A stretch of 61,858 nucleotides of DNA from Bernardetiaceae bacterium (lineage in GTDB: Bacteria; Bacteroidota; Bacteroidia; Cytophagales; Bernardetiaceae). A program made the position numbers and the translations under genes. How positions within the stretch are numbered: the stretch's first letter is position 1; every line of letters starts with the position of its first letter. Location of the stretch: positions 1-61,858 of the forward strand of contig JAFIER010000132.1 in NCBI GenBank assembly GCA_020832465.1, in the 5' to 3' direction. Below, in pieces: positions 1-61,858 of this stretch. A model generated the notes under the pieces. The model saw only the letters and a list, made by a program, of their open reading frames with translations, made no database searches and had not been told where the DNA came from.

Positions 1-40
1 ATAGTGTAGGCTTTGTAAGTTCTAAGCTATGGAAAATTTT
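1..40. repeat. Partial two-hairpin element (type 2), cut by window start
   Basis: The first bases read as a degenerate arm of the CCATAGC/GCTATGG palindrome seen complete at 16508-16553. A GGCTTTGTAAGTTCTAAGC core is followed by CTATGGAAAAT and then directly by a hairpin of the AGAAATAAC class. The rest of the element lies outside the window. Confidence 0.5.
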
Positions 41-77
41 AGATATAACATTTCTGACAGAAATGTTATATCTAAAA
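37..77. repeat. 33-bp-class hairpin (AGATATAAC arm)
   Basis: Perfect inverted repeat with left arm AGATATAACATTTCT and its exact complement to the right, extended by TTTT and AAAA at the base. It belongs to the dispersed hairpin family described in the findings. It carries the variant third and fifth bases, with the matching change in the opposite arm. Confidence 0.85.
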
Positions 78-102
78 AATTAACCCCCACGTTAAAAAAA
101 GG

Positions 103-142
103 CTTAGTCATCACACTTCTTGTGAGAAATGTGATGACTAAG
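103..142. repeat. Long hairpin upstream of ftsY
   Basis: Inverted repeat CTTAGTCATCACACTTCT with an 18-bp right arm and one mismatch, loop TGTG. The flanks TTAACCC and GGGTTAA extend the symmetry. Together with the hairpin at 37-77 it fills the gap in front of ftsY. No gene is seen in 143-354. Confidence 0.75.
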
Positions 143-354
143 GGTTAAACGAGATAATCTTTAATCAAAAAATTTTTTTATCCAAGTTTTTTTATCGTAA
201 TTTGTATAAACACGGTAGATATTATTATATTTCAGGATTTTCGTACTAATTATAGGTTAGCGTTGATTTTTCTTGATGTTGCAATAAGGTCTATGGTATT
301 GATTATAAAAGTATTGGGTCTGAAATTTCCATTATATATTCTCGAAGTTAAGCA

Positions 355-1320
355 ATGAGTATTTTTAAAAAAATCTTTAATAAAGACAAAAAAGAGTCTC
401 TGGATAAGGGTTTAGAGAAATCTAAAACAAACTTTTTTGATAAGGTAAGTAAAGCCTTAGTAGGCAAATCACGTGTCGATGAGTCTGTACTCGATGATTT
501 GGAAGAGATTCTTATTGCTTCAGATGTGGGGGTAAATACGACTGTCAAGATCATCGAGCGTATTGAAGCGCGTGTAGCAAAGGATAAATATACCTCTACA
601 TCTGAATTGGATACAATTTTACGAGAGGAGATAGCGGCATTGCTTTCCGAAAATGAAGGAGATGTAGTGCTTGGTTATGAGCTTCCTACCGACATTAAAC
701 CGCCTTATATTTTAATGGTGGTAGGTGTAAATGGTGTAGGCAAAACGACTACTATCGGTAAGCTATCAGCGCAATATAAGGCATTAGGCAAAAAAGTAGT
801 GCTTGGTGCGGCTGATACTTTTCGTGCAGCGGCTGTGGAGCAACTTATCCAGTGGGGTAAGCGTGTAGATGTACCTGTTATTTCTAAGGGAATGAACGTA
901 CACCCCGCAACTGTGGCTTTTGATACGGTTGAATATGCGATACGTGAGCAGGCCGATGTTGTGATTATTGATACGGCAGGTCGCTTGCACACTAAGGTTA
1001 ATTTGATGAACGAGCTTACAAAAATTAAAAAAGTAATACAAAAGCACGTGCCTGATGCACCTCATGAAATTATGCTTGTCCTCGATGGAAGCACAGGACA
1101 GAATGCCTTTATCCAAGCACAGGAATTTACTAAAGCTACGGAAATCAACTCCCTTGCTATTACAAAGCTCGATGGCACAGCCAAAGGAGGCGTAGTTATC
1201 GGGATTTCAGACCAATTTCAGATTCCTGTAAAGTATATCGGTGTCGGTGAAAAAGTAGAAGATTTGCAAGTTTTTGATAAAATTGCTTTTGTAGAATCCT
1301 TTTTTACGCTCCAGCAGTAA
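355..1320 (+). CDS. ftsY: Signal recognition particle receptor FtsY
   Basis: SRP receptor GTPase that docks ribosome-SRP complexes at the inner membrane for co-translational insertion. The 321 residues hold a short charged N-terminal A region (1-40), a four-helix N domain (41-110) and the GTPase G domain. Visible motifs are the P-loop GVNGVGKTTT (124-133), DTFRAAA (154-160), DTAGR (206-210), TKLDG (270-274) and the C-terminal GVGEKVEDLQVFD. The short acidic region is usual for Bacteroidota FtsY. The gene is complete and stands alone, preceded by two hairpins and followed by a third. The ATG is the only good start upstream of the conserved core. Confidence 0.97.
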   Translation: MSIFKKIFNKDKKESLDKGLEKSKTNFFDKVSKALVGKSRVDESVLDDLEEILIASDVGVNTTVKIIERIEARVAKDKYTSTSELDTILREEIAALLSENEGDVVLGYELPTDIKPPYILMVVGVNGVGKTTTIGKLSAQYKALGKKVVLGAADTFRAAAVEQLIQWGKRVDVPVISKGMNVHPATVAFDTVEYAIREQADVVIIDTAGRLHTKVNLMNELTKIKKVIQKHVPDAPHEIMLVLDGSTGQNAFIQAQEFTKATEINSLAITKLDGTAKGGVVIGISDQFQIPVKYIGVGEKVEDLQVFDKIAFVESFFTLQQ

Positions 1321-1403
1321 GGGAGTAAACAAAAAATAAAAGATTCTGTAACTATCTTGTGGAAGTATAAAATGTACGAATTTTATAAATAGGTGCGAAG
1401 ATT

Positions 1404-1442
1404 TTAAGCACTAACAGTTCTGTCAGAACTGTTAGTGCTTAA
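1404..1442. repeat. 33-bp-class hairpin (AGCACTAAC arm)
   Basis: Perfect 19-bp inverted repeat around a single T, with arm TTAAGCACTAACAGTTCTG. It lies between ftsY and the next gene, 84 bp after the ftsY stop. The AGCACT outer bases are matched by AGTGCT in the other arm, so pairing is preserved relative to the AGAACT version seen elsewhere. Confidence 0.85.
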
Positions 1443-1528
1443 GCCTAAAGTTGATAGTTATTTGCATACTCGCCCCCTCTAAAATAAAACGTGTCTGATT
1501 TTTTATTCTAAAAAAAGTAGCATAATTT

Positions 1529-2308
1529 ATGCAAACCCTTGAACTCAACTATAAAAAACTCGGTGCTGGTAGTCCATTGCTTGTCTTACATGGTTTATTT
1601 GGTTCTTTAGATAACTGGATGACCTTAGCAAAACGCTGGGCAGAAGATTTTGAAGTTTATTTGATAGACCAGCGCAATCATGGGCGTTCACCTCATGGCT
1701 CGCCTCATAGTTATGAAGCTATGTCAGCTGATTTGTTGACTTTTATTGAGCAACATGACATCAAAGACCCTGTAATATTAGGGCATTCTATGGGTGGCAA
1801 AACCGCCATGCAATTTGCCCTTGAGCACTCCGAGAAGCTCTCACGGCTTATTGTTATAGACATGGGGGTGCGTGCCTATCCTACTGAGGAGACGCATGGC
1901 AGTATTATCCGTGCACTTTTAGATTTGAATATTGATGATATTAAAAGCAGGGGGCAGGCAGATAAAGCCTTAGCGACATCGATTCCAGAGTTTGGTGTAC
2001 GTCAGTTTTTGCTTAAAAATCTCAATCGCGAGGGCAGTGATAATGGGTTTTCTTGGCGTATGAACTTACCCTTACTCTGCGAGCAGATAGAGGATATTGG
2101 AGTGGCTATTTCTGATAGTAGAAGTTTTGATAAGCCTACTTTATTTTTAGCGGGTGCAAAATCAAAATACATACAAGAAAAAGACCATGCAGATATTCGT
2201 TCAATATTTTCTGATGTGCGCATAGAGACTGTATCAGAGGCTGGGCATTGGATTCATGCCGAGCAACCTGACATAGTCTATGAGCAGGTTCGTGATTTTA
2301 TGAGTTAA
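1529..2308 (+). CDS. Alpha/beta-fold hydrolase (YbfF/ABHD11-like esterase)
   Basis: A 259-residue cytoplasmic serine hydrolase. The nucleophile elbow GHSMGG places Ser87, the oxyanion-loop motif HGLFGS is at 21-26, DQRNHGRS is at 47-54 and the catalytic His is in GHW at 240. This arrangement matches the YbfF/ABHD11 esterase group, which acts on short or medium acyl esters, possibly acyl-CoA. The substrate here is inferred only from family membership. There is no signal peptide. It is 40 bp upstream of the K+ transporter gene and may be cotranscribed with it. Confidence 0.88.
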   Translation: MQTLELNYKKLGAGSPLLVLHGLFGSLDNWMTLAKRWAEDFEVYLIDQRNHGRSPHGSPHSYEAMSADLLTFIEQHDIKDPVILGHSMGGKTAMQFALEHSEKLSRLIVIDMGVRAYPTEETHGSIIRALLDLNIDDIKSRGQADKALATSIPEFGVRQFLLKNLNREGSDNGFSWRMNLPLLCEQIEDIGVAISDSRSFDKPTLFLAGAKSKYIQEKDHADIRSIFSDVRIETVSEAGHWIHAEQPDIVYEQVRDFMS

Positions 2309-2360
2309 AATCTTACCTATCTTTTTACTCTATATGTAAAGCCTTGTTGTGGCTAAGTCC

Positions 2361-4232
2361 ATGTCGAAACCTATGGAAAAATATACAGAGCGTCTTCGAA
2401 CTTACATTTATGATAGCCGTGAGCGCGTACTGCTAATAGATAAACGCTTGGCATTGCTCAATGCAATAGTGGCTATTGGAGTGCTTATTTATCGCTATGG
2501 TTTTATTCTTAGCGATGAGCAGGCTGATTTTGTATTTCGGTTTTTAGATGTTCAATTTTTGCTTTTTGCCGTACTCTATTTTTTTAGGGTTATTTACAGT
2601 AGCTCTGTTAAGCAATTTATAAAAGATAGCTATGTAGAGGGGTTACTCCTAACGGCAGTACTTTTGCACGGTGCAATAAACTACTTTTTTGGCTTCAAAG
2701 CTATTTTGTATGTTATTGATTTCTATAATTTCACAAATCCGTCCTTAGTTTATCAGCATTTTTTGTCGCTTTATATGCTTGTGCTTATCGGATTTGATTT
2801 TGCACGCATATCTGCAAAAATTTCTGACATTAATTTTAAGCCTGCGACTACTTTCTTACTTAGCTTTGTAATGCTTATTTTCGTTGGTATGGGGCTTTTG
2901 ATGCTTCCAGCCATGACCACAATCGAGGGCGGAATTAGTATGATTGATGCCCTTTTTACTTCAACAAGTGCTTCTTGTGTAACGGGTCTTATTGTTTTAG
3001 ATACTGGGCAGGATTTTACAATGAAGGGGCATATTGTTATTTTAGTATTGATTCAGCTCGGCGGAATTGGTATGGTTTCTTTTGCTACCTTCTTTGCTTC
3101 TTTTTTAACAAGTGGTGTAGGTTTAAAGCAGCAGTCTATTATTCAAGATTATTTGAGTAGCGATTCTTTAGATTCAGCTTCTCGTTTACTTCGCCGTGTA
3201 GTTTTTCTTACACTTTTTTTAGAACTGCTCGGCGCTATAGCTATTTTTCTTACTTGGGAAGAGGATTTATGGGAACAAAATCAACAATTTGCGTCCTTAG
3301 GTGATAAAATATTTTTCTCTATATTTCATTCTGTATCTGCTTTTTGTAATGGTGGTTTTAGTTTATTTTCGGGCGGATTAGGCGATGCTGATTTTAAAAC
3401 TAATAGAATGTATAGCCTACATTTTGTAGTTATTATCATTATTATAATGGGCAGTTTGGGCTTTACTACTATAGAGGAGGTTTTCTCTTGGAAGAATATT
3501 AGGGAGCGTATGCGTCGTCCTTGGCGGCATCTTTCAGTAGGAACGATTATGGTGCTTTACGGCACAGGTAGCTTGATTCTACTCGGTACGATTGGTGTTA
3601 TGTTTTTAGAGTATGACCAGATGACGGATAGAAATATCGTGGAGGCTTTTATTACCTCCTTATTTCAATCTGTAACTACTCGCACTGCGGGTTTCAATAC
3701 AATGGATATTGCTTCCTTAAGTCCACCAACAATATTTATGTTTTTGATATTGATGTTTATCGGCGCTGCCTCTGGTTCGACGGGGGGCGGCATCAAAATT
3801 ACTACTTTTGTATTGGTTTTTGTAGCTTCAATGGCAAATATTCGTCGCCAGGAGCGTATTGTGATTCGCAATCGTACGATTTCTGACGATTTAGTACGTA
3901 AAGCTTATTCTATTTTTATGTTTGCAGTGGCTTATAATATTGTAGCCATATTTCTATTACTTTTAGTAGAAACTCCACCTGCTTTTGACCCGAATAACCC
4001 TGATGCAAGTAGCAACTTTATATTAAAAGTTGTTTTTGAACAGGTCTCTGCATTTGCTACTGTGGGTTTGAGTATGAACTACACGGCTACCCTATCTTTT
4101 TGGGGGAAGTGTATTATTATTACATCTATGTATTTGGGTAGGGTCGGTACGCTTACCCTTGCATTGGCATTGAGTAATACTGTTATTACAAACTCTTATC
4201 GCTATCCTAATGCGCATATTATGGTTGGATAA
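2361..4232 (+). CDS. TrkH/KtrB-family potassium uptake protein
   Basis: Membrane subunit of a Trk/Ktr K+ uptake system. Four pore-loop signatures are visible: TSASCVTGL (about 203), SAFCNGGFS (about 330), TTRTAGFNT (about 442) and SAFATVGLS (about 567), each with the filter glycine. About 160 extra N-terminal residues contain further membrane segments, as in many Bacteroidota TrkH proteins. The frame can open with GTG at 2349; I chose the ATG at 2361. The partner TrkA/KtrA, a cytoplasmic RCK protein, is not in this window. Confidence 0.93.
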   Translation: MSKPMEKYTERLRTYIYDSRERVLLIDKRLALLNAIVAIGVLIYRYGFILSDEQADFVFRFLDVQFLLFAVLYFFRVIYSSSVKQFIKDSYVEGLLLTAVLLHGAINYFFGFKAILYVIDFYNFTNPSLVYQHFLSLYMLVLIGFDFARISAKISDINFKPATTFLLSFVMLIFVGMGLLMLPAMTTIEGGISMIDALFTSTSASCVTGLIVLDTGQDFTMKGHIVILVLIQLGGIGMVSFATFFASFLTSGVGLKQQSIIQDYLSSDSLDSASRLLRRVVFLTLFLELLGAIAIFLTWEEDLWEQNQQFASLGDKIFFSIFHSVSAFCNGGFSLFSGGLGDADFKTNRMYSLHFVVIIIIIMGSLGFTTIEEVFSWKNIRERMRRPWRHLSVGTIMVLYGTGSLILLGTIGVMFLEYDQMTDRNIVEAFITSLFQSVTTRTAGFNTMDIASLSPPTIFMFLILMFIGAASGSTGGGIKITTFVLVFVASMANIRRQERIVIRNRTISDDLVRKAYSIFMFAVAYNIVAIFLLLLVETPPAFDPNNPDASSNFILKVVFEQVSAFATVGLSMNYTATLSFWGKCIIITSMYLGRVGTLTLALALSNTVITNSYRYPNAHIMVG

Positions 4233-4307
4233 GGCTTTGCATAAAATTTTTATATCATAAAGTTTGAGCTTATGAAAAAATTACTTTAATTTACGCACTC
4301 AAAAAAC

Positions 4308-4336
4308 TTTGTTTTAAATAAAAAATTGTAAATTTG
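4308..4336 (+). promoter_or_regulatory. Bacteroidota-type promoter for the T9SS protein
   Basis: TTTG at 4308-4311 is followed after 17 bases by TAAATTTG at 4329-4336. This matches the TTTG/TAnnTTTG consensus of the Bacteroidota housekeeping sigma factor. It would give a leader of roughly 30 bases before the ATG at 4375. Confidence 0.5.
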
Positions 4337-4374
4337 CTGAGAATTACTAAATACAACTTTTCCTTAAATTTGAT

Positions 4375-7311
4375 ATGGATATGAGAAAAATAAACTCTTG
4401 TTTAAAAAATGCTTTCGCTCTCACCGCTTTTATAGCAATATGGTTGACGAGCGCAGCAGCATTTGCACAGTTCACGATTGAACCAAACCTTACACCGGCT
4501 CAGATCGCCGCACGCTTGCAGGGCGCAGGGGTAATAGTTAGTGATGTGCGAATTATCACACCATCGAACAATAATTCTTATGGTGGTTTTGATGTTGCAC
4601 TACCCGAGAATGAACTCGCTGCGATTAACTTAGGAAGCACTGGAATTTTTATGGGTTCGGGTCCAGCAAATGGTGGAACGGGGCTAGCCTCGCCTCCTGG
4701 TGGATACATTTCTGGTACTACAACAGGAGCAGCTTTTGCATCGCCTCTTCTTTCTGCCCTTCCTGGTGTTACTGGCGCAGTACGCGATTTGTGTTATATT
4801 GAAATTGATATCATACCTGAAGGTGATACGATTAAATTTCCATTTACCTTTGGCTCGACAGAATATCCTACTTTTGTAAATTCGACATTTAATGATGCTT
4901 TTGGTTTCTTTATATCAGGAACCAATCCTAACCCAGGTAGTCCTGCCTTTCCTGGCGGTGCGGCTATACCAGGTGATTATGTAGATCTTAACCTTGCAGT
5001 TGTACCAGGTACAGCAGCCGCTCCCGTAAGTATCAATAGTATTAACTGGGGACAGGCTGGCCCACTTGGGGGACCAGCTACTAACCCCGAGTTTTATTAT
5101 CACAACCAAAACGTAGCACTATTTGCTAATACGCCTGCATTCGGTCCTACTCCCTTTCCAATAAGTCCAGCTGGACAGCAAATATCAATGAACGGACTTA
5201 CAAGAAACTTAGTGGCAGTAGCAGCAGTAGTTCCTTGTCAAACTTATACTATTAAACTGCAAATTTCTGATATTGTAGATACAGCACTTGATTCTTATGT
5301 TTTTATAGAAAAAATCGTAAGTGATGAGCTTATTATTGACCTTCCACTTACCTCTTGGGACGGTTGCGATGTAATAGAATACGAAGCTACGCGTAATGTT
5401 GAAGATGAGACTACTGTGGCTTCTTATATCTTGGATATTTCAGGTTCTGCTGTAGATAACGATATTGTAGATATTACAGGTATCCCTACTGATTTTACGA
5501 TTACAGGTTCTGGTTCTTTTGGTTTTACCTTAGATCCTGATTATGATGCTGTTGATCCTGTTACTGGTGATACGCTCATTATTCAAATCTTTAGAACAAG
5601 TATTTGCGACCCCACAGCAACTGATTTAATTCTGGTAGATAGCTCTACTTTGATACTTGTGCCAGCACCTTTTATTGGCGAGGACCGCTTAGTCTGTACG
5701 ACCGTAGAGGAAACGTTTTCAGTGAACTTCCCTTATGAAAATATGGAGTGGACAGTTGTTACCGCCACAGGTACATTCATTGAGGGGTCAGGACCTGGTG
5801 CAGGGACAAGTTATACTTATAACCCACAATTTTCTACGGATTTTGATGGCACACAGCCCGAGCAGCAGTTTCTGATATTTACAGCCTCTAATGCTACTGG
5901 TTGTGTACAGTCTGATACCTTAGAGTTAGAAACTTATGGTATAGAAGTACCTGTGGACTTAGGTGGCGATATTGAAATTTGTTTAGGAGAAACCGTAGCT
6001 TTACAAGCTACCGCTATTTATACGACTTATCGTTGGGATTTCTTCGACGGCACTGGCATTGATTCTGAAACTATCGTTCGTGTTTCTAACGATTCGCTTG
6101 AGAGTTTTACGGGCTTAGCGCCAGGTGAGTACAAAGTACGCCTGACTGTATTTGAAGGCGAAGTTTGTGAAAATGATGACGAAATACTCATTACTGTCTT
6201 CGACCGTCCTAAAGCTAACTTTGACGCGCCTTCTATTACGCTTTGTAATGTAGATGGAGAGGTTATCTTGAACGCAGCAGAGAATATAACAAATGGAGGT
6301 GATAATCCTGCTTTCCAATGGTTTGCTGATGGTGTAGCTATTGATGGTGCAACAGAAAGTACGCTTGCTGTATTCAATCCTGCTGACGACGTGCCGATAA
6401 CCGTAACCTATACCGTACAGATTACGAACACAGAAACCACCTGCGACGACACTGAAAATATTACAGTGCGTTACTTCCCTAATCCGATTATGGAAAATCT
6501 GCCCGCAGAAGTATTTACTTGTGGTGATAGTGTAACCTTAGATGCGCGTGCGTTGAACCTTGCAGAGGGTACACCAACAGGATATGTTTGGTACTATGAG
6601 CCTACAGGAAGCATTCCACTTTCTACTTCGCCAATATTGCGCGCTGCTGAGCAGGGTGTATATACTGTAGAAGTAACGACAAACGAATGTGTTACTGTAC
6701 AAAGTGTAACGCTTGTATGCCCCGAAGATGTAGGCGGTGGACGAGTGCCTTACCGAGTAAACCTTAGTGTAGATCCTTCTACTGGAAGTGCAGAAGCTGC
6801 TTTATTCTGGAACGCACCTGAGGAAGGTGATAACGTAGAATATTTCGAAATCTTTGGCTTTGATGTGCGCTATCTTTCTACCAAAGTGGGCGAGACTGCG
6901 GATAACCAATTCAGAGTAACTGGTTTGCTCAATGGTATTACGTACAACTTTGCTGTACGTCCTGTTTTCAAACGTCCTAATGGCACATTAGAATATGGCG
7001 AACTCTCTAACGTTGTTACAGTGCGTCCTTCTATTGTACTTGGCGAAGAGCAAGCTGTTGAAAACGCCTTTACTGTATTCCCTAACCCGAATGAAGGTAA
7101 CTTCAATGTGCGTTGGAACGGGCTTAATACACAAGAATTGAAGTTTACAGTATTTAATGTAAACGGACAGATCGTGTACCGTAAGGATATTGCAGCTAGC
7201 AATAGCGGAACTGAAAGCATTTCGCTTTCAAATCTGGCTGGTGGTTTGTATATACTCAAAATCGATACAGATAAGGGTAGTACGCAGCACAAAATCAGTA
7301 TTGTACGATAG
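4375..7311 (+). CDS. Large secreted protein with choice-of-anchor L and type A T9SS sorting domain
   Basis: A 978-residue exported protein. A signal peptide ends near AAAFAQ (about residue 32). The next region, beginning FTIEPNLTPAQIAA, is the choice-of-anchor L type of N-terminal domain. Ig/PKD-like beta modules fill 440-790 and an FN3-like module covers about 795-885. The end (about 900-978) is a type A T9SS sorting domain, with FPNPNEG, an NVNGQ turn, LAGGLYILKI and a basic tail. The T9SS moves such cargo across the outer membrane and trims this domain. The specific role is unknown; adhesion is plausible. A start at 4381 is equally possible. A terminator-like hairpin follows. Confidence 0.9.
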   Translation: MDMRKINSCLKNAFALTAFIAIWLTSAAAFAQFTIEPNLTPAQIAARLQGAGVIVSDVRIITPSNNNSYGGFDVALPENELAAINLGSTGIFMGSGPANGGTGLASPPGGYISGTTTGAAFASPLLSALPGVTGAVRDLCYIEIDIIPEGDTIKFPFTFGSTEYPTFVNSTFNDAFGFFISGTNPNPGSPAFPGGAAIPGDYVDLNLAVVPGTAAAPVSINSINWGQAGPLGGPATNPEFYYHNQNVALFANTPAFGPTPFPISPAGQQISMNGLTRNLVAVAAVVPCQTYTIKLQISDIVDTALDSYVFIEKIVSDELIIDLPLTSWDGCDVIEYEATRNVEDETTVASYILDISGSAVDNDIVDITGIPTDFTITGSGSFGFTLDPDYDAVDPVTGDTLIIQIFRTSICDPTATDLILVDSSTLILVPAPFIGEDRLVCTTVEETFSVNFPYENMEWTVVTATGTFIEGSGPGAGTSYTYNPQFSTDFDGTQPEQQFLIFTASNATGCVQSDTLELETYGIEVPVDLGGDIEICLGETVALQATAIYTTYRWDFFDGTGIDSETIVRVSNDSLESFTGLAPGEYKVRLTVFEGEVCENDDEILITVFDRPKANFDAPSITLCNVDGEVILNAAENITNGGDNPAFQWFADGVAIDGATESTLAVFNPADDVPITVTYTVQITNTETTCDDTENITVRYFPNPIMENLPAEVFTCGDSVTLDARALNLAEGTPTGYVWYYEPTGSIPLSTSPILRAAEQGVYTVEVTTNECVTVQSVTLVCPEDVGGGRVPYRVNLSVDPSTGSAEAALFWNAPEEGDNVEYFEIFGFDVRYLSTKVGETADNQFRVTGLLNGITYNFAVRPVFKRPNGTLEYGELSNVVTVRPSIVLGEEQAVENAFTVFPNPNEGNFNVRWNGLNTQELKFTVFNVNGQIVYRKDIAASNSGTESISLSNLAGGLYILKIDTDKGSTQHKISIVR

Positions 7312-7322
7312 TTGCTATTTAT

Positions 7323-7362
7323 AAAAAAGGGAATATCAAAGCTTGCTTAGTTATTCCCTTTT
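7323..7362 (+). terminator. Terminator of the T9SS protein gene
   Basis: AAAAAAGGGAATA pairs with TATTCCCTTTT around a 16-base loop, 12 bases after the stop codon at 7311. Confidence 0.65.
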
Positions 7363-7398
7363 ACAAAACAAATATTCATTTTCAAAATTTTTATTCTT

Positions 7399-7833
7399 AT
7401 GCAGAACTATATGTCTAAATTCTTGGCAGTAATATGCCTATTAGCTTTTTATTTTATCGGCGACCTTGCCGCACAAACAGATGTAACTGTGCGCATGCTC
7501 ACCCCAGATTATTCTTACTCAATAGCTAACTCACGTATAGCAAGGGGAACTTATGACCCCGCTACAGCTACTGCCACAAGCGAGGAAGCTCCACTCACAG
7601 AAGCACACTTCGCAACTTTGAAAGCAAAATTTCAGGAAAGCGGTTTTCTTGATATGCCAGAAAATAATGGCGAAGGCGAAAATCGTTATTTGATTTATGT
7701 ACAGTTTCAAAACGAAAGTGGAGAACAGGTGCGTAAGCAAGTATTCTATATGGCTGATGCTGATTTTGTACCACCTGCTGCTTTCCAAGAGGTCTATAGC
7801 TACTTGATGGAATTAGATGCTTTGATTGACTAA
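7399..7833 (+). CDS. Small secreted protein, unknown function
   Basis: A 144-residue protein with an N-terminal signal peptide ending around GDLAAQ (about 26). The mature part is acidic with no cysteines and no motif that I recognise. It alternates predicted strand and helix and contains YLIYVQFQNESGEQ. A second Met at residue 5 could be the true start. It lies 88 bp after the T9SS protein but beyond that gene's terminator, so it is probably transcribed separately. A hairpin follows at 7893. Confidence 0.7.
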   Translation: MQNYMSKFLAVICLLAFYFIGDLAAQTDVTVRMLTPDYSYSIANSRIARGTYDPATATATSEEAPLTEAHFATLKAKFQESGFLDMPENNGEGENRYLIYVQFQNESGEQVRKQVFYMADADFVPPAAFQEVYSYLMELDALID

Positions 7834-7892
7834 CTTGAATAGTTTGTCTTGAAAAGTGTTTGTTGTCATTTAGTAATGGTAATTCGATACGA

Positions 7893-7935
7893 AAAAGTCC
7901 TTTATTTAGATATTTAATCTAAGTAAAGGACTTTA
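7893..7935 (+). terminator. Hairpin terminator after the small secreted protein
   Basis: AAAGTCCTTTA-(C/T)TTAGAT pairs with its complement across a short ATTTA loop, giving an 18-bp stem with one mismatch. It is 60 bp after the stop at 7833. There is no long T run, so its terminator role is inferred from position. Confidence 0.5.
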
Positions 7936-7941
7936 ATGCTT

Positions 7942-8055
7942 GGGTGTACGAAAACTTTGCTAAATTAGCCCAGAAACGACATTTCTTTAAGAAATGTCAT
8001 TTCTATAATTGACTAAGTACCAAGAACTAACAGTTTTCGAAAAACTGTTAGTTCT
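7942..8055 (-). mobile_element. Degenerate type 1 MITE end with two hairpins
   Basis: Starts with the MITE terminus GGGTGTACG and the inner sequence ACTTTGCTAAATTAGCCC. A hairpin follows (7972-8004, arm AGAAACGACATTTCT), then a spacer and a second hairpin (8023-8055, arm AGAACTAACAGTTTT). The opposite MITE end is missing, so this copy is decayed or truncated. No clear target duplication is seen. Confidence 0.65.
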
Positions 8056-8094
8056 GAATGCTAAATGTCTAGCAGTATGTGCAAATACTACTTT

Positions 8095-8421
8095 TTAGCT
8101 TTTAGCTTCCATTAAATCTCGGATAAGCTGTGTAGTTATCAAAAACTCTTCTTGTTTGCAGGCTTGAATGCCCGTAATTAAGGATTTTTTGACATTAACA
8201 TTGTTCTTTATTTGTTGGTAAAGATTGTCAAAAAGTAGTGTACCACTAATCCCAATTTTGACTTGGGGGTGTATCGCATCACAAATATAATGAAAACTGC
8301 TAAATCCTGATTTATAAGTATCATCGCAAGGTTTCATTACTTTTCCTGTCAAAGGGCAGGTATTGGACTTTAACTCGCGGTCTAAGCGGTCTTGAAAAGG
8401 CTTGGCATTGTAGAGACCCAT
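8095..8421 (-). CDS. Small cysteine-containing protein, unknown function
   Basis: A 108-residue cytoplasmic protein without a signal peptide. It has four cysteines, in TCPLTG, KPCDD, YICDA and QACKQ. The first pair, spaced CPLTGKVMKPC, could bind a metal, but I cannot confirm this. I do not recognise the family. It stands alone between a hairpin-rich spacer and the nfu terminator. Coding is supported by its ordered composition and by a frame that fills the gap. Confidence 0.6.
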   Translation of the reverse strand: MGLYNAKPFQDRLDRELKSNTCPLTGKVMKPCDDTYKSGFSSFHYICDAIHPQVKIGISGTLLFDNLYQQIKNNVNVKKSLITGIQACKQEEFLITTQLIRDLMEAKS

Positions 8422-8610
8422 GGCTCAAAAAATTGAAGTAAAAAATAAATTGCTAAAAAAATTTCTACCCTACCCTTTTTTATCTGTACGCAAAAAGTAC
8501 AAAAATATAAAATTGCTCGGTAGAAGGCTTACTACTAACAAAGAAACGAATTTATATATAAAAACGAAAAAAAACGACGACTTTCTTGTTGAAAAACAAA
8601 AAAATAAGCA

Positions 8611-8648
8611 AAAAAAGCCTCGATTATTCAAAATTGAGGCTTTTTTTT
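8611..8648 (-). terminator. Intrinsic terminator (nfu side)
   Basis: AAAAAAGCCTC and GAGGCTTTTTTTT form a GC-rich stem with A/T tails on both sides, as for a bidirectional terminator. It is 115 bp beyond the nfu stop. The rest of 8422-8762 is AT-rich. It contains lysine-rich open frames that look accidental. Confidence 0.7.
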
Positions 8649-8762
8649 GTTTTAACTTATAAGCAAATGATGAAAAACAACCATATCACTACGCCTTTTA
8701 GCAAAGTTGCCGTACAGTCGTTTGTCCCAATATGCTCATGCTACCACAAGATACAATTTCAA

Positions 8763-9383
8763 TTATTGATTATGGGCCACTACTTCTTTAACTTGCGGCA
8801 TCATATTTTGAAACAAATTCTGAATACCCGCTTTGAGTGTTATTGTAGAAGAAGGGCAGCCACTACAAGAGCCTTGCAAAATGACTTCTAATTTTCCACT
8901 TGCTTTATCAAAGCTATGAAAACTAATAGCACCGCCGTCCATATCTACAGCAGGGCGGATATACTCATCGAGAATTTGCTTAATGCGTGTAACTTCTGGT
9001 GTATCTCTGACAGCAGCCTCTGCTTTATCCTCAAGCTCTGCTACAATTTTATCAGAAAAAATAGGTTTTTGATCCTCAAAATACTGGGTCAAGAATTGAC
9101 GCAAGGGCGATATAAGTTCTATCCAATCTTGTTCAGGTGTTTTTGTAATCGTAATAAAATTCTTACTCATAAAAACTCTTGATACAAAATCAAAATTTTC
9201 GAAAAGAGCAGTAGCTAAAGGCGAGTTTTGCGCACTAGCTACATTGGGGTAATCAAATACAGGATCTTCCCGAATAAGCATAAAATTGCAAACAAATTTC
9301 ATCGCCTCCGGATTTGGATTTGATTCTACATATATATGCACTAACGGCTTCTCGGAAGTCTTCGAAGGGGTATGTACTGACAT
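8763..9383 (-). CDS. NifU-family Fe-S scaffold protein (Nfu)
   Basis: A 206-residue Fe-S cluster carrier. An N-terminal Nfu_N-like domain (about 13-100, with ESNPNPEAMKFV) is followed by a NifU C-terminal domain (about 130-206). That domain carries the cluster-binding CSGC motif, Cys173 and Cys176. Such proteins pass 4Fe-4S clusters from the SUF machinery to target enzymes. No suf genes are adjacent. The gene is complete, and its terminator is at 8611-8648. Confidence 0.93.
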   Translation of the reverse strand: MSVHTPSKTSEKPLVHIYVESNPNPEAMKFVCNFMLIREDPVFDYPNVASAQNSPLATALFENFDFVSRVFMSKNFITITKTPEQDWIELISPLRQFLTQYFEDQKPIFSDKIVAELEDKAEAAVRDTPEVTRIKQILDEYIRPAVDMDGGAISFHSFDKASGKLEVILQGSCSGCPSSTITLKAGIQNLFQNMMPQVKEVVAHNQ

Positions 9384-9433
9384 AAATTACTTGCGTTATT
9401 TGATAATAAAAATAGATTCTTTTTTAACAATCA

Positions 9434-9574
9434 AGCACTAACAGCTCAAAAAAAGGGGTGTACGACAACTTTGCTAATTATCAAGAACTAACAGTTTTCT
9501 AAAAACTGTTAGTTCTCAAATTATCTAAGTTGATTGACCAACTTGACGTACACCCAAAAAAAGCAGTTAGTGCT
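9434..9574. repeat. 33-bp hairpin split by a MITE insertion
   Basis: Left arm start AGCACTAACAGCT (9434-9446) and right arm AGCAGTTAGTGCT (9562-9574) flank the MITE at 9456-9555. Removing the MITE and one copy of the 8-bp duplication AAAAAAAG restores a hairpin of exactly 33 bp, with AGCACTAAC pairing to GTTAGTGCT. This records two successive events. Confidence 0.8.
9456..9555 (-). mobile_element. Type 1 MITE, complete, 8-bp TSD AAAAAAAG
   Basis: 100 bp with ends GGGTGTACGACAACTTTGC and, on the other strand, GGGTGTACGTCAAGTTGG. Perfect direct repeats AAAAAAAG lie at 9448-9455 and 9556-9563. The central hairpin at 9484-9516 has arms of the AGAACTAACAGTTTT class. There is no coding capacity. 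Confidence 0.9.
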
Positions 9575-9651
9575 CAGGTCGTATAAAATTACATTTACTA
9601 AACACTTCAATAGGGTAAAAAGGTTTTATCAAAGTGCTTTTTACATCAATA

Positions 9652-10635
9652 TTACTTTTTTACCAGACCAATTTCTTGAAGTCTTTGTTGCAAAAACTCA
9701 CCTGCTGTTATGTCTTCGTATTGCTTAGGATTTTGCTCATCAATGCAATTAGGCAAACAAGACAAATCCATTTCAGAGCGTGGGTGCATAAAAAATGGAA
9801 TAGAGTATCTTGAGGTATGCATGAGATGTTTCGGTGGATTGACTACCCTATGAATCGTAGATTTTAGTTTGTTGTTGGTATGCCTCTCGAGCATATCACC
9901 TACATTGACTACAATTTGCTCCGGCAGTGCTGTAATCGGAATCCATTTATTATCTCTGCGTAGGACTTCGAGCCCGTCAGCACTTGCCCCCATAAGTAGG
10001 GTTATTAGGTTAATATCTCCATGAGCTGCTGCACGTACAGCATCTGGTGCAATAGCATCGGGGTTTTCTATGGGAAAGTAATGAATAGCGCGCAAAATGC
10101 TATTGCCGTTATGAATTTTATCATCAAAATAGTGGGCATCTAAATTGAGATGAATCGCTGCGGCTTGCAAAAGTTCCCTACCAGCAGCTTCCAAAATTTG
10201 GTAAGCCTTGAGTGTAGCGGTTTCAAAATCAGGAACTTCTTTGGGAAAAATATTTTCAGGATATTCTTGCAATGCTTTATCTTGCGCTGCTTGCTCGGCA
10301 GTGAAAGGTTGCCCTACGTGATAAAACTCTTTTAGATCTGGCGTTTTAGAGTCCTTAGCCTTCTCACGAAGGCGTGCAATATAACCTCGTTGACCAGCAA
10401 TGGCTGTATCCTCGTATTGAAGTTTTTGCGCTTCCGAGAGGCTAAAAAACTGCTGAATACTATTGTAGAGTTTATCTTGCAATGCTTGTGTAAGACCGTG
10501 ATTGCGTACGGCTACAAAACCGATATTTTCCCAAGCGTTACCCAAGTCTTTGACAAATTGCTCACGTTGAGCACCGCCCGCTCGGAAGTCATTTAGGTCT
10601 ATCGAAGGAATTGCATCATAAAGTATTTGCGTCAT
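9652..10635 (-). CDS. Isopenicillin N synthase-like 2OG-Fe(II) dioxygenase
   Basis: A 327-residue non-haem iron oxygenase of the IPNS/DOXC family. An N-terminal DIOX_N domain (about 8-130) is followed by the jelly-roll core. The iron facial triad is visible as His205-x-Asp207 (AAHGDINL) and His262 (IHRVV). The 2-oxoglutarate clamp is Arg276-x-Ser278 (SRYS). All key residues are present, so it should be active. The substrate is unknown, and no biosynthetic cluster surrounds it. There is no signal peptide. A promoter is expected within 10636-10788. Confidence 0.9.
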   Translation of the reverse strand: MTQILYDAIPSIDLNDFRAGGAQREQFVKDLGNAWENIGFVAVRNHGLTQALQDKLYNSIQQFFSLSEAQKLQYEDTAIAGQRGYIARLREKAKDSKTPDLKEFYHVGQPFTAEQAAQDKALQEYPENIFPKEVPDFETATLKAYQILEAAGRELLQAAAIHLNLDAHYFDDKIHNGNSILRAIHYFPIENPDAIAPDAVRAAAHGDINLITLLMGASADGLEVLRRDNKWIPITALPEQIVVNVGDMLERHTNNKLKSTIHRVVNPPKHLMHTSRYSIPFFMHPRSEMDLSCLPNCIDEQNPKQYEDITAGEFLQQRLQEIGLVKK

Positions 10636-10788
10636 TTCTTTGTTGTTTTGTCTTTGATTGTATAGAATGCGAATAGTACTTAGCTTGTTATTATTTTAGA
10701 AGCCAAGAAATTTTATTTCTAAGGCATTTTTTCATAGCAAGGTTTGCAAAAAAGCTAAAAAAATGAGTCAATTGTAGTATTTAGTCTT

Positions 10789-13700
10789 TTATATTTTGAT
10801 ACCTACTACCAATACATCATCAATTTGCCGTTGCTGTCCTTTCCAATGGATAAAAGTTTCTTTAAGATTTTTGTGTTGCTCCTCGAGGTTTAATTCTTTA
10901 ATTTTGAGTAATTTTTCTTTAAAACGCTTTCTTGTAAACTTACGACCCTCGCTTCCGCCAAACTGGTCGAGGAAGCCATCAGTGGTCATATAAAGCATAT
11001 CGCCTTTTTGGGCTTTGATAGGTTTATTGGTAAAGATTTTTTTCTTATCGTGCAACAAACGCCCACCAATAGAAAACTTATCTCCTTTGATCTCTTCTAT
11101 TTGATTATCAGAAACGACAAAAAGCGAGTTTTTAGCTCCAGCATAACGCATTTGTCCTTTGCTAAAATCTATATGCAATAGGCTCATATCCATGCCATCA
11201 CGGCTTTTGTACGCACGTTCTGTATCTTCTTGTTGGTGTAGCCATTGTATAATTTCTTTGTTCATATACTCGAGAATGCGGGCAGGGTCATTGAGCCTTC
11301 TAACATTGATCATTTGCTCGAGAAGCGCAAAGGCAATTACAGACATGAATGCGCCTGGTACGCCATGCCCGGTGCAATCAACTACGGCTAAGTAAGCATT
11401 ATTATCTCTTGTCGTACACCAATAAAAATCACCAGATACGATATCACGAGGGTTATAATATACAAAGTTTTCGCCTATAGCTTCTTTGATTTCGCTTGCT
11501 TCGGGTATAATTGCATCTTGAATGCGCTGTGCATATCTGATGCTATCCATAACTTTTTTGTTGCTTAGTGCTAAAAGTTGCCCTTTCTCTTCAACTTTTT
11601 CTTTTTCTTTGCGAAGCTCAATAGTTCTTTCTTGTACCTTAGCTTCGAGTAGGCGTTTGTCTCGTTCGACGCTCAGGACGCGTAGCCAATAAAAGAGCAA
11701 AAACAAAGCAATGACAGAAACCACAACAGTAAGTACAAACCAAGGTTCTTTATAAAAAGGCGGGGTAATCGTAATTTCTATAATAATAGGCGTTTCGTTC
11801 CATCGCCCGTCGGAGTTAGTACCTTTAGCTTTGAAGGTATAAGTACCTGGGTCTAAGTTTGTGTATTTCGCAAAGCCTCTATTGAGATAGTTCCATTCTG
11901 TTTCGAAGCCTTCGAGCATGTAGGCGTATTTGTTGTGCTCCGGCGAACTGTAATGCAGTGCTGCAAATTCAATAGAAATAGAATTTTGTTTGTGGCTAAG
12001 CGAAAGTATGCGTGATTCATTGATATGGCGTTGGAGCACACCAGTGCTGTCTCCAATTTCTACTTTGCGATTAAAGAGGTAGAAATTCGTGAAAACGATA
12101 GGGGCTTTATACGGATTTGTACGAATGCTATCAGGAAAAAAATAATTCAAACCATTGATCCCCCCAAAGAAAAGCTCGCCTTCGGTATTGCGAAAAGCAG
12201 CGCCGGCATTAAACTCATTGCTTTGCAAGCCGTCATCTATTGTATAGTTTTGAAAAGTTTTTTCTTTGATATTAAACCGTGAGAGTCCACGATTAGTGCT
12301 GAGCCAAAGATGCCCAGAGTCATCAGCTAATACATCATAAACTACATTATTGGGCAAACCGTCCTCTTCGGTATAGTGCACAAACTCTTCATTTTGGGGG
12401 TTAAACTTATTGATGCCCCCGCCGTAGGTAAGCACCCAAATGCTTTGAGGGTCGCTTTGATACACAGGATATACCCTATCAGTGCTTATACTTTTGGGAT
12501 TATTGACATCATTTTTGTAGGCTTTAAAGGTTTCTGTTTTGGGGTCAAAACGATTAAGCCCCCCGCCATAGGTACTAATCCAAAGTATGCCCTCATTATC
12601 TTCGTATATCCCCCTAATTCTGTTATTAGATAAACTTTCAGGATTATTAGGGTCGTATGTATAGGATTTAAAATCATTAGTTTCAGGTCTGAATTGGGCA
12701 AGGCCGCCTTTGTCCGTACCGATCCAAAGCGTACCATTTTTGCTTTTAAAAATAATTCGAACATGATCGCTTTGTAGGCTATTGATATCGTTAGTATTTG
12801 CACGGTAAGAGGTAAGAATTTCTATTGGTGCATTAGGGTTTTTATTGCTTAGCAAGTACAGACCGCTATTTCTTGTGCCCATCCATATCTGCTTTGCGGT
12901 TGTATCCTCGAGGAAGCAAGAAGAGGCTATATTGCTTAGGTGGTTATATACTTCGCCTGTTTGGCGATTCATACGGGAAATGCCTTCCATTGTACCTACC
13001 CATAGTATGCCAAAATGATCTTGATATACAGAGCGAATAACGGGGTCTGCAAATTTATTTTTGGCTTGATTATATACGTTAAACTTAATTTTCTTGGGGT
13101 CGTATTTATTGATACCATAGCCATTTGTACCTATCCAAATGATTCCAGCATCGTCCTCAAAAAGTTCGATAACGTCATTACCCGAAAGGCTGTAAGGGTC
13201 TGAGGGGCTATTGCGATAGGTTTGCAAGGCATTTCTATCTTTCTCTGGGTTATAAAGCTGCACGCCCTGCCCTACTGTGGCTATCCAGATGATGCCATTT
13301 TTGTCGATAAGCAAGTCATTTATTGCTCTATATTGATTGACAATCGTATAAATACCTTGTGTATTACGCTTAAAAAAACCATCAGGACCGGCAGCCCACA
13401 TATTTCCTTTTTTATCAAAAACAATAGCTCTGATTTTTCTTTTGCTAAATGCCTTATGAATAAAACTTTGATTACTTCTATCAAACTCGATAATACCGTC
13501 GTTGGTTGCTAACAGCAATTCACCTTTTGGGGATTCTACAATTTTGAAAATATTATTGCCTGCGGGCGTATCTTGGCTAAAGTGGCTAAATACTCCGTTA
13601 TTGTTATCTAAAAGATTAAGCCCATTGTCAGTAGCTATCCAAAGCCTGCGCTCGCTATCTTGATAAATATCGTGAATGACATTGCTACTAATACTACCTG

Positions 13701-14115
13701 GCTTGCCCGCTTCATACACATAACGCATAAAACGATTCTCGATGCGATCATAGCTATTCAACCCGCCTTCTGTACCTATCCAAAGCAAACCTCTATGGTC
13801 TTCAAATAAACATAGAATAAGATTATCTGAAATAGAATTGGCATTATAAGGTTGTTTTTTGAAATGAGTAAATGTAACGCCATCGTAGAGGTTAAGTCCA
13901 TCTTGCGTACCTATCCAAAAAAATTTTCTACTGTCTTGAAAAAGCACAGTGGGCGTATTCTGAGACATGCCGTCGTCGATGTTGAGCTTATCGAACGTAA
14001 TATCTTGCCTCTGCTGCGCCCATACAGTGGGTGAAACTGTACAAAGACACAAAGATAAAAATACGATAAAAAAAATACCTATATGCTGACCTATATTTTG
14101 AAAGAGGTGGTACAA
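10789..14115 (-). CDS. Two-component-type propeller sensor with SpoIIE/PP2C phosphatase output
   Basis: A 1108-residue membrane receptor. After a signal peptide (about 1-33), about 650 residues are tandem Reg_prop blades with recurring (L/I)W(I/V)GT motifs, forming two seven-bladed propellers. A Y_Y_Y domain (about 725-785), one membrane helix (about 797-817) and a coiled coil (about 820-870) follow. The cytoplasmic end is a SpoIIE/PP2C-like Ser/Thr phosphatase (about 880-1108) with ending motifs VVDCTGHGVPGAFMS, TTDGFLDQFGG and QIDDVLVVG. It probably couples a periplasmic ligand to dephosphorylation of an anti-sigma-antagonist-type protein. No partner gene is adjacent. Confidence 0.93.
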   Translation of the reverse strand: MYHLFQNIGQHIGIFFIVFLSLCLCTVSPTVWAQQRQDITFDKLNIDDGMSQNTPTVLFQDSRKFFWIGTQDGLNLYDGVTFTHFKKQPYNANSISDNLILCLFEDHRGLLWIGTEGGLNSYDRIENRFMRYVYEAGKPGSISSNVIHDIYQDSERRLWIATDNGLNLLDNNNGVFSHFSQDTPAGNNIFKIVESPKGELLLATNDGIIEFDRSNQSFIHKAFSKRKIRAIVFDKKGNMWAAGPDGFFKRNTQGIYTIVNQYRAINDLLIDKNGIIWIATVGQGVQLYNPEKDRNALQTYRNSPSDPYSLSGNDVIELFEDDAGIIWIGTNGYGINKYDPKKIKFNVYNQAKNKFADPVIRSVYQDHFGILWVGTMEGISRMNRQTGEVYNHLSNIASSCFLEDTTAKQIWMGTRNSGLYLLSNKNPNAPIEILTSYRANTNDINSLQSDHVRIIFKSKNGTLWIGTDKGGLAQFRPETNDFKSYTYDPNNPESLSNNRIRGIYEDNEGILWISTYGGGLNRFDPKTETFKAYKNDVNNPKSISTDRVYPVYQSDPQSIWVLTYGGGINKFNPQNEEFVHYTEEDGLPNNVVYDVLADDSGHLWLSTNRGLSRFNIKEKTFQNYTIDDGLQSNEFNAGAAFRNTEGELFFGGINGLNYFFPDSIRTNPYKAPIVFTNFYLFNRKVEIGDSTGVLQRHINESRILSLSHKQNSISIEFAALHYSSPEHNKYAYMLEGFETEWNYLNRGFAKYTNLDPGTYTFKAKGTNSDGRWNETPIIIEITITPPFYKEPWFVLTVVVSVIALFLLFYWLRVLSVERDKRLLEAKVQERTIELRKEKEKVEEKGQLLALSNKKVMDSIRYAQRIQDAIIPEASEIKEAIGENFVYYNPRDIVSGDFYWCTTRDNNAYLAVVDCTGHGVPGAFMSVIAFALLEQMINVRRLNDPARILEYMNKEIIQWLHQQEDTERAYKSRDGMDMSLLHIDFSKGQMRYAGAKNSLFVVSDNQIEEIKGDKFSIGGRLLHDKKKIFTNKPIKAQKGDMLYMTTDGFLDQFGGSEGRKFTRKRFKEKLLKIKELNLEEQHKNLKETFIHWKGQQRQIDDVLVVGIKI

Positions 14116-14248
14116 ATCTTAATGCAAAATAGTTTAGTAAGTAAACAATGAGATAAAAATGGATTCGCCTATGCAATTAAGCAAAAAAAAGGATAATGTA
14201 CAATAAAACAAGCAAAAAAAGTGTAATTCAACGCAAAACAGAGTTAAT

Positions 14249-14401
14249 GGGTGTACGTCAAGTTGGTCAATCAACTTAGATAATTTGAGAACTAACAGTT
14301 TTTCGAAAACTGTTAGTTCTTGACAATTAGCAAGTTATAGAAATAACATTTCTTGAAGAAATGTTATTTCTGGGCATATTTAGCAAAGTTGTCGTACACC
14401 C
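14249..14401 (+). mobile_element. Type 1 MITE with two hairpins, 8-bp TSD GAGTTAAT
   Basis: 153 bp between perfect duplications GAGTTAAT (14241-14248 and 14402-14409). Termini are GGGTGTACGTCAAGTTGG and GTTGTCGTACACCC. It holds two central hairpins: 14288-14320 (AGAACTAAC class) and 14339-14371 (AGAAATAAC class). A partial inner-end sequence, TTAGCAAGTT, separates them, which suggests fusion of two subfamilies. It fills most of the 340-bp gap between the phosphatase and the DtxR-type gene. Confidence 0.9.
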
Positions 14402-14456
14402 GAGTTAATCATAACAATTAAAAGCCGATTGATATGCAAATATAAAAGTAATCTAC

Positions 14457-15122
14457 TTATTCATCAACCAAAACCAATAAATTATCAGCTACATTATGCG
14501 ATATAAAACGCTCTTTGGTTTTATCAATACAAATTTCTAAGGAAAGGTCATAGCTTACTTTATCTTTGATATAAATTTTTGCACCAATATAAATACCTAC
14601 TTTATCTAAGTATTGCAAAAAAAGCGGGCTTGTATCTCGTACGCCGGCAACTTGGCAGACTGCTTTAGCCTCGAGTTCGCTGAGCGGTTGCTTAGGGCGG
14701 TTGTCAATTTTTCCATCTTTATTTGGAATAGGATCGCCATGAGGGTCATATTTTGGATAGCCCAAAAACTCATCTAAACGCTCTATAAGCAAACCCGAGC
14801 GAATATGCTCGAGTTGCTCGGCTACTTCATGCACCTGGTCCCAGCTAAACTTGAGCTTTTCTACAAGAAAAACTTCCCAAAGACGGTGCTTACGAATCAA
14901 CCAGAGCGCAGTATGCTGCCCACTCTCCGTGAGGCTTACACCATAATATTTGACGTAATTTATAACCTGCTTGCGCGCCAGCCTTTTGAGCATATCGCTG
15001 ACCGAAGCGGGTTTGGTTTGCATAGCCGCTGCAATAGAGTTTGTAGCTACGGGCGAGCCTTCTTGTAGGCTTAAATGATAAATTGTTTTTAAATAATTCT
15101 CCTCTGCAAAGCTCAATTCCAT
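14457..15122 (-). CDS. Metal-dependent DtxR/MntR-family transcriptional regulator
   Basis: A 221-residue repressor. An N-terminal winged helix (about 1-70) has the recognition region TKPASVSDMLKRLARK. The dimerisation and metal-site helix region (about 75-140) contains LWEVFLVEKL, HEVAEQLEHI and the Asp-rich PKYDPHGDPIP. An FeoA/SH3-like C-terminal domain covers about 145-221. It would repress Mn or Fe uptake genes when loaded with metal. No transporter is adjacent, so the regulon lies elsewhere. An upstream open-frame extension to 15207 is a different frame and is not coding. Confidence 0.93.
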   Translation of the reverse strand: MELSFAEENYLKTIYHLSLQEGSPVATNSIAAAMQTKPASVSDMLKRLARKQVINYVKYYGVSLTESGQHTALWLIRKHRLWEVFLVEKLKFSWDQVHEVAEQLEHIRSGLLIERLDEFLGYPKYDPHGDPIPNKDGKIDNRPKQPLSELEAKAVCQVAGVRDTSPLFLQYLDKVGIYIGAKIYIKDKVSYDLSLEICIDKTKERFISHNVADNLLVLVDE

Positions 15123-15264
15123 AATATTGCCGTATAAGTACTGAGTAATTTATTCTCGATTTGGTTTCAAATATATACATTTTTGATAAAAGCAAACCAT
15201 AAGCCATGCCTCAAGTTTCGAAAACTTGTACTACAAAGCAACAGCTTCTTTGTTTATCGCCTTT

Positions 15265-15390
15265 CATACTACTGTACATTCGCTAGCCGGAAATAACATT
15301 TCTTTGAAAAATGTTATTTCTAAGCCCATTTTTTTATAGCATGGGGGTTGCAAATCCCACGCTATGGAAAAATCTATAGTGAGTGGTATA
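15265..15390 (-). mobile_element. Type 2 two-hairpin element
   Basis: Begins CATACTACTGTACATTCGC, then the AGAAATAAC-class hairpin (15290-15320), then the long palindrome 15328-15373 (ATAGC...GGGTTGCAAATCCC...GCTATGG), and ends GTGAGTGGTAT. It has the same order as the copies at 16494 and 34188, in reverse orientation. Ends are imperfectly inverted and no target duplication is seen. It occupies most of the 15123-15441 gap. Confidence 0.7.
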
Positions 15391-15441
15391 GAAAATGATA
15401 AAATCTATCCCCACCCCACGCACAATCGCAATGAGCTACAG

Positions 15442-16218
15442 TTAGTCTTGTGCTTCTTTTAAAACCTCTTCATAAGCCACTTCAAAAGAATGCGTTTTTA
15501 GCTTTTCAATAAACAAAAGCAAACCCGCCTGACCCACAACTTTAAACCAATCATCTACCCACTTGCGCGCAATAATATAGTGTAAATTGACATCGCCTGA
15601 AAAAAATATATGGTTTTCTTTTAGATAATCACGAGGAGGCTCAAGCCTGCCCTCTAAGGTATAAAATCCCCACTCATGCTTCCAAGACGGAAACCGACCG
15701 TCGAGTTGCATGGCAAGACCCTCGTCAAACCAAGTGGGAAGTTTGCGATAGCGAAGCCACCAACCCAAACGAGCAGCCAACTCTGCATGACATAACTCAT
15801 GGGCTATAACATCGACATTTGCACCATCTTCGCCCACCACAATGTAAGTCCCGATAGGTGAAAAATGAGTGAGACCGCTCTTCGTACCACCACGACCGTA
15901 TTTGCGCATCGTAGCATCGTCATGTGCTATAATAAGCACAGGAGAAGACTCCATACTGCCAAAAAGAGCAACCACACGCGCACGTGCCTCCTCAAGCTCC
16001 GAACGTACAAAATCATGATAAGATGACGGAAAATCTGGGTGAACATACACATTCTCGCCCCAATCCTCTAAATCTGAACGGCTCATAACCGAATGATAAA
16101 AACCCGGTGAGAGCAAACGAATAAAAATAACAAGCAAAAATAATAAAGCTACCAAAAGAGCAAAAAGCCAAAGCAATAACTTAGGCAATGAAATAGAAAC
16201 TTTTCGGATAAAAAGCAT
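15442..16218 (-). CDS. Membrane-anchored peptidase MA-like metalloprotease
   Basis: A 258-residue protein with one N-terminal membrane anchor (about 12-36) and an extracytoplasmic domain. It contains HELCH at 140-144, which is a zinc HExxH site, and WFDEGLA at 163-169 with Glu166 as the likely third ligand. This is the gluzincin/peptidase MA-2 pattern. The fold is probably a small thermolysin-like core, and the substrate is unknown. I infer catalytic competence because both zinc motifs are intact. The 32-bp-class hairpin at 16272 lies just upstream. Confidence 0.75.
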   Translation of the reverse strand: MLFIRKVSISLPKLLLWLFALLVALLFLLVIFIRLLSPGFYHSVMSRSDLEDWGENVYVHPDFPSSYHDFVRSELEEARARVVALFGSMESSPVLIIAHDDATMRKYGRGGTKSGLTHFSPIGTYIVVGEDGANVDVIAHELCHAELAARLGWWLRYRKLPTWFDEGLAMQLDGRFPSWKHEWGFYTLEGRLEPPRDYLKENHIFFSGDVNLHYIIARKWVDDWFKVVGQAGLLLFIEKLKTHSFEVAYEEVLKEAQD

Positions 16219-16271
16219 AGGTATTCTAATCTAAAAGTAAAACTTACGGTAGTGTATAACAAGTAATGCTT

Positions 16272-16304
16272 AGAACTAACAGTTCTTTGAGAACTGTTAG
16301 TTTT
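16272..16304. repeat. 33-bp-class hairpin (AGAACTAAC arm)
   Basis: AGAACTAACAGTTCT pairs with its complement (last three bases GTTTT instead of GTTCT), loop TTG. It stands alone, 54 bp upstream of the protease gene. Confidence 0.8.
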
Positions 16305-16397
16305 GAAAGACTTTGAGCATTACATCTTTAAGACTACCAAACTTACGTACAATGAAATAAACCTATAAGTTTGCACAAAATCTTATAGATTTCAGGA

Positions 16398-16478
16398 GGC
16401 TGTACGTCAAGTTTGGTCAATCGGCTTAGATCGTTTCGTTGTCGTACAGCCTACATTTAGCAAAGTTGTTGTACACCC
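16398..16478 (+). mobile_element. Degenerate type 1 MITE lacking the central hairpin
   Basis: GGCTGTACGTCAAGTTTGG at one end and GCAAAGTTGTTGTACACCC at the other, 81 bp in all. The centre has been replaced by CGTTTCGTTGTCGTACAGCC. No target duplication is visible. It is probably an old, rearranged copy. Confidence 0.6.
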
Positions 16479-16493
16479 TTTGATGATATTTAT

Positions 16494-16620
16494 TCATACT
16501 ATTATACATTTTTCCATAGCTTGGGGTTTGCAAACCCCAAGCTATGGAAAAATGGGCTTAGAAATAATATTTCTTTGAGATATGTTATTTCTGGCTAGCG
16601 AATGTATAGTAAGCAGTATG
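16494..16620 (+). mobile_element. Type 2 two-hairpin element with 8-bp duplication ATATTTAT
   Basis: TCATACTATTATAC at one end and AGCAGTATG at the other. Inside are the 46-bp near-perfect palindrome 16508-16553 (CCATAGCTTGGGGTTTGC arm) and the AGAAATAAT hairpin 16560-16592, followed by GGCTAGCGAATG. ATATTTAT occurs on both sides (16486-16493 and 16621-16628), consistent with transposition. This is the best-preserved copy in the window. Confidence 0.75.
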
Positions 16621-16738
16621 ATATTTATCAAAGTTTTAGGCAAATATTTTGTTTATTGCAACTAAACAATTTGCATAAGCGTTTTATTTTATAACTAAAC
16701 TATCGTATTTTATATCGTTTTTGCTATAAGGTCGCAAA

Positions 16739-16848
16739 GGGTGCAATTCATATTTACGCAGTAGCATAAGCTACTGTATTAAAACAACTACGCTCGCCGT
16801 GTTTGGTGTCCAAACCAAACACAAACCGCGTAGTTTTGAAATGCACCC
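16739..16848 (+). mobile_element. Type 3 MITE (GGGTGCA ends), 8-bp TSD GTCGCAAA
   Basis: 110 bp with ends GGGTGCAATTC and GAAATGCACCC, flanked by perfect duplications GTCGCAAA (16731-16738 and 16849-16856). It contains nested hairpins: AGTAGC-ATAA-GCTACT, then AACTACGC/GCGTAGTT enclosing GTGTTTGG/CCAAACAC. It has no coding capacity. It shares GGGTG ends and TSD length with type 1, so the same transposase family may move both. Confidence 0.85.
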
Positions 16849-16908
16849 GTCGCAAAACGCAAAATTTATATTTTTCTTACATTTTTCTCATTTCTAAATT
16901 TCAAATTT

Positions 16909-17007
16909 ATGCTTAAATTTATTTGGCTTATCTTCAAGCGCATTGATTGGAAAAAAATTATTGTTGGTGTAATTATTCGTGAAATTCTCAAGCGAATCAT
17001 GCGATAA
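16909..17007 (+). CDS. Candidate 32-residue cationic membrane peptide
   Basis: ATG at 16909 to TAA at 17007 encodes 32 residues starting MLKFIWLIFKRIDWKK and ending REILKRIMR. It has nine Lys/Arg against two acidic residues, alternating with bulky hydrophobics. That gives a basic amphipathic or membrane-inserting helix like those of small type I toxins or antimicrobial-like peptides. An intrinsic terminator at 17150 lies downstream in the same orientation, separated only by a later MITE insertion. The region otherwise lacks genes. No homology was checked, and it could be chance. Confidence 0.35.
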   Translation: MLKFIWLIFKRIDWKKIIVGVIIREILKRIMR

Positions 17008-17034
17008 TTAAACTTCTTTGATTGCATATCTATT

Positions 17035-17136
17035 GGGTGTACGTCAAGTTGGTAAATCGGCTTAGATAGTTTCAGAAATAACATTTCTTTAAGAAATGTT
17101 ATTTCTGGGCTAATTCGGCAAATTTGTCGCGCCCCC
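17035..17136 (+). mobile_element. Type 1 MITE, complete, 8-bp TSD TATCTATT
   Basis: 102 bp from GGGTGTACGTCAAGTTGG to TTGTCGCGCCCCC, flanked by TATCTATT at 17027-17034 and 17137-17144. The central hairpin 17074-17106 is the perfect AGAAATAACATTTCT class. It was inserted between the peptide frame and its apparent terminator. Confidence 0.92.
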
Positions 17137-17149
17137 TATCTATTACAAT

Positions 17150-17190
17150 ATCCCAAAAGTAAGGTAAAATTTTGCTTTTGGGATTTTTTA
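17150..17190 (+). terminator. Intrinsic terminator downstream of the peptide frame
   Basis: ATCCCAAAAG pairs with CTTTTGGGAT followed by TTTTT. The orientation suits a plus-strand transcript from the 16.9 kb region. No annotated gene other than the 32-residue frame lies upstream on this strand. Confidence 0.7.
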
Positions 17191-17284
17191 TTTTGTATTT
17201 ATTGCATTACACAGTAATTATTCTTATATTGCCCATGATTTTTTAGACTAAAGCAATTCAAGCACATATAAAACCCAATATAAT

Positions 17285-18967
17285 ATGGAATCCTTCTTTT
17301 GGACAAAGACTTACCCTAAAGGCGTACCTCACGAAATTAATCCTGATAAGTACGACTCTTTGTTAGACCTCTTTGAGCAAAGTATTCAAAGTTATAAGCA
17401 GCGCGTCGCTTATGAAAATATGGGCGTAACACTGACTTTCGAACAAGTGGATAATTATTCACGAGATTTTGCTGCTTACTTACAATCTATTGGTATCGAA
17501 AAAGGCGATAGAGTGGCTGTCCAAATGCCTAATCTTATGCAATATCCAATTGCCGTTTTCGGAATTATGAGAGCAGGAGGCGTAGTCGTGAATACCAACC
17601 CTCTTTATACACCGCATGAGATGCAACATCAGTTTACTGATGCGGGGGTAAAGGCAGTTGTTATTTTGAGTAATTTTGCTTCTAAGCTCGAGCAAATTAT
17701 CGGTAAAACAGATATTGAGCACGTTATTGTGAGCGAAATCGGAGATATGCTTGGCGGTTTTAAAGGTTTTGTAACCAATTTTGTTGTCAAGTATGTCAAA
17801 AATATGGTGCCTAAGTTTAATATTCCTAATGCAACCAAACTTAAAGATGCTTTTTCAGCAGGTAAAGACTTACCACTAAAAAAGACAACTTTGCAAAGAG
17901 ATGATATCGCATTTTTGCAATACACAGGTGGCACTACGGGCGTAGCCAAAGGAGCAGTATTGACTCACCGCAACCTGATTGCAAATATGGAGCAACTCGT
18001 AGCTTGGAGTTCTTTCCTTGTAGATAAAGATGGCGCAGGCCATAAAGTTATTTCTGCATTGCCTTTGTATCATATTTTTGCGCTTACCTTTAACTGCCTC
18101 GGTATGATGCGTATGGGCGTACATAATATCCTGATTACAAACCCCAGAGATATGCCAGGCTTTGTCAAAGAGCTTAAAAACCATCAGTTTAGTATTATCA
18201 GTGGCGTAAACACGCTTTTTAATGCCCTACTCAACGAGCCTGAGTTTAAAAATATAGATTTTTCAAAGCTCAAACTCTCGCTCGGAGGAGGTATGGCTGT
18301 GCAAGATGTGGTAGCCAAAAAATGGAAAGAAACTACGGGCTGTCCCATTGCAGAAGCCTACGGACTTACCGAAACCTCACCCGGACTTACTTGCAATCCC
18401 TTAGATGGAAGGGAACAAATTGGCTCCATAGGCTTACCCCTGCCAAGTACTGAAATTCGTATCGCTGATGAAAATGACGAACCAGTACCCTTAGGCGAAA
18501 GAGGAGAAATACACGCACGAGGACCCCAAGTTATGAGAGGTTATTGGAACAGAGACGACGAAACAGCAAAAGTTTTTGCTGATGATTGGTTTAAAACAGG
18601 GGACATCGGTATCATGGACGAGCAAGGATTTGTGCGAATTGTTGATCGTAAAAAAGAAATGATTCTTGTTTCTGGTTTTAATGTATATCCTAATGAAGTT
18701 GAAAATGTCATCGCTGCGCACCCTAAAGTTTTGGAAGTAGGCGTTATTGGCGTGCCAGACCCTAAATCTAATGAGGCCGTCAAAGCTTTTATTGTCAAAA
18801 AGGATAATTCACTAACGCCCGAAGAGATTATTGCCTTCTGCAAGGAAGAACTCACAGGCTATAAAGTCCCAAGGCATATCGAATTTAGAGACGAGCTACC
18901 GAAATCTAACGTGGGCAAAATTCTTAGAAGATTGCTCAAAGAGCCTGCTAAAGAAACGACTGCCTAA
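17285..18967 (+). CDS. fadD: Long-chain fatty acid-CoA ligase
   Basis: A 560-residue ANL-superfamily ligase that activates fatty acids to acyl-CoA through an acyl-AMP. Core motifs are the phosphate loop TGGTTGVAKGAVLTHRN (about 214-230), YGLTETSPG, the ATP-ribose aspartate in TGDIG, the hinge DRKKEMILVSGFNVYP and the catalytic lysine region KSNVGKILRR near the end. The length and the QMPNLMQYP region match the FadD group of acyl-CoA synthetases. There is no signal peptide. It stands alone and would feed beta-oxidation or phospholipid synthesis. Confidence 0.93.
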   Translation: MESFFWTKTYPKGVPHEINPDKYDSLLDLFEQSIQSYKQRVAYENMGVTLTFEQVDNYSRDFAAYLQSIGIEKGDRVAVQMPNLMQYPIAVFGIMRAGGVVVNTNPLYTPHEMQHQFTDAGVKAVVILSNFASKLEQIIGKTDIEHVIVSEIGDMLGGFKGFVTNFVVKYVKNMVPKFNIPNATKLKDAFSAGKDLPLKKTTLQRDDIAFLQYTGGTTGVAKGAVLTHRNLIANMEQLVAWSSFLVDKDGAGHKVISALPLYHIFALTFNCLGMMRMGVHNILITNPRDMPGFVKELKNHQFSIISGVNTLFNALLNEPEFKNIDFSKLKLSLGGGMAVQDVVAKKWKETTGCPIAEAYGLTETSPGLTCNPLDGREQIGSIGLPLPSTEIRIADENDEPVPLGERGEIHARGPQVMRGYWNRDDETAKVFADDWFKTGDIGIMDEQGFVRIVDRKKEMILVSGFNVYPNEVENVIAAHPKVLEVGVIGVPDPKSNEAVKAFIVKKDNSLTPEEIIAFCKEELTGYKVPRHIEFRDELPKSNVGKILRRLLKEPAKETTA

Positions 18968-19083
18968 AAGCAAAATGACAAAAATAAAAATAAGGGGCGT
19001 GAGTGCACAAAAGCTTTGCTTAATGTCCCCTGTACGAACAGTTTTCGTAGGCTAACCATTTGATAGCTAATTGAGTACGAAGT

Positions 19084-19181
19084 ATTTTTTTCATAGCGTA
19101 GGGCTTGCAAGTCCTACGCTATGAAAAAATTTAAAGAAACAACATTGCTGCCATTTCTGCCAGAAATGTTATTTCTTTAAA
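19084..19181 (+). repeat. Decayed type 2 two-hairpin element
   Basis: Palindrome 19084-19130 (CATAGCGTAGGGCTTGC arm with A/T tails) followed by an imperfect hairpin 19130-19181. The second hairpin has TTTAAAGAAACAACATT and AATGTTATTTCTTTAAA arms with an internal duplication of ATTTCTG. It has the same order as the complete copies, but the ends are lost. Confidence 0.65.
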
Positions 19182-19252
19182 ACTTATGCCTTTATACCTG
19201 TATCATCTATGCGGGCATTGAGCTTTTTATCAAAAGCAATAAAGATTTTTTT

Positions 19253-21193
19253 TTAGTCTTGATATATTTGCGCTTCGATGCGCCTGTTGAGTTCGCGTCC
19301 GTCTTTTTCGTCGTCGTTGCTGGCTATAGGGCGGGTTTGGCCATAGCCTTCTGCTTTGAGGCGTTCTGGATTGATACCTTTTTCTTGAATAAGATATTGA
19401 CATACAGCTTCTGCCCTTTGCTTCGAAAGGCGAAGGTTGAGGGCGGCGTTGCCGATATTATCTGTATGACCACTAATTTCAAATTTTAAATTGGGATACT
19501 TGTCTAAAAACTGGGCAAATTTATCTAACTCTGGATAGGAGTCTGGACTTAAAACAGCACTACCTGTTTCAAAGTAAATACCATAAAAGCGATACACTGT
19601 GCCAATATCAGTTTTTTGAAAGCTGGCTAAGGCTTCGACTTCGCCCACCTGCACATAAAAGTTTTGAAAAGTACGCTTACCTTTTTTGCCTGCCAGTTCG
19701 ACGGCTTCTATTTGCATTTGCTGCTCGTAGAGTACATAGGAGTTGTACCAAACTCTTACTTTCATGGGCGTATTTACGGGTAGTGTAATGAGATATTTAC
19801 CACTTTCACCTGCATAAGCCATATAGGTTTTATTGGTAGTTATAAACTCTACCCTTGCATTACTGACTTTTTCATTGCGTTGCCTATCTGTTATGTTGCC
19901 GGCTAAAGATGCACTATCAAACAGAAAAATGCGATATAAGTCTGCCCCCCCCAAGCCGCCAATTCTATCAGAATCTAAGTAGCCTATTTCTCCAAAAAGG
20001 CTAAACGAACTCTCATCAGCAACGCTATTTATAGGATAGCCCAAATTGCTTGGCATTTGCCAAGTGCCGCCTTTAGTTTCATACTCGGATTTAAATACAT
20101 CATATCCTCCTATACAGTCATGCCCTTGTGAGCAGAAATAAAGCGTTGTATCATTTGCTAAAAATGGACTTATTTCGTTGTACTCAGAGTTGAGCAAATC
20201 TAAGGGTGTGGGTTTAGTCCATTGCCCTTCTTCATTTTTGCTTGCCCAAAAGAGGTCTGTATCAGTTTTTCCTTTTTTGATAGCTGCGATAAAAATTTTA
20301 TCTTTTTGTGGTGTAATGAAAGCATCTTTAATCTGTAATCGGTTAAAATCGATATTTAAAAAGACTAAGTCATCACTGCGCCATTCTCCTTTTGCATAGT
20401 TTAGCGTACCGATTTTTCCATTTTGCTCTATGAGTAATTCTTTATTGCCATTGACGGCATTATAGCTAATGATTTGCAAAACACGCTCTCTGCCTGCGGC
20501 ATTGGGTTGCTCCCATAAGGTAGTATCAATTGTCCATTTTTGAAACCTATCGGCAGATGCTATTTTGAGCATAATCATTTCTTTAACAAGATCGTCCTCT
20601 TGGTTCTTAAAAATATCTACATGTTCTAAGCGTCTTTTTGTTTCATAAAACATGACTTTTTGGTGAGGCAGGGTGCTTGCCCTTCTATCGTCGTATGGTG
20701 TATTGAGTGCTTTGAGGTTTTCTAAGGCATAGTTTTTGGGTTTTGCGTATGCTTTTTGTGCTCTATCGGCATAAAATCTTAAACGCTCGCCCTCGTTTTT
20801 GTGTACTGTTTTTCCATCAAAAAGATATTTTCTGATTTGCATAGTAGCTTGTTCGATTTTTTCGTTTCGAAACAAAATCTGTGCATAATAAAAATCAAAA
20901 TCTTCTGGAATATTGTTCCATGCTTTGACATCTATACGCATTATATGCTCAAGGGCTTGTGCGTGATTTCTGCATTTGAAATGCGCAATAGCTAAAAAGT
21001 AACGATAGTTATAATTATTAGGCTTGAGCGATATAGCTTTTTCAAGAAAAAAAAGAGCTTGCTCGTAGCGCTGCCTATCCAACTCTTCTTTGCCGTTTAA
21101 AAAGTAGTTCTCCTCTGCAATATTTTGAGCATAGCTTAGATTAGAAGCACAAAAAAATGCAATCAAAAGACAAAAAATGATTTTTTTTAGCAT
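19253..21193 (-). CDS. PorE-like TPR/beta-propeller/OmpA protein
   Basis: A 646-residue envelope protein with a signal peptide (about 1-22). Domains in order are TPR helices (about 25-115), a PD40/WD40-like propeller (about 260-420), a small carboxypeptidase-regulatory-like beta domain (about 435-505) and OmpA_C (about 545-646). The OmpA_C domain contains YFETGSAVLSPDS, ISGHTDNIGN and a LSKQRAEAV peptidoglycan-binding helix. This is the order of T9SS PorE, which anchors the PorKN ring to peptidoglycan. Bacteroidota carry several such paralogues, so calling this one PorE itself is inference. A lipobox is not obvious. Confidence 0.82.
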   Translation of the reverse strand: MLKKIIFCLLIAFFCASNLSYAQNIAEENYFLNGKEELDRQRYEQALFFLEKAISLKPNNYNYRYFLAIAHFKCRNHAQALEHIMRIDVKAWNNIPEDFDFYYAQILFRNEKIEQATMQIRKYLFDGKTVHKNEGERLRFYADRAQKAYAKPKNYALENLKALNTPYDDRRASTLPHQKVMFYETKRRLEHVDIFKNQEDDLVKEMIMLKIASADRFQKWTIDTTLWEQPNAAGRERVLQIISYNAVNGNKELLIEQNGKIGTLNYAKGEWRSDDLVFLNIDFNRLQIKDAFITPQKDKIFIAAIKKGKTDTDLFWASKNEEGQWTKPTPLDLLNSEYNEISPFLANDTTLYFCSQGHDCIGGYDVFKSEYETKGGTWQMPSNLGYPINSVADESSFSLFGEIGYLDSDRIGGLGGADLYRIFLFDSASLAGNITDRQRNEKVSNARVEFITTNKTYMAYAGESGKYLITLPVNTPMKVRVWYNSYVLYEQQMQIEAVELAGKKGKRTFQNFYVQVGEVEALASFQKTDIGTVYRFYGIYFETGSAVLSPDSYPELDKFAQFLDKYPNLKFEISGHTDNIGNAALNLRLSKQRAEAVCQYLIQEKGINPERLKAEGYGQTRPIASNDDEKDGRELNRRIEAQIYQD

Positions 21194-21328
21194 ATTACAA
21201 AGCAGTTAAAAATATCGTAAGCATCGGTAGAGAAAAGCATATAGGCATAACATTTCTTTGAAAATGCTTAGTTCCAATAGTGTTCAACGGCGACTTTAGG
21301 TTTGTTGTTTTGATTTTTTACACAACCC

Positions 21329-23287
21329 TTATTTTTGCCGTTCTAAGATACACAAAATATGTTTGAGTTCGTCTTTTGTATCATAAATGGCATTGGCATA
21401 TACAATCATAGGGACTATATAACCATTTTTATGTTGCATTTGCACTTCTCTTTTCAAGATTTTGCTTTTAGATAATATCAATTCGTTGGCAAAAATATTA
21501 TCTTGCTCCTCCCAGTCTCCTACAAATTCATAAAAAGCCTTACCTAAGATTTCATTATGATTAAAACCGAGCCACATTTCTATGACTTTATTGACATTGG
21601 TTATTCGTCCTTGTGTATCCAAATCTACAAGTCCGAAGGATTGACGTATGAGTTCGTTACGTGCCAGAAGCTCTTCTTGTACGTTTTGCATCTCTTCTTG
21701 TGTAGCAAGGAGTTGAGCTGCACTTTCCTTTGCTTTAAGCTCCTGACTTGCAATTTTTTCAGCATATTCCTTAGACTGCTCCAGCATAGCTTTATTTTTT
21801 TCGCTATTTTGCAATAGGGATAGCGAGGAGCCTATGCGTTCCCCAGCTTGTTTAAAATAAAGCTCCTCCTCTTCTGTAAAAGGCTTAAATTTAGCTATTT
21901 CTAACATACCAAATACTTGCTGATTCACAACCATAGGCGCAATAAGTAGGTGAGTAGGCACGGCCTCGCCAAGCCCCGAGCTTAGTTTGATGTATTCTTT
22001 GGGTACATCATTGAGTTTGACTATGCCACCTTCTTTCCAAGCCTGCCCCACGATACCTTTGCCATAGGCTATGCGCTGGTCTAAAAAACGTTTTTTGCCC
22101 CAAGCATAAGTTGTAATGAGTTCTAAATAAGGCACTTTGCTATCCTCATTTTCACGCTTTTCAGAAGATAACAAAAACAAACAGCCTTGACTGCTTTGGC
22201 TATAAAAAATAAGTTTGCGCAATAGCATATCGGCATATTCTTTCAAACTTACGGCTTGTGCATAAGTACCGATAATTTCAGAAATTTGTTTAAGCCCTTG
22301 GTCGACCCATTGCCTTTGATTTTGCATTTTTTCTGCCATAGCAAGGTTGTCTCGCATCTGAAGGAGTGATTTTCCGAGCGAATCCTCCGTACTTGCAGGG
22401 GTAAAATCTGTTTGATAATTGCGTTTACCGATTTCATTAGTAAAATCTGTAATATCGTGGATACGTTTTTGAAGCTGTTGTAATGCCTGTCCTATTTGGC
22501 TAATTTCATCTCTGCCACCGTAGCGTTGCCTATGCGTCGTAATTTTTCCCCTTGATAAATTAAGTACGCTCCTTTGAATCTCACGAAGCGGTTTGACTAT
22601 AGAGTTGGCACTGAAATAAACAATAAAGAATCCAATGAGCATCAAAATAGGAATAAAGAATATAGGACGAGTCTGTAGCGTACTGAGCGAAGACGCAATC
22701 TCGTCTTGAACCAAGGCAACTTGCTGCTTGCGATAGGCTATCAATTGCTCTATATCCTTGCTTATGAGTTGATTAAGTTGTTGGATTCTTATCAATTCTT
22801 TTTGAATATTCTCTTGATAAACCAAGTTTTGTTGTTCTTGTATAGATAGGGACTGAAATCTATCGAGTACGCCCCTTGTCATTTCAACGAGCAAATCCGT
22901 GCGCAATTTTAAGGAATCTGCTAAACGTACTTGGTTGTATTCAGTCTCGTCCCATTCTTTTGTAAGGCGGTCTAATTGCTGTCTGAGCTTTGGATAAGTT
23001 TCGCTTACGTGAAGGCGTAGCTGGTCTCTATAGCCGGATTGCATATTTTTGTTTCTGACATGCAAATAGTAGGCATTAAGACCGCTCAAATCTTGGCTCA
23101 TCTTTTGCCATTTACCCAAAACGTCTATTGAGGGCTGCCATACGTTCGTACTGACTTCCAAAAGGCGTGTATTTTGATTGAGCTGAAAAACAGCACCACC
23201 AGATGCGATTATAAAAACCACTAAAATACTGCCGAAAGCCAGCCATATACGTTGGCGAATATTTTTAAAATAGTTCCAATTAAACAT
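21329..23287 (-). CDS. Membrane sensor with HAMP, GAF and PAS domains, no kinase
   Basis: A 652-residue protein. TM1 is at about 15-35, followed by a helical periplasmic sensor region (about 36-205), TM2 (about 207-227), HAMP (about 228-280), GAF (about 340-490, with AYGKGIVGQAWKEGG), a coiled coil (495-545) and a C-terminal PAS (about 545-652). It ends right after the PAS, so histidine kinase, MCP and cyclase output domains are all absent. It shares its layout, and stretches such as GIVGQA/GLIGQA and LKxxVPQGY-type loops, with the protein at 31867-33981. It probably signals through protein contact. Function unknown. Confidence 0.85.
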   Translation of the reverse strand: MFNWNYFKNIRQRIWLAFGSILVVFIIASGGAVFQLNQNTRLLEVSTNVWQPSIDVLGKWQKMSQDLSGLNAYYLHVRNKNMQSGYRDQLRLHVSETYPKLRQQLDRLTKEWDETEYNQVRLADSLKLRTDLLVEMTRGVLDRFQSLSIQEQQNLVYQENIQKELIRIQQLNQLISKDIEQLIAYRKQQVALVQDEIASSLSTLQTRPIFFIPILMLIGFFIVYFSANSIVKPLREIQRSVLNLSRGKITTHRQRYGGRDEISQIGQALQQLQKRIHDITDFTNEIGKRNYQTDFTPASTEDSLGKSLLQMRDNLAMAEKMQNQRQWVDQGLKQISEIIGTYAQAVSLKEYADMLLRKLIFYSQSSQGCLFLLSSEKRENEDSKVPYLELITTYAWGKKRFLDQRIAYGKGIVGQAWKEGGIVKLNDVPKEYIKLSSGLGEAVPTHLLIAPMVVNQQVFGMLEIAKFKPFTEEEELYFKQAGERIGSSLSLLQNSEKNKAMLEQSKEYAEKIASQELKAKESAAQLLATQEEMQNVQEELLARNELIRQSFGLVDLDTQGRITNVNKVIEMWLGFNHNEILGKAFYEFVGDWEEQDNIFANELILSKSKILKREVQMQHKNGYIVPMIVYANAIYDTKDELKHILCILERQK

Positions 23288-23332
23288 AGTGAATAATTTA
23301 TCAGAAACTTCTATTGTGTTGTTTGTATGCGA

Positions 23333-23434
23333 GGGTGTACGTCAAGTTGGTAAATCGGCTTAGATAGTTTCAGAAATAACATTTTTAAAAAAAATGTTAT
23401 TTCTGGGCTAATTGAGCAAAGTTGTCGTGCACCC
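23333..23434 (+). mobile_element. Type 1 MITE, complete, 8-bp TSD GTATGCGA
   Basis: 102 bp from GGGTGTACGTCAAGTTGG to GTTGTCGTGCACCC, flanked by GTATGCGA at 23325-23332 and 23435-23442. The central hairpin 23372-23404 has a run of T/A in its loop. It lies in the divergent gap between the sensor and nhaC. The remainder of 23288-23708 shows no gene and no recognisable promoter. Confidence 0.93.
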
Positions 23435-23708
23435 GTATGCGATTTGCTAATCAAAAATTGTCATGAGCAATAAGATAGCAACAAGTAGCATTATTACTAA
23501 TGCGTATTCTATTTTGTTTACAGCAATTTAGCATATTTTTTTGTAAATTTTACATTGAAGCATCGTTTTTTACACTTTTTTGACAAAAAATTACAGACTA
23601 TTGCACCAAAAACTTGCATACTATTTTTTTTTGTCTAAATTTCGCTTCTTTACTTTTTACACCTTTTGGCATTAGCCGCCATTTAGCCAAAGCAATTCCC
23701 TATATTTT

Positions 23709-25175
23709 ATGACACAAAAGCCAAGCCTTTGGGCTGCCTTCGTTCCGATTATTATTTTGATTGTTCTACTTGCGCTCAATGTTAGCTTTTTTGATGATAC
23801 GCTTGGAGGGGCAAACCAGTTAGCATTACTTCTTGCTGCTTTAGTAGCGGGGCTTATCGCCCTCAGGTACGGACGCAAATGGGAAGAGATGCAAGCGGGT
23901 ATGGTAGAGAGTATCAGCACCTCTATGCCTTCGGTATTGATTTTATTACTTATCGGTGCATTAGCCGGTACTTGGCTATTGAGCGGAATTGTGCCTGCGT
24001 TGATTTATTACGGGCTTAAAATATTGCACCCCAGCATTTTTCTACCTGCTGCTGTTATTGTGAGTGCCTTAGTCGCCATTGCTACGGGGAGTTCATGGTC
24101 GACTATTGCTACATTAGGTATAGCGCTTTTAGGTATTGGCAAAGCACTTGGTTTTGAAGAGGGCTTAGTTGTCGGTGCTATTATCTCGGGTTCTTATTTT
24201 GGTGATAAAATGTCTCCACTTTCGGATACTACCAACCTCGCCCCAGCTATGGCAGGGACAACCCTTTTTGTACATATCCGCAATATGGCTTGGACTACAG
24301 TGCCCTCTATTATTATAACGCTTTTTATTTTTTCTATTATTGGGTTCATGGGAAATGAACAGGCTCAAAGTGCTGATGTGCAGGGTATTCTCGATGCTAT
24401 ATCTGGTTCTTTTTATATCTCTCCTTTGCTTTTTATTGTACCTGCCTTGGTTATTTTTATGATTATCAAAAAAGTACCTGCTTTGCCTGCTTTATTTGTG
24501 GGCGCGCTGCTTGGTGGCTTATTTGCTTTGCTATTTCAAGCCGAGTTAGTACAAAACTACGGCGCAGCAGAGGCTTCTTACGCACAGGCAGCTTACATAG
24601 CCATTAATAAAGCCATGTTTGGTGATTTGAGTGTGGATACCGGCAATACTACGGTCAATGCACTACTTGCTACCAGTGGTATGGCGGGCATGCTCAATAC
24701 AATTTGGCTAATTATATGCGCTATGGTTTTTGGTGGTGTAATGGACGCTTGTGGTTTCTTAGAACGCATTACGCAAAGTGTTATTGGGGCTGCTCATTCT
24801 ACCGGAAATTTAATAGCTTCGACAGTAGGGACTTGCCTGTTTTTCAACCTCACGGCCTCAGACCAATACTTAGCTATAGTCGTACCCGGAAAAATGTATG
24901 CTGATACCTATCGCAAAAGAGGACTTGCGCCAGAAGTATTGAGCCGAACGCTCGAGGACTCCGGCACTGTTACCTCTGTGCTTATCCCTTGGAATACTTG
25001 TGGGGCTACGCAAGCAGGCGTACTCAAAGTCGATACAATGACTTATGCGCCATACTGTTTTTTCAATATCATAAGCCCTATTATGAGTATTGTTTTTGCT
25101 TACGCAGATATTAAAATTGCAAGAATAGACCCCGAAAAAAGCAAAGAAGAAGCAAAAGAAGAGTTGTTGAAATAA
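23709..25175 (+). CDS. nhaC: Na+/H+ antiporter NhaC family
   Basis: A 488-residue inner-membrane transporter with about 11 hydrophobic segments. Family motifs include GSSWSTIATLG, GDKMSPLSDTTNLAPA (about 166-181) and a later polar stretch SRTLEDSGTVTSVLIPWNTCG. NhaC-family proteins exchange Na+ for H+, or in related members lactate/malate. The conserved acidic and polar residues are present, so activity is expected. It is monocistronic, followed by a CGGGCGTA hairpin and a longer hairpin with a T run. Confidence 0.93.
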   Translation: MTQKPSLWAAFVPIIILIVLLALNVSFFDDTLGGANQLALLLAALVAGLIALRYGRKWEEMQAGMVESISTSMPSVLILLLIGALAGTWLLSGIVPALIYYGLKILHPSIFLPAAVIVSALVAIATGSSWSTIATLGIALLGIGKALGFEEGLVVGAIISGSYFGDKMSPLSDTTNLAPAMAGTTLFVHIRNMAWTTVPSIIITLFIFSIIGFMGNEQAQSADVQGILDAISGSFYISPLLFIVPALVIFMIIKKVPALPALFVGALLGGLFALLFQAELVQNYGAAEASYAQAAYIAINKAMFGDLSVDTGNTTVNALLATSGMAGMLNTIWLIICAMVFGGVMDACGFLERITQSVIGAAHSTGNLIASTVGTCLFFNLTASDQYLAIVVPGKMYADTYRKRGLAPEVLSRTLEDSGTVTSVLIPWNTCGATQAGVLKVDTMTYAPYCFFNIISPIMSIVFAYADIKIARIDPEKSKEEAKEELLK

Positions 25176-25225
25176 TGCTAAGGAAGCAATAGGTTAGTAA
25201 GCGAGTATTTTATTTTATATTGACT

Positions 25226-25250
25226 CGGGCGTATAATCTAACTACGCCCG
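25226..25250 (+). terminator. GC-rich hairpin after nhaC
   Basis: CGGGCGTA pairs with TACGCCCG around a 9-base loop, 50 bp after the nhaC stop. No T run follows. Confidence 0.4.
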
Positions 25251-25293
25251 CTACCTTGTTTGCGCTCTACAAAAGCAAACACTAAGCAAGTTT

Positions 25294-25348
25294 AAAAACA
25301 GAACTAACATTGCAACCTTGCTGAAAAGAAATGTTAGTGCTGTTTTTT
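25294..25348. terminator. Hairpin with T run between nhaC and the HEPN gene
   Basis: AAAAACAG-ACTAACATT pairs with AATGTTAGT-CTGTTTTTT around a 21-base interior. It is a member of the AACTAAC hairpin family with a U-rich tail on the plus strand. It lies between converging genes and could stop transcription from either side. Confidence 0.55.
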
Positions 25349-25454
25349 CGTACACTGATTTTTGCATCGAGGGTTTATGCCCCACACCTACATATTAAGG
25401 CTTCGGTATCGGTGTAAAAAAGTTCATTCATGGTTATATGATTCTTTGAGTACT

Positions 25455-25913
25455 TTACTTTTTGATTATGCTATCGATAATGGTAATTATCTTTTTCATA
25501 TTCTCGTAGTGTATCTTCATACTCCCCAAAGAAATACTATCGGGTATGCCATGTGCAATATTATTTCTGTTTGCAATAACAGCATTGAGCGAACTTTTGA
25601 GTTCTGGTGTTAGCATTTCTTCAAATTTTCTACCCCAGCTATTATCAAAAGCATTTAAAAAACTTGCGAGCTTTTGGTAATTGATGTTTGTAAAACTTTT
25701 CGTTTTATTTTTGACAAAATTTGCAGTGGGTCTTGCAGAGCTTACATCTACATAATCACCAACTTGGGCTTTCATATAATTTTCAAAAAGCCCAGAGGTT
25801 TTTACGCATAAATATTTAGCAAAATGCGCTTGTAACTCCTCATCACTAATTTTATCAGCGGTCTCGAACAAAGCATCTAATGAGGATATTTGATTTCGGA
25901 CTCTGTAGTTCAT
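25455..25913 (-). CDS. HEPN-domain protein (MAE_28990/MAE_18760-like), probable RNase toxin or effector
   Basis: A 152-residue, mostly helical protein with the HEPN ribonuclease signature Arg116-x4-His121 (ANRNNIAHG) near the C-terminus. An N-terminal helix pair carries FAKYLCVKTSGLFENYM. HEPN proteins with this motif are metal-independent RNases in toxin-antitoxin and anti-phage systems. The length and LFENYM/RNNIAHG pattern resemble the MAE_28990/MAE_18760 family. Its start codon is two bases after the DUF262 stop, so the two are translationally coupled. This supports joint function. Confidence 0.82.
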   Translation of the reverse strand: MNYRVRNQISSLDALFETADKISDEELQAHFAKYLCVKTSGLFENYMKAQVGDYVDVSSARPTANFVKNKTKSFTNINYQKLASFLNAFDNSWGRKFEEMLTPELKSSLNAVIANRNNIAHGIPDSISLGSMKIHYENMKKIITIIDSIIKK

Positions 25914-25915
25914 AG

Positions 25916-26968
25916 CTAAACGTCTTTAAATGCTTCTATACTTTTGATAATTCGTCCTTTTACAGCACTCTCACTTGCGGTACTGCTCTCTACAGAACTC
26001 TTGTAATCTTCTTGTTGCAAGAGCCATTCATATTGCTGGCTTAGTTTTTCACTGTCTATGTACGTATTTTGTTGTATTCTCTTAGCTATACCTACCATTA
26101 CAGAATCAAAAATTGCAACATTCATTCTGTTTCCTGTACGAAATGCTTTCTTACCAATAGTTTGGTAAACTGTTTTAATTGTGTTAAAAAAAAGCATAGT
26201 AAGCTCTTTTTTACCGTACACTTCAAAATTTCTATTGCGTGCCATAAAAGTATTCATATAAGATTTGAGTATTTTTTTATAATGCTCAAATCCGTAGAAT
26301 AATGTAAAAAAGCGTAGGATTAGCTCCTGCTCCTTCATTCTGCGATTTGTTTTTCCAAATATGCTTCTCCATTCAGGGATTTCGACTAGCTCCGAGAGTA
26401 AATCATTAAAATCTCCGTAGTAAACACAAGCTCTTATTTCTTGTGGTTGCAAGGGAGTGCCTCCGGTGTTCAATCTCTCGAATATCATATAAATGCTACT
26501 ATTATCTTCTGAGGGCGTGTCTTGCTTTATGACAGTTGCATGTAAGATAGAATCATCTAATCTATTTTGGTCTATAGCTTTGAGGTCTTCATAAGCTAAT
26601 CCTTCTAAATCTGCCTGTACGCCTTTGAGCTTAAATTTTTTCTCACCAAATATGCCCTTATAAAAGTTTGCAATACTTAGCATTCTTTGTTGTCCGTCTA
26701 TAATCAACAATCTTCCCGTGTCTTTTTCTTTTGATAAGAACACGCCAGGCACTGGAAGACCTAAAATCAATGATTCAATAAATCTTGAGGCTTGAACGTG
26801 CGTCCAAACGTACTTTCTTTGAAAGGAGGGCACAAAAATCTTTTCTTTTTCTATTCTACTAACAATACTATCTATAGTATAATCAGCACCATAACTTGTT
26901 ATAGCATATCTAAAATCTTCATTTTCGTCTGTTGTCTCATCAACAATTTCAAATTCTTCTTCTACCAT
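25916..26968 (-). CDS. DUF262 (ParB/GmrS-like) protein
   Basis: A 350-residue protein with a DUF262 ParB-superfamily nucleotide-binding/hydrolase core. It has VPSFQRKYVW (46-55), ILGLPVPGVFLS, the signature IIDGQQR (DGQQR 91-95) and FERLNTGGTPLQPQEIR (163-179). DUF262 also forms the N-terminal half of type IV restriction enzymes such as GmrSD and BrxU, which use NTP. Here the usual DUF1524 HNH C-terminal domain is absent and the next gene is a HEPN nuclease. I infer that DUF262 acts as sensor, switch or antitoxin. The upstream gap contains a 159-bp repeat element. Confidence 0.88.
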   Translation of the reverse strand: MVEEEFEIVDETTDENEDFRYAITSYGADYTIDSIVSRIEKEKIFVPSFQRKYVWTHVQASRFIESLILGLPVPGVFLSKEKDTGRLLIIDGQQRMLSIANFYKGIFGEKKFKLKGVQADLEGLAYEDLKAIDQNRLDDSILHATVIKQDTPSEDNSSIYMIFERLNTGGTPLQPQEIRACVYYGDFNDLLSELVEIPEWRSIFGKTNRRMKEQELILRFFTLFYGFEHYKKILKSYMNTFMARNRNFEVYGKKELTMLFFNTIKTVYQTIGKKAFRTGNRMNVAIFDSVMVGIAKRIQQNTYIDSEKLSQQYEWLLQQEDYKSSVESSTASESAVKGRIIKSIEAFKDV

Positions 26969-27066
26969 ATCATCTACTTATTTTTTTAGCGTGTACGACA
27001 ATTCAAATTTTTTGATTTTTGAGCAATCAAATTCAGAATAAATGTTACTCTATTTAATAATCAAAA

Positions 27067-27225
27067 CTAACCGCTCGCTAGTCTAATAACCATTTGACAT
27101 CTAATATCTCTACTGTCTGTAGTAGCGAAGCTCCAGCTTCGTTTTAGACTATTTCCGAAGCTGGAGCTTCGGGCTAGAGCTATAATTTTATTAAATGTTT
27201 ACTGACTGCACTAGATAGCGGTTAG
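27067..27225. repeat. Element with 16-bp inverted ends and a GAAGCTGGAGC hairpin (type 4)
   Basis: Inverted ends CTAACCGCTCGCTAGT (27067-27082) and ACTAGATAGCGGTTAG (27210-27225) enclose a 16-bp perfect-arm hairpin, CGAAGCTCCAGCTTCG (27126-27141) with its complement (27156-27171). The same core, inverted, is found inside the MITE at 41439. It fills the space upstream of the DUF262 gene. No target duplication is seen. Confidence 0.7.
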
Positions 27226-27247
27226 TTCTTATTAGTTTATGTCTTAA

Positions 27248-27886
27248 TTAGAAGTAAAAACCGAGGTCTAAAGAAAAATAGCTCATAAGGACTCGTCCGA
27301 CCTCTGCTCTTTTCTTTGTAACGCGTGTAAGTCCGTGATGGTAACTAAATCCTACATCTACCATACCGACATCGCCCGTAGCGATTTCAGCCCCTACGCC
27401 TACAATAAAATCGGGAATGAGTAGGTTATAATTGTTTAGCCTGCGATTAGTTATGCTCTCCCGATTGGCTTCTACGGTAGTAGATGCGCCTACATTAAGT
27501 CCGAGTTGAAGACCAAAAAGACCTCTTATTCTTACGCCATCTATGACTTCGCCCGAGCGCATCTTGAGTGCTAAGGGAATTTCTACTGCTGTAAAAGAGA
27601 CATCGGTGAGTGAGCTATCGGTTTCACTTTTATAGCCTTTGCGCACAATTTGTACACCTGAGTGGAGGGCAACGCTTTCAGAAATATTATAATCGAGCTT
27701 TAAGCCACCTGAAAAGCCAATTTTTGCGCTATTATTTAAATCATCAACTACATTTCTGTCTTCATCTGTTACACGTGGAAAGCTAACAATAGGGCTAAAA
27801 TTTAAGCCTAAGCGAAGCTCGCCTTGTGAGAAAGCCGAAAAGCTAATTAAAAATGCAAGAATGCCGAGTAAAAATGTTTTTTTCAT
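27248..27886 (-). CDS. Outer-membrane beta-barrel (porin-family) protein
   Basis: A 212-residue protein when started at the ATG at 27886, which opens a typical signal peptide MKKTFLLGILAFLIS ending in AFSQG. An upstream in-frame ATG at 28003 would add 39 residues before the signal peptide and is unlikely. The mature part alternates strands with YNISESVALHSGVQIVRKG and ends in LDLGFYF, with a terminal aromatic as in barrel proteins. It matches the PorT/OMP_b-brl_2 type barrels of Bacteroidota. Function unknown. Confidence 0.82.
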   Translation of the reverse strand: MKKTFLLGILAFLISFSAFSQGELRLGLNFSPIVSFPRVTDEDRNVVDDLNNSAKIGFSGGLKLDYNISESVALHSGVQIVRKGYKSETDSSLTDVSFTAVEIPLALKMRSGEVIDGVRIRGLFGLQLGLNVGASTTVEANRESITNRRLNNYNLLIPDFIVGVGAEIATGDVGMVDVGFSYHHGLTRVTKKRAEVGRVLMSYFSLDLGFYF

Positions 27887-28029
27887 GGTATTGAAGTTTG
27901 TGTGTGTAAAAAATATAAAAATTACTTTGCGATTTTGGTGATAAAAGTGCCGTAAATATACGATTTTATAGCATAAATATGCCTTATTTATGATTTTTAA
28001 CACCTTATTTGTTGGGCTTTTATCAGCTG

Positions 28030-28608
28030 TTATTCTTCAATCTTATACTCAATTCGTTTAATACGCGCATCACCTGCATCGGTAAGTGCTACAACAACCC
28101 ACATTTTTGTATTTTCAGGGCGCTCTATATTGCGATTCATAAACATGTTATCAATTTCCTCGGCTTTTTCTTTGTTGGTAAAATAAGATTCTAAGCCTGC
28201 AGTCAAATCGATGTAATCATACTCGCTCATATATTTATCTTTTACGATTACTTTTAGATAAGGTACACCACCTTGTGGGGGTTTTTGCCAAAGTCCTGCG
28301 GGCGAGTAAAATTCGTTTTTATCAGCTTTGAGTTCGAGGTAGAGCTTATCGCCAAAGTCGAGGTTATGCTCAAGGGTTTTGATGTCGTTGGGTAGCTCAT
28401 TGAGTGAAAGCGTACTGAATTCATAGTTGAGTATGCTATATTGCCCACGAAAATAATCTCTTGGATCGCGGGGTTCTATCAAAAAATTTACTTCTTTGCC
28501 GTGCAAGAGTGGGTGTAGGTTTTTGACAAACATGCCCATAAGTACAAGGCATTGCAAACCTATGGCAAGCCAAAGCAGTTGTTTGTTTTTCAAAATTTGA
28601 ACATTCAT
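28030..28608 (-). CDS. GDYXXLXY-domain membrane protein
   Basis: 192 residues from the ATG at 28608. It has one N-terminal membrane helix (about 9-28) and an extracytoplasmic domain with the signature RDYFRGQYSILNYEF, the GDYxxLxY motif that names this family. The second half contains LYLELK and VPYLKVIVKDK. The frame extends to 28677, but the extra residues are not like an export signal. Family proteins often sit beside a DUF2157 membrane protein; no such gene is here. Function unknown. Confidence 0.8.
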   Translation of the reverse strand: MNVQILKNKQLLWLAIGLQCLVLMGMFVKNLHPLLHGKEVNFLIEPRDPRDYFRGQYSILNYEFSTLSLNELPNDIKTLEHNLDFGDKLYLELKADKNEFYSPAGLWQKPPQGGVPYLKVIVKDKYMSEYDYIDLTAGLESYFTNKEKAEEIDNMFMNRNIERPENTKMWVVVALTDAGDARIKRIEYKIEE

Positions 28609-28693
28609 ATTCTCACTATTCAATGGTATGTGGTGTGTATTGCATAGCAAACGTAAAAAGCAATCAAAAAGATACAATTTGCTTATAATCTTA

Positions 28694-29278
28694 TCAAAAT
28701 CGCATCAAATGCTTTATCGTATTTGCATTTTCAGTACTGCTAAGCCGCTCGAGAAGGCGCAATGCAACGCCTATTGCGGTCGAAGGACCTTGCGAAGTGA
28801 TAATATGACCAGTCTCTATGATCGCATTTGTATGGCAGACCTCCGCGCCTAAAAGTTGGAGCTGCTCGAGCCGTTTGCCTTTGCTTAGGTTGTAGGTGGT
28901 GGCTTTTTTATTTTTCAAAATACCCGCTTTGCCTAAAGGCAATGCACCCACACAGATGCTTGCAATAGGTTTTTGAACGCGATCAAAAGCCCGTATAAGC
29001 TCGAGAAATCGCTCATCGTAAGCATCTTTATAAAATCCAAACTCTTCGAAGCCGCCTGGGATAGCCAAAGCATCAAAATCAGAAACTCGAACCTGGCCCC
29101 AAGCTAAGTCTGTTTTGAGCTTAAAGTTCCAAGCCCCCCGTACTTCCGAAGTAAGGGCGGTATAGCGCAAACCCACGGGGATAAGCCCCTCAGCCCTACT
29201 CCAGCCCATTACATCTGTAAAAGCACTTGCTTCATACTCCTCAAAACCGTTAGCTAACAATAATAAAACTTGTTTCAT
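28694..29278 (-). CDS. DJ-1/PfpI-family protein
   Basis: A 194-residue class I glutamine amidotransferase-like protein. The nucleophile elbow SICVGALPLG places Cys109, and the conserved acidic residue lies in GFEEYEASAF (about 13-16). The Rossmann-like core contains ALAIPGGFEEFG. The elbow has VGA instead of the chaperone/glyoxalase HGA pattern, as in ThiJ/YajL-like 4-methyl-5(beta-hydroxyethyl)thiazole group members. Proposed roles include repair of glycated molecules or redox sensing. The specific role is unknown. It lies 85 bp upstream of the GDYXXLXY gene on the same strand. Confidence 0.88.
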   Translation of the reverse strand: MKQVLLLLANGFEEYEASAFTDVMGWSRAEGLIPVGLRYTALTSEVRGAWNFKLKTDLAWGQVRVSDFDALAIPGGFEEFGFYKDAYDERFLELIRAFDRVQKPIASICVGALPLGKAGILKNKKATTYNLSKGKRLEQLQLLGAEVCHTNAIIETGHIITSQGPSTAIGVALRLLERLSSTENANTIKHLMRF

Positions 29279-29380
29279 AAAATAAAAATCCTAATTTTGT
29301 AGTTCTGACTACACACTGGAGTTATGCAAAAATGTGTAGTCGTATGACAATGTTCATGACACCTAACTTATCATTGCCTT

Positions 29381-30172
29381 ATGTTTAGATTTTCAAAAAT
29401 AGTTTTTTTTCGCTTTTTTATATTATTTGGGCTTGCTTTTTTTTTATTTTGTGAGAAAAGTGAAGCACAGCCTCGCCGTAAGGTTAGCAATTGGCATCAC
29501 AACTTTGGACTTTCTGTCGGTGGTGGTAATAACCAATTGGCTGCATCGCTCAAGTGGTTTCATTTGTATGGTGTAGATAGCGAGCAACGGTTTCGTATAG
29601 GATATGGCTTCCGTCTCAATTTTACGGGCGGTGGGGATATACCCTTTTATTCAGCACCTTATGAATTGCGCAAAGATAAAGCAACAACTGATACGCTCGA
29701 ACTCAAAGAACCACAACTTATTTCCCTCAATATAGGACTTTATATGACGTATAGCATTACAGAACGCTGGCTTTTAGGTTTTAATATGGATTTGGCCGGC
29801 GCTGGATTTGGGGCTGAAAGCCCTGGTATTTTATATTCCGAGCAAATCCCACAACCTGAGGGGTTACTTATTGCAGAAAATAAACCGCAATATGGCAATC
29901 TTTTCCGAGGCTGGCGCGATGACTTGGGTGCGCTCAATACCGAAGTCTATGTAGGCTACCAGCTTTCGCCAAACTGGCAAATAAGAGGCGGAATAGCCCG
30001 ATATAAATGGGAGTTCAGAACGCCAATAGCTTTTGTAAGAGATAACGAACGCTACCGCAGCGCAGCTATTTTAGGATTTATAGGCGTAATATGGCAGCCT
30101 TTTGAAGCCTTTATACGATGCCCTAAGCAGAAAAAAGTAAAAATAAAAAAACTCAAAGAAGGGGAGTTTTGA
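29381..30172 (+). CDS. Predicted outer-membrane or surface protein, unknown function
   Basis: A 263-residue protein with a strongly hydrophobic signal peptide (about 8-25, cleavage near KSEAQ). The mature part is rich in aromatic alternation, with LNIGLYMTYSITERWLLGFNMDLAGAGFG, VYVGYQLSPNWQIRGG and a barrel-like strand pattern. It ends in a Lys-rich tail after RCPKQKK. It is probably a small beta-barrel similar to Bacteroidota outer-membrane proteins. No specific family was recognised. A MITE is inserted 59 bp after the stop. Confidence 0.7.
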   Translation: MFRFSKIVFFRFFILFGLAFFLFCEKSEAQPRRKVSNWHHNFGLSVGGGNNQLAASLKWFHLYGVDSEQRFRIGYGFRLNFTGGGDIPFYSAPYELRKDKATTDTLELKEPQLISLNIGLYMTYSITERWLLGFNMDLAGAGFGAESPGILYSEQIPQPEGLLIAENKPQYGNLFRGWRDDLGALNTEVYVGYQLSPNWQIRGGIARYKWEFRTPIAFVRDNERYRSAAILGFIGVIWQPFEAFIRCPKQKKVKIKKLKEGEF

Positions 30173-30231
30173 GAATACGGACTTATAGGATTTGCTAAAA
30201 ACAAATTTTAAATTTATATTTGACTTTATTT

Positions 30232-30333
30232 GGGTGTAAGTCAAGTTGGGAAAACGACTTAGATAATTTCAGCAATAACATTTCTTTAAGAAATATCATT
30301 GCTGGGCACATTTAGCAAAGTTGTCGTACACCC
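30232..30333 (+). mobile_element. Type 1 MITE, complete, 8-bp TSD CTTTATTT
   Basis: 102 bp from GGGTGTAAGTCAAGTTGGG to GTTGTCGTACACCC, flanked by CTTTATTT at 30224-30231 and 30334-30341. The central hairpin 30271-30303 uses AGCAATAACATTTCT paired with ATCATTGCT. The outer C of one arm is matched by G in the other. Confidence 0.93.
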
Positions 30334-30382
30334 CTTTATTTAGATTTGGATTCTAAACACTAACAACAAAACACAATTAAAA

Positions 30383-31051
30383 ATGAAAAATCAATGGATT
30401 GCATTTTTATGCTGTATAGCATTTTTAGCCGCCGCATGCAGCGCAGAAGATAAAAAAGAAGAAACCGCAGATACTTCAACAACGGATAGCCTTAGCGAAG
30501 AAGAGGCTTGGCCCACACCCTCGCCTCAGGAAGACAGCCGCCCTACACAAGTAAGAATGGACATTGCCATGGAGGCAATGGAAGACCGATGGACGGCAAT
30601 AGAAAATGCAGAAAATGCTAAAATTGAACAATTAGAAGTCATTATCAAAGATGTACCCTATATCGAAGGCTTCAAAAATACAACCCTATTAGACCGCATT
30701 GACCGCAAAAAGAAGGAACTACAAAAAGCTAGATTCAACCGAGAAACCATAGCCCAAGCTAAGGTCATGGACGCTTATGATAAACTCCTCGAAGAAATTG
30801 AAGCCCATCTGAAAGAATTATCAGAAACAACAGTAGATATAGAGCGTTTCCCTACTGTGCACAAAGCCTTGCAAGACTTTTTGCAATCTGCTAACCAAGA
30901 TGCAATTTTAAGACGCGATTATCAAGAAGCCGTCCAAGCTTACAACAAAATTATTGCAGAAGAAAAAGAGGAGTTAAACCGACTTGGTGAGTCTTATAGC
31001 AATTTAAAGCCTAAAGTCGTTTTTAATTATTCCGATGATATAGCAATGTAA
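30383..31051 (+). CDS. Coiled-coil lipoprotein, unknown function
   Basis: A 222-residue lipoprotein. The signal peptide ends in the lipobox LAAACS (Cys19-20), followed by an acidic low-complexity linker (KEETADTSTTDS) to about 45. The rest is helical and highly charged, with several heptad-like stretches (60-130, 145-210) such as RIDRKKKELQKARFNRE. Of the families I know, helical adaptor lipoproteins are the nearest in look, but none matches specifically. A hairpin lies 57 bp after the stop. Confidence 0.75.
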   Translation: MKNQWIAFLCCIAFLAAACSAEDKKEETADTSTTDSLSEEEAWPTPSPQEDSRPTQVRMDIAMEAMEDRWTAIENAENAKIEQLEVIIKDVPYIEGFKNTTLLDRIDRKKKELQKARFNRETIAQAKVMDAYDKLLEEIEAHLKELSETTVDIERFPTVHKALQDFLQSANQDAILRRDYQEAVQAYNKIIAEEKEELNRLGESYSNLKPKVVFNYSDDIAM

Positions 31052-31108
31052 ATTATGCTACTGGTTATCAATTTATTAGCTTGCACCAACCTCTGAATTG
31101 AAAGCGTT

Positions 31109-31154
31109 AAATATTAGAAATAACATTGCACTGAAAAATGTTATTTCTAATATT
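31109..31154. repeat. 33-bp-class hairpin between converging genes
   Basis: AAATATTAGAAATAACATT pairs with AATGTTATTTCTAATATTT, a long stem with A/T-rich base. It lies between the plus-strand lipoprotein and the minus-strand gene at 31184, so it is positioned as a shared terminator. Confidence 0.8.
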
Positions 31155-31183
31155 TTACCAAACAACTACAGCTTCGTAGCGCC

Positions 31184-31660
31184 TTACTGTAGAAGTTCTG
31201 CATAAAGATATGAGTTAATGCTATCTTTTGAGGTGTTTATGACTGTTTTTTCGTAATGTACGAAGAGCTGTTTGCCTTTGTAGGAATCAGGATTTTGGGT
31301 AATCATAGCCCACATTTGATCTTTTTCCATAGGGGCGAGCATAGCAAAGGCTTCTATATGCCCTTCATTATTTTTGATGCGAAGTATAGGTGTTTTGCCT
31401 TCTGTATATATATCTACGAACTCACCCTGGGCATGCCAATGTAGTATATCCTCTTCCATACCCTCTGGATTAGGCGTAAGAAGCTCGACTTCTATGCTGT
31501 CTTCGCTATTTATGGTATCGTAAGTTATATCTTTTTCTGTAGTGTCTTGTTTTGCTTCTTTGCTTTCTTGACTGGGGCTACAAGACACAAAAAACAAGGA
31601 AAGGCAACCCAAGAATATGAATAAAAAGCGAATAGGAAATAGTAGAAAGCAGTAGGTCAT
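31184..31660 (-). CDS. Small lipoprotein, unknown function
   Basis: A 158-residue lipoprotein. The hydrophobic leader (about 3-25) ends in the lipobox LFFVSC, followed by a polar acidic linker. A compact C-terminal domain (about 75-158) contains ILRIKNNEGHIEAFAML and ends with SYLYAELLQ. That domain looks like a small beta-barrel, of OB or NTF2 size. The family is not recognised. Short frames on the opposite strand here are accidental. Confidence 0.7.
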   Translation of the reverse strand: MTYCFLLFPIRFLFIFLGCLSLFFVSCSPSQESKEAKQDTTEKDITYDTINSEDSIEVELLTPNPEGMEEDILHWHAQGEFVDIYTEGKTPILRIKNNEGHIEAFAMLAPMEKDQMWAMITQNPDSYKGKQLFVHYEKTVINTSKDSINSYLYAELLQ

Positions 31661-31790
31661 ACTTTTGGAGGGGGATTATTGATTCTCTAATTTGCTAAAA
31701 GTTATGGTTTTTCTACACTTTATACGGAAATATGCTTCGAGTAAAACCCAAGAGTTTAATCATGGGAGTTAAAAAGCCGTATGCTAAGCC

Positions 31791-31858
31791 CATTTTTCCA
31801 TAGCTTTGGGGATTGCAAACCCTACCACGCTATGGAAAAATGTATAGTGAGTGGTATG
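31791..31858 (-). repeat. Type 2 element, one-hairpin remnant
   Basis: Palindrome with arms ATTTTTCCATAGC and GCTATGGAAAAAT (31792-31841), followed by the type 2 end GTATAGTGAGTGGTATG. The AGAAATAAC hairpin that normally precedes TAAGCCC is missing. Confidence 0.65.
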
Positions 31859-31866
31859 AAAAGTTA

Positions 31867-33981
31867 TTAAACAATAGGCTCTCTATCCAAATAACCGTCC
31901 CAGCGTACAGGTTGTAGCCAAGTTACTTCGGTTATAAACAGCGAGAAACCTTCAACTTTATTTTCGCTATTGTGTAGCGGGTTGAGTTCTATCAGATAGT
32001 AAATATCCTCAAAACTACTATCTTTGATATTTCTTACAATAGAATAAGCCTCTCCTGCAAGGGCGCGTTCGTAATAAGGTTTCCACTCTTCTACATGCTC
32101 TGGCAGTAGGTTTTTGAGTAGGTTATCGCCCTCTTCGAGTGGTTTTTTGATAATGCGTTCGAACATTCTACTATAAGCCTGATTAATGACTCGTATGTTA
32201 AAGTCAGCGTCAGCAGCAAGTACAAAGTGCTGATTTTCATCAATAACTTGTCTGAACTTGTAGTTTTTGCTTTGTAACTCTTGATGTACACGTTGCATTT
32301 CTTCTTGTGTAGTGGCGAGCTCTTCCATATTTTGTCGCATTTCTTCTTCTTGCGCACGCATTTGCTCTGCAAATATTTGCGACTCTTCGAGCAGTCCTTT
32401 GGTGCGTGAGTTAGAACGGGTTGCCGAGAGGGTCATGGCAATACTTTCTGATATGCGTTCTACAAACTCAATTTGATAAGATGCAAAGCGATTAAAAGAA
32501 GCAATTTCTATGGCGCCATAGACCTCTTCGTTCACAATAAGTGGCACAATAAGCAAAGTATCAGGCAGTGCATCGCCTAAGCCTGAGGTGATTTGTAAAT
32601 AACCTTGTGGTACTTCTGTCAGATAAATCGTACCTCGCTCGAGCAGTGCCTGCCCTATAAGCCCCTGCCCCCAGGCGAGCGTATTTTCTATGTATTTTTG
32701 TTTGTTGTACGCATAAGCAGAGCGCAATTTCAAAACCGTTTCGTTATTCTCATCTTCTATCAAAAATATTCCACCTTGGTTCGCTGATATATAACGTACT
32801 AAGTTGGCAATAACTTTATAGGTAAGTTTATCTACATCATTAGAATGCTTGCGCAAAACTTCACTAAACTTGGCAAGACCTTCGTTTGCCCAATTTCGTT
32901 TGTAGTCTTCTTCTGCATTTCGTTTTAAGTTATCTCGCATTTCTAAGAGGGCAAAACCCAGTTTATCGCGTTCGCTACGCACTTCAAAGGGAGTAGCGTA
33001 GTTGCCATTGCCTACTTCTGCGGCAAACTCTGTAATTTTTTCTAAACTTTGCGCTAAGCTATAAAGCGACTCATGGAGCTTACCAATCTCATCATTATTG
33101 CGAGACATATTAAGATTAACAGGCTCGCCCGCACTGAGTTGTTTTAAAATGCGACGTGTTTCTTTGAGCGGGTCCACGGCGATACGCACAATAACTGCAT
33201 AACCAGCAAAAAGTAATATCAAATTAAAGGCAATAAGTATAGCCACACGAATCAGGCTATTGCGGTAGTTATAGCTTTGAATTTCGATATGACCATTAGC
33301 CAAACCTTGCGAGAGGCGTAATAAGCTACTGCTATGCCTTGTGATATAATTGATATGCACGACAATAGCAGGATTGATAAGATTAAAAAGTTGTAACTCT
33401 TTGGCTTTATAAGTGGCGGTGCCTTGTGTACTTTGAGATGAAGAAGGTGGAAGAGAAAATAAATCATCTTCTGGTAGTTGCAAGCCTATATCGGCAGGTT
33501 CAAAAAGATTGTCTTGCTTTTCGTAGTAGCTAAACACACTATCTATATGAAGTTTATTGAGTGTAATCTCATCAAAACGCTTATCAAACTCTTTCCAAAT
33601 ACGTTTCATATCATAAAACTGGGACGCAAGCTCGGGCGCAATAGGAGATATATCTACACGATTCCAAAGGCGACTTTCATAAGAACCGCCTTTTTCTAAC
33701 AAATCCAAAGATTCGTTTACCCTATCTATTTGATACTGCATATCGGTAAGATCGGTTGCTCGGCCCTCAAGGCTATTGCGCAAATAGAAAATACTGCGTT
33801 GCATTGCCAATGTAATATCTTGAGATAAATTGACTTTTACACGGTCTTCGCGCAAAGCAAAACTCATCAATACTAAAAGTATGACATTGATAAGTGTAAT
33901 CAATCCTAAAAAAGAGAGAAAAATACCTATTCGTGCCTTGATGGTTAGGTTCTCGAGATATAATCGTTTTTTCCAGTTCAT
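31867..33981 (-). CDS. Membrane sensor with HAMP, GAF and PAS domains, no kinase (paralogue)
   Basis: A 704-residue protein with TM1 (about 17-38), a periplasmic region (39-243), TM2 (about 245-268), HAMP (about 270-325), GAF (about 370-520, with LAWGQGLIGQALLERGTI), a coiled coil (530-575) and PAS (about 580-700). It ends at the PAS with no catalytic domain. The overall plan and the ENTLAWGQGLIGQA / VPQGYLQITSGLG stretches parallel the 21329-23287 protein, so the two are paralogues. Signalling partners are not adjacent. Function unknown. Confidence 0.85.
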   Translation of the reverse strand: MNWKKRLYLENLTIKARIGIFLSFLGLITLINVILLVLMSFALREDRVKVNLSQDITLAMQRSIFYLRNSLEGRATDLTDMQYQIDRVNESLDLLEKGGSYESRLWNRVDISPIAPELASQFYDMKRIWKEFDKRFDEITLNKLHIDSVFSYYEKQDNLFEPADIGLQLPEDDLFSLPPSSSQSTQGTATYKAKELQLFNLINPAIVVHINYITRHSSSLLRLSQGLANGHIEIQSYNYRNSLIRVAILIAFNLILLFAGYAVIVRIAVDPLKETRRILKQLSAGEPVNLNMSRNNDEIGKLHESLYSLAQSLEKITEFAAEVGNGNYATPFEVRSERDKLGFALLEMRDNLKRNAEEDYKRNWANEGLAKFSEVLRKHSNDVDKLTYKVIANLVRYISANQGGIFLIEDENNETVLKLRSAYAYNKQKYIENTLAWGQGLIGQALLERGTIYLTEVPQGYLQITSGLGDALPDTLLIVPLIVNEEVYGAIEIASFNRFASYQIEFVERISESIAMTLSATRSNSRTKGLLEESQIFAEQMRAQEEEMRQNMEELATTQEEMQRVHQELQSKNYKFRQVIDENQHFVLAADADFNIRVINQAYSRMFERIIKKPLEEGDNLLKNLLPEHVEEWKPYYERALAGEAYSIVRNIKDSSFEDIYYLIELNPLHNSENKVEGFSLFITEVTWLQPVRWDGYLDREPIV

Positions 33982-34187
33982 TATGATAAAGCCTATGTGT
34001 TTCGTGGATGCTCGCTATAGCAGAGGCAAAATATTGTGGTTCGCTTTATACCGCAAAAATCTTACTTTTATATACCAAATAACATAAAAATTTTACGCAT
34101 TCCAAAGGCTAAGATAGAAATTTCTGTAAAAATAACAAAGTATTTGGGTATAATTACGACAAACAGCCTTTTTTTATCTGTAAAAAT

Positions 34188-34317
34188 CATAATACTATAC
34201 ATTTTTCCATAGCCTAGATGGAGTTGGCAAACCCCACGCTATGGAAAAATAGACTTAGCAGTAGTAACATTTCTCAAATAAATGTTATTACTATCAGGCC
34301 AATGTATAGCAGTAGCG
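34188..34317 (+). mobile_element. Type 2 two-hairpin element
   Basis: Starts CATAATACTATACATTTTTCC, has an imperfect CCATAGC/GCTATGG palindrome (34201-34250) and then the hairpin 34260-34292 (arm AGTAGTAACATTTCT, partner ATTACT, so pairing is kept by a G-T). It ends CCAATGTATAGCAGTAGCGC. It occupies the 513-bp gap between the sensor and topoisomerase genes. The rest of the gap has a possible TATCTTTG promoter element at 34393-34400. Confidence 0.65.
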
Positions 34318-34495
34318 CAAAAATAAAACTTTGCTACAACAAACTATTTCTGTTTCTCAAGGCTTATCGTTCATAATATCGAAGTTTTTAATTATCTTTG
34401 TAACTTGAATTGCTACCCTTGTTAGCATTGTGAACAAAAAATAGCTTGTTTTTTAGCAAAATATATATATATTCGGATAACGAAGCATTTTAAAT

Positions 34496-37039
34496 ATGGA
34501 AGAACAAACAAATGGCAAAAGCCCTGACAACAATATCCCTGAGGTTACACAAGTCTCGGGGCTTTACGAAAATTGGTTTTTAGATTATGCTTCTTACGTA
34601 ATTTTGGAGCGTGCCGTACCTGGTATAAGAGATGGATTGAAGCCCGTACAGCGCAGAATTTTACACGCAATGTTTGAAATGCACGACGGACGCTACCATA
34701 AAGTTGCTAATATTATCGGACAGACCATGCAGTATCACCCCCATGGCGATGCTTCCATAGGTGATGCCTTAGTAAATTTAGGGCAGAAGGATTTACTCAT
34801 CGATACCCAAGGCAACTGGGGAGATAGCCGTACAGGCGATAGCGCCGCCGCCGCACGTTATATAGAAGCGCGCCTTTCAAAATTTGCCTTAGATGTGCTG
34901 TTCAATCCTCAAACTACAGAGTGGCAACGCTCTTATGATGGTAGAAAGCGAGAACCTGTGCAGCTACCCGTAAAGTTTCCAATGCTACTGGCACAAGGCG
35001 TAGAGGGAATTGCCGTCGGACTTTCTACGAAAATTATGCCTCATAATTTTAACGAGCTTATAGATGCCTCCATCGATGCGCTCAAAGGAAAGGCTACAAA
35101 AGTATATCCCGATTTCCCCAGTGGAGGATTTGCAGACTTTTCGCAATACGAGGGAGGAAAGCGAGGTGGCAAAATTAAAGTCCGCGCACGCATTGAGCAA
35201 ATGGACAAAAAAACACTCATTATTCGTGAAATTCCTTATTTTACGACCACGGACAATCTTATAGACTCTATTCTGAAAGCCAATGATGCTGGGAAAATCA
35301 AAATCAAACAAGTAACGGATAATACCGCCGAGCATATCGAAATATTGATAGAACTCGCTGCGGGCATTTCCCCAGATGTTACCATTAGCGCGCTTTATGC
35401 CTTTACGGATTGCGAAATGTCGGTATCGCCCAACGCATGTGTTATTGTTGAAGATAAACCGCTTTTTCTTTCTGTTGACGAAATTTTAAAAATTTCTACC
35501 GAAAACACCAAAGAACTACTCAAAAAAGAGCTCGAAATCAAACAAAAAGAACTCCAAGAAAAAATATTTTTTGCTTCGCTCGAGCGGCTTTTTATCGAAA
35601 AAGGTATATACAAACGAATCGAAGACTGCGAAACTTGGGAAGCCGTTTTGAAAACCATAGAAGACGGACTCAAGCCCTATGCCCATACTTTTTATCGTGA
35701 AATAACAAGAGATGACATCTTGAGGCTTACCGAAATCAAAATCAAGCGTATCTCAAAATACGATACAGCCAAAGCCGATGACCTACTGCTTCAAACACAA
35801 AAAAACCTCGAAGAAGTTGAACATCACCTCGAGAACCTCAGGGACTATGCCATTGCCTATTTCAAAGAATTAAAAAATAAATACGGCGCAGATAGACAGC
35901 GAAAAACACAAATTACTTCTTTTGATAGCATTGAAGCTACGGCCGTAGCTGCTAATAATGCCAAATTGTATGTCAATAAAGCCGAAGGATTTATCGGATA
36001 CGGACTCAAAAAAGAAGAGTTTGTCTGTGAGTGTTCTGATATTGACGACGTTATTATTTTCAGAGAAGATGGAACAATGAAGGTCGTCAAAATTGCTGAT
36101 AAAATATTCGTCGGTAAGGATATTATACACGTAGCCGTATTTCAAAAGGGCGATGAACGTATGGTATATAATATGGCATACCTCGACGGCAAAAGCGGGC
36201 GCGCTTTTGTCAAACGCTTTCAAGTGCTTGCCGTTACCCGGGATAGAGAGTATAATTTGGCTACCGACCACAAACTTTCCAAAGTTTTGTATTTCTCTGC
36301 CAATCCCAACGGCGAAGCAGAAGTTATAAACGTCCTTCTGAGCAATAGCTCCAAAGCGCGCATCAAAAACTACGACTATAATTTTGCCGATTTAGAAATC
36401 AAGGGACGAACAGCCAAAGGCAATATTCTGAGTAAGTATGCCATCAGACGCATCAAACTCGCACAAGAGGGCGAATCCACACTGGGTGGTCTCGATATTT
36501 GGTACGACCCCGCCGCCGGTACGCTCAATAAAGACAAAATTGGACAGTATTTAGGTAATTTTGAGCACGAAGATAGCATCTTAGTTTTTTATAAAGACGG
36601 CTCTTATGAGCAGAATGGTTTTGCTCTTACTAACCGCTACGAGTTTGATAAGGTATTGCATATCGAAAAATTTGATGCCGATAAAGTTGTGGCAGCAGTG
36701 CATTATGAAGGACAAAATAAAGCCTACTACCTCAAAAGATTTAAAATAGAGACTGCTACCATCGATAAAAGATTTTCTTTTGTTAGCAATAATAAGCAGT
36801 CTAAGCTACTGGCAGTTACGACCGCTAACGATTCACAGATAGAAGTCTATTACAAATTAGGTGCAAAAAAACAAAAAATTGCATACCCCACAGATAAAAT
36901 AGAGGAAGTCAAAGGTTGGAAAGCTCTCGGCAGAAAGCTCGAAGAACCTAAAATTTGGGACGCTAAATTTATTCTACCAGAAAAAACGAAGCCAGAAGAA
37001 ATCCAAATTAAAGGTAGTGAAGAGAAGGCACTTTTTTAG
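34496..37039 (+). CDS. parC: DNA topoisomerase IV subunit A (ParC/GyrA family)
   Basis: An 847-residue type IIA topoisomerase A subunit that cuts and rejoins DNA for decatenation. The catalytic core contains GLKPVQRRILHAM (47-59), the quinolone-pocket region HPHGDASIGD (81-90) and the active-site Tyr122 in AAAARYIEARL. The C-terminal domain (about 480-800) has degenerate beta-pinwheel repeats. The length and C-terminal repeats resemble the Bacteroidota topo IV ParC group, but GyrA cannot be ruled out from sequence alone. The partner parE/gyrB gene is not adjacent. Confidence 0.9.
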   Translation: MEEQTNGKSPDNNIPEVTQVSGLYENWFLDYASYVILERAVPGIRDGLKPVQRRILHAMFEMHDGRYHKVANIIGQTMQYHPHGDASIGDALVNLGQKDLLIDTQGNWGDSRTGDSAAAARYIEARLSKFALDVLFNPQTTEWQRSYDGRKREPVQLPVKFPMLLAQGVEGIAVGLSTKIMPHNFNELIDASIDALKGKATKVYPDFPSGGFADFSQYEGGKRGGKIKVRARIEQMDKKTLIIREIPYFTTTDNLIDSILKANDAGKIKIKQVTDNTAEHIEILIELAAGISPDVTISALYAFTDCEMSVSPNACVIVEDKPLFLSVDEILKISTENTKELLKKELEIKQKELQEKIFFASLERLFIEKGIYKRIEDCETWEAVLKTIEDGLKPYAHTFYREITRDDILRLTEIKIKRISKYDTAKADDLLLQTQKNLEEVEHHLENLRDYAIAYFKELKNKYGADRQRKTQITSFDSIEATAVAANNAKLYVNKAEGFIGYGLKKEEFVCECSDIDDVIIFREDGTMKVVKIADKIFVGKDIIHVAVFQKGDERMVYNMAYLDGKSGRAFVKRFQVLAVTRDREYNLATDHKLSKVLYFSANPNGEAEVINVLLSNSSKARIKNYDYNFADLEIKGRTAKGNILSKYAIRRIKLAQEGESTLGGLDIWYDPAAGTLNKDKIGQYLGNFEHEDSILVFYKDGSYEQNGFALTNRYEFDKVLHIEKFDADKVVAAVHYEGQNKAYYLKRFKIETATIDKRFSFVSNNKQSKLLAVTTANDSQIEVYYKLGAKKQKIAYPTDKIEEVKGWKALGRKLEEPKIWDAKFILPEKTKPEEIQIKGSEEKALF

Positions 37040-37089
37040 CACTCAAAAAACTATAAAATAACATACTACATAGACATTATTCACTAGCC

Positions 37090-37122
37090 AGCAATAACAT
37101 TTCTCAAAGAAATGTTATTGCT
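37090..37122. repeat. 33-bp-class hairpin (AGCAATAAC arm) between converging genes
   Basis: AGCAATAACATTTCT with loop CAA and the exact complementary arm. It lies between the parC stop (37039) and the thyA stop (37141), a position that suits a bidirectional terminator. Confidence 0.85.
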
Positions 37123-37140
37123 GATGCTTGTTTTTAATCC

Positions 37141-37935
37141 TTACACCGATACCGAAGCCTTAATATGCGGGTGTGGATCGTAACCTTCGATGCGAAAATC
37201 AGTGTAAGAAAAAGCAAAAATATCTTTAATCTCTGGATTGAGATGCAACTTAGGAAGTGCGCGTGGCGTGCGTGCGAGTTGGAGGTTGGCCTGCTCAAAA
37301 TGATTTTGATACAAATGCGTATCGCCCGTGCTGATAATCAGTTCGCCTACATCTAAATCGCAAACCTGCGCAATCATGTGGGTCAGCAAGGCATAAGAAG
37401 CGATGTTGAACGGCAAACCCAAAAAAACATCAGCACTGCGCTGCGTCATCATACAAGAGAGACGCCCCTCAGCCACATAAAACTGAAATAGCAAATGGCA
37501 AGGCGGAAGCGCCATCTCACCGAGTTCGCCCACATTCCATGCCGATACAATTAAGCGGCGAGAGTGAGGCGTAGCTTTTAAATCTCGAATCAAATTGCTT
37601 ATCTGGTCGGTCGTCTCGCCTTTAGCATTGCGCCAGCTACGCCATTGCACACCATAGACCCTACCGAGTTCGCCAGCTTCATCTGCCCATTCGTCCCAAA
37701 TCCGCACTTTATTGGCTTTTAGATAGGCAATATTACTCTCCCCACGCAAAAACCAAAGCAACTCGTAAGCCACAGACTTAAAATGAATTTTTTTTGTTGT
37801 AAGTAGGGGAAAGCCCTCTTGCAAATCAAAACGCATTTGATGACCAAAAAGACTGCGTGTGCCCGTCCCTGTGCGGTCAGATTTATCTATCCCCTCTTCG
37901 AGGATTTTTTTCAATAATTTTTGGTATATTTCCAT
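37141..37935 (-). CDS. thyA: Thymidylate synthase
   Basis: A 264-residue ThyA, the folate-dependent enzyme converting dUMP to dTMP. The active-site Cys146 lies in [12 protein letters not shown]. Other motifs are [11 protein letters not shown] (21-31), [28 protein letters not shown] and the C-terminal DPHPHIK. The length equals the Escherichia coli enzyme and all key residues are intact. The downstream hairpin at 37090 separates it from parC. Dihydrofolate reductase, often adjacent in other bacteria, is not in this window. Confidence 0.97.
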
Positions 37936-38020
37936 TTCAAAAGTGTATTGGGTGCAACTCTAGCTTAGCCTTTAGGCCTTAGCTATTGATTTTCAAAATT
38001 ACAAATAAAATTTATTTTCT

Positions 38021-38515
38021 ATGAAACTTTCTACTGTATTCTTGCTTATTGTCTTATCTTTTGCTTGTGCGGCTTGTGCTATGTTTGGTAGCTACTACGA
38101 CCGCCACGATGTACTTTACAAAGATATGCCAAGTAAGCTCAAAACAGACTGTCAGACTGCCAAAGATACGGCTTATTTTCATTTGGCTACGGATAAAGCC
38201 ACTTGGCAAAATGAATTTATATCTGAATCCGTGCCTAACTTTGAGAAATCAAATATCATTAGTTGGATACATTGCGGACGCTACCAGCCACAATTTGTTA
38301 CCGAAAAAGTCATTTATACCAATAAAGAACTTTTCTGGTTTGTCAAAACTCAAGCTCAATACGAGGCAAAGCCCACTACACGTAGCCAAAGTATTGCCAT
38401 TCCGATACTTGAAGATTGTAAAAATATTGTCTTTATTGAAAATGGAAAAACCGTAGGCTCTATAGTACTTCTCGCCGAGCCAGACACGGAAGCCCCAGCA
38501 GTTATCAAAAAGTAA
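38021..38515 (+). CDS. Small exported protein or lipoprotein, unknown function
   Basis: A 164-residue protein with an N-terminal signal sequence. Two lipobox candidates overlap, SFAC16 and ACAAC19. The mature domain has scattered aromatic strands such as LFWFVKTQAQYEA and a C-terminal beta pair around IVFIENGKTVGSIVLL. No family was recognised. It is the first of four consecutive plus-strand exported proteins (38.0-41.4 kb). Confidence 0.65.
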   Translation: MKLSTVFLLIVLSFACAACAMFGSYYDRHDVLYKDMPSKLKTDCQTAKDTAYFHLATDKATWQNEFISESVPNFEKSNIISWIHCGRYQPQFVTEKVIYTNKELFWFVKTQAQYEAKPTTRSQSIAIPILEDCKNIVFIENGKTVGSIVLLAEPDTEAPAVIKK

Positions 38516-38638
38516 AACGAATTCTCGAAAGACATAAGCAAATTCTAAAAACTGTAATTTGAGCTACTACTTAGCCACGCTTTTTGCGTTATTTGTGAGC
38601 ATAATTTTATGTTTAGTAACACCAAAACTATAAGTACG

Positions 38639-39508
38639 ATGAAATTTCTCACAAGTATTATTACCCTTTTTATTATTTGTATCATGATAACCACAAATGG
38701 CTTTGCACAAAATGCAGCCCAAATCCTGACAAGTACGCCTTGGCGATATGATGCTGAAAAGCTCAAAGAATCTTTTCAAGCCCAATTCGGAAACATGAGC
38801 GAAAGCAACATGAGTGCCGAGCAGCGCGCTGCCAAAGAACAGGCAGAAAATCAAGTGAATGTAATGAAAGACCTCCGCCTGCACTTCGGCGCAAACAATC
38901 AATTGGCTATCAAATACTACGGTAGCGAGCAAGGCGTAATGCAATGGAACGTCAGCGGTAACACACTTATCATGAGCCAACAAGGAGAGTCGCAATCTTT
39001 TGATATTCTCAAAATATCGGCCAACGAATTGCATATCAGAGAAAAGCAAACAGGAGAAGAATCTTTCCTACTTGCCGAAGGCTACAACCGCCCCTCGGCT
39101 AATGCAGGCAGTCCTCAAAAAGGAGGTGATTATAAAGTCAAGATGATTAACCACATGGCTTACGAAGGACAGCCCGCAGGAGATGTAGTGGTTGCCTATC
39201 AAGGCTCAAAACTCATTATTAAATTAGCCAACAATACGACAATTTGCGAGTGCGAAGTAGAATCAAACAACAAAGAAGGTTACGAAACAGGCACTTGCGA
39301 AGGCGAAATTTTTAACCTCGAGAAAGGTCTTTATATCAAAGACAAAGCAGGCAATATCATCATCGGCTCTGCTAACCGAAGCACCACCAGATTCAAAAGA
39401 ATTGCACTCTTTTCGGTAGATGAAAATACGCTTGATAAGCATAATGGAAGCGAAGCCTTCAAGAAAATGATTAAAACCCTCGCCGGCTGGCACGGGGTCA
39501 GCGAGTAA
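38639..39508 (+). CDS. Secreted protein, unknown function
   Basis: 289 residues from the ATG at 38639, which opens a signal peptide MKFLTSIITLFIICI with cleavage near GFAQN. The frame also starts at 38609, but that would put charged residues ahead of the signal. The first half has a lipocalin-like or DUF-type small beta domain (LHFGANNQLAIKYYG, MQWNVSGNTLIMS). The second half has CECEVESNN and TCEGEIFN cysteine pairs. No catalytic motif is seen and the family is not recognised. A long palindrome follows the stop by 33 bp. Confidence 0.7.
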   Translation: MKFLTSIITLFIICIMITTNGFAQNAAQILTSTPWRYDAEKLKESFQAQFGNMSESNMSAEQRAAKEQAENQVNVMKDLRLHFGANNQLAIKYYGSEQGVMQWNVSGNTLIMSQQGESQSFDILKISANELHIREKQTGEESFLLAEGYNRPSANAGSPQKGGDYKVKMINHMAYEGQPAGDVVVAYQGSKLIIKLANNTTICECEVESNNKEGYETGTCEGEIFNLEKGLYIKDKAGNIIIGSANRSTTRFKRIALFSVDENTLDKHNGSEAFKKMIKTLAGWHGVSE

Positions 39509-39541
39509 AACCCTGTCCTGAATGACAGCGATAGTGTAAAT

Positions 39542-39584
39542 TTAAAACAAATAACATTTCTGAGAGAAATGTTATTTGTTTTAA
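39542..39584. repeat. 33-bp-class hairpin (ACAAATAAC arm)
   Basis: TTAAAACAAATAACATTTC pairs fully with its complement around a GAG-containing loop, a 20-bp stem. It follows the preceding stop by 33 bp. The outer AC/GT change relative to AG/CT is compensated in both arms. Confidence 0.85.
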
Positions 39585-39652
39585 CGGCACTATACAAAAA
39601 AAACACGTTTTTATTAAAGACTATCACGTTTGTTTTTCTACATCATTTATAA

Positions 39653-39723
39653 GTGTTTGGTGAAGACACCAAACACGCGGTAGCAACTTCAGAACTAACA
39701 GTTCTCTGAGAACTGTTAGTTCT
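39653..39723. repeat. Type 3 hairpin fragment plus 33-bp-class hairpin
   Basis: GTGTTTGG-TGAAGACA-CCAAACAC (39653-39676) followed by GCGGTAG matches the core of the type 3 MITE at 16799-16832. The hairpin 39691-39723 with arm AGAACTAACAGTTCT follows immediately. Ends and target duplications are not recognisable. Confidence 0.7.
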
Positions 39724-39757
39724 AATATATATTTTGAACACCGTCCTTTACAAAACA

Positions 39758-40585
39758 ATGCAAATTCTCAAAATAGTTAGTTTTATTTTTGTGCTTGCAT
39801 GGCTTGCAGCCTGCTCTCCTGCTACCAAGCAGGAGCAGGCATCGCTTGAGCCACAAGCCGATACCATAGAGAGCAATCAAAACCTGACAACAGAAGAAAA
39901 TCCGTCAGATACGCAAACCGAAAAACGCATTGCCGAAGCTCCTGCTTTTAAAGAGGGGGCAGCCTCGCCCGCCAACCACGATATGAGCTTTTCAACGCAT
40001 TCAGATTATTATTACTGCTTTTGCAAAAATGGTAATATAGTGCGTGATGTAGAAGGCTTTTTGTCTTTTGGCTCTTGGGAAGATGTGTCTGACGAGTTGG
40101 TCTTGAAATACAAGCAGGTTCTTGTAAAAAAAGGCAGAGGTACGTATGACAACCTCGGCGGGGCAGACGCACCCGACTGGGCATATTACGACGAGCATTA
40201 TTACGAATTAGAAAAACAAAAGCAGGACCCAAGTCAGATGGAAGGCTTCGTAAAAAGTGCAATGGCAGACGAAGATATGATTTTGAAGCCCATTGATAGG
40301 AATACTTGGCTGAACTACTGCGCCGAGTCATTTAAACTCGTCGGAAAGTATCCCGCTACGTCTTATGTGGAGTTAAATCAAGCTCTTGTCAAGAATCTCG
40401 ACAAAAAAGCACTAACCGAAATGCGCAACGAAATTTATGCGCGCCATGGTTTGGTTTTTTCCGATAAGGAAACCCAAGATTATTTTGCTTCCAAAGATTG
40501 GTACAAACCTCAATACGACGTAGTAGAAAATCTTCTCTCGCCGATAGAAAAATTTAATATCGAGTTTATTGAAAAGCTACTATAG
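39758..40585 (+). CDS. YARHG-domain lipoprotein
   Basis: A 275-residue lipoprotein starting at the ATG at 39758. The signal peptide ends in the lipobox LAACS. A Glu/Thr-rich linker follows to about 80. The C-terminal region (about 200-275) is a YARHG domain: EMRNEIYARHGLVFSD, then YFASKDWYKPQYD and LSPIEKFNIEFI. YARHG is an extracellular domain of unknown ligand, often on envelope proteins. The frame can also start at 39734, but the extra eight residues precede the signal. A hairpin begins six bases after the stop. Confidence 0.88.
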   Translation: MQILKIVSFIFVLAWLAACSPATKQEQASLEPQADTIESNQNLTTEENPSDTQTEKRIAEAPAFKEGAASPANHDMSFSTHSDYYYCFCKNGNIVRDVEGFLSFGSWEDVSDELVLKYKQVLVKKGRGTYDNLGGADAPDWAYYDEHYYELEKQKQDPSQMEGFVKSAMADEDMILKPIDRNTWLNYCAESFKLVGKYPATSYVELNQALVKNLDKKALTEMRNEIYARHGLVFSDKETQDYFASKDWYKPQYDVVENLLSPIEKFNIEFIEKLL

Positions 40586-40590
40586 ACCTT

Positions 40591-40623
40591 AGAACTAACA
40601 GTTTCCGAAAAACTGTTAGTTCT
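40591..40623 (+). repeat. 33-bp-class hairpin six bases after a stop codon
   Basis: AGAACTAACAGTTTCCG with complementary arm AAAACTGTTAGTTCT. It follows the YARHG gene stop at 40585. This is the closest gene-end placement of the family in the window and supports a 3'-end role. Confidence 0.8.
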
Positions 40624-40691
40624 GAACTTATGCCTGCGTAAATATGAATTGTACCCGCACTATTAGTTATAGCATCACACAAACAACCTTT

Positions 40692-41435
40692 ATGCAAAAT
40701 ATCAAATTTTTTATTTTGTCTTTGCTGTTCGGCTGCATGGCTTTGAGCGCGGAGGCATCAGACCTGAGTGGGCTGTATTACGCACCCGAGACCAAGCACG
40801 CTATCTATGTAGATTGGGATTTGGCGGGTAGGCACGCCAAAGCGGTATATATGTCGGAGCAGGGCAGACCCTATAAGCGTTTCGAGATTATGACGCAAGA
40901 CACGAAAAGCCATAGCAATTATGCGTTTAGCTACTACATTCAAATTTGGGAAACCTCAAATCCCAATATAAGTTACGAGCTCAACTTCGGTATAGAGGTC
41001 ATCGGCGACGAGCCGCTGCTTTATATGAATTTCAAGCGAAGCCAAGAGCGGATAAGATTGGCGCGCTTGGGCGACTCCTATAAAGTGCCTTTCCCTGACA
41101 AAAATACGCTTAATTACAGCCTTACAGAGGCATTTTCGAATATAAATTGGTGGTATTTCGACCCCGAAGACGGGCAGGTTCACGCTGATGTAAAAATTAC
41201 GGCTATGGTCGATGCGTACGACCCCTCTCATTTAAACTTCACACTCGAGGATAGCGAAATGACGGTGGGTGTGCAGTGTGCCATTAATAGCAATATGCTC
41301 ATCAAGATTGATATGCCGGGTTATGAAAACTTCGGCGCACGCGGCGATATCGAGCTCGGCAATGATGTGCAGTGGCAGATTCATTGTTACGCCCCCTCGG
41401 GAGAGCTATTATTTATTTTGATGCAAAGTATGTAA
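40692..41435 (+). CDS. Secreted protein, unknown function
   Basis: 247 residues from the ATG at 40692, which opens a signal peptide MQNIKFFILSLLFG with cleavage after SAEAS. A start at 40644 would add a polar stretch before the signal. The mature part is beta-rich with LYYAPETKHAIYVDWDLAG, VDAYDPSHLNFTLED and many aromatics. It looks like a soluble sandwich fold, with no catalytic motif seen. The stop TAA overlaps the target duplication of a MITE inserted at 41439. Confidence 0.7.
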   Translation: MQNIKFFILSLLFGCMALSAEASDLSGLYYAPETKHAIYVDWDLAGRHAKAVYMSEQGRPYKRFEIMTQDTKSHSNYAFSYYIQIWETSNPNISYELNFGIEVIGDEPLLYMNFKRSQERIRLARLGDSYKVPFPDKNTLNYSLTEAFSNINWWYFDPEDGQVHADVKITAMVDAYDPSHLNFTLEDSEMTVGVQCAINSNMLIKIDMPGYENFGARGDIELGNDVQWQIHCYAPSGELLFILMQSM

Positions 41436-41438
41436 TTT

Positions 41439-41633
41439 GGTTGTACGTCAAGTTGGCTAATCGGCTTAGGTAGTTTCAGCACCCACAATTTTTAAAAAAC
41501 TGTAGCCCGAGGCTCCAGCTTCGGAAGTCTATAACGAAACTGGAGCTTCTTTACAACAAGCGCACAAATATTAAATATCTGCAATAAAAGCAATGTTATT
41601 GCTGGGCTACTTGAGGAAAGTTGTCGTACACCT
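41439..41633 (+). mobile_element. Type 1 MITE with nested type 4 core, 8-bp TSD TGTAATTT
   Basis: 195 bp from GGTTGTACGTCAAGTTGG to AAAGTTGTCGTACACC, flanked by TGTAATTT (41431-41438 and 41634-41641). The duplication includes the stop codon of the preceding gene. The central hairpin is interrupted by the GAAGCTGGAGC-type core (41508-41548), the same core as 27126-27171 in reverse. CAGCACCCACAATTTTT on the left and ATTGCTGGGC on the right are the two halves of the original hairpin. Confidence 0.88.
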
Positions 41634-41750
41634 TGTAATTTTGAGTCTGAGTTAGCATCTAATAGCATGATTGCCAGAAATTTTATGTATAACTCCTAAA
41701 CGAGCCTTAGTGGCCTCTTTTGTCAATGATTTTTATGATTAGAACCATAT

Positions 41751-41808
41751 TCACTATACATTTTTCTATAGTTTAGGATTGGCAAACTCCAGGTTATGGA
41801 AAAAAAAT
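41751..41808 (+). repeat. Type 2 palindrome remnant
   Basis: CACTATACATTTTTCTATAG followed by a decayed GATTGGCAAACTCC core and TTATGGAAAAAAAAT. The second hairpin and both ends are missing. A TAACTTTG promoter-like element lies at 41854-41861, in front of the decarboxylase gene. Confidence 0.55.
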
Positions 41809-41891
41809 CTAATGATTTCTAATCGCATAAGCTAAATAATAAATCCTTTTTTGTAACTTTGCGAGATTGATTACAAAATTCTAAAAAAGTT

Positions 41892-42554
41892 ATGCGCATT
41901 CATAAAGAAGGGCATCAGATGCTTATTATTCTTGGTGTTGTACTAAGCTCGCTTAATGTAGGCGTTTTTTTTGCTACGGACAGTACAAATCTAATCTTTG
42001 GAATAAGTTTGAGCTTGAGTCTTATTATTTTTTTACTTGTTCTTCAGTTTTTCCGTCACCCTAAAGTTCATATTACGGCTACTCCCTATGAAGTGCTTGC
42101 ACCTGCTGAGGGTAAGGTTGTTGTGATTGAAGAGACGGAAGAGACGGAGTATTTCAACGATAGACGCATTCAAATATCTATTTTTATGTCTCCTATCAAT
42201 GTACATGTCAATCGCAATCCTATTGCTGGTGTAGTCAAGTACGTAAAATACCATGCGGGCAAGTATCTTGTAGCTTGGCATCCTAAATCGAGCACGGAAA
42301 ACGAACGCACTACAATTGTTGTTCGCAATGAAGAAGGTGTAGAAATTTTGATGCGACAGATTGCAGGTGCATTAGCGCGACGCATTAAATGGTATGTCGC
42401 CGAGCAGGATAGCGTGCAGCAGGGCAAAGAGTTTGGATTTATTAAATTTGGTTCAAGGGTTGATGTGTTTTTGCCTATCGGTACGGATATTAAAGTAGCT
42501 ATTGGAGACCGTACCCAAGGCGGGAAAACAGTATTAGCTGAGCTAAAATCTTAA
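41892..42554 (+). CDS. psd: Phosphatidylserine decarboxylase-family proenzyme
   Basis: A 220-residue pyruvoyl-enzyme precursor that makes phosphatidylethanolamine from phosphatidylserine. Two N-terminal hydrophobic stretches (about 9-55) anchor it. Key motifs are VLAPAEGKVV (68-77), FMSPINVHVNR (98-108) and the self-cleavage site FGSRVD (186-191), where Gly187-Ser188 is the predicted cut and Ser188 becomes the pyruvoyl group. The GSRVD form instead of LGST, and the short length, match the compact Psd group common in Bacteroidota. The enzyme should be active. The phosphatidylserine synthase partner is not adjacent. Confidence 0.93.
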   Translation: MRIHKEGHQMLIILGVVLSSLNVGVFFATDSTNLIFGISLSLSLIIFLLVLQFFRHPKVHITATPYEVLAPAEGKVVVIEETEETEYFNDRRIQISIFMSPINVHVNRNPIAGVVKYVKYHAGKYLVAWHPKSSTENERTTIVVRNEEGVEILMRQIAGALARRIKWYVAEQDSVQQGKEFGFIKFGSRVDVFLPIGTDIKVAIGDRTQGGKTVLAELKS

Positions 42555-42822
42555 TTTTTTAGCTCAATAAATACAAATTGGCAATATGCTTGCTATTCAA
42601 AAAGTAAGTTAAAACGGGCTTTTATACTCTTTTTTGCTAAAATTTCATTTTTTTTTTAAGCAAAAATAATAAAACGGCTAAAAGCAAGTTAATAGGTAAG
42701 ACAGTCGTATCTGTCTAAAATTATTTTACGAAAATAAAATTTGTATTTTCTTTTTTAACGTAAAGAAACACATACATTTATTGATTTATACTCTATCAAG
42801 AAATTAAACCTAAGCGTTTACT

Positions 42823-43890
42823 ATGTCTAAATCTTGTCTTCACAATAAACTGATGCTCATTTTGCTCTTAAGTGCAGCAGCATCTATACTTCAAAGCTGC
42901 GGAGGCGGCAAAGCCTTAGAAGGGCAACTCACTGGCGTACAAGGACGTGAAGGCTGGCGACAAGAAATACCCTATGGCATGATTGTCGTACCCGCCGGAA
43001 CTTTTCATATGGGTCAAGCCGATGAAAATATCGTTAATTCTAAAATCAATATGAACCGTCAAATTACAATCGGCGGATTTTATATGGACGAAACAGAAAT
43101 TACGAACAACGAGTACCGCCAATTTATCGAAGAAGCCGAAAACCTTGATTCTATCGTGATGGACCCCACAGTCCGACCGCCAGTTTTTGAGCCTATGGAC
43201 GAAAATACAATACAAAATAAACTTTATCCAGATACCATGGTATGGATGAGCGATTTTGCACACCATTATGGCGACCCACTCGTTGATGATTATTATGCGC
43301 ACCCCGCTTATGATGATTATCCCGTAGTTGGTATCAATTGGATGCAAGCACAAGTATTTTGTTTCTGGCGTACTGAATATTGGAACGAAGCACGTGAAGG
43401 ACAAGGAAAATTCCCTATGCCTAAGTTTAGATTGCCATCAGAAGCTGAATGGGAATATGCCGCAAGAGGCGGACGAGATATGGCTAAGTATCCTTGGGGC
43501 GGTCCTTACGCACGTAATGCAAAAGGTTGTGCATTAGCTAACTTTAAGCCCGGAAGAGGTAACTACTTTGATGACGGTTTCCAATATACAAACCCCGTAG
43601 GTGCTTATTTCCCTAACGATTACGGATTGTATGATATGGCAGGTAATGTTTCTGAATGGTGTAATGACGCTTTTTACGCAGCAAGTGTACCTGAAATCTG
43701 GGACTTGAACCCTACTTATATAAACCCTAACGAACCTCGTAAAATCATTAGAGGTGGCTCTTGGAAAGATGTAGCCTATTTGATTGAAACAGGTACAAGA
43801 GATTTTGAATACCAAGACTCAGCCCGTGCATTTATAGGATTCAGATGTGTAATGACATACCTCGGACGCTCTTCAGGTATGGAGTTCTAA
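42823..43890 (+). CDS. gldK: GldK/GldJ-like FGE-sulfatase-domain gliding lipoprotein
   Basis: A 355-residue lipoprotein. The lipobox ILQSC (Cys26) is followed by a short linker with GQLTGVQGREGW, then a formylglycine-generating-enzyme fold (about 50-350). That fold has IPYGMIVVPAGTFHMGQ, MDETEITNNEYRQFI, FRLPSEAEWEYAARGG, YDMAGNVSEWC and IIRGGSWKD. The pattern matches the T9SS ring component GldK/PorK and its paralogue GldJ, which lack enzyme activity. GldK normally sits next to gldLMN. Those genes are absent here, so a stand-alone paralogue or GldJ is possible. A strong terminator follows. Confidence 0.85.
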   Translation: MSKSCLHNKLMLILLLSAAASILQSCGGGKALEGQLTGVQGREGWRQEIPYGMIVVPAGTFHMGQADENIVNSKINMNRQITIGGFYMDETEITNNEYRQFIEEAENLDSIVMDPTVRPPVFEPMDENTIQNKLYPDTMVWMSDFAHHYGDPLVDDYYAHPAYDDYPVVGINWMQAQVFCFWRTEYWNEAREGQGKFPMPKFRLPSEAEWEYAARGGRDMAKYPWGGPYARNAKGCALANFKPGRGNYFDDGFQYTNPVGAYFPNDYGLYDMAGNVSEWCNDAFYAASVPEIWDLNPTYINPNEPRKIIRGGSWKDVAYLIETGTRDFEYQDSARAFIGFRCVMTYLGRSSGMEF

Positions 43891-43916
43891 GAAAGAATCT
43901 AATAGTATATACCTAT

Positions 43917-43959
43917 AAAAACCTTGCGCATCATTAGTTTTGATGAGCAAGGTTTTTTT
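43917..43959 (+). terminator. Intrinsic terminator of the GldK/GldJ-like gene
   Basis: AAAAACCTTGC and GCAAGGTTTTTTT enclose an inner CATCA/TGATG stem. It is 27 bp after the stop. Confidence 0.85.
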
Positions 43960-43980
43960 GATATGTAATTTTTCAATGAA

Positions 43981-44171
43981 GCTGTTTAAAAAACCATGTT
44001 AAAATAAAATTATAGCTCTTACTTCAACCACTCCCAGCCCCTCCTAATCTTAGGAGGGGAGCTCACTAAGCGGTGGTTGAAAAATGTCTTACAAAAACAC
44101 ACAAGCAGATGTACACCTGTAGCTATTGTAAAAGCTAATTTTTTGAGTTTTAAGAAATATTTTTAAACAGT
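43981..44171. mobile_element. Element with CTGTTTAAAAA ends and CCCCTCC hairpin (type 5)
   Basis: Inverted ends GCTGTTTAAAAA (43981-43992) and TTTTTAAACAG (44160-44170) lie 190 bp apart. In the middle, CCCCTCCTAA-TC-TTAGGAGGGG (44038-44059) is a perfect hairpin inside a second inverted pair TTCAACCAC (44023-44031) and GTGGTTGAA (44073-44081). There is no coding capacity and no target duplication. Only one copy occurs in the window. The remainder of 43891-44378 shows nothing else. Confidence 0.55.
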
Positions 44172-44378
44172 CTTATCGTAGTAAGATGAGCGATATATAA
44201 ATAGCCAAAAGACTTAGACTTATGCAACTTATCCTAAAAAAATACAGTCTTTATAACAAATTGCTACAAAAAATGCTTACTTTTAGGTTATAAGCAGATT
44301 TTATCAAAGAAATATCAGTGCTTGCCCTATGCAAATAGCGTAAAAGCACTACTTACCTCGTATTCAAACACCGTTATT

Positions 44379-47300
44379 ATGATGATAAAATATACACTCC
44401 GACTCCTTGTTTTTTCTTTTTTAGCCATAATACTACTCACAGAGCGAGCAGAAGCTACGCACGTTGTGGGTGGTGAACTCGAGTTTGTTGATTTGGGTGG
44501 TAATAGGTATCGTGTGGGCTTGATAAAATACTTTGATGCTATAGATGGCGAGCTCGGCGCAATCAATGCTAATAACATCATCGGTATTTTTCGTAAATCC
44601 GATAATGCACAGGTTGCACGTGTTACTGTATCGCTCAGAGATGATAGAATCGTACCTTATAGCCAGCCCGAGTGTGCAACTGGAAATTTTTTAGTAAGGA
44701 GGCTTTATTACAATGCCGATATCAATGTCAATCCTAATGATTATAGCGACCCCGGCGGTTATTATATGGTCTGGGAAAGATGTTGTAGAAATAATGCTAT
44801 TGATAATATTACAAGTCCAGAACGAGCTGGTGCGACTTTCTACCTTGAGTTCCCTGCTATGGTACGCAACGGACAGCGATTTCGTAACTCATCGCCCTCA
44901 CTTTTCCCGCCCGTAAGTGATTATGCTTGTATAAACAGACCTTTTACCTTTAATTTTAGCAGTACAGACCCCGATGGCGACCAACTGCGTTATAAAATGT
45001 CCGTACCGCTCAACGGATTTAGTACGTTTACAGACCCAAGACCTGAGCCAAGTCCAGGTCCTTATCCATTAGTAACTTTTGTGCCCGGCATTGGTGTAGC
45101 GAATATGATACCCGGTGCGCCCGACCTTTCTATAGATTCCGAAGGCATTCTGACGGTAACGCCTACGCAAACCGGGCTTTACGTTTTTGCTGTTACGGTA
45201 GAGGAGTTTCGGAACGGACAAAAAATAGGAGAGGTCAGGCGCGACTATCAACTTCTTGTCATCGACTGCCCCCCTGCCGACCCGCCTATTGCACGCTTTA
45301 AAGCTGCTAATGCTGATGATTTTTATATCGAGGGCGATACAATTCGCTTTGCAGCTAATGAAACACCAAAATGTGGAGACCTTTTTGTTTTCGATCCTAA
45401 TCCGAATACTGTTATCGATGCAAAAGCTATTCCCCTCAATTTCGATGCCGCAGGCATTCTAAATAGAACAAGTGCAACGCTTCCTACAGGGGGGGAGGCT
45501 GTATTTCAAGCCTGCTTCCCCGAGTGCCCCTTGCCCTCGGGCGAGCCTTTTGTAGTGGATTTTATTGTCAATGACAACAGCTGTCCACAGCCCTTGTATG
45601 ATACTTTGCGTGTTATTGTACTGGTAGAACTACCTGAAAACGAACCACCTACTATCGAAGCACTTTTAGATTTTGATGAAGATAGGGGTGTTTATATTTA
45701 TCCTGACTCTGTGCCAGTAGGTACGGTCGTAGATTTTACGATGCGCTCTGACGACCCCAATGGAGACTTGCTCAATGTACGTTATAGGGGGGTAGGGTTT
45801 GATGCTACTGCTTTTGATATTGCATTTGCGCCTACGGAAGGCACACCTATTTTAGATTCAGAGTTTAGATGGCGCACACGCTGTACGGATTTGGACGATC
45901 CGAGCGAACCACAAGAATTTATTTTTGAGTTTATTGTTTCAGACCAAGGTGTTTGCGACCAAGAGCAACGCTTTGATACCGCTTATGTAGCTGTTGTGCT
46001 ACTTCCAGACCCGAACCTTCCGCCTACTATCACGACAAGTTTGCCCTTTGACGAGGAGCGAGGTGAGTATTTTGATACGCTTGTGCTGGGCGAAACTTTA
46101 GTTTTTGATGTTATTGGAAATGACCCTAACAACGATAGCATTGCGATAAGCGGTGTAGGTGTAGGTTTTAACTTTGCAGATTATAATATGGAATTTACTA
46201 ATGCAGGCGGCTTTCCGATACTTACCGTGCCGTTTCGTTGGGTTACGCCTTGCGATCTTGTTGATCAAATTCCATTAGGAGAGCCTATTTATCTCAATTT
46301 TACGGTACGGGATTTTAATCCTTGCGATAACTCCCTTTCAGAAACAGTAAGGGTGCGCCTTCTCGTGCTTCCGCCTGATCCTAATAACCAACCACCAGAG
46401 GCTTATACAGATTTGCCTTTTGATGAGGGCGAGCAAGTATATGTAGATACGGTGCGTGTAGGTTTTGTATCTGAGTTTACGGTTTTTGCTGATGATGTAG
46501 ATGGGGATAGTCTCTCACTCCTCGCTTTTGGCGTAGGTTTCAATCTTACGGACTTAGGTATGGAGTTTGAGGACGTATCTGGCTTTCCGATTTTGCAATC
46601 GCCGTTCCGCTGGCAGACATTTTGTGAGTTTTTGGATAATCCGACGCGCGGTGGCAGTCAAGATTTTTTGATTGACTTTGTGGCTCGTGATTATAAATCC
46701 TGTCAAAATTCGCTTCTCGATACAATTAGGGTAAAAATAGTACTGCTCTACGAACCTACGGAGAATCGCCCCCCTACCGTAGTCGCTGATTTGCCTTTTA
46801 ATACGGCAGAATCTTGGTACGAAACGGAGGCAGAACCCGATGCACTCCTGCGATTTAGAGTAATTGGCAACGACCCCGACCTCGACCCTATAGAGCTTAG
46901 TGCGCAAGGTGTGGGTTTTGAATTAGAGGATTTGGGTATGATTTTCCCTACTTTGGTAGGGTTGCCCGCACAAACCGGTTTTTTTGAATGGAGACCTACT
47001 TGTGAAATGCTCGGCAGAAATAACAGAGATACGGTTTATTTTGTAGATTTTACTGTAAAGGATTTAGCAAACTGTGCTGATCCACTTTCAGCAACGATTC
47101 GTGTGCGTATAGATTTACGTGCAAATCCTGGCAATACACCTCCTACCTTAGAGGCTGACTTAACCTTTGATAGCGAGCGCAATGCTTATGTAACTACGGT
47201 AAAAGTTTTCGAGACGCTGGAGTTTCGCTTGCGCGGTGATGATGCAGACCTCGACCGTATTTTTATCGATGGTCAGGGCATTGATTTTGATTTTGAAGAG

Positions 47301-47774
47301 GTAGGTGCAGAGTTCGAAGCCGTAGAGGGCTTGCCTATTTTAGAAACTGATTTTCGCTGGTCGCCTCCTTGCGATTTGTTGGGTGGGGCTTTTAGCCGGG
47401 AGTTTTTGGCAGAATTTTATATTGCCGATGAAGCCAATTGTGGGCGCACCGAAGGGCAGCGCATTCGAGTTTTTATCAATGTAGAAGACAATGAAACTAT
47501 TGATGACTTTACACCTGATAACGTCTTTACTCCTAACGGAGACGGAAAAAATGATACATTTAGCCTGCCCAATCTACCCGCGGATAACTGCTCGGCACAG
47601 TTTATGAAAATTGAAATTTTTAATCGCTGGGGTACAAAGGTATTTCAAAGCACTGACCGAAATTTTGCTTGGGACGGTGGGGACTTCCCCGCAGGCAGTT
47701 ACTACTACCTGATAGAATTTACAGGTGGAGAGACATACAAAAACTGGGTAATGCTTGTGCGTGCTCGCAATTAG
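44379..47774 (+). CDS. Giant secreted protein with five tandem modules and gliding motility-type C-terminal domain (type B T9SS sorting)
   Basis: 1131 residues from the ATG at 44379, opening a signal peptide with cleavage near ERAEATH. A 44322 start would add 19 residues before it. The N-terminal THVVGGELEF opening is typical of this secreted family. Five homologous modules of about 124 residues begin at about 422, 547, 672, 798 and 919, each opening PP-(T/E)-x-x-(L/D)-(L/P)-F or a similar form. Each also carries a GVGF-type strand. The C-terminal 90 residues are the CHU_C/type B sorting domain, with FTPNGDGKNDTF, IFNRWGTKVF and WDGGDFPAGSYYYLI. It is a likely adhesin or surface component exported by the T9SS. 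Confidence 0.92.
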   Translation: MMIKYTLRLLVFSFLAIILLTERAEATHVVGGELEFVDLGGNRYRVGLIKYFDAIDGELGAINANNIIGIFRKSDNAQVARVTVSLRDDRIVPYSQPECATGNFLVRRLYYNADINVNPNDYSDPGGYYMVWERCCRNNAIDNITSPERAGATFYLEFPAMVRNGQRFRNSSPSLFPPVSDYACINRPFTFNFSSTDPDGDQLRYKMSVPLNGFSTFTDPRPEPSPGPYPLVTFVPGIGVANMIPGAPDLSIDSEGILTVTPTQTGLYVFAVTVEEFRNGQKIGEVRRDYQLLVIDCPPADPPIARFKAANADDFYIEGDTIRFAANETPKCGDLFVFDPNPNTVIDAKAIPLNFDAAGILNRTSATLPTGGEAVFQACFPECPLPSGEPFVVDFIVNDNSCPQPLYDTLRVIVLVELPENEPPTIEALLDFDEDRGVYIYPDSVPVGTVVDFTMRSDDPNGDLLNVRYRGVGFDATAFDIAFAPTEGTPILDSEFRWRTRCTDLDDPSEPQEFIFEFIVSDQGVCDQEQRFDTAYVAVVLLPDPNLPPTITTSLPFDEERGEYFDTLVLGETLVFDVIGNDPNNDSIAISGVGVGFNFADYNMEFTNAGGFPILTVPFRWVTPCDLVDQIPLGEPIYLNFTVRDFNPCDNSLSETVRVRLLVLPPDPNNQPPEAYTDLPFDEGEQVYVDTVRVGFVSEFTVFADDVDGDSLSLLAFGVGFNLTDLGMEFEDVSGFPILQSPFRWQTFCEFLDNPTRGGSQDFLIDFVARDYKSCQNSLLDTIRVKIVLLYEPTENRPPTVVADLPFNTAESWYETEAEPDALLRFRVIGNDPDLDPIELSAQGVGFELEDLGMIFPTLVGLPAQTGFFEWRPTCEMLGRNNRDTVYFVDFTVKDLANCADPLSATIRVRIDLRANPGNTPPTLEADLTFDSERNAYVTTVKVFETLEFRLRGDDADLDRIFIDGQGIDFDFEEVGAEFEAVEGLPILETDFRWSPPCDLLGGAFSREFLAEFYIADEANCGRTEGQRIRVFINVEDNETIDDFTPDNVFTPNGDGKNDTFSLPNLPADNCSAQFMKIEIFNRWGTKVFQSTDRNFAWDGGDFPAGSYYYLIEFTGGETYKNWVMLVRARN

Positions 47775-47848
47775 CATTTTTGAGACCTCCTTAAAACCTA
47801 CAAAAAGTAGGTATTAAATGAAAAGTGATCATCTTTATTGGCAACCTT

Positions 47849-47879
47849 GCACTAATAGTTCTTCAAGGACTGTTAGTGC
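47849..47879 (+). repeat. 33-bp-class hairpin (GCACTAATAG arm)
   Basis: GCACTAATAGTTCTT pairs with GGACTGTTAGTGC allowing G-T pairs, loop CAA. It follows the T9SS giant gene by 75 bp. Confidence 0.75.
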
Positions 47880-47897
47880 TCAATTTTAAACTTACTT

Positions 47898-48677
47898 ATG
47901 CAAAAATATTTTTTTAGTGGCCTTAAACTTTTGAGTTTGCTCTCTTTGCTACTTGTTGTAGCTACTGGATGTCGCAAGTCAAATGCTACCCAAAGCAGTA
48001 AATTAGCTGAGAAATACGGCATTGAAAATGTAGATTTCAATTACCTGACGAGCAAATCGCGTTTAGTATATCAAGATGAGAATCAAAATCTGAAAAGTGG
48101 AATTGATGTGCGCATGCAAAAGGATAGTACAATATGGCTATCAGCACGCCCCATGCTGGGCATAGAAGCCATGCGTATGCTTGTGCGGCGAGATTCTATT
48201 TTTATGATTGATAAAATCAATAAAACCTATTCTGCTATGAATTTTGAGCAGCTTAGTGCACGTGCGGGTGCAAACCTAAATTTTGACCGTTTACAAGCCA
48301 TTTTATTGGGCAATATGCCTATATGGGACGAAGCAACTGGTATAATACGGGAAACTGAGGGTGAAAATTTTGTACTCAAAACACAAGAAAATGATTGGGA
48401 GGTCTTAATGCGTGTAAGCCGTAGTCATCGCAAATTATCATTTTTGGAAATTATGTTGCCCAATACACCTAATTTTATGCGTGTAAATTATGCTAATTTT
48501 GTTGATGTTGATAAATATAAAATTCCGCACGAAATCGAGACAGATATATCGTTTTTACAAAAGGGTGCAGTAAGCACTGCGCGTTTTGAAATTGAGCACA
48601 AAAAAATTACACTTACTAACGAGCAACTGACTTTTCCTTTTTCTATTCCAAGTGGCTATAAAGAAAGGGTTTTTTGA
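47898..48677 (+). CDS. DUF4292 lipoprotein (LolB-like)
   Basis: A 259-residue lipoprotein with the lipobox VATGC (Cys25). The mature part is a one-domain beta barrel typical of DUF4292, with FNYLTSKSRLVYQDENQNL, VRMQKDSTIWLSARPMLGIEAMRM and a late IELPHEIE-type repeat. The fold resembles LolB/LppX and is thought to carry lipid or lipoprotein. DUF4292 is Bacteroidota-specific and usually lies next to a tetratricopeptide or murein-related gene. Here the next gene is on the opposite strand. The exact role is unknown. Confidence 0.88.
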   Translation: MQKYFFSGLKLLSLLSLLLVVATGCRKSNATQSSKLAEKYGIENVDFNYLTSKSRLVYQDENQNLKSGIDVRMQKDSTIWLSARPMLGIEAMRMLVRRDSIFMIDKINKTYSAMNFEQLSARAGANLNFDRLQAILLGNMPIWDEATGIIRETEGENFVLKTQENDWEVLMRVSRSHRKLSFLEIMLPNTPNFMRVNYANFVDVDKYKIPHEIETDISFLQKGAVSTARFEIEHKKITLTNEQLTFPFSIPSGYKERVF

Positions 48678-48735
48678 AAATTAAAAGCTAGCTCATGCCT
48701 GTAGCATAGGTTTTAGCCTTAATACTGTGAGTGCT

Positions 48736-48774
48736 GAAACTATCTAAGGTAATGTATCAACCTGACGTACACCC
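48736..48774 (-). mobile_element. Solo end of a type 1 MITE
   Basis: GAAACTATCTAAGG and ACCTGACGTACACCC match one end of the type 1 MITE (39 bp). The other end and the central hairpin are absent. It abuts the type 2 element at 48789-48887. Confidence 0.65.
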
Positions 48775-48788
48775 ACCCTTATCCAGTG

Positions 48789-48887
48789 AGCAACAACATT
48801 TTTCAAAGAGATATTATTGCTAAGTTCATTTTTCTATAGCGTGGGGGTTGCAAACCCCACGCTATAGAAATAATGTATAGTGGTATG
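48789..48887 (-). mobile_element. Type 2 two-hairpin element
   Basis: Hairpin 48789-48821 (AGCAACAACATTTTTC arm, partner ATATTATTGCT) is followed by TAAGTTC. The near-perfect palindrome 48828-48874 (CTATAGCGTGGGGGTTGC arm) comes next, then GTATAGTGGTATG. It has the same order and spacing as 15265-15390. The left end beyond the first hairpin is lost in the neighbouring MITE fragment. Confidence 0.7.
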
Positions 48888-48903
48888 AAATTGGCTGAAA
48901 AAA

Positions 48904-50958
48904 TCAGTAGCTCAATGCGCCTGCATATTCTAATATAAAGTATTTTACAGCGGCGCGAATCGCACTTTTGTGTGAATTGTCATTGGGGTCTTCTTTTCTC
49001 AGAAGGCTATCGCTGGCGTGTCCGTGCTGTGAGTTTCTATATTTTTCCATTTGTCCTTTGCTTATTGGTGTTTCTATGAGTGAGCTTCGCTCTGGCGCTA
49101 CAACTCTCAAATAATCACTTTTGCTCGGAATCCACATATAAGACTTTCGCTTTGCACCATAGACATCTATGACATACTCCTGTCCTTCCTTCCTTTCCAA
49201 AGAAATTGTAGATTTATAGGCGAGGTTAGATTGATTATTTTTTACTGATTTGATTTCGAGTTCGAACTCGTCTGTATCTCCTTTTCTGATGACTTCATAT
49301 TTGTATAGTGTGCCGTGTCGGTTTACATTTCCTGCAAACCAGTTATTGCTATTTCTTTTATATTCAAAAAACATATCGTAGCCTTCTGGCTGTAACCAAG
49401 CCGCAGCCCCTCTTAGCTGTTCTTCGAGGTGGTTTATTTGCCTTTTAGTTGGGTTTGTGCCATAAATATCCCTGATAGTTTTTTGCTTTACAAGTCTGGC
49501 GAGCCTGCTGCGGTGTGTGGGCGAGAGGCTACTATTAGATTGGACACGCCCTAAGGCTTGCCTTCCTTCATAAAAGGATTTAAAAGTTTGTTCATCAAGT
49601 CGTTGTTTTTCATATTCTATTTGCAAATCAGCTGCACTTAAAGCCAGCATTTCCATACGCTCTTCGATAGGTCCGTTGAGGTATGATTGGCGCACTCTGC
49701 TATATATTTGTTCGCGTTCCATGGCTTGCTTGAAGGAATAAAGTTCTGAGGCATCATTGACTTTACTAAATACTTGCGGTACTTTATTTAGGATTTCTTC
49801 TTGCGCACGGCTGACATTTTCTTCTCTAATCAAACGCTCATTTTCAGATTCTTTGAGCCAGTAATAAAGTTTGGTGAGCGGCTGTATATCGCCTTGAAAG
49901 GCTTGCTTATACTCGGCAATAGCTACGGGGAAGTCGCCCCATTCTTTATGCTCTTGCCAAAGTCCGGCCATGCCTTCTATAGTTTTTAATTGATTTTCGA
50001 TATACTGCAATTTATCCATATCTGCTTTTGCAAAAGCATATACTTCTGTATCGGCTTCTGCGGGTAGCAGTTCGCCTATTTTGCGCAAAGCAAAAACTAC
50101 TTCTCGTCCCTGCTTTTTAGGGAGCAATAAATACTCGAGTTTGAATTTTTGTTCACTGCTCAAATCGTCCTTATCTCTAAATAGGGCTACTATCAGCTCG
50201 GCTTTATCTGCTTTGGTAATTGCATCACGGTGATTGTTATGCACTTGCGAAAAGTGTAAATATTCAGCTGCTGCTAATGCACTTCCTTCTTGTGCAAAAT
50301 TGCGCATATCGCTTAAGAAATTAGGTGAGATATGCTCATCTCTACGTCCTACTTCTTTGCTATCACGGCTACGTATATACTGCCATTTGGCGTGTAAATA
50401 ACGTGCATCTGCATTTCCTTTAGCAATTGCTTCGTTCAGTATTTGGGTAGCCTCGTCATAGTCTATTTCAAACTCAAGTAGTAAACGTGCAAGTTTTACC
50501 TGCTCTGCTGCGCTGCCACCTCTATAGTTTTGGTAATAGATAGGCAGGTTTTGTAAGTGAATATCTTCTTTATGAAAATATCTTTTAGCAAGTAGGGATT
50601 TATTTTGCACTTTTTGTAAATATTGCGCTGCTTTGTCTCTGTTTTGTGAGATACCATAGCCACCTATCCAATAGAGTTTGAACGCAGTCATAGCAAAATC
50701 ATCAGATAAAGAAGCCTCTGCTGTTTCGCTTGCTTTTTTGAGCCATTTTTCTGCACTTTTAAAATCTCTTTGAGAAGGAGAAGTAAAAAAATATCCTTGA
50801 TTAACCTGTGCGAGTAGTAGCATAGACGCAAAATCACCTTTTTTGGCTTTTTTTGTCTCTGCTTTATAAGGCTTTAAATCGGGTTTGCCGCGTTGAGAAG
50901 AGCAAGCTACCACGCAAAAAAGCAATACTAACAAAAAGAAATGATGTAAGCGATTCAT
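48904..50958 (-). CDS. Sel1/TPR-rich lipoprotein
   Basis: A 684-residue lipoprotein with the lipobox CVVACS (Cys19). Residues 35-240 contain Sel1/TPR-like helical repeats (KSAEKWLKKASETAEA, AQYLQKVQNKSLLAKRYF, ATQILNEAIAKGNADARYLHAKW). The middle is helical. A C-terminal beta-rich domain (about 520-610) has TLYKYEVIRKGDTDEFELEIK. It is probably a periplasmic scaffold. No close family was recognised beyond the repeats. Opposite-strand frames inside it are accidental. Confidence 0.8.
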   Translation of the reverse strand: MNRLHHFFLLVLLFCVVACSSQRGKPDLKPYKAETKKAKKGDFASMLLLAQVNQGYFFTSPSQRDFKSAEKWLKKASETAEASLSDDFAMTAFKLYWIGGYGISQNRDKAAQYLQKVQNKSLLAKRYFHKEDIHLQNLPIYYQNYRGGSAAEQVKLARLLLEFEIDYDEATQILNEAIAKGNADARYLHAKWQYIRSRDSKEVGRRDEHISPNFLSDMRNFAQEGSALAAAEYLHFSQVHNNHRDAITKADKAELIVALFRDKDDLSSEQKFKLEYLLLPKKQGREVVFALRKIGELLPAEADTEVYAFAKADMDKLQYIENQLKTIEGMAGLWQEHKEWGDFPVAIAEYKQAFQGDIQPLTKLYYWLKESENERLIREENVSRAQEEILNKVPQVFSKVNDASELYSFKQAMEREQIYSRVRQSYLNGPIEERMEMLALSAADLQIEYEKQRLDEQTFKSFYEGRQALGRVQSNSSLSPTHRSRLARLVKQKTIRDIYGTNPTKRQINHLEEQLRGAAAWLQPEGYDMFFEYKRNSNNWFAGNVNRHGTLYKYEVIRKGDTDEFELEIKSVKNNQSNLAYKSTISLERKEGQEYVIDVYGAKRKSYMWIPSKSDYLRVVAPERSSLIETPISKGQMEKYRNSQHGHASDSLLRKEDPNDNSHKSAIRAAVKYFILEYAGALSY

Positions 50959-51028
50959 TGTTAAATTATTTAGTTTTTAGGATTCAATTTTTAATGCCAT
51001 TAGGATTTAATTAAACATTACCACGTTT

Positions 51029-51075
51029 AAGAATAAGAGCTAAAAATTCTGCCAGAGCTGTTAGTTCTAATTCTT
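51029..51075. repeat. Degenerate hairpin in the 50.96-51.30 kb gap
   Basis: AAGAAT-A-AGAGCTAA pairs loosely with TTAGTTCTA-ATTCTT around a GCC loop, a decayed member of the AGAACTAAC class. The rest of the 337-bp gap between divergent genes is AT-rich, with no gene or clear promoter found. Confidence 0.6.
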
Positions 51076-51296
51076 ACAACTGCCTTTCAAATAGCGTAGT
51101 AAAACAAACGTACTAATGTTCATTGTTTCTACCGCAATTTTCTTGCATTTTTAGTAGTTTGTAGTGTTTTTTTTAATAAAAAAAGGACTAATTTGCAAAA
51201 TTGCTAATTTTTATTTTGATTTGTACTCCGAACTTTTATAAAATTTGCTACCCAAAGCAAGTAGCATGATACTTCAAAACAAACTATTTATTACTG

Positions 51297-52409
51297 ATGC
51301 GCCCTTTTTTTATACTTTTGTATCTTTGGATTACCCTCGGCTGTACCTTAAATATACAAGCACAGCAAGAGACACACGAATATATAGCATTTTTTGATAA
51401 AGAAAATAATAATGTAGCGGAAGATCACTCTTTAGTGTACTTTTATCGCATTTTCGAATCTGATGACCCTAAAAATCTAACGCTTAATGGCAGAGTTGTG
51501 GATTATTATGTCAAAGATAAGCAAATCAAAATGAGTGGTTATTACTATCTTAATCAAAAACATGGCAAATTTATCTTTTTTTATGAAAATGGACAAATTG
51601 AGCAGACAGGTTTCTACCATCAAAATAAAAAAAATGGCAAATGGGTAAGTTTTTATCCTAACGGAAAACCTAAATCTACCATAGACTATAGCGACAATAG
51701 ATGTAGTCTGATTAGTTTTTATGATTTGCAAGGAAATAAACTTTTAGACAACGGTTCGGGCGCATGGCTACTTGATTTTGAAGATCAATATGGCAATCAG
51801 CTACGCTTACGTGCTAATTTTATTAACGGAAAGCGAACAGGGCGATGGCTGTATTATAATCAAAACGAAAAACCGCTTATAGAAGAAAACTACAAAGCTG
51901 ATGTCTTTATAGCGGGCAAAGACTTGCGAGAGGAAGTTGATAATTCTGAATTAAAAACCGAAACGCCTTATCAATACGAGAGCAAACTCGTAGCCCTTAA
52001 TCGTATTGATAATTTTATGATGAGAAAAAGACTCAATCAAGAAGAATTATTCGTATATAGAGGCAAAGATAACAAAAGTCTGGAAGCTTATAATGCAAGC
52101 CGAACTTTTGAGCCTGCACGCCCAAGTAGCGGTATGCAAGTACTTGAAAATTATATTCGTGCTGAACTAAAATACCCACGCCAAGCTCGTAAGAAAGGAA
52201 TAACAGGCAAAGTCGAGCTATTGCTTATTATAGAAGAAAATGGGTATATGAGCGATGTTATTGTGAGTAAAAGTTTGGAAGAGCATTGCGACAGAGAAGC
52301 AGTGAGAGTACTCTCTGCTTTTAATGACAAGTGGATACCTGCAAAGCAAGATAACATGGCGACCAGTTCTGAACTCAAAATAAATGTTTATTTTGGCAAT
52401 CAAAAATAA
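51297..52409 (+). CDS. TonB C-terminal-domain protein with MORN/YwqK repeats
   Basis: A 370-residue envelope protein with an N-terminal signal (about 1-22). Residues 60-240 carry MORN/YwqK-type repeats such as GYYYLNQKHGKFIFFYENGQ, QTGFYHQNKKNGKWVSFYPNG and ANFINGKRTGRWLYY. The C-terminal part (about 285-370) is a TonB domain, with YPRQARKKGITGKVELLLIIEENG and ALR-type helix AVRVLSAFN. TonB domains contact TonB-dependent outer-membrane receptors. MORN repeats are also found in other Bacteroidota TonB paralogues. Whether this one energises transport is unknown, because ExbB/D genes are not adjacent and no membrane anchor is clear after the signal. Confidence 0.85.
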   Translation: MRPFFILLYLWITLGCTLNIQAQQETHEYIAFFDKENNNVAEDHSLVYFYRIFESDDPKNLTLNGRVVDYYVKDKQIKMSGYYYLNQKHGKFIFFYENGQIEQTGFYHQNKKNGKWVSFYPNGKPKSTIDYSDNRCSLISFYDLQGNKLLDNGSGAWLLDFEDQYGNQLRLRANFINGKRTGRWLYYNQNEKPLIEENYKADVFIAGKDLREEVDNSELKTETPYQYESKLVALNRIDNFMMRKRLNQEELFVYRGKDNKSLEAYNASRTFEPARPSSGMQVLENYIRAELKYPRQARKKGITGKVELLLIIEENGYMSDVIVSKSLEEHCDREAVRVLSAFNDKWIPAKQDNMATSSELKINVYFGNQK

Positions 52410-52429
52410 AGATTATCACGTTTAGTTGG

Positions 52430-52531
52430 GGGTGCACGACAACTTTGCTAAATTAGCCCAGAAATAACATTTGTTTAAGAAATGTTATTTCTGAAACGAT
52501 CTAAGCCGATTTATCAACTTGACGTACACTC
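52430..52531 (-). mobile_element. Type 1 MITE, complete, 8-bp TSD TTAGTTGG
   Basis: 102 bp from GGGTGCACGACAACTTTGC to CAACTTGACGTACACTC, flanked by TTAGTTGG at 52422-52429 and 52532-52539. The central hairpin 52460-52492 is AGAAATAACATTTGT paired with AGAAATGTTATTTCT. Confidence 0.93.
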
Positions 52532-52576
52532 TTAGTTGGTTAAGGAGATAAGCTCTAATTAAATTTATTTATATTT

Positions 52577-53221
52577 ATGTACAAACAGTTCACTCATTTT
52601 TTACGCCTTACTCGTTTTTCCTTGCTTTTTGCAATGTGTTTATCCGTAGGGCATCTTGTAGCTCAAAACGACGAAATGCTATTATCTACACTCGATAGTA
52701 GTAAGGTTATTAAGCGCAATAAGGAGCTACAATCGTCTGGTTTTAAGCTATCTAACCCTGCACGTATGGGATTGCTCTCTGCCGCAGTGCCGGGGCTTGG
52801 GCAATACTACAATGAAAATTTGTGGTTGCTTAAAGTGCCTATTATTTATGGCATGGGGGCTGGTATGGCTGCCCTTACTATCGTTAATCACAATAGTTAT
52901 AGAAGATTTAGGGCAGCTCATTGGTATCGCAACGACGATAATCGCTTTACGACTTCCGAACCTTTTTTTAATGGACGCACCGACGACCAGATTATTCGGC
53001 AGCGAGATAGATACAGACGGGATAGAAATTTTTATGCCATTATGTTGGGCATTGTCTATTTGCTCAACGTCGGTGAAGCCGCTACTGCTGCTAAAGCTAA
53101 TGAAATCAAGGTAAACAAGGATTTATCGCTCCGTATTAGTCCGAGTTGCGAACCTGTAGCTTATACACAATACGCGGCTTTGGGTTTTTCGTTTCGCTTA
53201 GGTGCAAAAACAAGTAAGTAG
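52577..53221 (+). CDS. DUF5683 membrane protein
   Basis: A 214-residue protein. A signal or anchor helix is at about 12-28 and two further hydrophobic segments lie at about 85-105 and 155-175. The DUF5683 signature is clear: NPARMGLLSAAVPGLGQYYN, then a VPIIYGMGAGMAAL helix and AAHWYRNDDNRFTT. DUF5683 proteins often lie between parB and dapB in Bacteroidota, but no such genes are here. Function unknown. The stop is 46 bp before the murQ stop on the opposite strand. Confidence 0.9.
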   Translation: MYKQFTHFLRLTRFSLLFAMCLSVGHLVAQNDEMLLSTLDSSKVIKRNKELQSSGFKLSNPARMGLLSAAVPGLGQYYNENLWLLKVPIIYGMGAGMAALTIVNHNSYRRFRAAHWYRNDDNRFTTSEPFFNGRTDDQIIRQRDRYRRDRNFYAIMLGIVYLLNVGEAATAAKANEIKVNKDLSLRISPSCEPVAYTQYAALGFSFRLGAKTSK

Positions 53222-53231
53222 AGAAGTTAAA

Positions 53232-53274
53232 AATTTAGCACTAAGCGTTTTCAAAAAATTATTGGTGCTAAATT
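53232..53274. terminator. Hairpin between converging DUF5683 and murQ genes
   Basis: AATTTAGCACTAA pairs with TTGGTGCTAAATT around a loop of AT-rich sequence. The right arm contains the murQ stop codon (53268-53270). Position between two converging genes suggests a shared terminator, related to the AGCACTAAC hairpin class. Confidence 0.5.
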
Positions 53275-54071
53275 CCCGTTGCTTCTATGACTTTGCGCAC
53301 GCTTCCATATTTTTTGAGCAATTGCATGGCGAGTTCTTTTTCGATGTGTAGCTCTTCTATCAAAAATCTTGTACCACGTTCAAAAAGTTTTTGATTATTG
53401 AGTTGCATATCTACCATTTTATTGCCTTTAACTTTGCCAAGTTGAATCATTGCTGTCGTAGAAATCATATTGAGCAACATTTTTTGTGCCGTCCCAGCTT
53501 TCATACGTGTACTACCTGTTACAAATTCTGACCCTACAATAACCTCTATGGGATACTCCACCGCAGCGGCTAAACTTGTATCGGGATTGCAAGTGATGCA
53601 GGCAGTAAGTAATCCCTTTTCACGGGCAGCGACAACACCGCCCAATACATAGGGTGTGCGTCCCGAGGCGGCAATACCTATTACTGTATCCTCAGGCATA
53701 GGGCGATAGGCAGCTAAGTCGCGCCAAGCCCCTTCTAAGCAATCTTCTGCAAATTCTACTGCTTTGCGAATAGCAGTATCGCCACCAGCAATCAAACCGA
53801 TTACCCTATCGTGGCTTACACCAAAAGTAGGCGGGCATTCAGAGGCATCTAAAATACCCAAACGACCGCTCGTCCCCGCCCCTATATAAAACAAACGCCC
53901 TCCTATACGCATACGAGGCACTAATTGGTTGATGAAAGCCTCTACAGCGGGTAGGCAAGCAGCTACGGCAGCACTGACTTTTTGGTCTTCTTTGTTGATA
54001 TTATGGAGTAGCTCGCTTACCGACATTTTTTCTAAGTCGTTATAGAGCGACTCTGATTCTGTTATTGGCAT
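53268..54071 (-). CDS. murQ: N-acetylmuramic acid 6-phosphate etherase
   Basis: A 267-residue etherase that cleaves the lactyl ether of MurNAc-6-phosphate to give GlcNAc-6-phosphate in peptidoglycan recycling. An N-terminal ESESLYNDLEKM leads into the SIS sugar-isomerase fold, with FYIGAGTSGRLGILDASECPPTFG (60-83). The catalytic acid Glu79 corresponds to Glu83 of E. coli, and Glu107 or Glu109 to Glu114. It is about 30 residues shorter at the C-terminus than E. coli MurQ, as usual for Bacteroidota. All key residues are present. The amidase at 58318 could supply muropeptide substrate. Confidence 0.94.
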   Translation of the reverse strand: MPITESESLYNDLEKMSVSELLHNINKEDQKVSAAVAACLPAVEAFINQLVPRMRIGGRLFYIGAGTSGRLGILDASECPPTFGVSHDRVIGLIAGGDTAIRKAVEFAEDCLEGAWRDLAAYRPMPEDTVIGIAASGRTPYVLGGVVAAREKGLLTACITCNPDTSLAAAVEYPIEVIVGSEFVTGSTRMKAGTAQKMLLNMISTTAMIQLGKVKGNKMVDMQLNNQKLFERGTRFLIEELHIEKELAMQLLKKYGSVRKVIEATGI

Positions 54072-54185
54072 AATCGTTAAAAAATGAGTTGATGTTCAAT
54101 ATTACAATAAAAAATATGCTTTCGTTTACAAAGACTTTTTATCTTTGCAAAGAAAACGATTATAACAAGCTCAAAACTAAATTGT

Positions 54186-54692
54186 ATGAATAACAAGAAC
54201 CGCCTTCCTTTCAAATCGCCTGATGACTTTTTGCACAAGCTTAATTTGATATTTTATACCGCGATTGCCATTCCTTTGCTTATTTTTTTGTGGACGTGGC
54301 GTATGTATAATGTCGATGAGCGACCTACGCTATTCCAAATTGATAACCACTGGTTGGGCATTTGGGTTTTGATAGTGGTCTTACTTTTAGCTTATGCTCA
54401 GTTTTATTATCAAAAGCATATAAAAGATGCAAAATCTATTGAGGCACTAAGTAGCAAGCTATTACACTATTGGCGCGTGAGTTTGTGGCGCTACGGATTC
54501 GCTGCTTTATCTGCTCTGTTTGCGGTTGTTGGTTTTTTGCTTTTTAATCAAAAATATTTTTCTTGGATTTTGATGGTTACAATTTTATATTTTTCTCAAA
54601 TTCGTCCGACTTTACACAGCGTGGCTCGCTCGGTTTATCTTGATGCAAATGCACAAAAAAAATTATTAGAAGAGACCAAAAGCGAGTTTTGA
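54186..54692 (+). CDS. Small membrane protein, unknown function
   Basis: A 168-residue protein with four likely membrane helices (about 20-40, 58-78, 100-120, 125-145). It opens with DDFLHKLNLIFYTAIAIPLLIF and has a charged cytoplasmic tail ending DANAQKKLLEETKSEF. There is no signal peptidase site. The family is not recognised. A TATCTTTG element at 54140-54147 may be its promoter. A perfect hairpin follows the stop by 11 bases. Confidence 0.75.
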   Translation: MNNKNRLPFKSPDDFLHKLNLIFYTAIAIPLLIFLWTWRMYNVDERPTLFQIDNHWLGIWVLIVVLLLAYAQFYYQKHIKDAKSIEALSSKLLHYWRVSLWRYGFAALSALFAVVGFLLFNQKYFSWILMVTILYFSQIRPTLHSVARSVYLDANAQKKLLEETKSEF

Positions 54693-54703
54693 ATACAGAA
54701 AAT

Positions 54704-54736
54704 AGAAATAACATTTCTCAAAGAAATGTTATTTCT
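54704..54736. repeat. 33-bp-class hairpin (perfect consensus) between converging genes
   Basis: AGAAATAACATTTCT, loop CAA, exact complement. It is 11 bases after the 54692 stop and 36 bases before the opposite-strand stop at 54773. This is the consensus form of the hairpin family, standing alone without MITE ends. Confidence 0.88.
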
Positions 54737-54772
54737 ATGCTTTTATTCCTTGCTTACGATATCGCAGATGGT

Positions 54773-56113
54773 TTAGAGTCCAGCTGGGGCATGTCCATCG
54801 AGCATGCTTACCGTTACTCTGATTCGTTTGAGGTTTATAGCATTTCTGATGCCTGTTAATGCTTCTTCTTTACGAAACTTGAGCTGTTCCATTTGCTTTC
54901 TAACTTTTGCAGGGTCATTAGAAAGATTTTTGTTGAGCACGTCTTCTTCCAAAATTTTGAGTGTGCCTCTGCTATTCTCTTCCAGCATGCTCAGGTACTG
55001 CTCGTAGAGGTATTCAAATTGCTTGTACAAGTAAATAAGTTCACTTGTGGATTTATTAGCTTCTGAAATTTGCGGATTGCTACGTAGCAAGCGTCCGTAG
55101 TCAATAGTATTTCCTCTTTTATTTTGTTGTTCGAGGTTTTGCAAATATTGCTGTATGCTGGATTTGTTGTAGCTCAGGAATACGGTTTGCAAATATCCCC
55201 CTGTTTTGTCTTGTGGTTGTCTTTCGGGGATTTTGATATTAAGTGCATTGGTTTGAAATTGCACGAAGTTATTTACACGGTTATGCAAGCTATTGCTTTG
55301 CAGTTGGTAGTTTTCAAGGCTACTTGAAAACTGCGTGTTTAAACGGTTGAGTTTGATATAATAAATGGTGTATTTATCCAACTCTTGTTTAAAATTACCT
55401 ACATCTTCGGGCGAGATTCTTCTATCATTGACGCTCACCGATGAGATAAAGCTCACGAGTGAAGAGCCTACGCTAATAATGGGCGTAGCAGAGGTAACAA
55501 CGCTAAGGAGAGGATCTTGTAAAATACGATTAGCCACTTCCATAATACGACTTCCTTGTCTTGAGTTGCTTGTTGTTTTAGTAAGGATTTCACGAACTTT
55601 TTCGTGGTATGAAAATCCCATACTTTCATCAGCGGGGTTATTGAGGCTTGCAAGCAGGTTGCGATAGCTTTCTATCTGGACTATGGCATAAAGCGTATTG
55701 AGCTCTCCGTTGATTTGCTCAAGTAGTTCTGCTATATGAATAAGATTCATACGGATAATCTTATAACGCGCCTCGTCGGTAAGTTCTACTCTTTTGGTCA
55801 CATCTCTTATAATGGCATCATTGCGATCTACGGCTTCTTTATAGCTTACAAGCAGGGACTCTATGTCCTCTATGCGTTTATTACGCTCCTCGAGCATGCG
55901 ATTGAGCTCATTGATTCGCGTGCTATCCTGCTCGTTTTGCCGTTGCAAGACTTTGAGTTTTTCTTGGTCTTTTTTGAGTTCTTTTACCATTTGGTAAAGC
56001 TCCTTTACGGAGACTGAGTCTGCATTTTGTTGCGCCATAGCCATAGGCATGGCTATGCCAAAAGATAGGCAGAGCGCAAAAATATACATTGTGATATGCT
56101 TAAATTGCTTCAT
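54773..56113 (-). CDS. Exported coiled-coil protein, unknown function
   Basis: 446 residues from the ATG at 56113, opening a signal peptide MKQFKHITMYIFALCL with cleavage near AMAQQ. Residues 35-110 are a strong coiled coil (KELKKDQEKLKVLQRQ, ELNRMLEERNKRIEDIESLL). The remainder is helical with a small hydrophobic patch at about 205-230 (VVTSATPIISVGSSLVSFISS). It is probably a periplasmic structural or scaffold protein. The family is not recognised. Confidence 0.75.
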   Translation of the reverse strand: MKQFKHITMYIFALCLSFGIAMPMAMAQQNADSVSVKELYQMVKELKKDQEKLKVLQRQNEQDSTRINELNRMLEERNKRIEDIESLLVSYKEAVDRNDAIIRDVTKRVELTDEARYKIIRMNLIHIAELLEQINGELNTLYAIVQIESYRNLLASLNNPADESMGFSYHEKVREILTKTTSNSRQGSRIMEVANRILQDPLLSVVTSATPIISVGSSLVSFISSVSVNDRRISPEDVGNFKQELDKYTIYYIKLNRLNTQFSSSLENYQLQSNSLHNRVNNFVQFQTNALNIKIPERQPQDKTGGYLQTVFLSYNKSSIQQYLQNLEQQNKRGNTIDYGRLLRSNPQISEANKSTSELIYLYKQFEYLYEQYLSMLEENSRGTLKILEEDVLNKNLSNDPAKVRKQMEQLKFRKEEALTGIRNAINLKRIRVTVSMLDGHAPAGL

Positions 56114-56301
56114 TTTATTAGAACGATACATGGATACAAAGTTGTTTTTGAAAATAAAATACTAAACTAACAGAAATTTCTAACACATGCGCAAATTTTG
56201 TGCTTAAATCTATCAGAAATCTAACAAATCTAATTATTAGGTTATATCGCTTATTTTGAAGCGTCTAAACAGTCATAAATCAAAGGGTATCAGAAAATAA
56301 T

Positions 56302-56348
56302 AAGCCCAAACTTTACAGATATTTTGTAAAGATTGGGCTTTTCTTTTG
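56302..56348 (-). terminator. Intrinsic terminator after the DUF3467 gene
   Basis: AAGCCCAA-CTTTACA pairs with TGTAAAG-TTGGGCTT around an ATATTT loop, with A/T tails on both sides. It is 45 bp beyond the DUF3467 stop at 56393. Confidence 0.75.
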
Positions 56349-56392
56349 GTGTATTGTGCGCTTATGTAAGAGTCAGTTAGGCACAATTGAGG

Positions 56393-56707
56393 TTAGGCTT
56401 CTCCTACAGTACCGCCAAAATTCATAGGAAAAGAAGGCGTATCGCCTTGTAATTTGATTTTGCCAAAAGCGTTTTCGTATCTTTCTACATTTTCTTTGAG
56501 GGCATAAAGGAGGCGTTTGGCGTGGTCGGGTGTGAGTATAACTCGAGATTTAACCTTTGCCTTGGGCGAACCTGGTACGATGCGCACAAAGTCTAACACA
56601 AACTCACTTCCAGAGTGTGCAATCAAGGCTAAATTGGCGTACTCGCCGTCAGCGATTTCTTCGCTTAGCTCGATGTTGATACTTGGGTTTTTCTTTTCTT
56701 CACTCAT
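56393..56707 (-). CDS. DUF3467 protein
   Basis: 104 residues from the ATG at 56707 (MSEEKKNPSINIELSEE). The frame extends upstream to 56848, but those residues look like a membrane leader and are not part of the conserved domain. DUF3467 core motifs are GEYANLALIAHSGSEFVLDFVRI (about 23-45) and the DHAKRLLYALKENVERYE helix. It is a small cytoplasmic protein present across Bacteroidota and other phyla, of unknown function. Confidence 0.9.
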   Translation of the reverse strand: MSEEKKNPSINIELSEEIADGEYANLALIAHSGSEFVLDFVRIVPGSPKAKVKSRVILTPDHAKRLLYALKENVERYENAFGKIKLQGDTPSFPMNFGGTVGEA

Positions 56708-56954
56708 AATTACTGCAATTAAAAAACTATTTACATAGTTTTTGATTTTGTTAAAATTGTATTTTAGCTTTAAAGAACACAAAATTGCAAAAAAATACAC
56801 CCATTTCATAATTTTTAGGCTAATAACTTTTGTTGTTTTTCTAATCATTGCGGTCTTATAATTTTATTAAAGTCTCGAGGCCATGTAGCAATCTACAGAT
56901 TTTCAGGATTAGAATAATTTTAAATTATACAAATTCAAGAAAAAACCGCAAAAA

Positions 56955-56988
56955 TTTTGATAAATTGAACTTTTTTGATAAATTGCAC
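56955..56988 (+). promoter_or_regulatory. Direct repeat upstream of the AraC-type gene
   Basis: TTTTGATAAATTGAAC (56955-56970) and TTTTGATAAATTGCAC (56973-56988), an 18-bp period with one mismatch. It lies 206 bp upstream of the regulator start. It could be a regulator-binding site, but no binding data support this. The rest of 56708-57193 shows no gene. Confidence 0.4.
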
Positions 56989-57127
56989 TTTATAACTATG
57001 TGATAAGGGTCAGATTATACAATCATAAAAAAGTGAAATAGCAACTGACCTTTATTGCATAGTCAGCACAAAATCCTTTGTTTATATGTGATAGCGTGCA
57101 TTTTGAGCAATTTTTTCTGTATCCAAC

Positions 57128-57141
57128 GTGCAAATTTGCAC
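57128..57141 (+). promoter_or_regulatory. Palindromic operator candidate upstream of the AraC-type gene
   Basis: GTGCAAATTTGCAC is a perfect 14-bp palindrome ending 52 bp before the ATG at 57194. Its position fits autoregulation. Inference only. Confidence 0.4.
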
Positions 57142-57193
57142 ACTTAATATTGACTTTTATTTTTTATTTAACTACCCACAAATCAATTTTTAT

Positions 57194-58210
57194 ATGAACG
57201 AATACGATAAAATTATCGAAGCCCTTGAAGTTGACTTTATAGAAGGTGAGCACTTTGGTGTGATTTATCCTGTAAAGCTCGATAACCAACAAGGATTAGA
57301 AAACGTCATCTATCTTTTACACAAAGGTAGCTTGGTCTTTGGAGATAAGCGCAACCGCACTGAGCTCAAGCCGGGCGAGTTGCTTTTTGTACCGGCTTCT
57401 AAAGGTTCAATTATCGCTATGGGCGCAGCAGCAGAGGCTAAAAAGCCTGTAAAGCAAGACCATTTTAACTCCCATCAAGAGGAGTACCTTGAGCCTATGC
57501 AAGAAGATGTAGAATATGAAACATCTTTTACAAGAATTACGATTAGCGCAAAAGTCTTCGAATCCGTAGATTTCTTTAGTGCTTTGGATATTTCTACATT
57601 TAGCATTAGCAAAGGGGAAGACATTATCAAAGTCATTGATTCGCTACTACACGAGTCATACCTCGAGCTACCAGGCCGCAAGCGTATGTTAGGGCAATAT
57701 GCTGATCAATTGATTATCAGCTTAGTGCGTTATATGTTAGCAGAACGTATTTTTGTAGAAAAATTAGCTACTAACAGTACCTATTTCAGAGACCCAAGGC
57801 TTATCCATGTTTTCAATTATATACGTGAAAACATCGATGCAGACCTCTCGAATAAAGTACTTGCAAAAATTGCCAATGTATCAGAGGATTATGTAGGGCA
57901 GTATTTCAAAATGCTTACAGGTATCAATCCACAAGATTATATCGAGTACCAACGCATGGAAAAAGCCGTCGATTTGCTACGCTATTCAAGAAAAAGCATA
58001 CGCAATATCGGAAACGAGATTGGTTACAAAGATACGGCTTATTTCTGTCGTCGTTTTAAAATGATGTTTGGTATCCCCGCAGGTAAAATGCGTAAGCGCG
58101 AAAGGTTACTACACCCATTAGAAGAAGATACAGAGAAGGAAGTAAAACCAAAAGGTAAGAGAGGGCGTAAAAGACGCACTGCCTACGAACTCATGGAACG
58201 GCAACGATAA
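57194..58210 (+). CDS. AraC-family transcriptional regulator
   Basis: 338 residues from the ATG at 57194 (MNEYDKIIEALEVDF). A frame start at 57128 lies inside a palindrome and is unlikely. The N-terminal half (about 15-110) is a cupin-like sensing domain, with VIYLLHKGSLVFGDKRNRTEL and GELLFVPASKGSI. The AraC double helix-turn-helix occupies about 199-300: LIHVFNYIRENIDADLSN, VLAKIANVSEDYVGQYFKM and IGYKDTAYFCRRFKM. A basic tail (KPKGKRGRKRR) follows. The inducer is unknown. A terminator follows the stop. Confidence 0.9.
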   Translation: MNEYDKIIEALEVDFIEGEHFGVIYPVKLDNQQGLENVIYLLHKGSLVFGDKRNRTELKPGELLFVPASKGSIIAMGAAAEAKKPVKQDHFNSHQEEYLEPMQEDVEYETSFTRITISAKVFESVDFFSALDISTFSISKGEDIIKVIDSLLHESYLELPGRKRMLGQYADQLIISLVRYMLAERIFVEKLATNSTYFRDPRLIHVFNYIRENIDADLSNKVLAKIANVSEDYVGQYFKMLTGINPQDYIEYQRMEKAVDLLRYSRKSIRNIGNEIGYKDTAYFCRRFKMMFGIPAGKMRKRERLLHPLEEDTEKEVKPKGKRGRKRRTAYELMERQR

Positions 58211-58228
58211 GCATTCTGCTTTTAGTAC

Positions 58229-58291
58229 CTAAAAACTCCTTAGCACGCACAAGTTTGTATGAACACTGTGGGCTAAGGAGTTTTTGTTTTT
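58229..58291 (+). terminator. Intrinsic terminator of the AraC-type gene
   Basis: AAAAACTCCTTAGC pairs with GCTAAGGAGTTTTTG, followed by more T-rich sequence. It is 19 bp after the stop. Confidence 0.8.
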
Positions 58292-58317
58292 GAGCTTTGA
58301 ATATTTATGGTAGCTTT

Positions 58318-59139
58318 TTACTGCGCTTCCATTTCTTTTTTATATTCTTTGAAAGCCCTATAAATAGCCGATGCAATGTGAGAACGCCCCCAGCTGACAT
58401 TGAGGTATTTCTCCTCGTTTTCATTAGAGAGAAAACCAACTTCTATGAGCACACTCGGTACTGTGGTTTTCCAGAGTACAAGAAACCCACTTTGCTTGAC
58501 CCCCCTGCTATTGCGCTTTGCACGATTTTTAAATTGCCATTCAATTTTTTCTGCCAAAGAAAGGCTTTTTGAAATATTATAATTTTGTGTATTAGCAAAT
58601 TTGATATAAGACACGGCGCTCTCGGGGTCAAAATTATAGCGTTTTTTGTAATCTGCTTCTTGCTTAATGACGGAGTTTTCGCGAATAGCGACATCGAGAT
58701 TGTCTTGGCTACGGTGCATTCCCAGTACATAAGTTTCAGTACCCGTAACCTCTTTGTTTTTAGAAGCATTGGCATGGATAGAAATAAATAAATCTGCTTT
58801 GCGATTTCTATCATTCTTAAAAGGGTGATTAGCAATATCTGCACGCTCATCGAGGGGGAGAAATATGTCTGTTTTGCGTGTATAAACAACCTCTACACCA
58901 GGAATATTCTCTTCTATGAGTTTGCCAAGTTCTAATGCAATGGCTAAAACAACGTCTTTTTCTTGGCTATGCTTACCGAGCGTACCGGGGTCTTTGCCAC
59001 CATGCCCTGCATCTATAACAACAACTTTAATTTTGTTGGCTTCACGAGGGTCGTCTCGCATGCGTAAGCCCGTTGAAAAACAAAAGAGTAGCAAAATAAT
59101 CGCTACCGCACTGCATTTAATCTGTATATTTCGCTTCAT
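58318..59139 (-). CDS. N-acetylmuramoyl-L-alanine amidase (Amidase_3)
   Basis: A 273-residue zinc amidase that removes stem peptides from peptidoglycan. A signal or anchor helix (about 9-25) is followed by the Amidase_3 domain from about 37. Zinc ligands are visible as His46 (DAGHGG), Glu60 (SQEKD) and His122 (ISIHAN). The catalytic Glu lies in LIEVGFLSN near residue 245. No LysM or SPOR cell-wall targeting domain is present, so the enzyme is short. Role: cell separation or recycling, the latter linking functionally to murQ. Confidence 0.92.
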   Translation of the reverse strand: MKRNIQIKCSAVAIILLLFCFSTGLRMRDDPREANKIKVVVIDAGHGGKDPGTLGKHSQEKDVVLAIALELGKLIEENIPGVEVVYTRKTDIFLPLDERADIANHPFKNDRNRKADLFISIHANASKNKEVTGTETYVLGMHRSQDNLDVAIRENSVIKQEADYKKRYNFDPESAVSYIKFANTQNYNISKSLSLAEKIEWQFKNRAKRNSRGVKQSGFLVLWKTTVPSVLIEVGFLSNENEEKYLNVSWGRSHIASAIYRAFKEYKKEMEAQ

Positions 59140-59252
59140 TTTTTTATTTACTATGATAAAAACCTTAGGAATTTAAGTGAGGAATGTGTAAGCATAAGCC
59201 TGCTTATTTATAAGTGGCATGAGTTTTTAGGCAAAAATCATACACAAAAACC

Positions 59253-61145
59253 TCAAGGCGTAAGCAAACTCCTATAAATCACGTCTTCAATAAGCACACG
59301 GGTACGCATTTGCCCAAGTTTCGGATTCTCACGTGTGGGATATACCCTATTACTGAGAAAAATATACAATAAGCCCTGCGCTGGGTCTGCCCATACACGT
59401 GTACCCGTAAAGCCATAATGTCCAAAACTTTCCTTAGAAGCATATATAGAACTCACACCATCAGGGCTATACACCAATAAAGGCTTATCAAAACCTAAAG
59501 CCCTACGGTTAGAATCCGCACAAAATTGGCATTTTGTGTATTCATCTATTACATCAGCGCGGATATACGTCTTACCGCCATAGCTACCTTTTTGTAAGTA
59601 CATTTGAAAGAGCTTGGCTAAGTCGTTGGCAGAGGAAAAAAGTCCGGCGTTGGAAGACACTCCACCTAAAAGTGCCGCAGCTTCATCATGTACATAGCCG
59701 TGAATTTGCGCTTTTCGGAAGGTAGCATCGTACTCCGTCGGGACAATTTTATGCATAGCAAGCTGTTTGTTTTTATAGGGATTAAAACCGCTTCTTTGCA
59801 TACCTAAAGGTTCATAAAATTCTTTTTGCAAATAGCTTTCCATATCCCGCTTTGTCATTTCTTTAATCATTTCGGGGAAAAGCAAAAAAGCAAGCCCACT
59901 ATAGACATACTTTTTGTCTTTTGATAGTTTGGATTTGAGAATGCGACGCAGGATTTCTTTTTCATAAAAATCTTTATGTACGAAAAGGGAGGGGCTAACG
60001 GCTACATTAAAATCGGGAGAGGCTTGAGTGGCGAACCATTCAGGCGAAAGCCGCTTTCCCGCTTTCTGGTAGTGATAAGGAAAATAGGCAATATAAGGAA
60101 TCAAACCCGCTTGATGCGATAAGATATCGCGCAAGCGCAGCTCGGATTTATCGCTTTGCCGTACCGAGGGCAAATAACTACCCCAGGTGCTATCGGGCGA
60201 AAATTTGCCCTCAGATTGTAGTTGCATAAGCAGGGGCAGGGCAGTACTGACTTTGCTTATCGATGCCAAATCATATACATCATCGAGCTTTACTTTTTGT
60301 TTTTTGTTATAGGTATGATGACCAAATGCTTTGTGATACACAACAGTGCCATGACGCGCAATAAGCAACTGCGCACCAGGCATAGCTGCCGAATCTAAGG
60401 CTTTTTGAACGATAGCGTCAATTTTTTGTAAAGAATCGCTACGCATGCCTACCTCTTCTGGAATTCCGTATCCAAGTCTTGTTTTGGCAGTACGCCAGCC
60501 TGTGTGCTCGTCAAAAATGCCGATTTTATCGTCTAATTCACCTACAAACTCACGCCCTCCCATAATCATTTGCGCTACTAAATTTTGCTGCAAAGTATCT
60601 GAGTTGGGTACATAAATGACTGTTTGAGTATCCTGCCAGAAGCTATCTGGCGCATAGTTTATGGCATTTTGACCGAAGAAAACCCAGATTACAGATTGCC
60701 CGCTTGCCCATTTTTGTAGGTTACTAAACCATGAAGTTGCCGGCTCTGCCTGCGCATCAATTGCAACTATCCAAGTATGTGAGCTGGGTAGCTCATTGAG
60801 AAACTGAACTGCTTTAGCCGAGTCTTGTGTTGCATTTTGATATAGAGAAGTGGTAAGCGAAGTATAAAGTGAAAAACTCTGCTCGAGCGAAGTGAGCGGT
60901 CGGTTTGCAATTTGTAGCAAGCTCAGGGTTTCTGACAAAGAGGTAATCGGTATGGCTTGTGCGTCATTGCGCAGGAGTACCAAACTTTTTGCAACCAAGC
61001 GTCGGCGTTCGAGTTCGTTTTGGGGTTCGCCCCAGCCGAGCCAGCTCGTACAGGAGCTTAATGCAAGCCCAAACAAAATTGCTATCCATAAAAATGAATA
61101 AATTGCACGCAAATTGGGCAATATAAGATGGTAGGACATTGCCAT
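59253..61145 (-). CDS. Serine hydrolase (class C-like) with GH3 C-terminal-domain remnant
   Basis: 630 residues from the ATG at 61145 (MAMSYHLILPNL). The frame also reaches 61193, but that start lies inside a hairpin. A lipobox (LALSSC) follows. Residues of about 50-250 match the C-terminal domain of family 3 glycosidases (KSLVLLRND, GREFVGELDD). The rest is a beta-lactamase/transpeptidase-like domain with the SxxK motif in LASISKV, then YSG and the late GFTGTRVWADP box. In Bacteroidota these domains normally follow a GH3 catalytic N-terminal domain of about 350 residues. Here that domain is absent. Confidence 0.85.
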   Translation of the reverse strand: MAMSYHLILPNLRAIYSFLWIAILFGLALSSCTSWLGWGEPQNELERRRLVAKSLVLLRNDAQAIPITSLSETLSLLQIANRPLTSLEQSFSLYTSLTTSLYQNATQDSAKAVQFLNELPSSHTWIVAIDAQAEPATSWFSNLQKWASGQSVIWVFFGQNAINYAPDSFWQDTQTVIYVPNSDTLQQNLVAQMIMGGREFVGELDDKIGIFDEHTGWRTAKTRLGYGIPEEVGMRSDSLQKIDAIVQKALDSAAMPGAQLLIARHGTVVYHKAFGHHTYNKKQKVKLDDVYDLASISKVSTALPLLMQLQSEGKFSPDSTWGSYLPSVRQSDKSELRLRDILSHQAGLIPYIAYFPYHYQKAGKRLSPEWFATQASPDFNVAVSPSLFVHKDFYEKEILRRILKSKLSKDKKYVYSGLAFLLFPEMIKEMTKRDMESYLQKEFYEPLGMQRSGFNPYKNKQLAMHKIVPTEYDATFRKAQIHGYVHDEAAALLGGVSSNAGLFSSANDLAKLFQMYLQKGSYGGKTYIRADVIDEYTKCQFCADSNRRALGFDKPLLVYSPDGVSSIYASKESFGHYGFTGTRVWADPAQGLLYIFLSNRVYPTRENPKLGQMRTRVLIEDVIYRSLLTP

Positions 61146-61177
61146 GAAAATCAGGGGTGAGTTAAATGTAGTGAATA

Positions 61178-61222
61178 ATCCTAACTTTGCCAAAGCCTAG
61201 AGGGGTTTGCCAAAGTTAGGAT
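61178..61222 (-). terminator. Hairpin after the SecB-like gene
   Basis: ATCCTAACTTTG (61178-61189) pairs perfectly with CAAAGTTAGGAT (61211-61222), loop containing AGCCTAGAGGGG. It is 19 bp beyond the SecB-like gene's stop at 61241. It also shows that the serine hydrolase start is probably downstream, at 61145. Confidence 0.55.
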
Positions 61223-61240
61223 ATATTATTTTGATAAAGC

Positions 61241-61684
61241 CTATGTTTGCTTAGGATTGTAAATGGGCAATATAAAACTTTTGAGTGGTGTATGTTTTAG
61301 TCTTTCGCAAAGAATTCCTCTTGCAGTAGAGTAAGTCTGCTCGTGTATGAGAAGCTCTAAGGCTTTGCTCATATTCACTTTTCCGTCGCCGATATTTTCG
61401 GCTAATTCTGCTAAATTTTCAACTTTAAAAACAAAAATAAAGGCAAAGTTTGCAATGGCTTCTTGTGGATTTGCGCCTTCGCTATCGCTTTGTAAGCTAA
61501 TAAAAAACTCGGTTTTGACGGATTTTTGTTCAAAATTTAGTGCCAAGCCTATGCTATTTTTCATCAAATGCTTTTTGATTTTTGTAGCATCAAATGGCGA
61601 CGTGGGGTTATTGACTTCTGCGCGTGAGAGCTGGACGGTAAAAATAGAAATTTTACTCAGGTCAAGGGCTTGTTCTTTTATCAT
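61241..61684 (-). CDS. SecB-like protein
   Basis: A 147-residue cytoplasmic protein. It ends with a domain that resembles the SecB export-chaperone fold: an alternating strand region NSIGLALNFEQKSVKTEFFISLQ, a helix ELAENIG and the closing TYSTARGILCERLK followed by ILPIYNP. The last motif is the place of the SecB PINF-type end. Bacteroidota carry divergent SecB-like proteins of this size, which hold precursors or act as toxin-linked chaperones. No clear sec gene is adjacent. The family call is tentative. Confidence 0.55.
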   Translation of the reverse strand: MIKEQALDLSKISIFTVQLSRAEVNNPTSPFDATKIKKHLMKNSIGLALNFEQKSVKTEFFISLQSDSEGANPQEAIANFAFIFVFKVENLAELAENIGDGKVNMSKALELLIHEQTYSTARGILCERLKHTPLKSFILPIYNPKQT

Positions 61685-61831
61685 GATAATAAAGGTTATG
61701 AGTGATGTTTAGCTTTCGCAAAGTTTGGAACTTTATTGAAGGTAAGCAATCAATAGGTTTAAAGCACAAAACTAATATATTGCTATGATATTGCGCTTAT
61801 TTGTAAGCGATTTTATGATAAAATAGGCGTT

Positions 61832-61858
61832 AGAAATCATATTTCTTTGAGAAATGTT
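61832..61858. repeat. 33-bp-class hairpin, truncated by the window end
   Basis: AGAAATCATATTTCTTTGAGAAATGTT is broken into an arm AGAAATCATATTTCT and the first bases of its partner. The remainder lies beyond position 61858. Confidence 0.7.

Follow-up and report, generated by a model that had tools for sequence, protein, structure and literature searches.

A short MITE inserted into an older 33-nt extragenic hairpin in a Bernardetiaceae genome

Positions 9434–9574 of the stretch of Bernardetiaceae DNA analyzed here (61,858 nucleotides, hereafter the window) very probably record the entry of a MITE into a pre-existing hairpin between two genes, an event that duplicated the 8 bp AAAAAAAG and split the hairpin into parts of 22 and 11 nt. 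In the mechanism that we propose, a MITE of the GGGTGTACG family would have inserted into the loop-side A-tract of an older, extragenic 33-nt hairpin, the insertion would have duplicated the 8-bp target and so cut the hairpin into 22 + 11 nt, and an ISKra4-type transposase acting in trans would have been the enzyme. The site is thus one small element nested in another, with the order of the two still readable.

The interrupted gap lies between two ORFs that are both on the minus strand, a 206-aa putative nfu gene at 8763–9383 and a 327-aa putative 2OG oxygenase gene at 9652–10635 (both labels are those of the first-pass annotation of this DNA). The left part of the split hairpin occupies 9434–9455 (22 nt, AGCACTAACAGCTCAAAAAAAG) and contains the left copy of the target duplication, AAAAAAAG at 9448–9455, which corresponds to hairpin positions 15–22. 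The MITE follows at 9456–9555; it is a 100-bp form in the plus orientation (left-type end first), and its perfect 9-nt inverted ends, GGGTGTACG and CGTACACCC, lie within a 23-nt imperfect inverted repeat. Beyond it are the right duplication copy at 9556–9563 and the 11-nt right part of the hairpin at 9564–9574 (CAGTTAGTGCT), which completes the 33-mer. The limits previously given for the MITE and the two hairpin parts are correct when read directly against the DNA, and the 8-bp duplication is exact, its sequence being an A-run of low complexity. The MITE also carries its own inner 33-nt hairpin at 9484–9516 (15 pairs and a 3-nt loop), which belongs to the same family as the split outer hairpin. 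Two uninterrupted hairpins elsewhere in the window are useful for comparison: one at 1407–1439 stands alone with no MITE around it and shares the left arm AGCACTAACAG and the right end GTTAGTGCT with the split one, and another at 47848–47880 has surroundings weakly like those of the rebuilt site, for which 47817–47905 (66% over 92 columns) is the only, weak, sister. An Rfam search of positions 8000–11000 gave four matches, every one far below its gathering score.

How completely is the older hairpin restored when the MITE is taken out? Removal of the MITE and one AAAAAAAG copy leaves 22 + 11 nt, exactly 33 nt, and the first-pass annotation was right that this equals the length of the stand-alone hairpins. 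The rebuilt 33-mer has nine perfect outer pairs (AGCACTAAC/GTTAGTGCT), then an A-A mismatch at pair 10 that falls within the conserved core of the hairpin family, and renewed pairing at pairs 11–13. The description of this hairpin as one that can be rebuilt exactly is therefore accurate for its length and its outer arms and does not extend to a perfect stem, because pair 10 is mismatched. Folded as single-stranded DNA, the rebuilt 33-mer has a calculated energy of −9.6 kcal/mol, compared to a mean of −2.94 kcal/mol for 200 shuffles, none of which was as good. In 40,000 shuffles of both flanks that preserved dinucleotides, any site-spanning 33-mer with nine perfect outer pairs arose 17 times and a 33-mer of the hairpin family 5 times.

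That the hairpin came first and the MITE second is well supported, because the duplication, the existence of MITE-free hairpins and a set of parallel cases with MITE-free sisters all agree. This order had been claimed from the window alone, and it is upheld: the 8-bp duplication is exact, a single copy of it completes the 33-mer, and four further MITEs interrupt hairpins of this type close to the apex (at loci L142, L144, L110 and L057, the last in a 32-nt form of the hairpin), two of them at sites that have MITE-free sister copies. The duplication covers hairpin positions 15–22 in the window, 9–16 in L142, 16–23 in L144, 13–20 in L110 and, as judged by eye, 16–23 of 32 in L057. Rebuilt L144 aligns across the junction with its MITE-free sister L171 (89% over 103 columns), as does rebuilt L057 with its MITE-free sister L258 (79% over 85 columns). 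A test restricted to 33-mers flagged 7 of 97 elements; three of these, L111, L074 and L185, do no more than touch the edge of the hairpin, have 3–6 duplication mismatches and were left out of our count, as was L163, where only the left arm is present; L057 entered through the local-null test described below and not through the 33-mer-only test. The hairpin also proves to be an independent unit, as had been proposed, since copies without this MITE are present in the same genome, in the same-family genome G003 and in those parts of four MAGs that were read.

The MITE belongs to a large family in this genome, where MITE-type ends have 198 + 222 matches at ≤2 mismatches, compared to 1 + 0 in the control. 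A survey of the window plus 153 further stretches of the same genome (368.5 kb) yielded 98 elements, 94 of them 70–216 bp long and the other four 237–318 bp. In 43 of them the 8-bp duplication is perfect and in 19 it differs at one position; the other 36 show no duplication at this place, a class in which some ends are probably mis-paired and some elements have a shifted or 7-bp copy; in 62 of the 98, then, the ends GGGTGTACG/CGTACACCC are directly flanked by a duplication with no more than one mismatch. Terminal inverted repeats, a target duplication of fixed 8-bp length and many short copies together mark these elements as MITEs. The commonest lengths are 153 bp (18 elements), 102 bp (16) and 213 bp (9), and the 102-, 153- and 204-bp forms step by 51 nt, the length of an inner 33-nt hairpin plus an 18-nt spacer, and carry one, two or three inner hairpins. 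The 100-bp copy at 9456–9555 looks like a 153-bp form from which one unit may have been lost between short direct repeats. Forms of 70–93 bp that have no hairpin were considered as proof that the hairpin inserts into the MITE, and this was rejected, as they look like deletions.

Several members of the family have additional features. The 213-bp elements, among them those of L142, L151 and L188, carry, next to the hairpin, a further palindrome that reads CGAAGCTCCAGCTTCG or nearly so. In the 120-bp MITE at L108 844–963 the right arm of the hairpin is present twice in tandem, as if one arm had been recopied, and the MITE at L097 1017–1169 apparently lies inside the end of a further member of its own family, with GGGTGTAC as its duplication.

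Thirty-eight relatives were searched, none of them of the same genus, and in these genomes words similar to the MITE ends (≤2 mismatches) are mostly at control level. G006 is above control (11 + 3 compared to 1 + 0) and has GGGTGTACGACAAATTTC ends, and the whole genome of G003 has 4 + 3 such words compared to 0 + 1 in its control, all at exactly two mismatches and on seven different contigs. Viral contigs gave one lone match to a MITE end, with no second end and no hairpin, and no copy of the 33-nt hairpin.

The enzyme responsible is likely an ISKra4-type transposase that acts in trans, an assignment suggested by an element in G010, a relative of the same family. This element is 1244 bp long, its ends, GGGTGTACGACAATTTTC, face each other, and it has TATGCGTT on both sides; it shares the 8-bp duplication and nearly the same 18-nt ends with the MITE. 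The best NCBIfam match of the 306-aa ORF between its ends is ISKra4 (NF033572; E = 5.9e-47; profile positions 115–422 of 422) with a score of 160.7 bits, which is below the curated cut-off of 205, and in Pfam no family passes its cut-off for this ORF. In the MITE's own genome there are three ISKra4-like fragments (L262, L263 and L264), of which one contains stops and two lie at the ends of contigs. A MITE end lies about 750 bp from the L264 fragment, which is at a contig end, and none is present in the stretches read around L262 and L263. Action in trans by such an enzyme is what we infer, because the own genome shows only these fragments, none of them directly beside a MITE end, and no intact transposase with these exact ends. 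Two stretches between distant MITE ends, in C154 (outside 8600–9000) and C64, were considered as a possible full-length transposon, and no transposase was recognized by eye among their listed ORFs. An ISL3 transposase was also considered as the MITE's enzyme and was rejected, as it has no match in the own genome.

Other genomes were also searched for this nfu–2OG gap. The nfu and 2OG protein genes are adjacent in none of 29 loci from the relatives and none of four loci from MAGs, each read to at most about 1.5 kb around nfu, and in a genome_contigs scan for the nfu protein 35 stretches matched the pattern and none was confirmed. The distant hairpin-bearing genomes have nfu-like proteins of 51–59% identity. 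In one of 33 nfu-like loci, L240 of the distant RDXG MAG, the 400 nt before the nfu match contain a hairpin: an intact, MITE-free 33-nt hairpin at 2163–2195 lies directly upstream of nfu; the neighboring ORF there is carA-like (by eye) and not a 2OG gene. The nfu-side flanks of L240 and the window are weakly alike, as their similarity score is reached by 89 of 3000 shuffles when flank is compared with flank, by 272 of 3000 for the whole gap and by 27 of 1500 with the arm included. The L240 hairpin favors the hairpin-first order and is not decisive; it may be a coincidence, because this MAG was picked for carrying hairpins. The L240 gap (2092–2216) also contains a lone arm, CAAAACTAACAG, about 48 nt before the nfu start, and the corresponding distance in the window is 51 nt.

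The outer hairpin belongs to a family that is common to several genomes, some of them distant. With the strict pattern TAACANTTN7AANTGTTA, 716 copies are found in the own genome, compared to 1 in the control. Among the 38 relatives only G003 stands out with this pattern (nine matches, control 1), and five others have one or two. In a genome_contigs scan for the hairpin, it was found in at least 27 stretches of four MAGs (CANGYA, JAAFHK, JAAFKA and RDXG). The nine hairpin stretches of G003 contain no word similar to a MITE end, and the MAG stretches (188.8 kb) contain no MITE end at ≤3 mismatches and four words at four mismatches. A less strict flank motif places one of 28 MAG hairpins with this MITE, and because of this one match and the end-like words of G003 noted above, a distant relative of the MITE may be present in G003 or the MAGs.

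Within the own genome, hairpins were assigned to classes by their flanks, the classes being rough motif matches. Among 19 hairpins from five stretches chosen regardless of repeats (the unbiased set), one was classed with this MITE family, seven with a second MITE-like family that has CATACTACTATACATT-type ends, three with a third repeat and eight with none; the corresponding numbers for 21 hairpins of the window are nine, one, one and ten. The second MITE-like family is often about 120 bp long, has ends like CATACTACTATACATT and carries the 33-nt hairpin (L171 636–735, L256 17378–17478, window 16496–16615 and others), and many of its copies adjoin a longer palindrome such as CATAGCGTGGGG...CCCCACGCTATG. 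There is in addition a family of ~36-nt palindromes centered on TTGCAA (window 16513–16548, 19090–19125 and 48833–48868), which in several copies is part of the second MITE-like family. The third repeat, with GCATTAC-type flanks and a hairpin inside, looks common to the own genome (window 16272–16304) and the JAAFKA MAG, and copies of it are found in L226, L227, L232, L234, L236 and L239.

The TAACA/TGTTA core and the length of the hairpin are kept between genomes, and its arms remain paired. An alignment of 51 hairpins, 48 of them distinct (20 from the window, 9 from G003 and 22 of the 33 listed MAG hairpins, with three weak ones and eight others left out), has 97.6% of its cells paired. Paired changes on both sides occur in 7 of 15 pairs, a number reached by 3 of 500 shuffles, and the covariation score is reached by none of 500, although such counts are inflated because many of the aligned sequences come from one genome. 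Paired change of this kind is expected either from selection on a folded strand or from copying of one arm to the other, and these data do not separate the two. Hairpins may themselves have landed in older palindromes: over ~5 nt, the flanks of 24 own solo copies show more complementarity than expected, and those of 36 copies from other genomes do not. We also considered whether the arms serve as a DNA-uptake word and rejected this, since single arms outside hairpins (4 compared to 1.6 expected, and 6 compared to 4.9) show no clear excess.

Could the outer arms and the MITE instead have arrived together? We consider it very improbable that the outer arms are the margins of a bigger, composite MITE of 141 bp that transposes as a whole. 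The outer arms and the MITE's inner hairpin do belong to the same hairpin family, the 26 nt surrounding the left outer and left inner arms are 81% alike, and MITEs of this type contain one, two or three inner hairpins in their 102-, 153- and 204-bp forms. Nonetheless, the GGGTGTACG/CGTACACCC ends with their 8-bp duplication are the boundary of the element in 62 of 98 cases, and the duplication at our site lies inside the arms, not outside them. Moreover, 105 own-genome matches were listed for 9400–9620 (40 of 595 first-look candidates having been scored), and none of them except the query reaches the right outer arm or, consequently, spans both outer arms; the MITE therefore moves without them. 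It is more improbable still that the match of the outer arms is due to chance or to faulty assembly. The assembly is in 289 contigs, four of which (C24, C39, C78 and C112) begin inside such an element; against this, the flank shuffles described above produced a member of the hairpin family in only 5 of 40,000 cases, four parallel split hairpins are known, and the duplication is placed as it is in 62 of the 98 family members. Insertion of the MITE into a hairpin that was already in place is thus the reading that we prefer.

Given this preferred reading, was the hairpin a target or simply in the way? A preference of the insertions for hairpin apices is suggestive only, and we regard it as rather doubtful that the MITE family actively seeks such apices, in the way that certain insertion sequences target REPs, and that the nesting was therefore targeted. 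The local null left out eight of the 62 duplication-confirmed elements (those in predicted ORFs of at least 90 aa), and 5 of the 54 intergenic insertions strike a 33-nt hairpin in its central part, compared to 1.25 expected if sites are drawn at random within those gaps (P = 0.007), but this central zone was defined after the cases had been seen. The other 49 are not in such a hairpin, and when any position within the hairpin is allowed the 5 observed compare with 3.26 expected (P = 0.22); hairpins make up 1.8% of the non-MITE bases read, so that 1.7 hits among 97 are expected by coverage alone. Palindrome scores are similarly divided: a score of at least 11 is found at 9 of 62 insertion centers, where displaced centers give 4.2 on average and never more than 7, but the mean score is 6.69 at the center and 6.64 at 40 nt away. 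In an earlier, smaller set (38 rows, two of which share one left end, in L049), 6 of 38 sites reached 9, compared to 4.2% of control sites, but none reached 14, though 0.7% of controls do. Finally, A or T is present at duplication position 2 in 53 of 62 and at position 7 in 51 of 62, and A/T-rich loops could thus mimic an apex preference. A separate question is what the hairpin itself is. It may be an ordinary two-way transcription terminator whose spread reflects common use rather than mobility, and its location fits such a role: only 4 of 40 hairpins are in predicted coding sequence although 85% of the bases are coding (window plus the five unbiased stretches), 10 of 35 placed hairpins are in convergent gaps, which hold 13% of gap bases, the corresponding values are 5 of 9 and 28% in G003 (with none divergent) and 9 of 25 and 23% in the MAG stretches, and four of the nine G003 copies start with AAAA and end with TTTT. 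Clear T-tracts, on the other hand, accompany few hairpins (2 of the 19 in the unbiased own set, none of the 21 in the window, 3 of the 9 from G003 and 2 of the 28 from the MAGs), the TAACA/TGTTA core and the length are conserved between genomes, and many copies lie within MITEs; we consider this explanation unlikely. We infer that the hairpin is a palindromic module that resembles REPs, is often carried by MITEs and changes in both arms together, and put forward, as a tentative proposal held with less than even confidence, that it is an uncatalogued Cytophagales module that keeps its length, core and pairing, exists both solo and within at least two MITE families, travels with them and itself provides insertion sites for one of these families.

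Since one hairpin family recurs both solo and in more than one MITE family, these genomes could show how short palindromes spread and how their arms stay complementary, and the hairpin family is perhaps more interesting than the nesting itself. Our literature search found no description of this 33-nt hairpin or of this MITE, and the closest parallels are as follows. Like REP elements (palindromes with GTAG/CGTC that are associated with RAYT transposases), the hairpin is in the 20–40 bp size range, is present in hundreds of copies and is extragenic (PMC2817692, PMC3733652, in the portions available to us). Unlike them, it has GTAG within 8 nt in none of 19 unbiased own copies, 21 window copies or 9 G003 copies, GTAG is rare elsewhere (four instances in a partial own set of 137 hairpins and 352,893 bases that leaves out L041–L099, and three in 28 MAG copies), and CGTC is seen in none of these sets. 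In addition, the own genome has three matches to Y1_Tnp (RAYT), and their loci, L194–L196 (2.0–3.3 kb each), contain no hairpin. We call the hairpin REP-like and not a REP because GTAG is absent or rare and no Y1 transposase locus contains it. With respect to the MITE, the ISKra4 family is the closest parallel to judge by the G010 insertion sequence, with its nearly identical 18-nt ends, 8-bp duplication and ISKra4-like transposase; the points of difference are that no intact enzyme bearing these exact ends was found in the own genome and that the NCBIfam score of the G010 protein is below the curated cut-off. The BrickBuilt MITE of Porphyromonas gingivalis is likewise a Bacteroidota MITE that is intergenic and has a repeated inner unit, but in the available portion of its description that unit is 23 nt long and is repeated without spacers, whereas here a 51-nt unit (33-nt hairpin plus 18-nt spacer) is present one to three times (PMC4596501). 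The nested arrangement itself most resembles that of the insertion sequences IS1397, IS621, ISKpn1, ISPpu9/10 and ISRm22, which insert into REP palindromes with high selectivity (PMC1525189); in both situations a transposable element lies within a short, high-copy extragenic palindrome. The part of that paper available to us names IS3, IS110, IS4, IS256 and IS5 as the REP-targeting families, ISKra4 not being among these five, and the element here differs from them in being a MITE, probably ISKra4-type by its ends, and in that 5 of 54 intergenic insertions strike a hairpin center, which is not the high selectivity described for REP palindromes. The nesting of mobile elements in palindromic repeats is thus already known, and the present case is a well-preserved, ordinary example of it.
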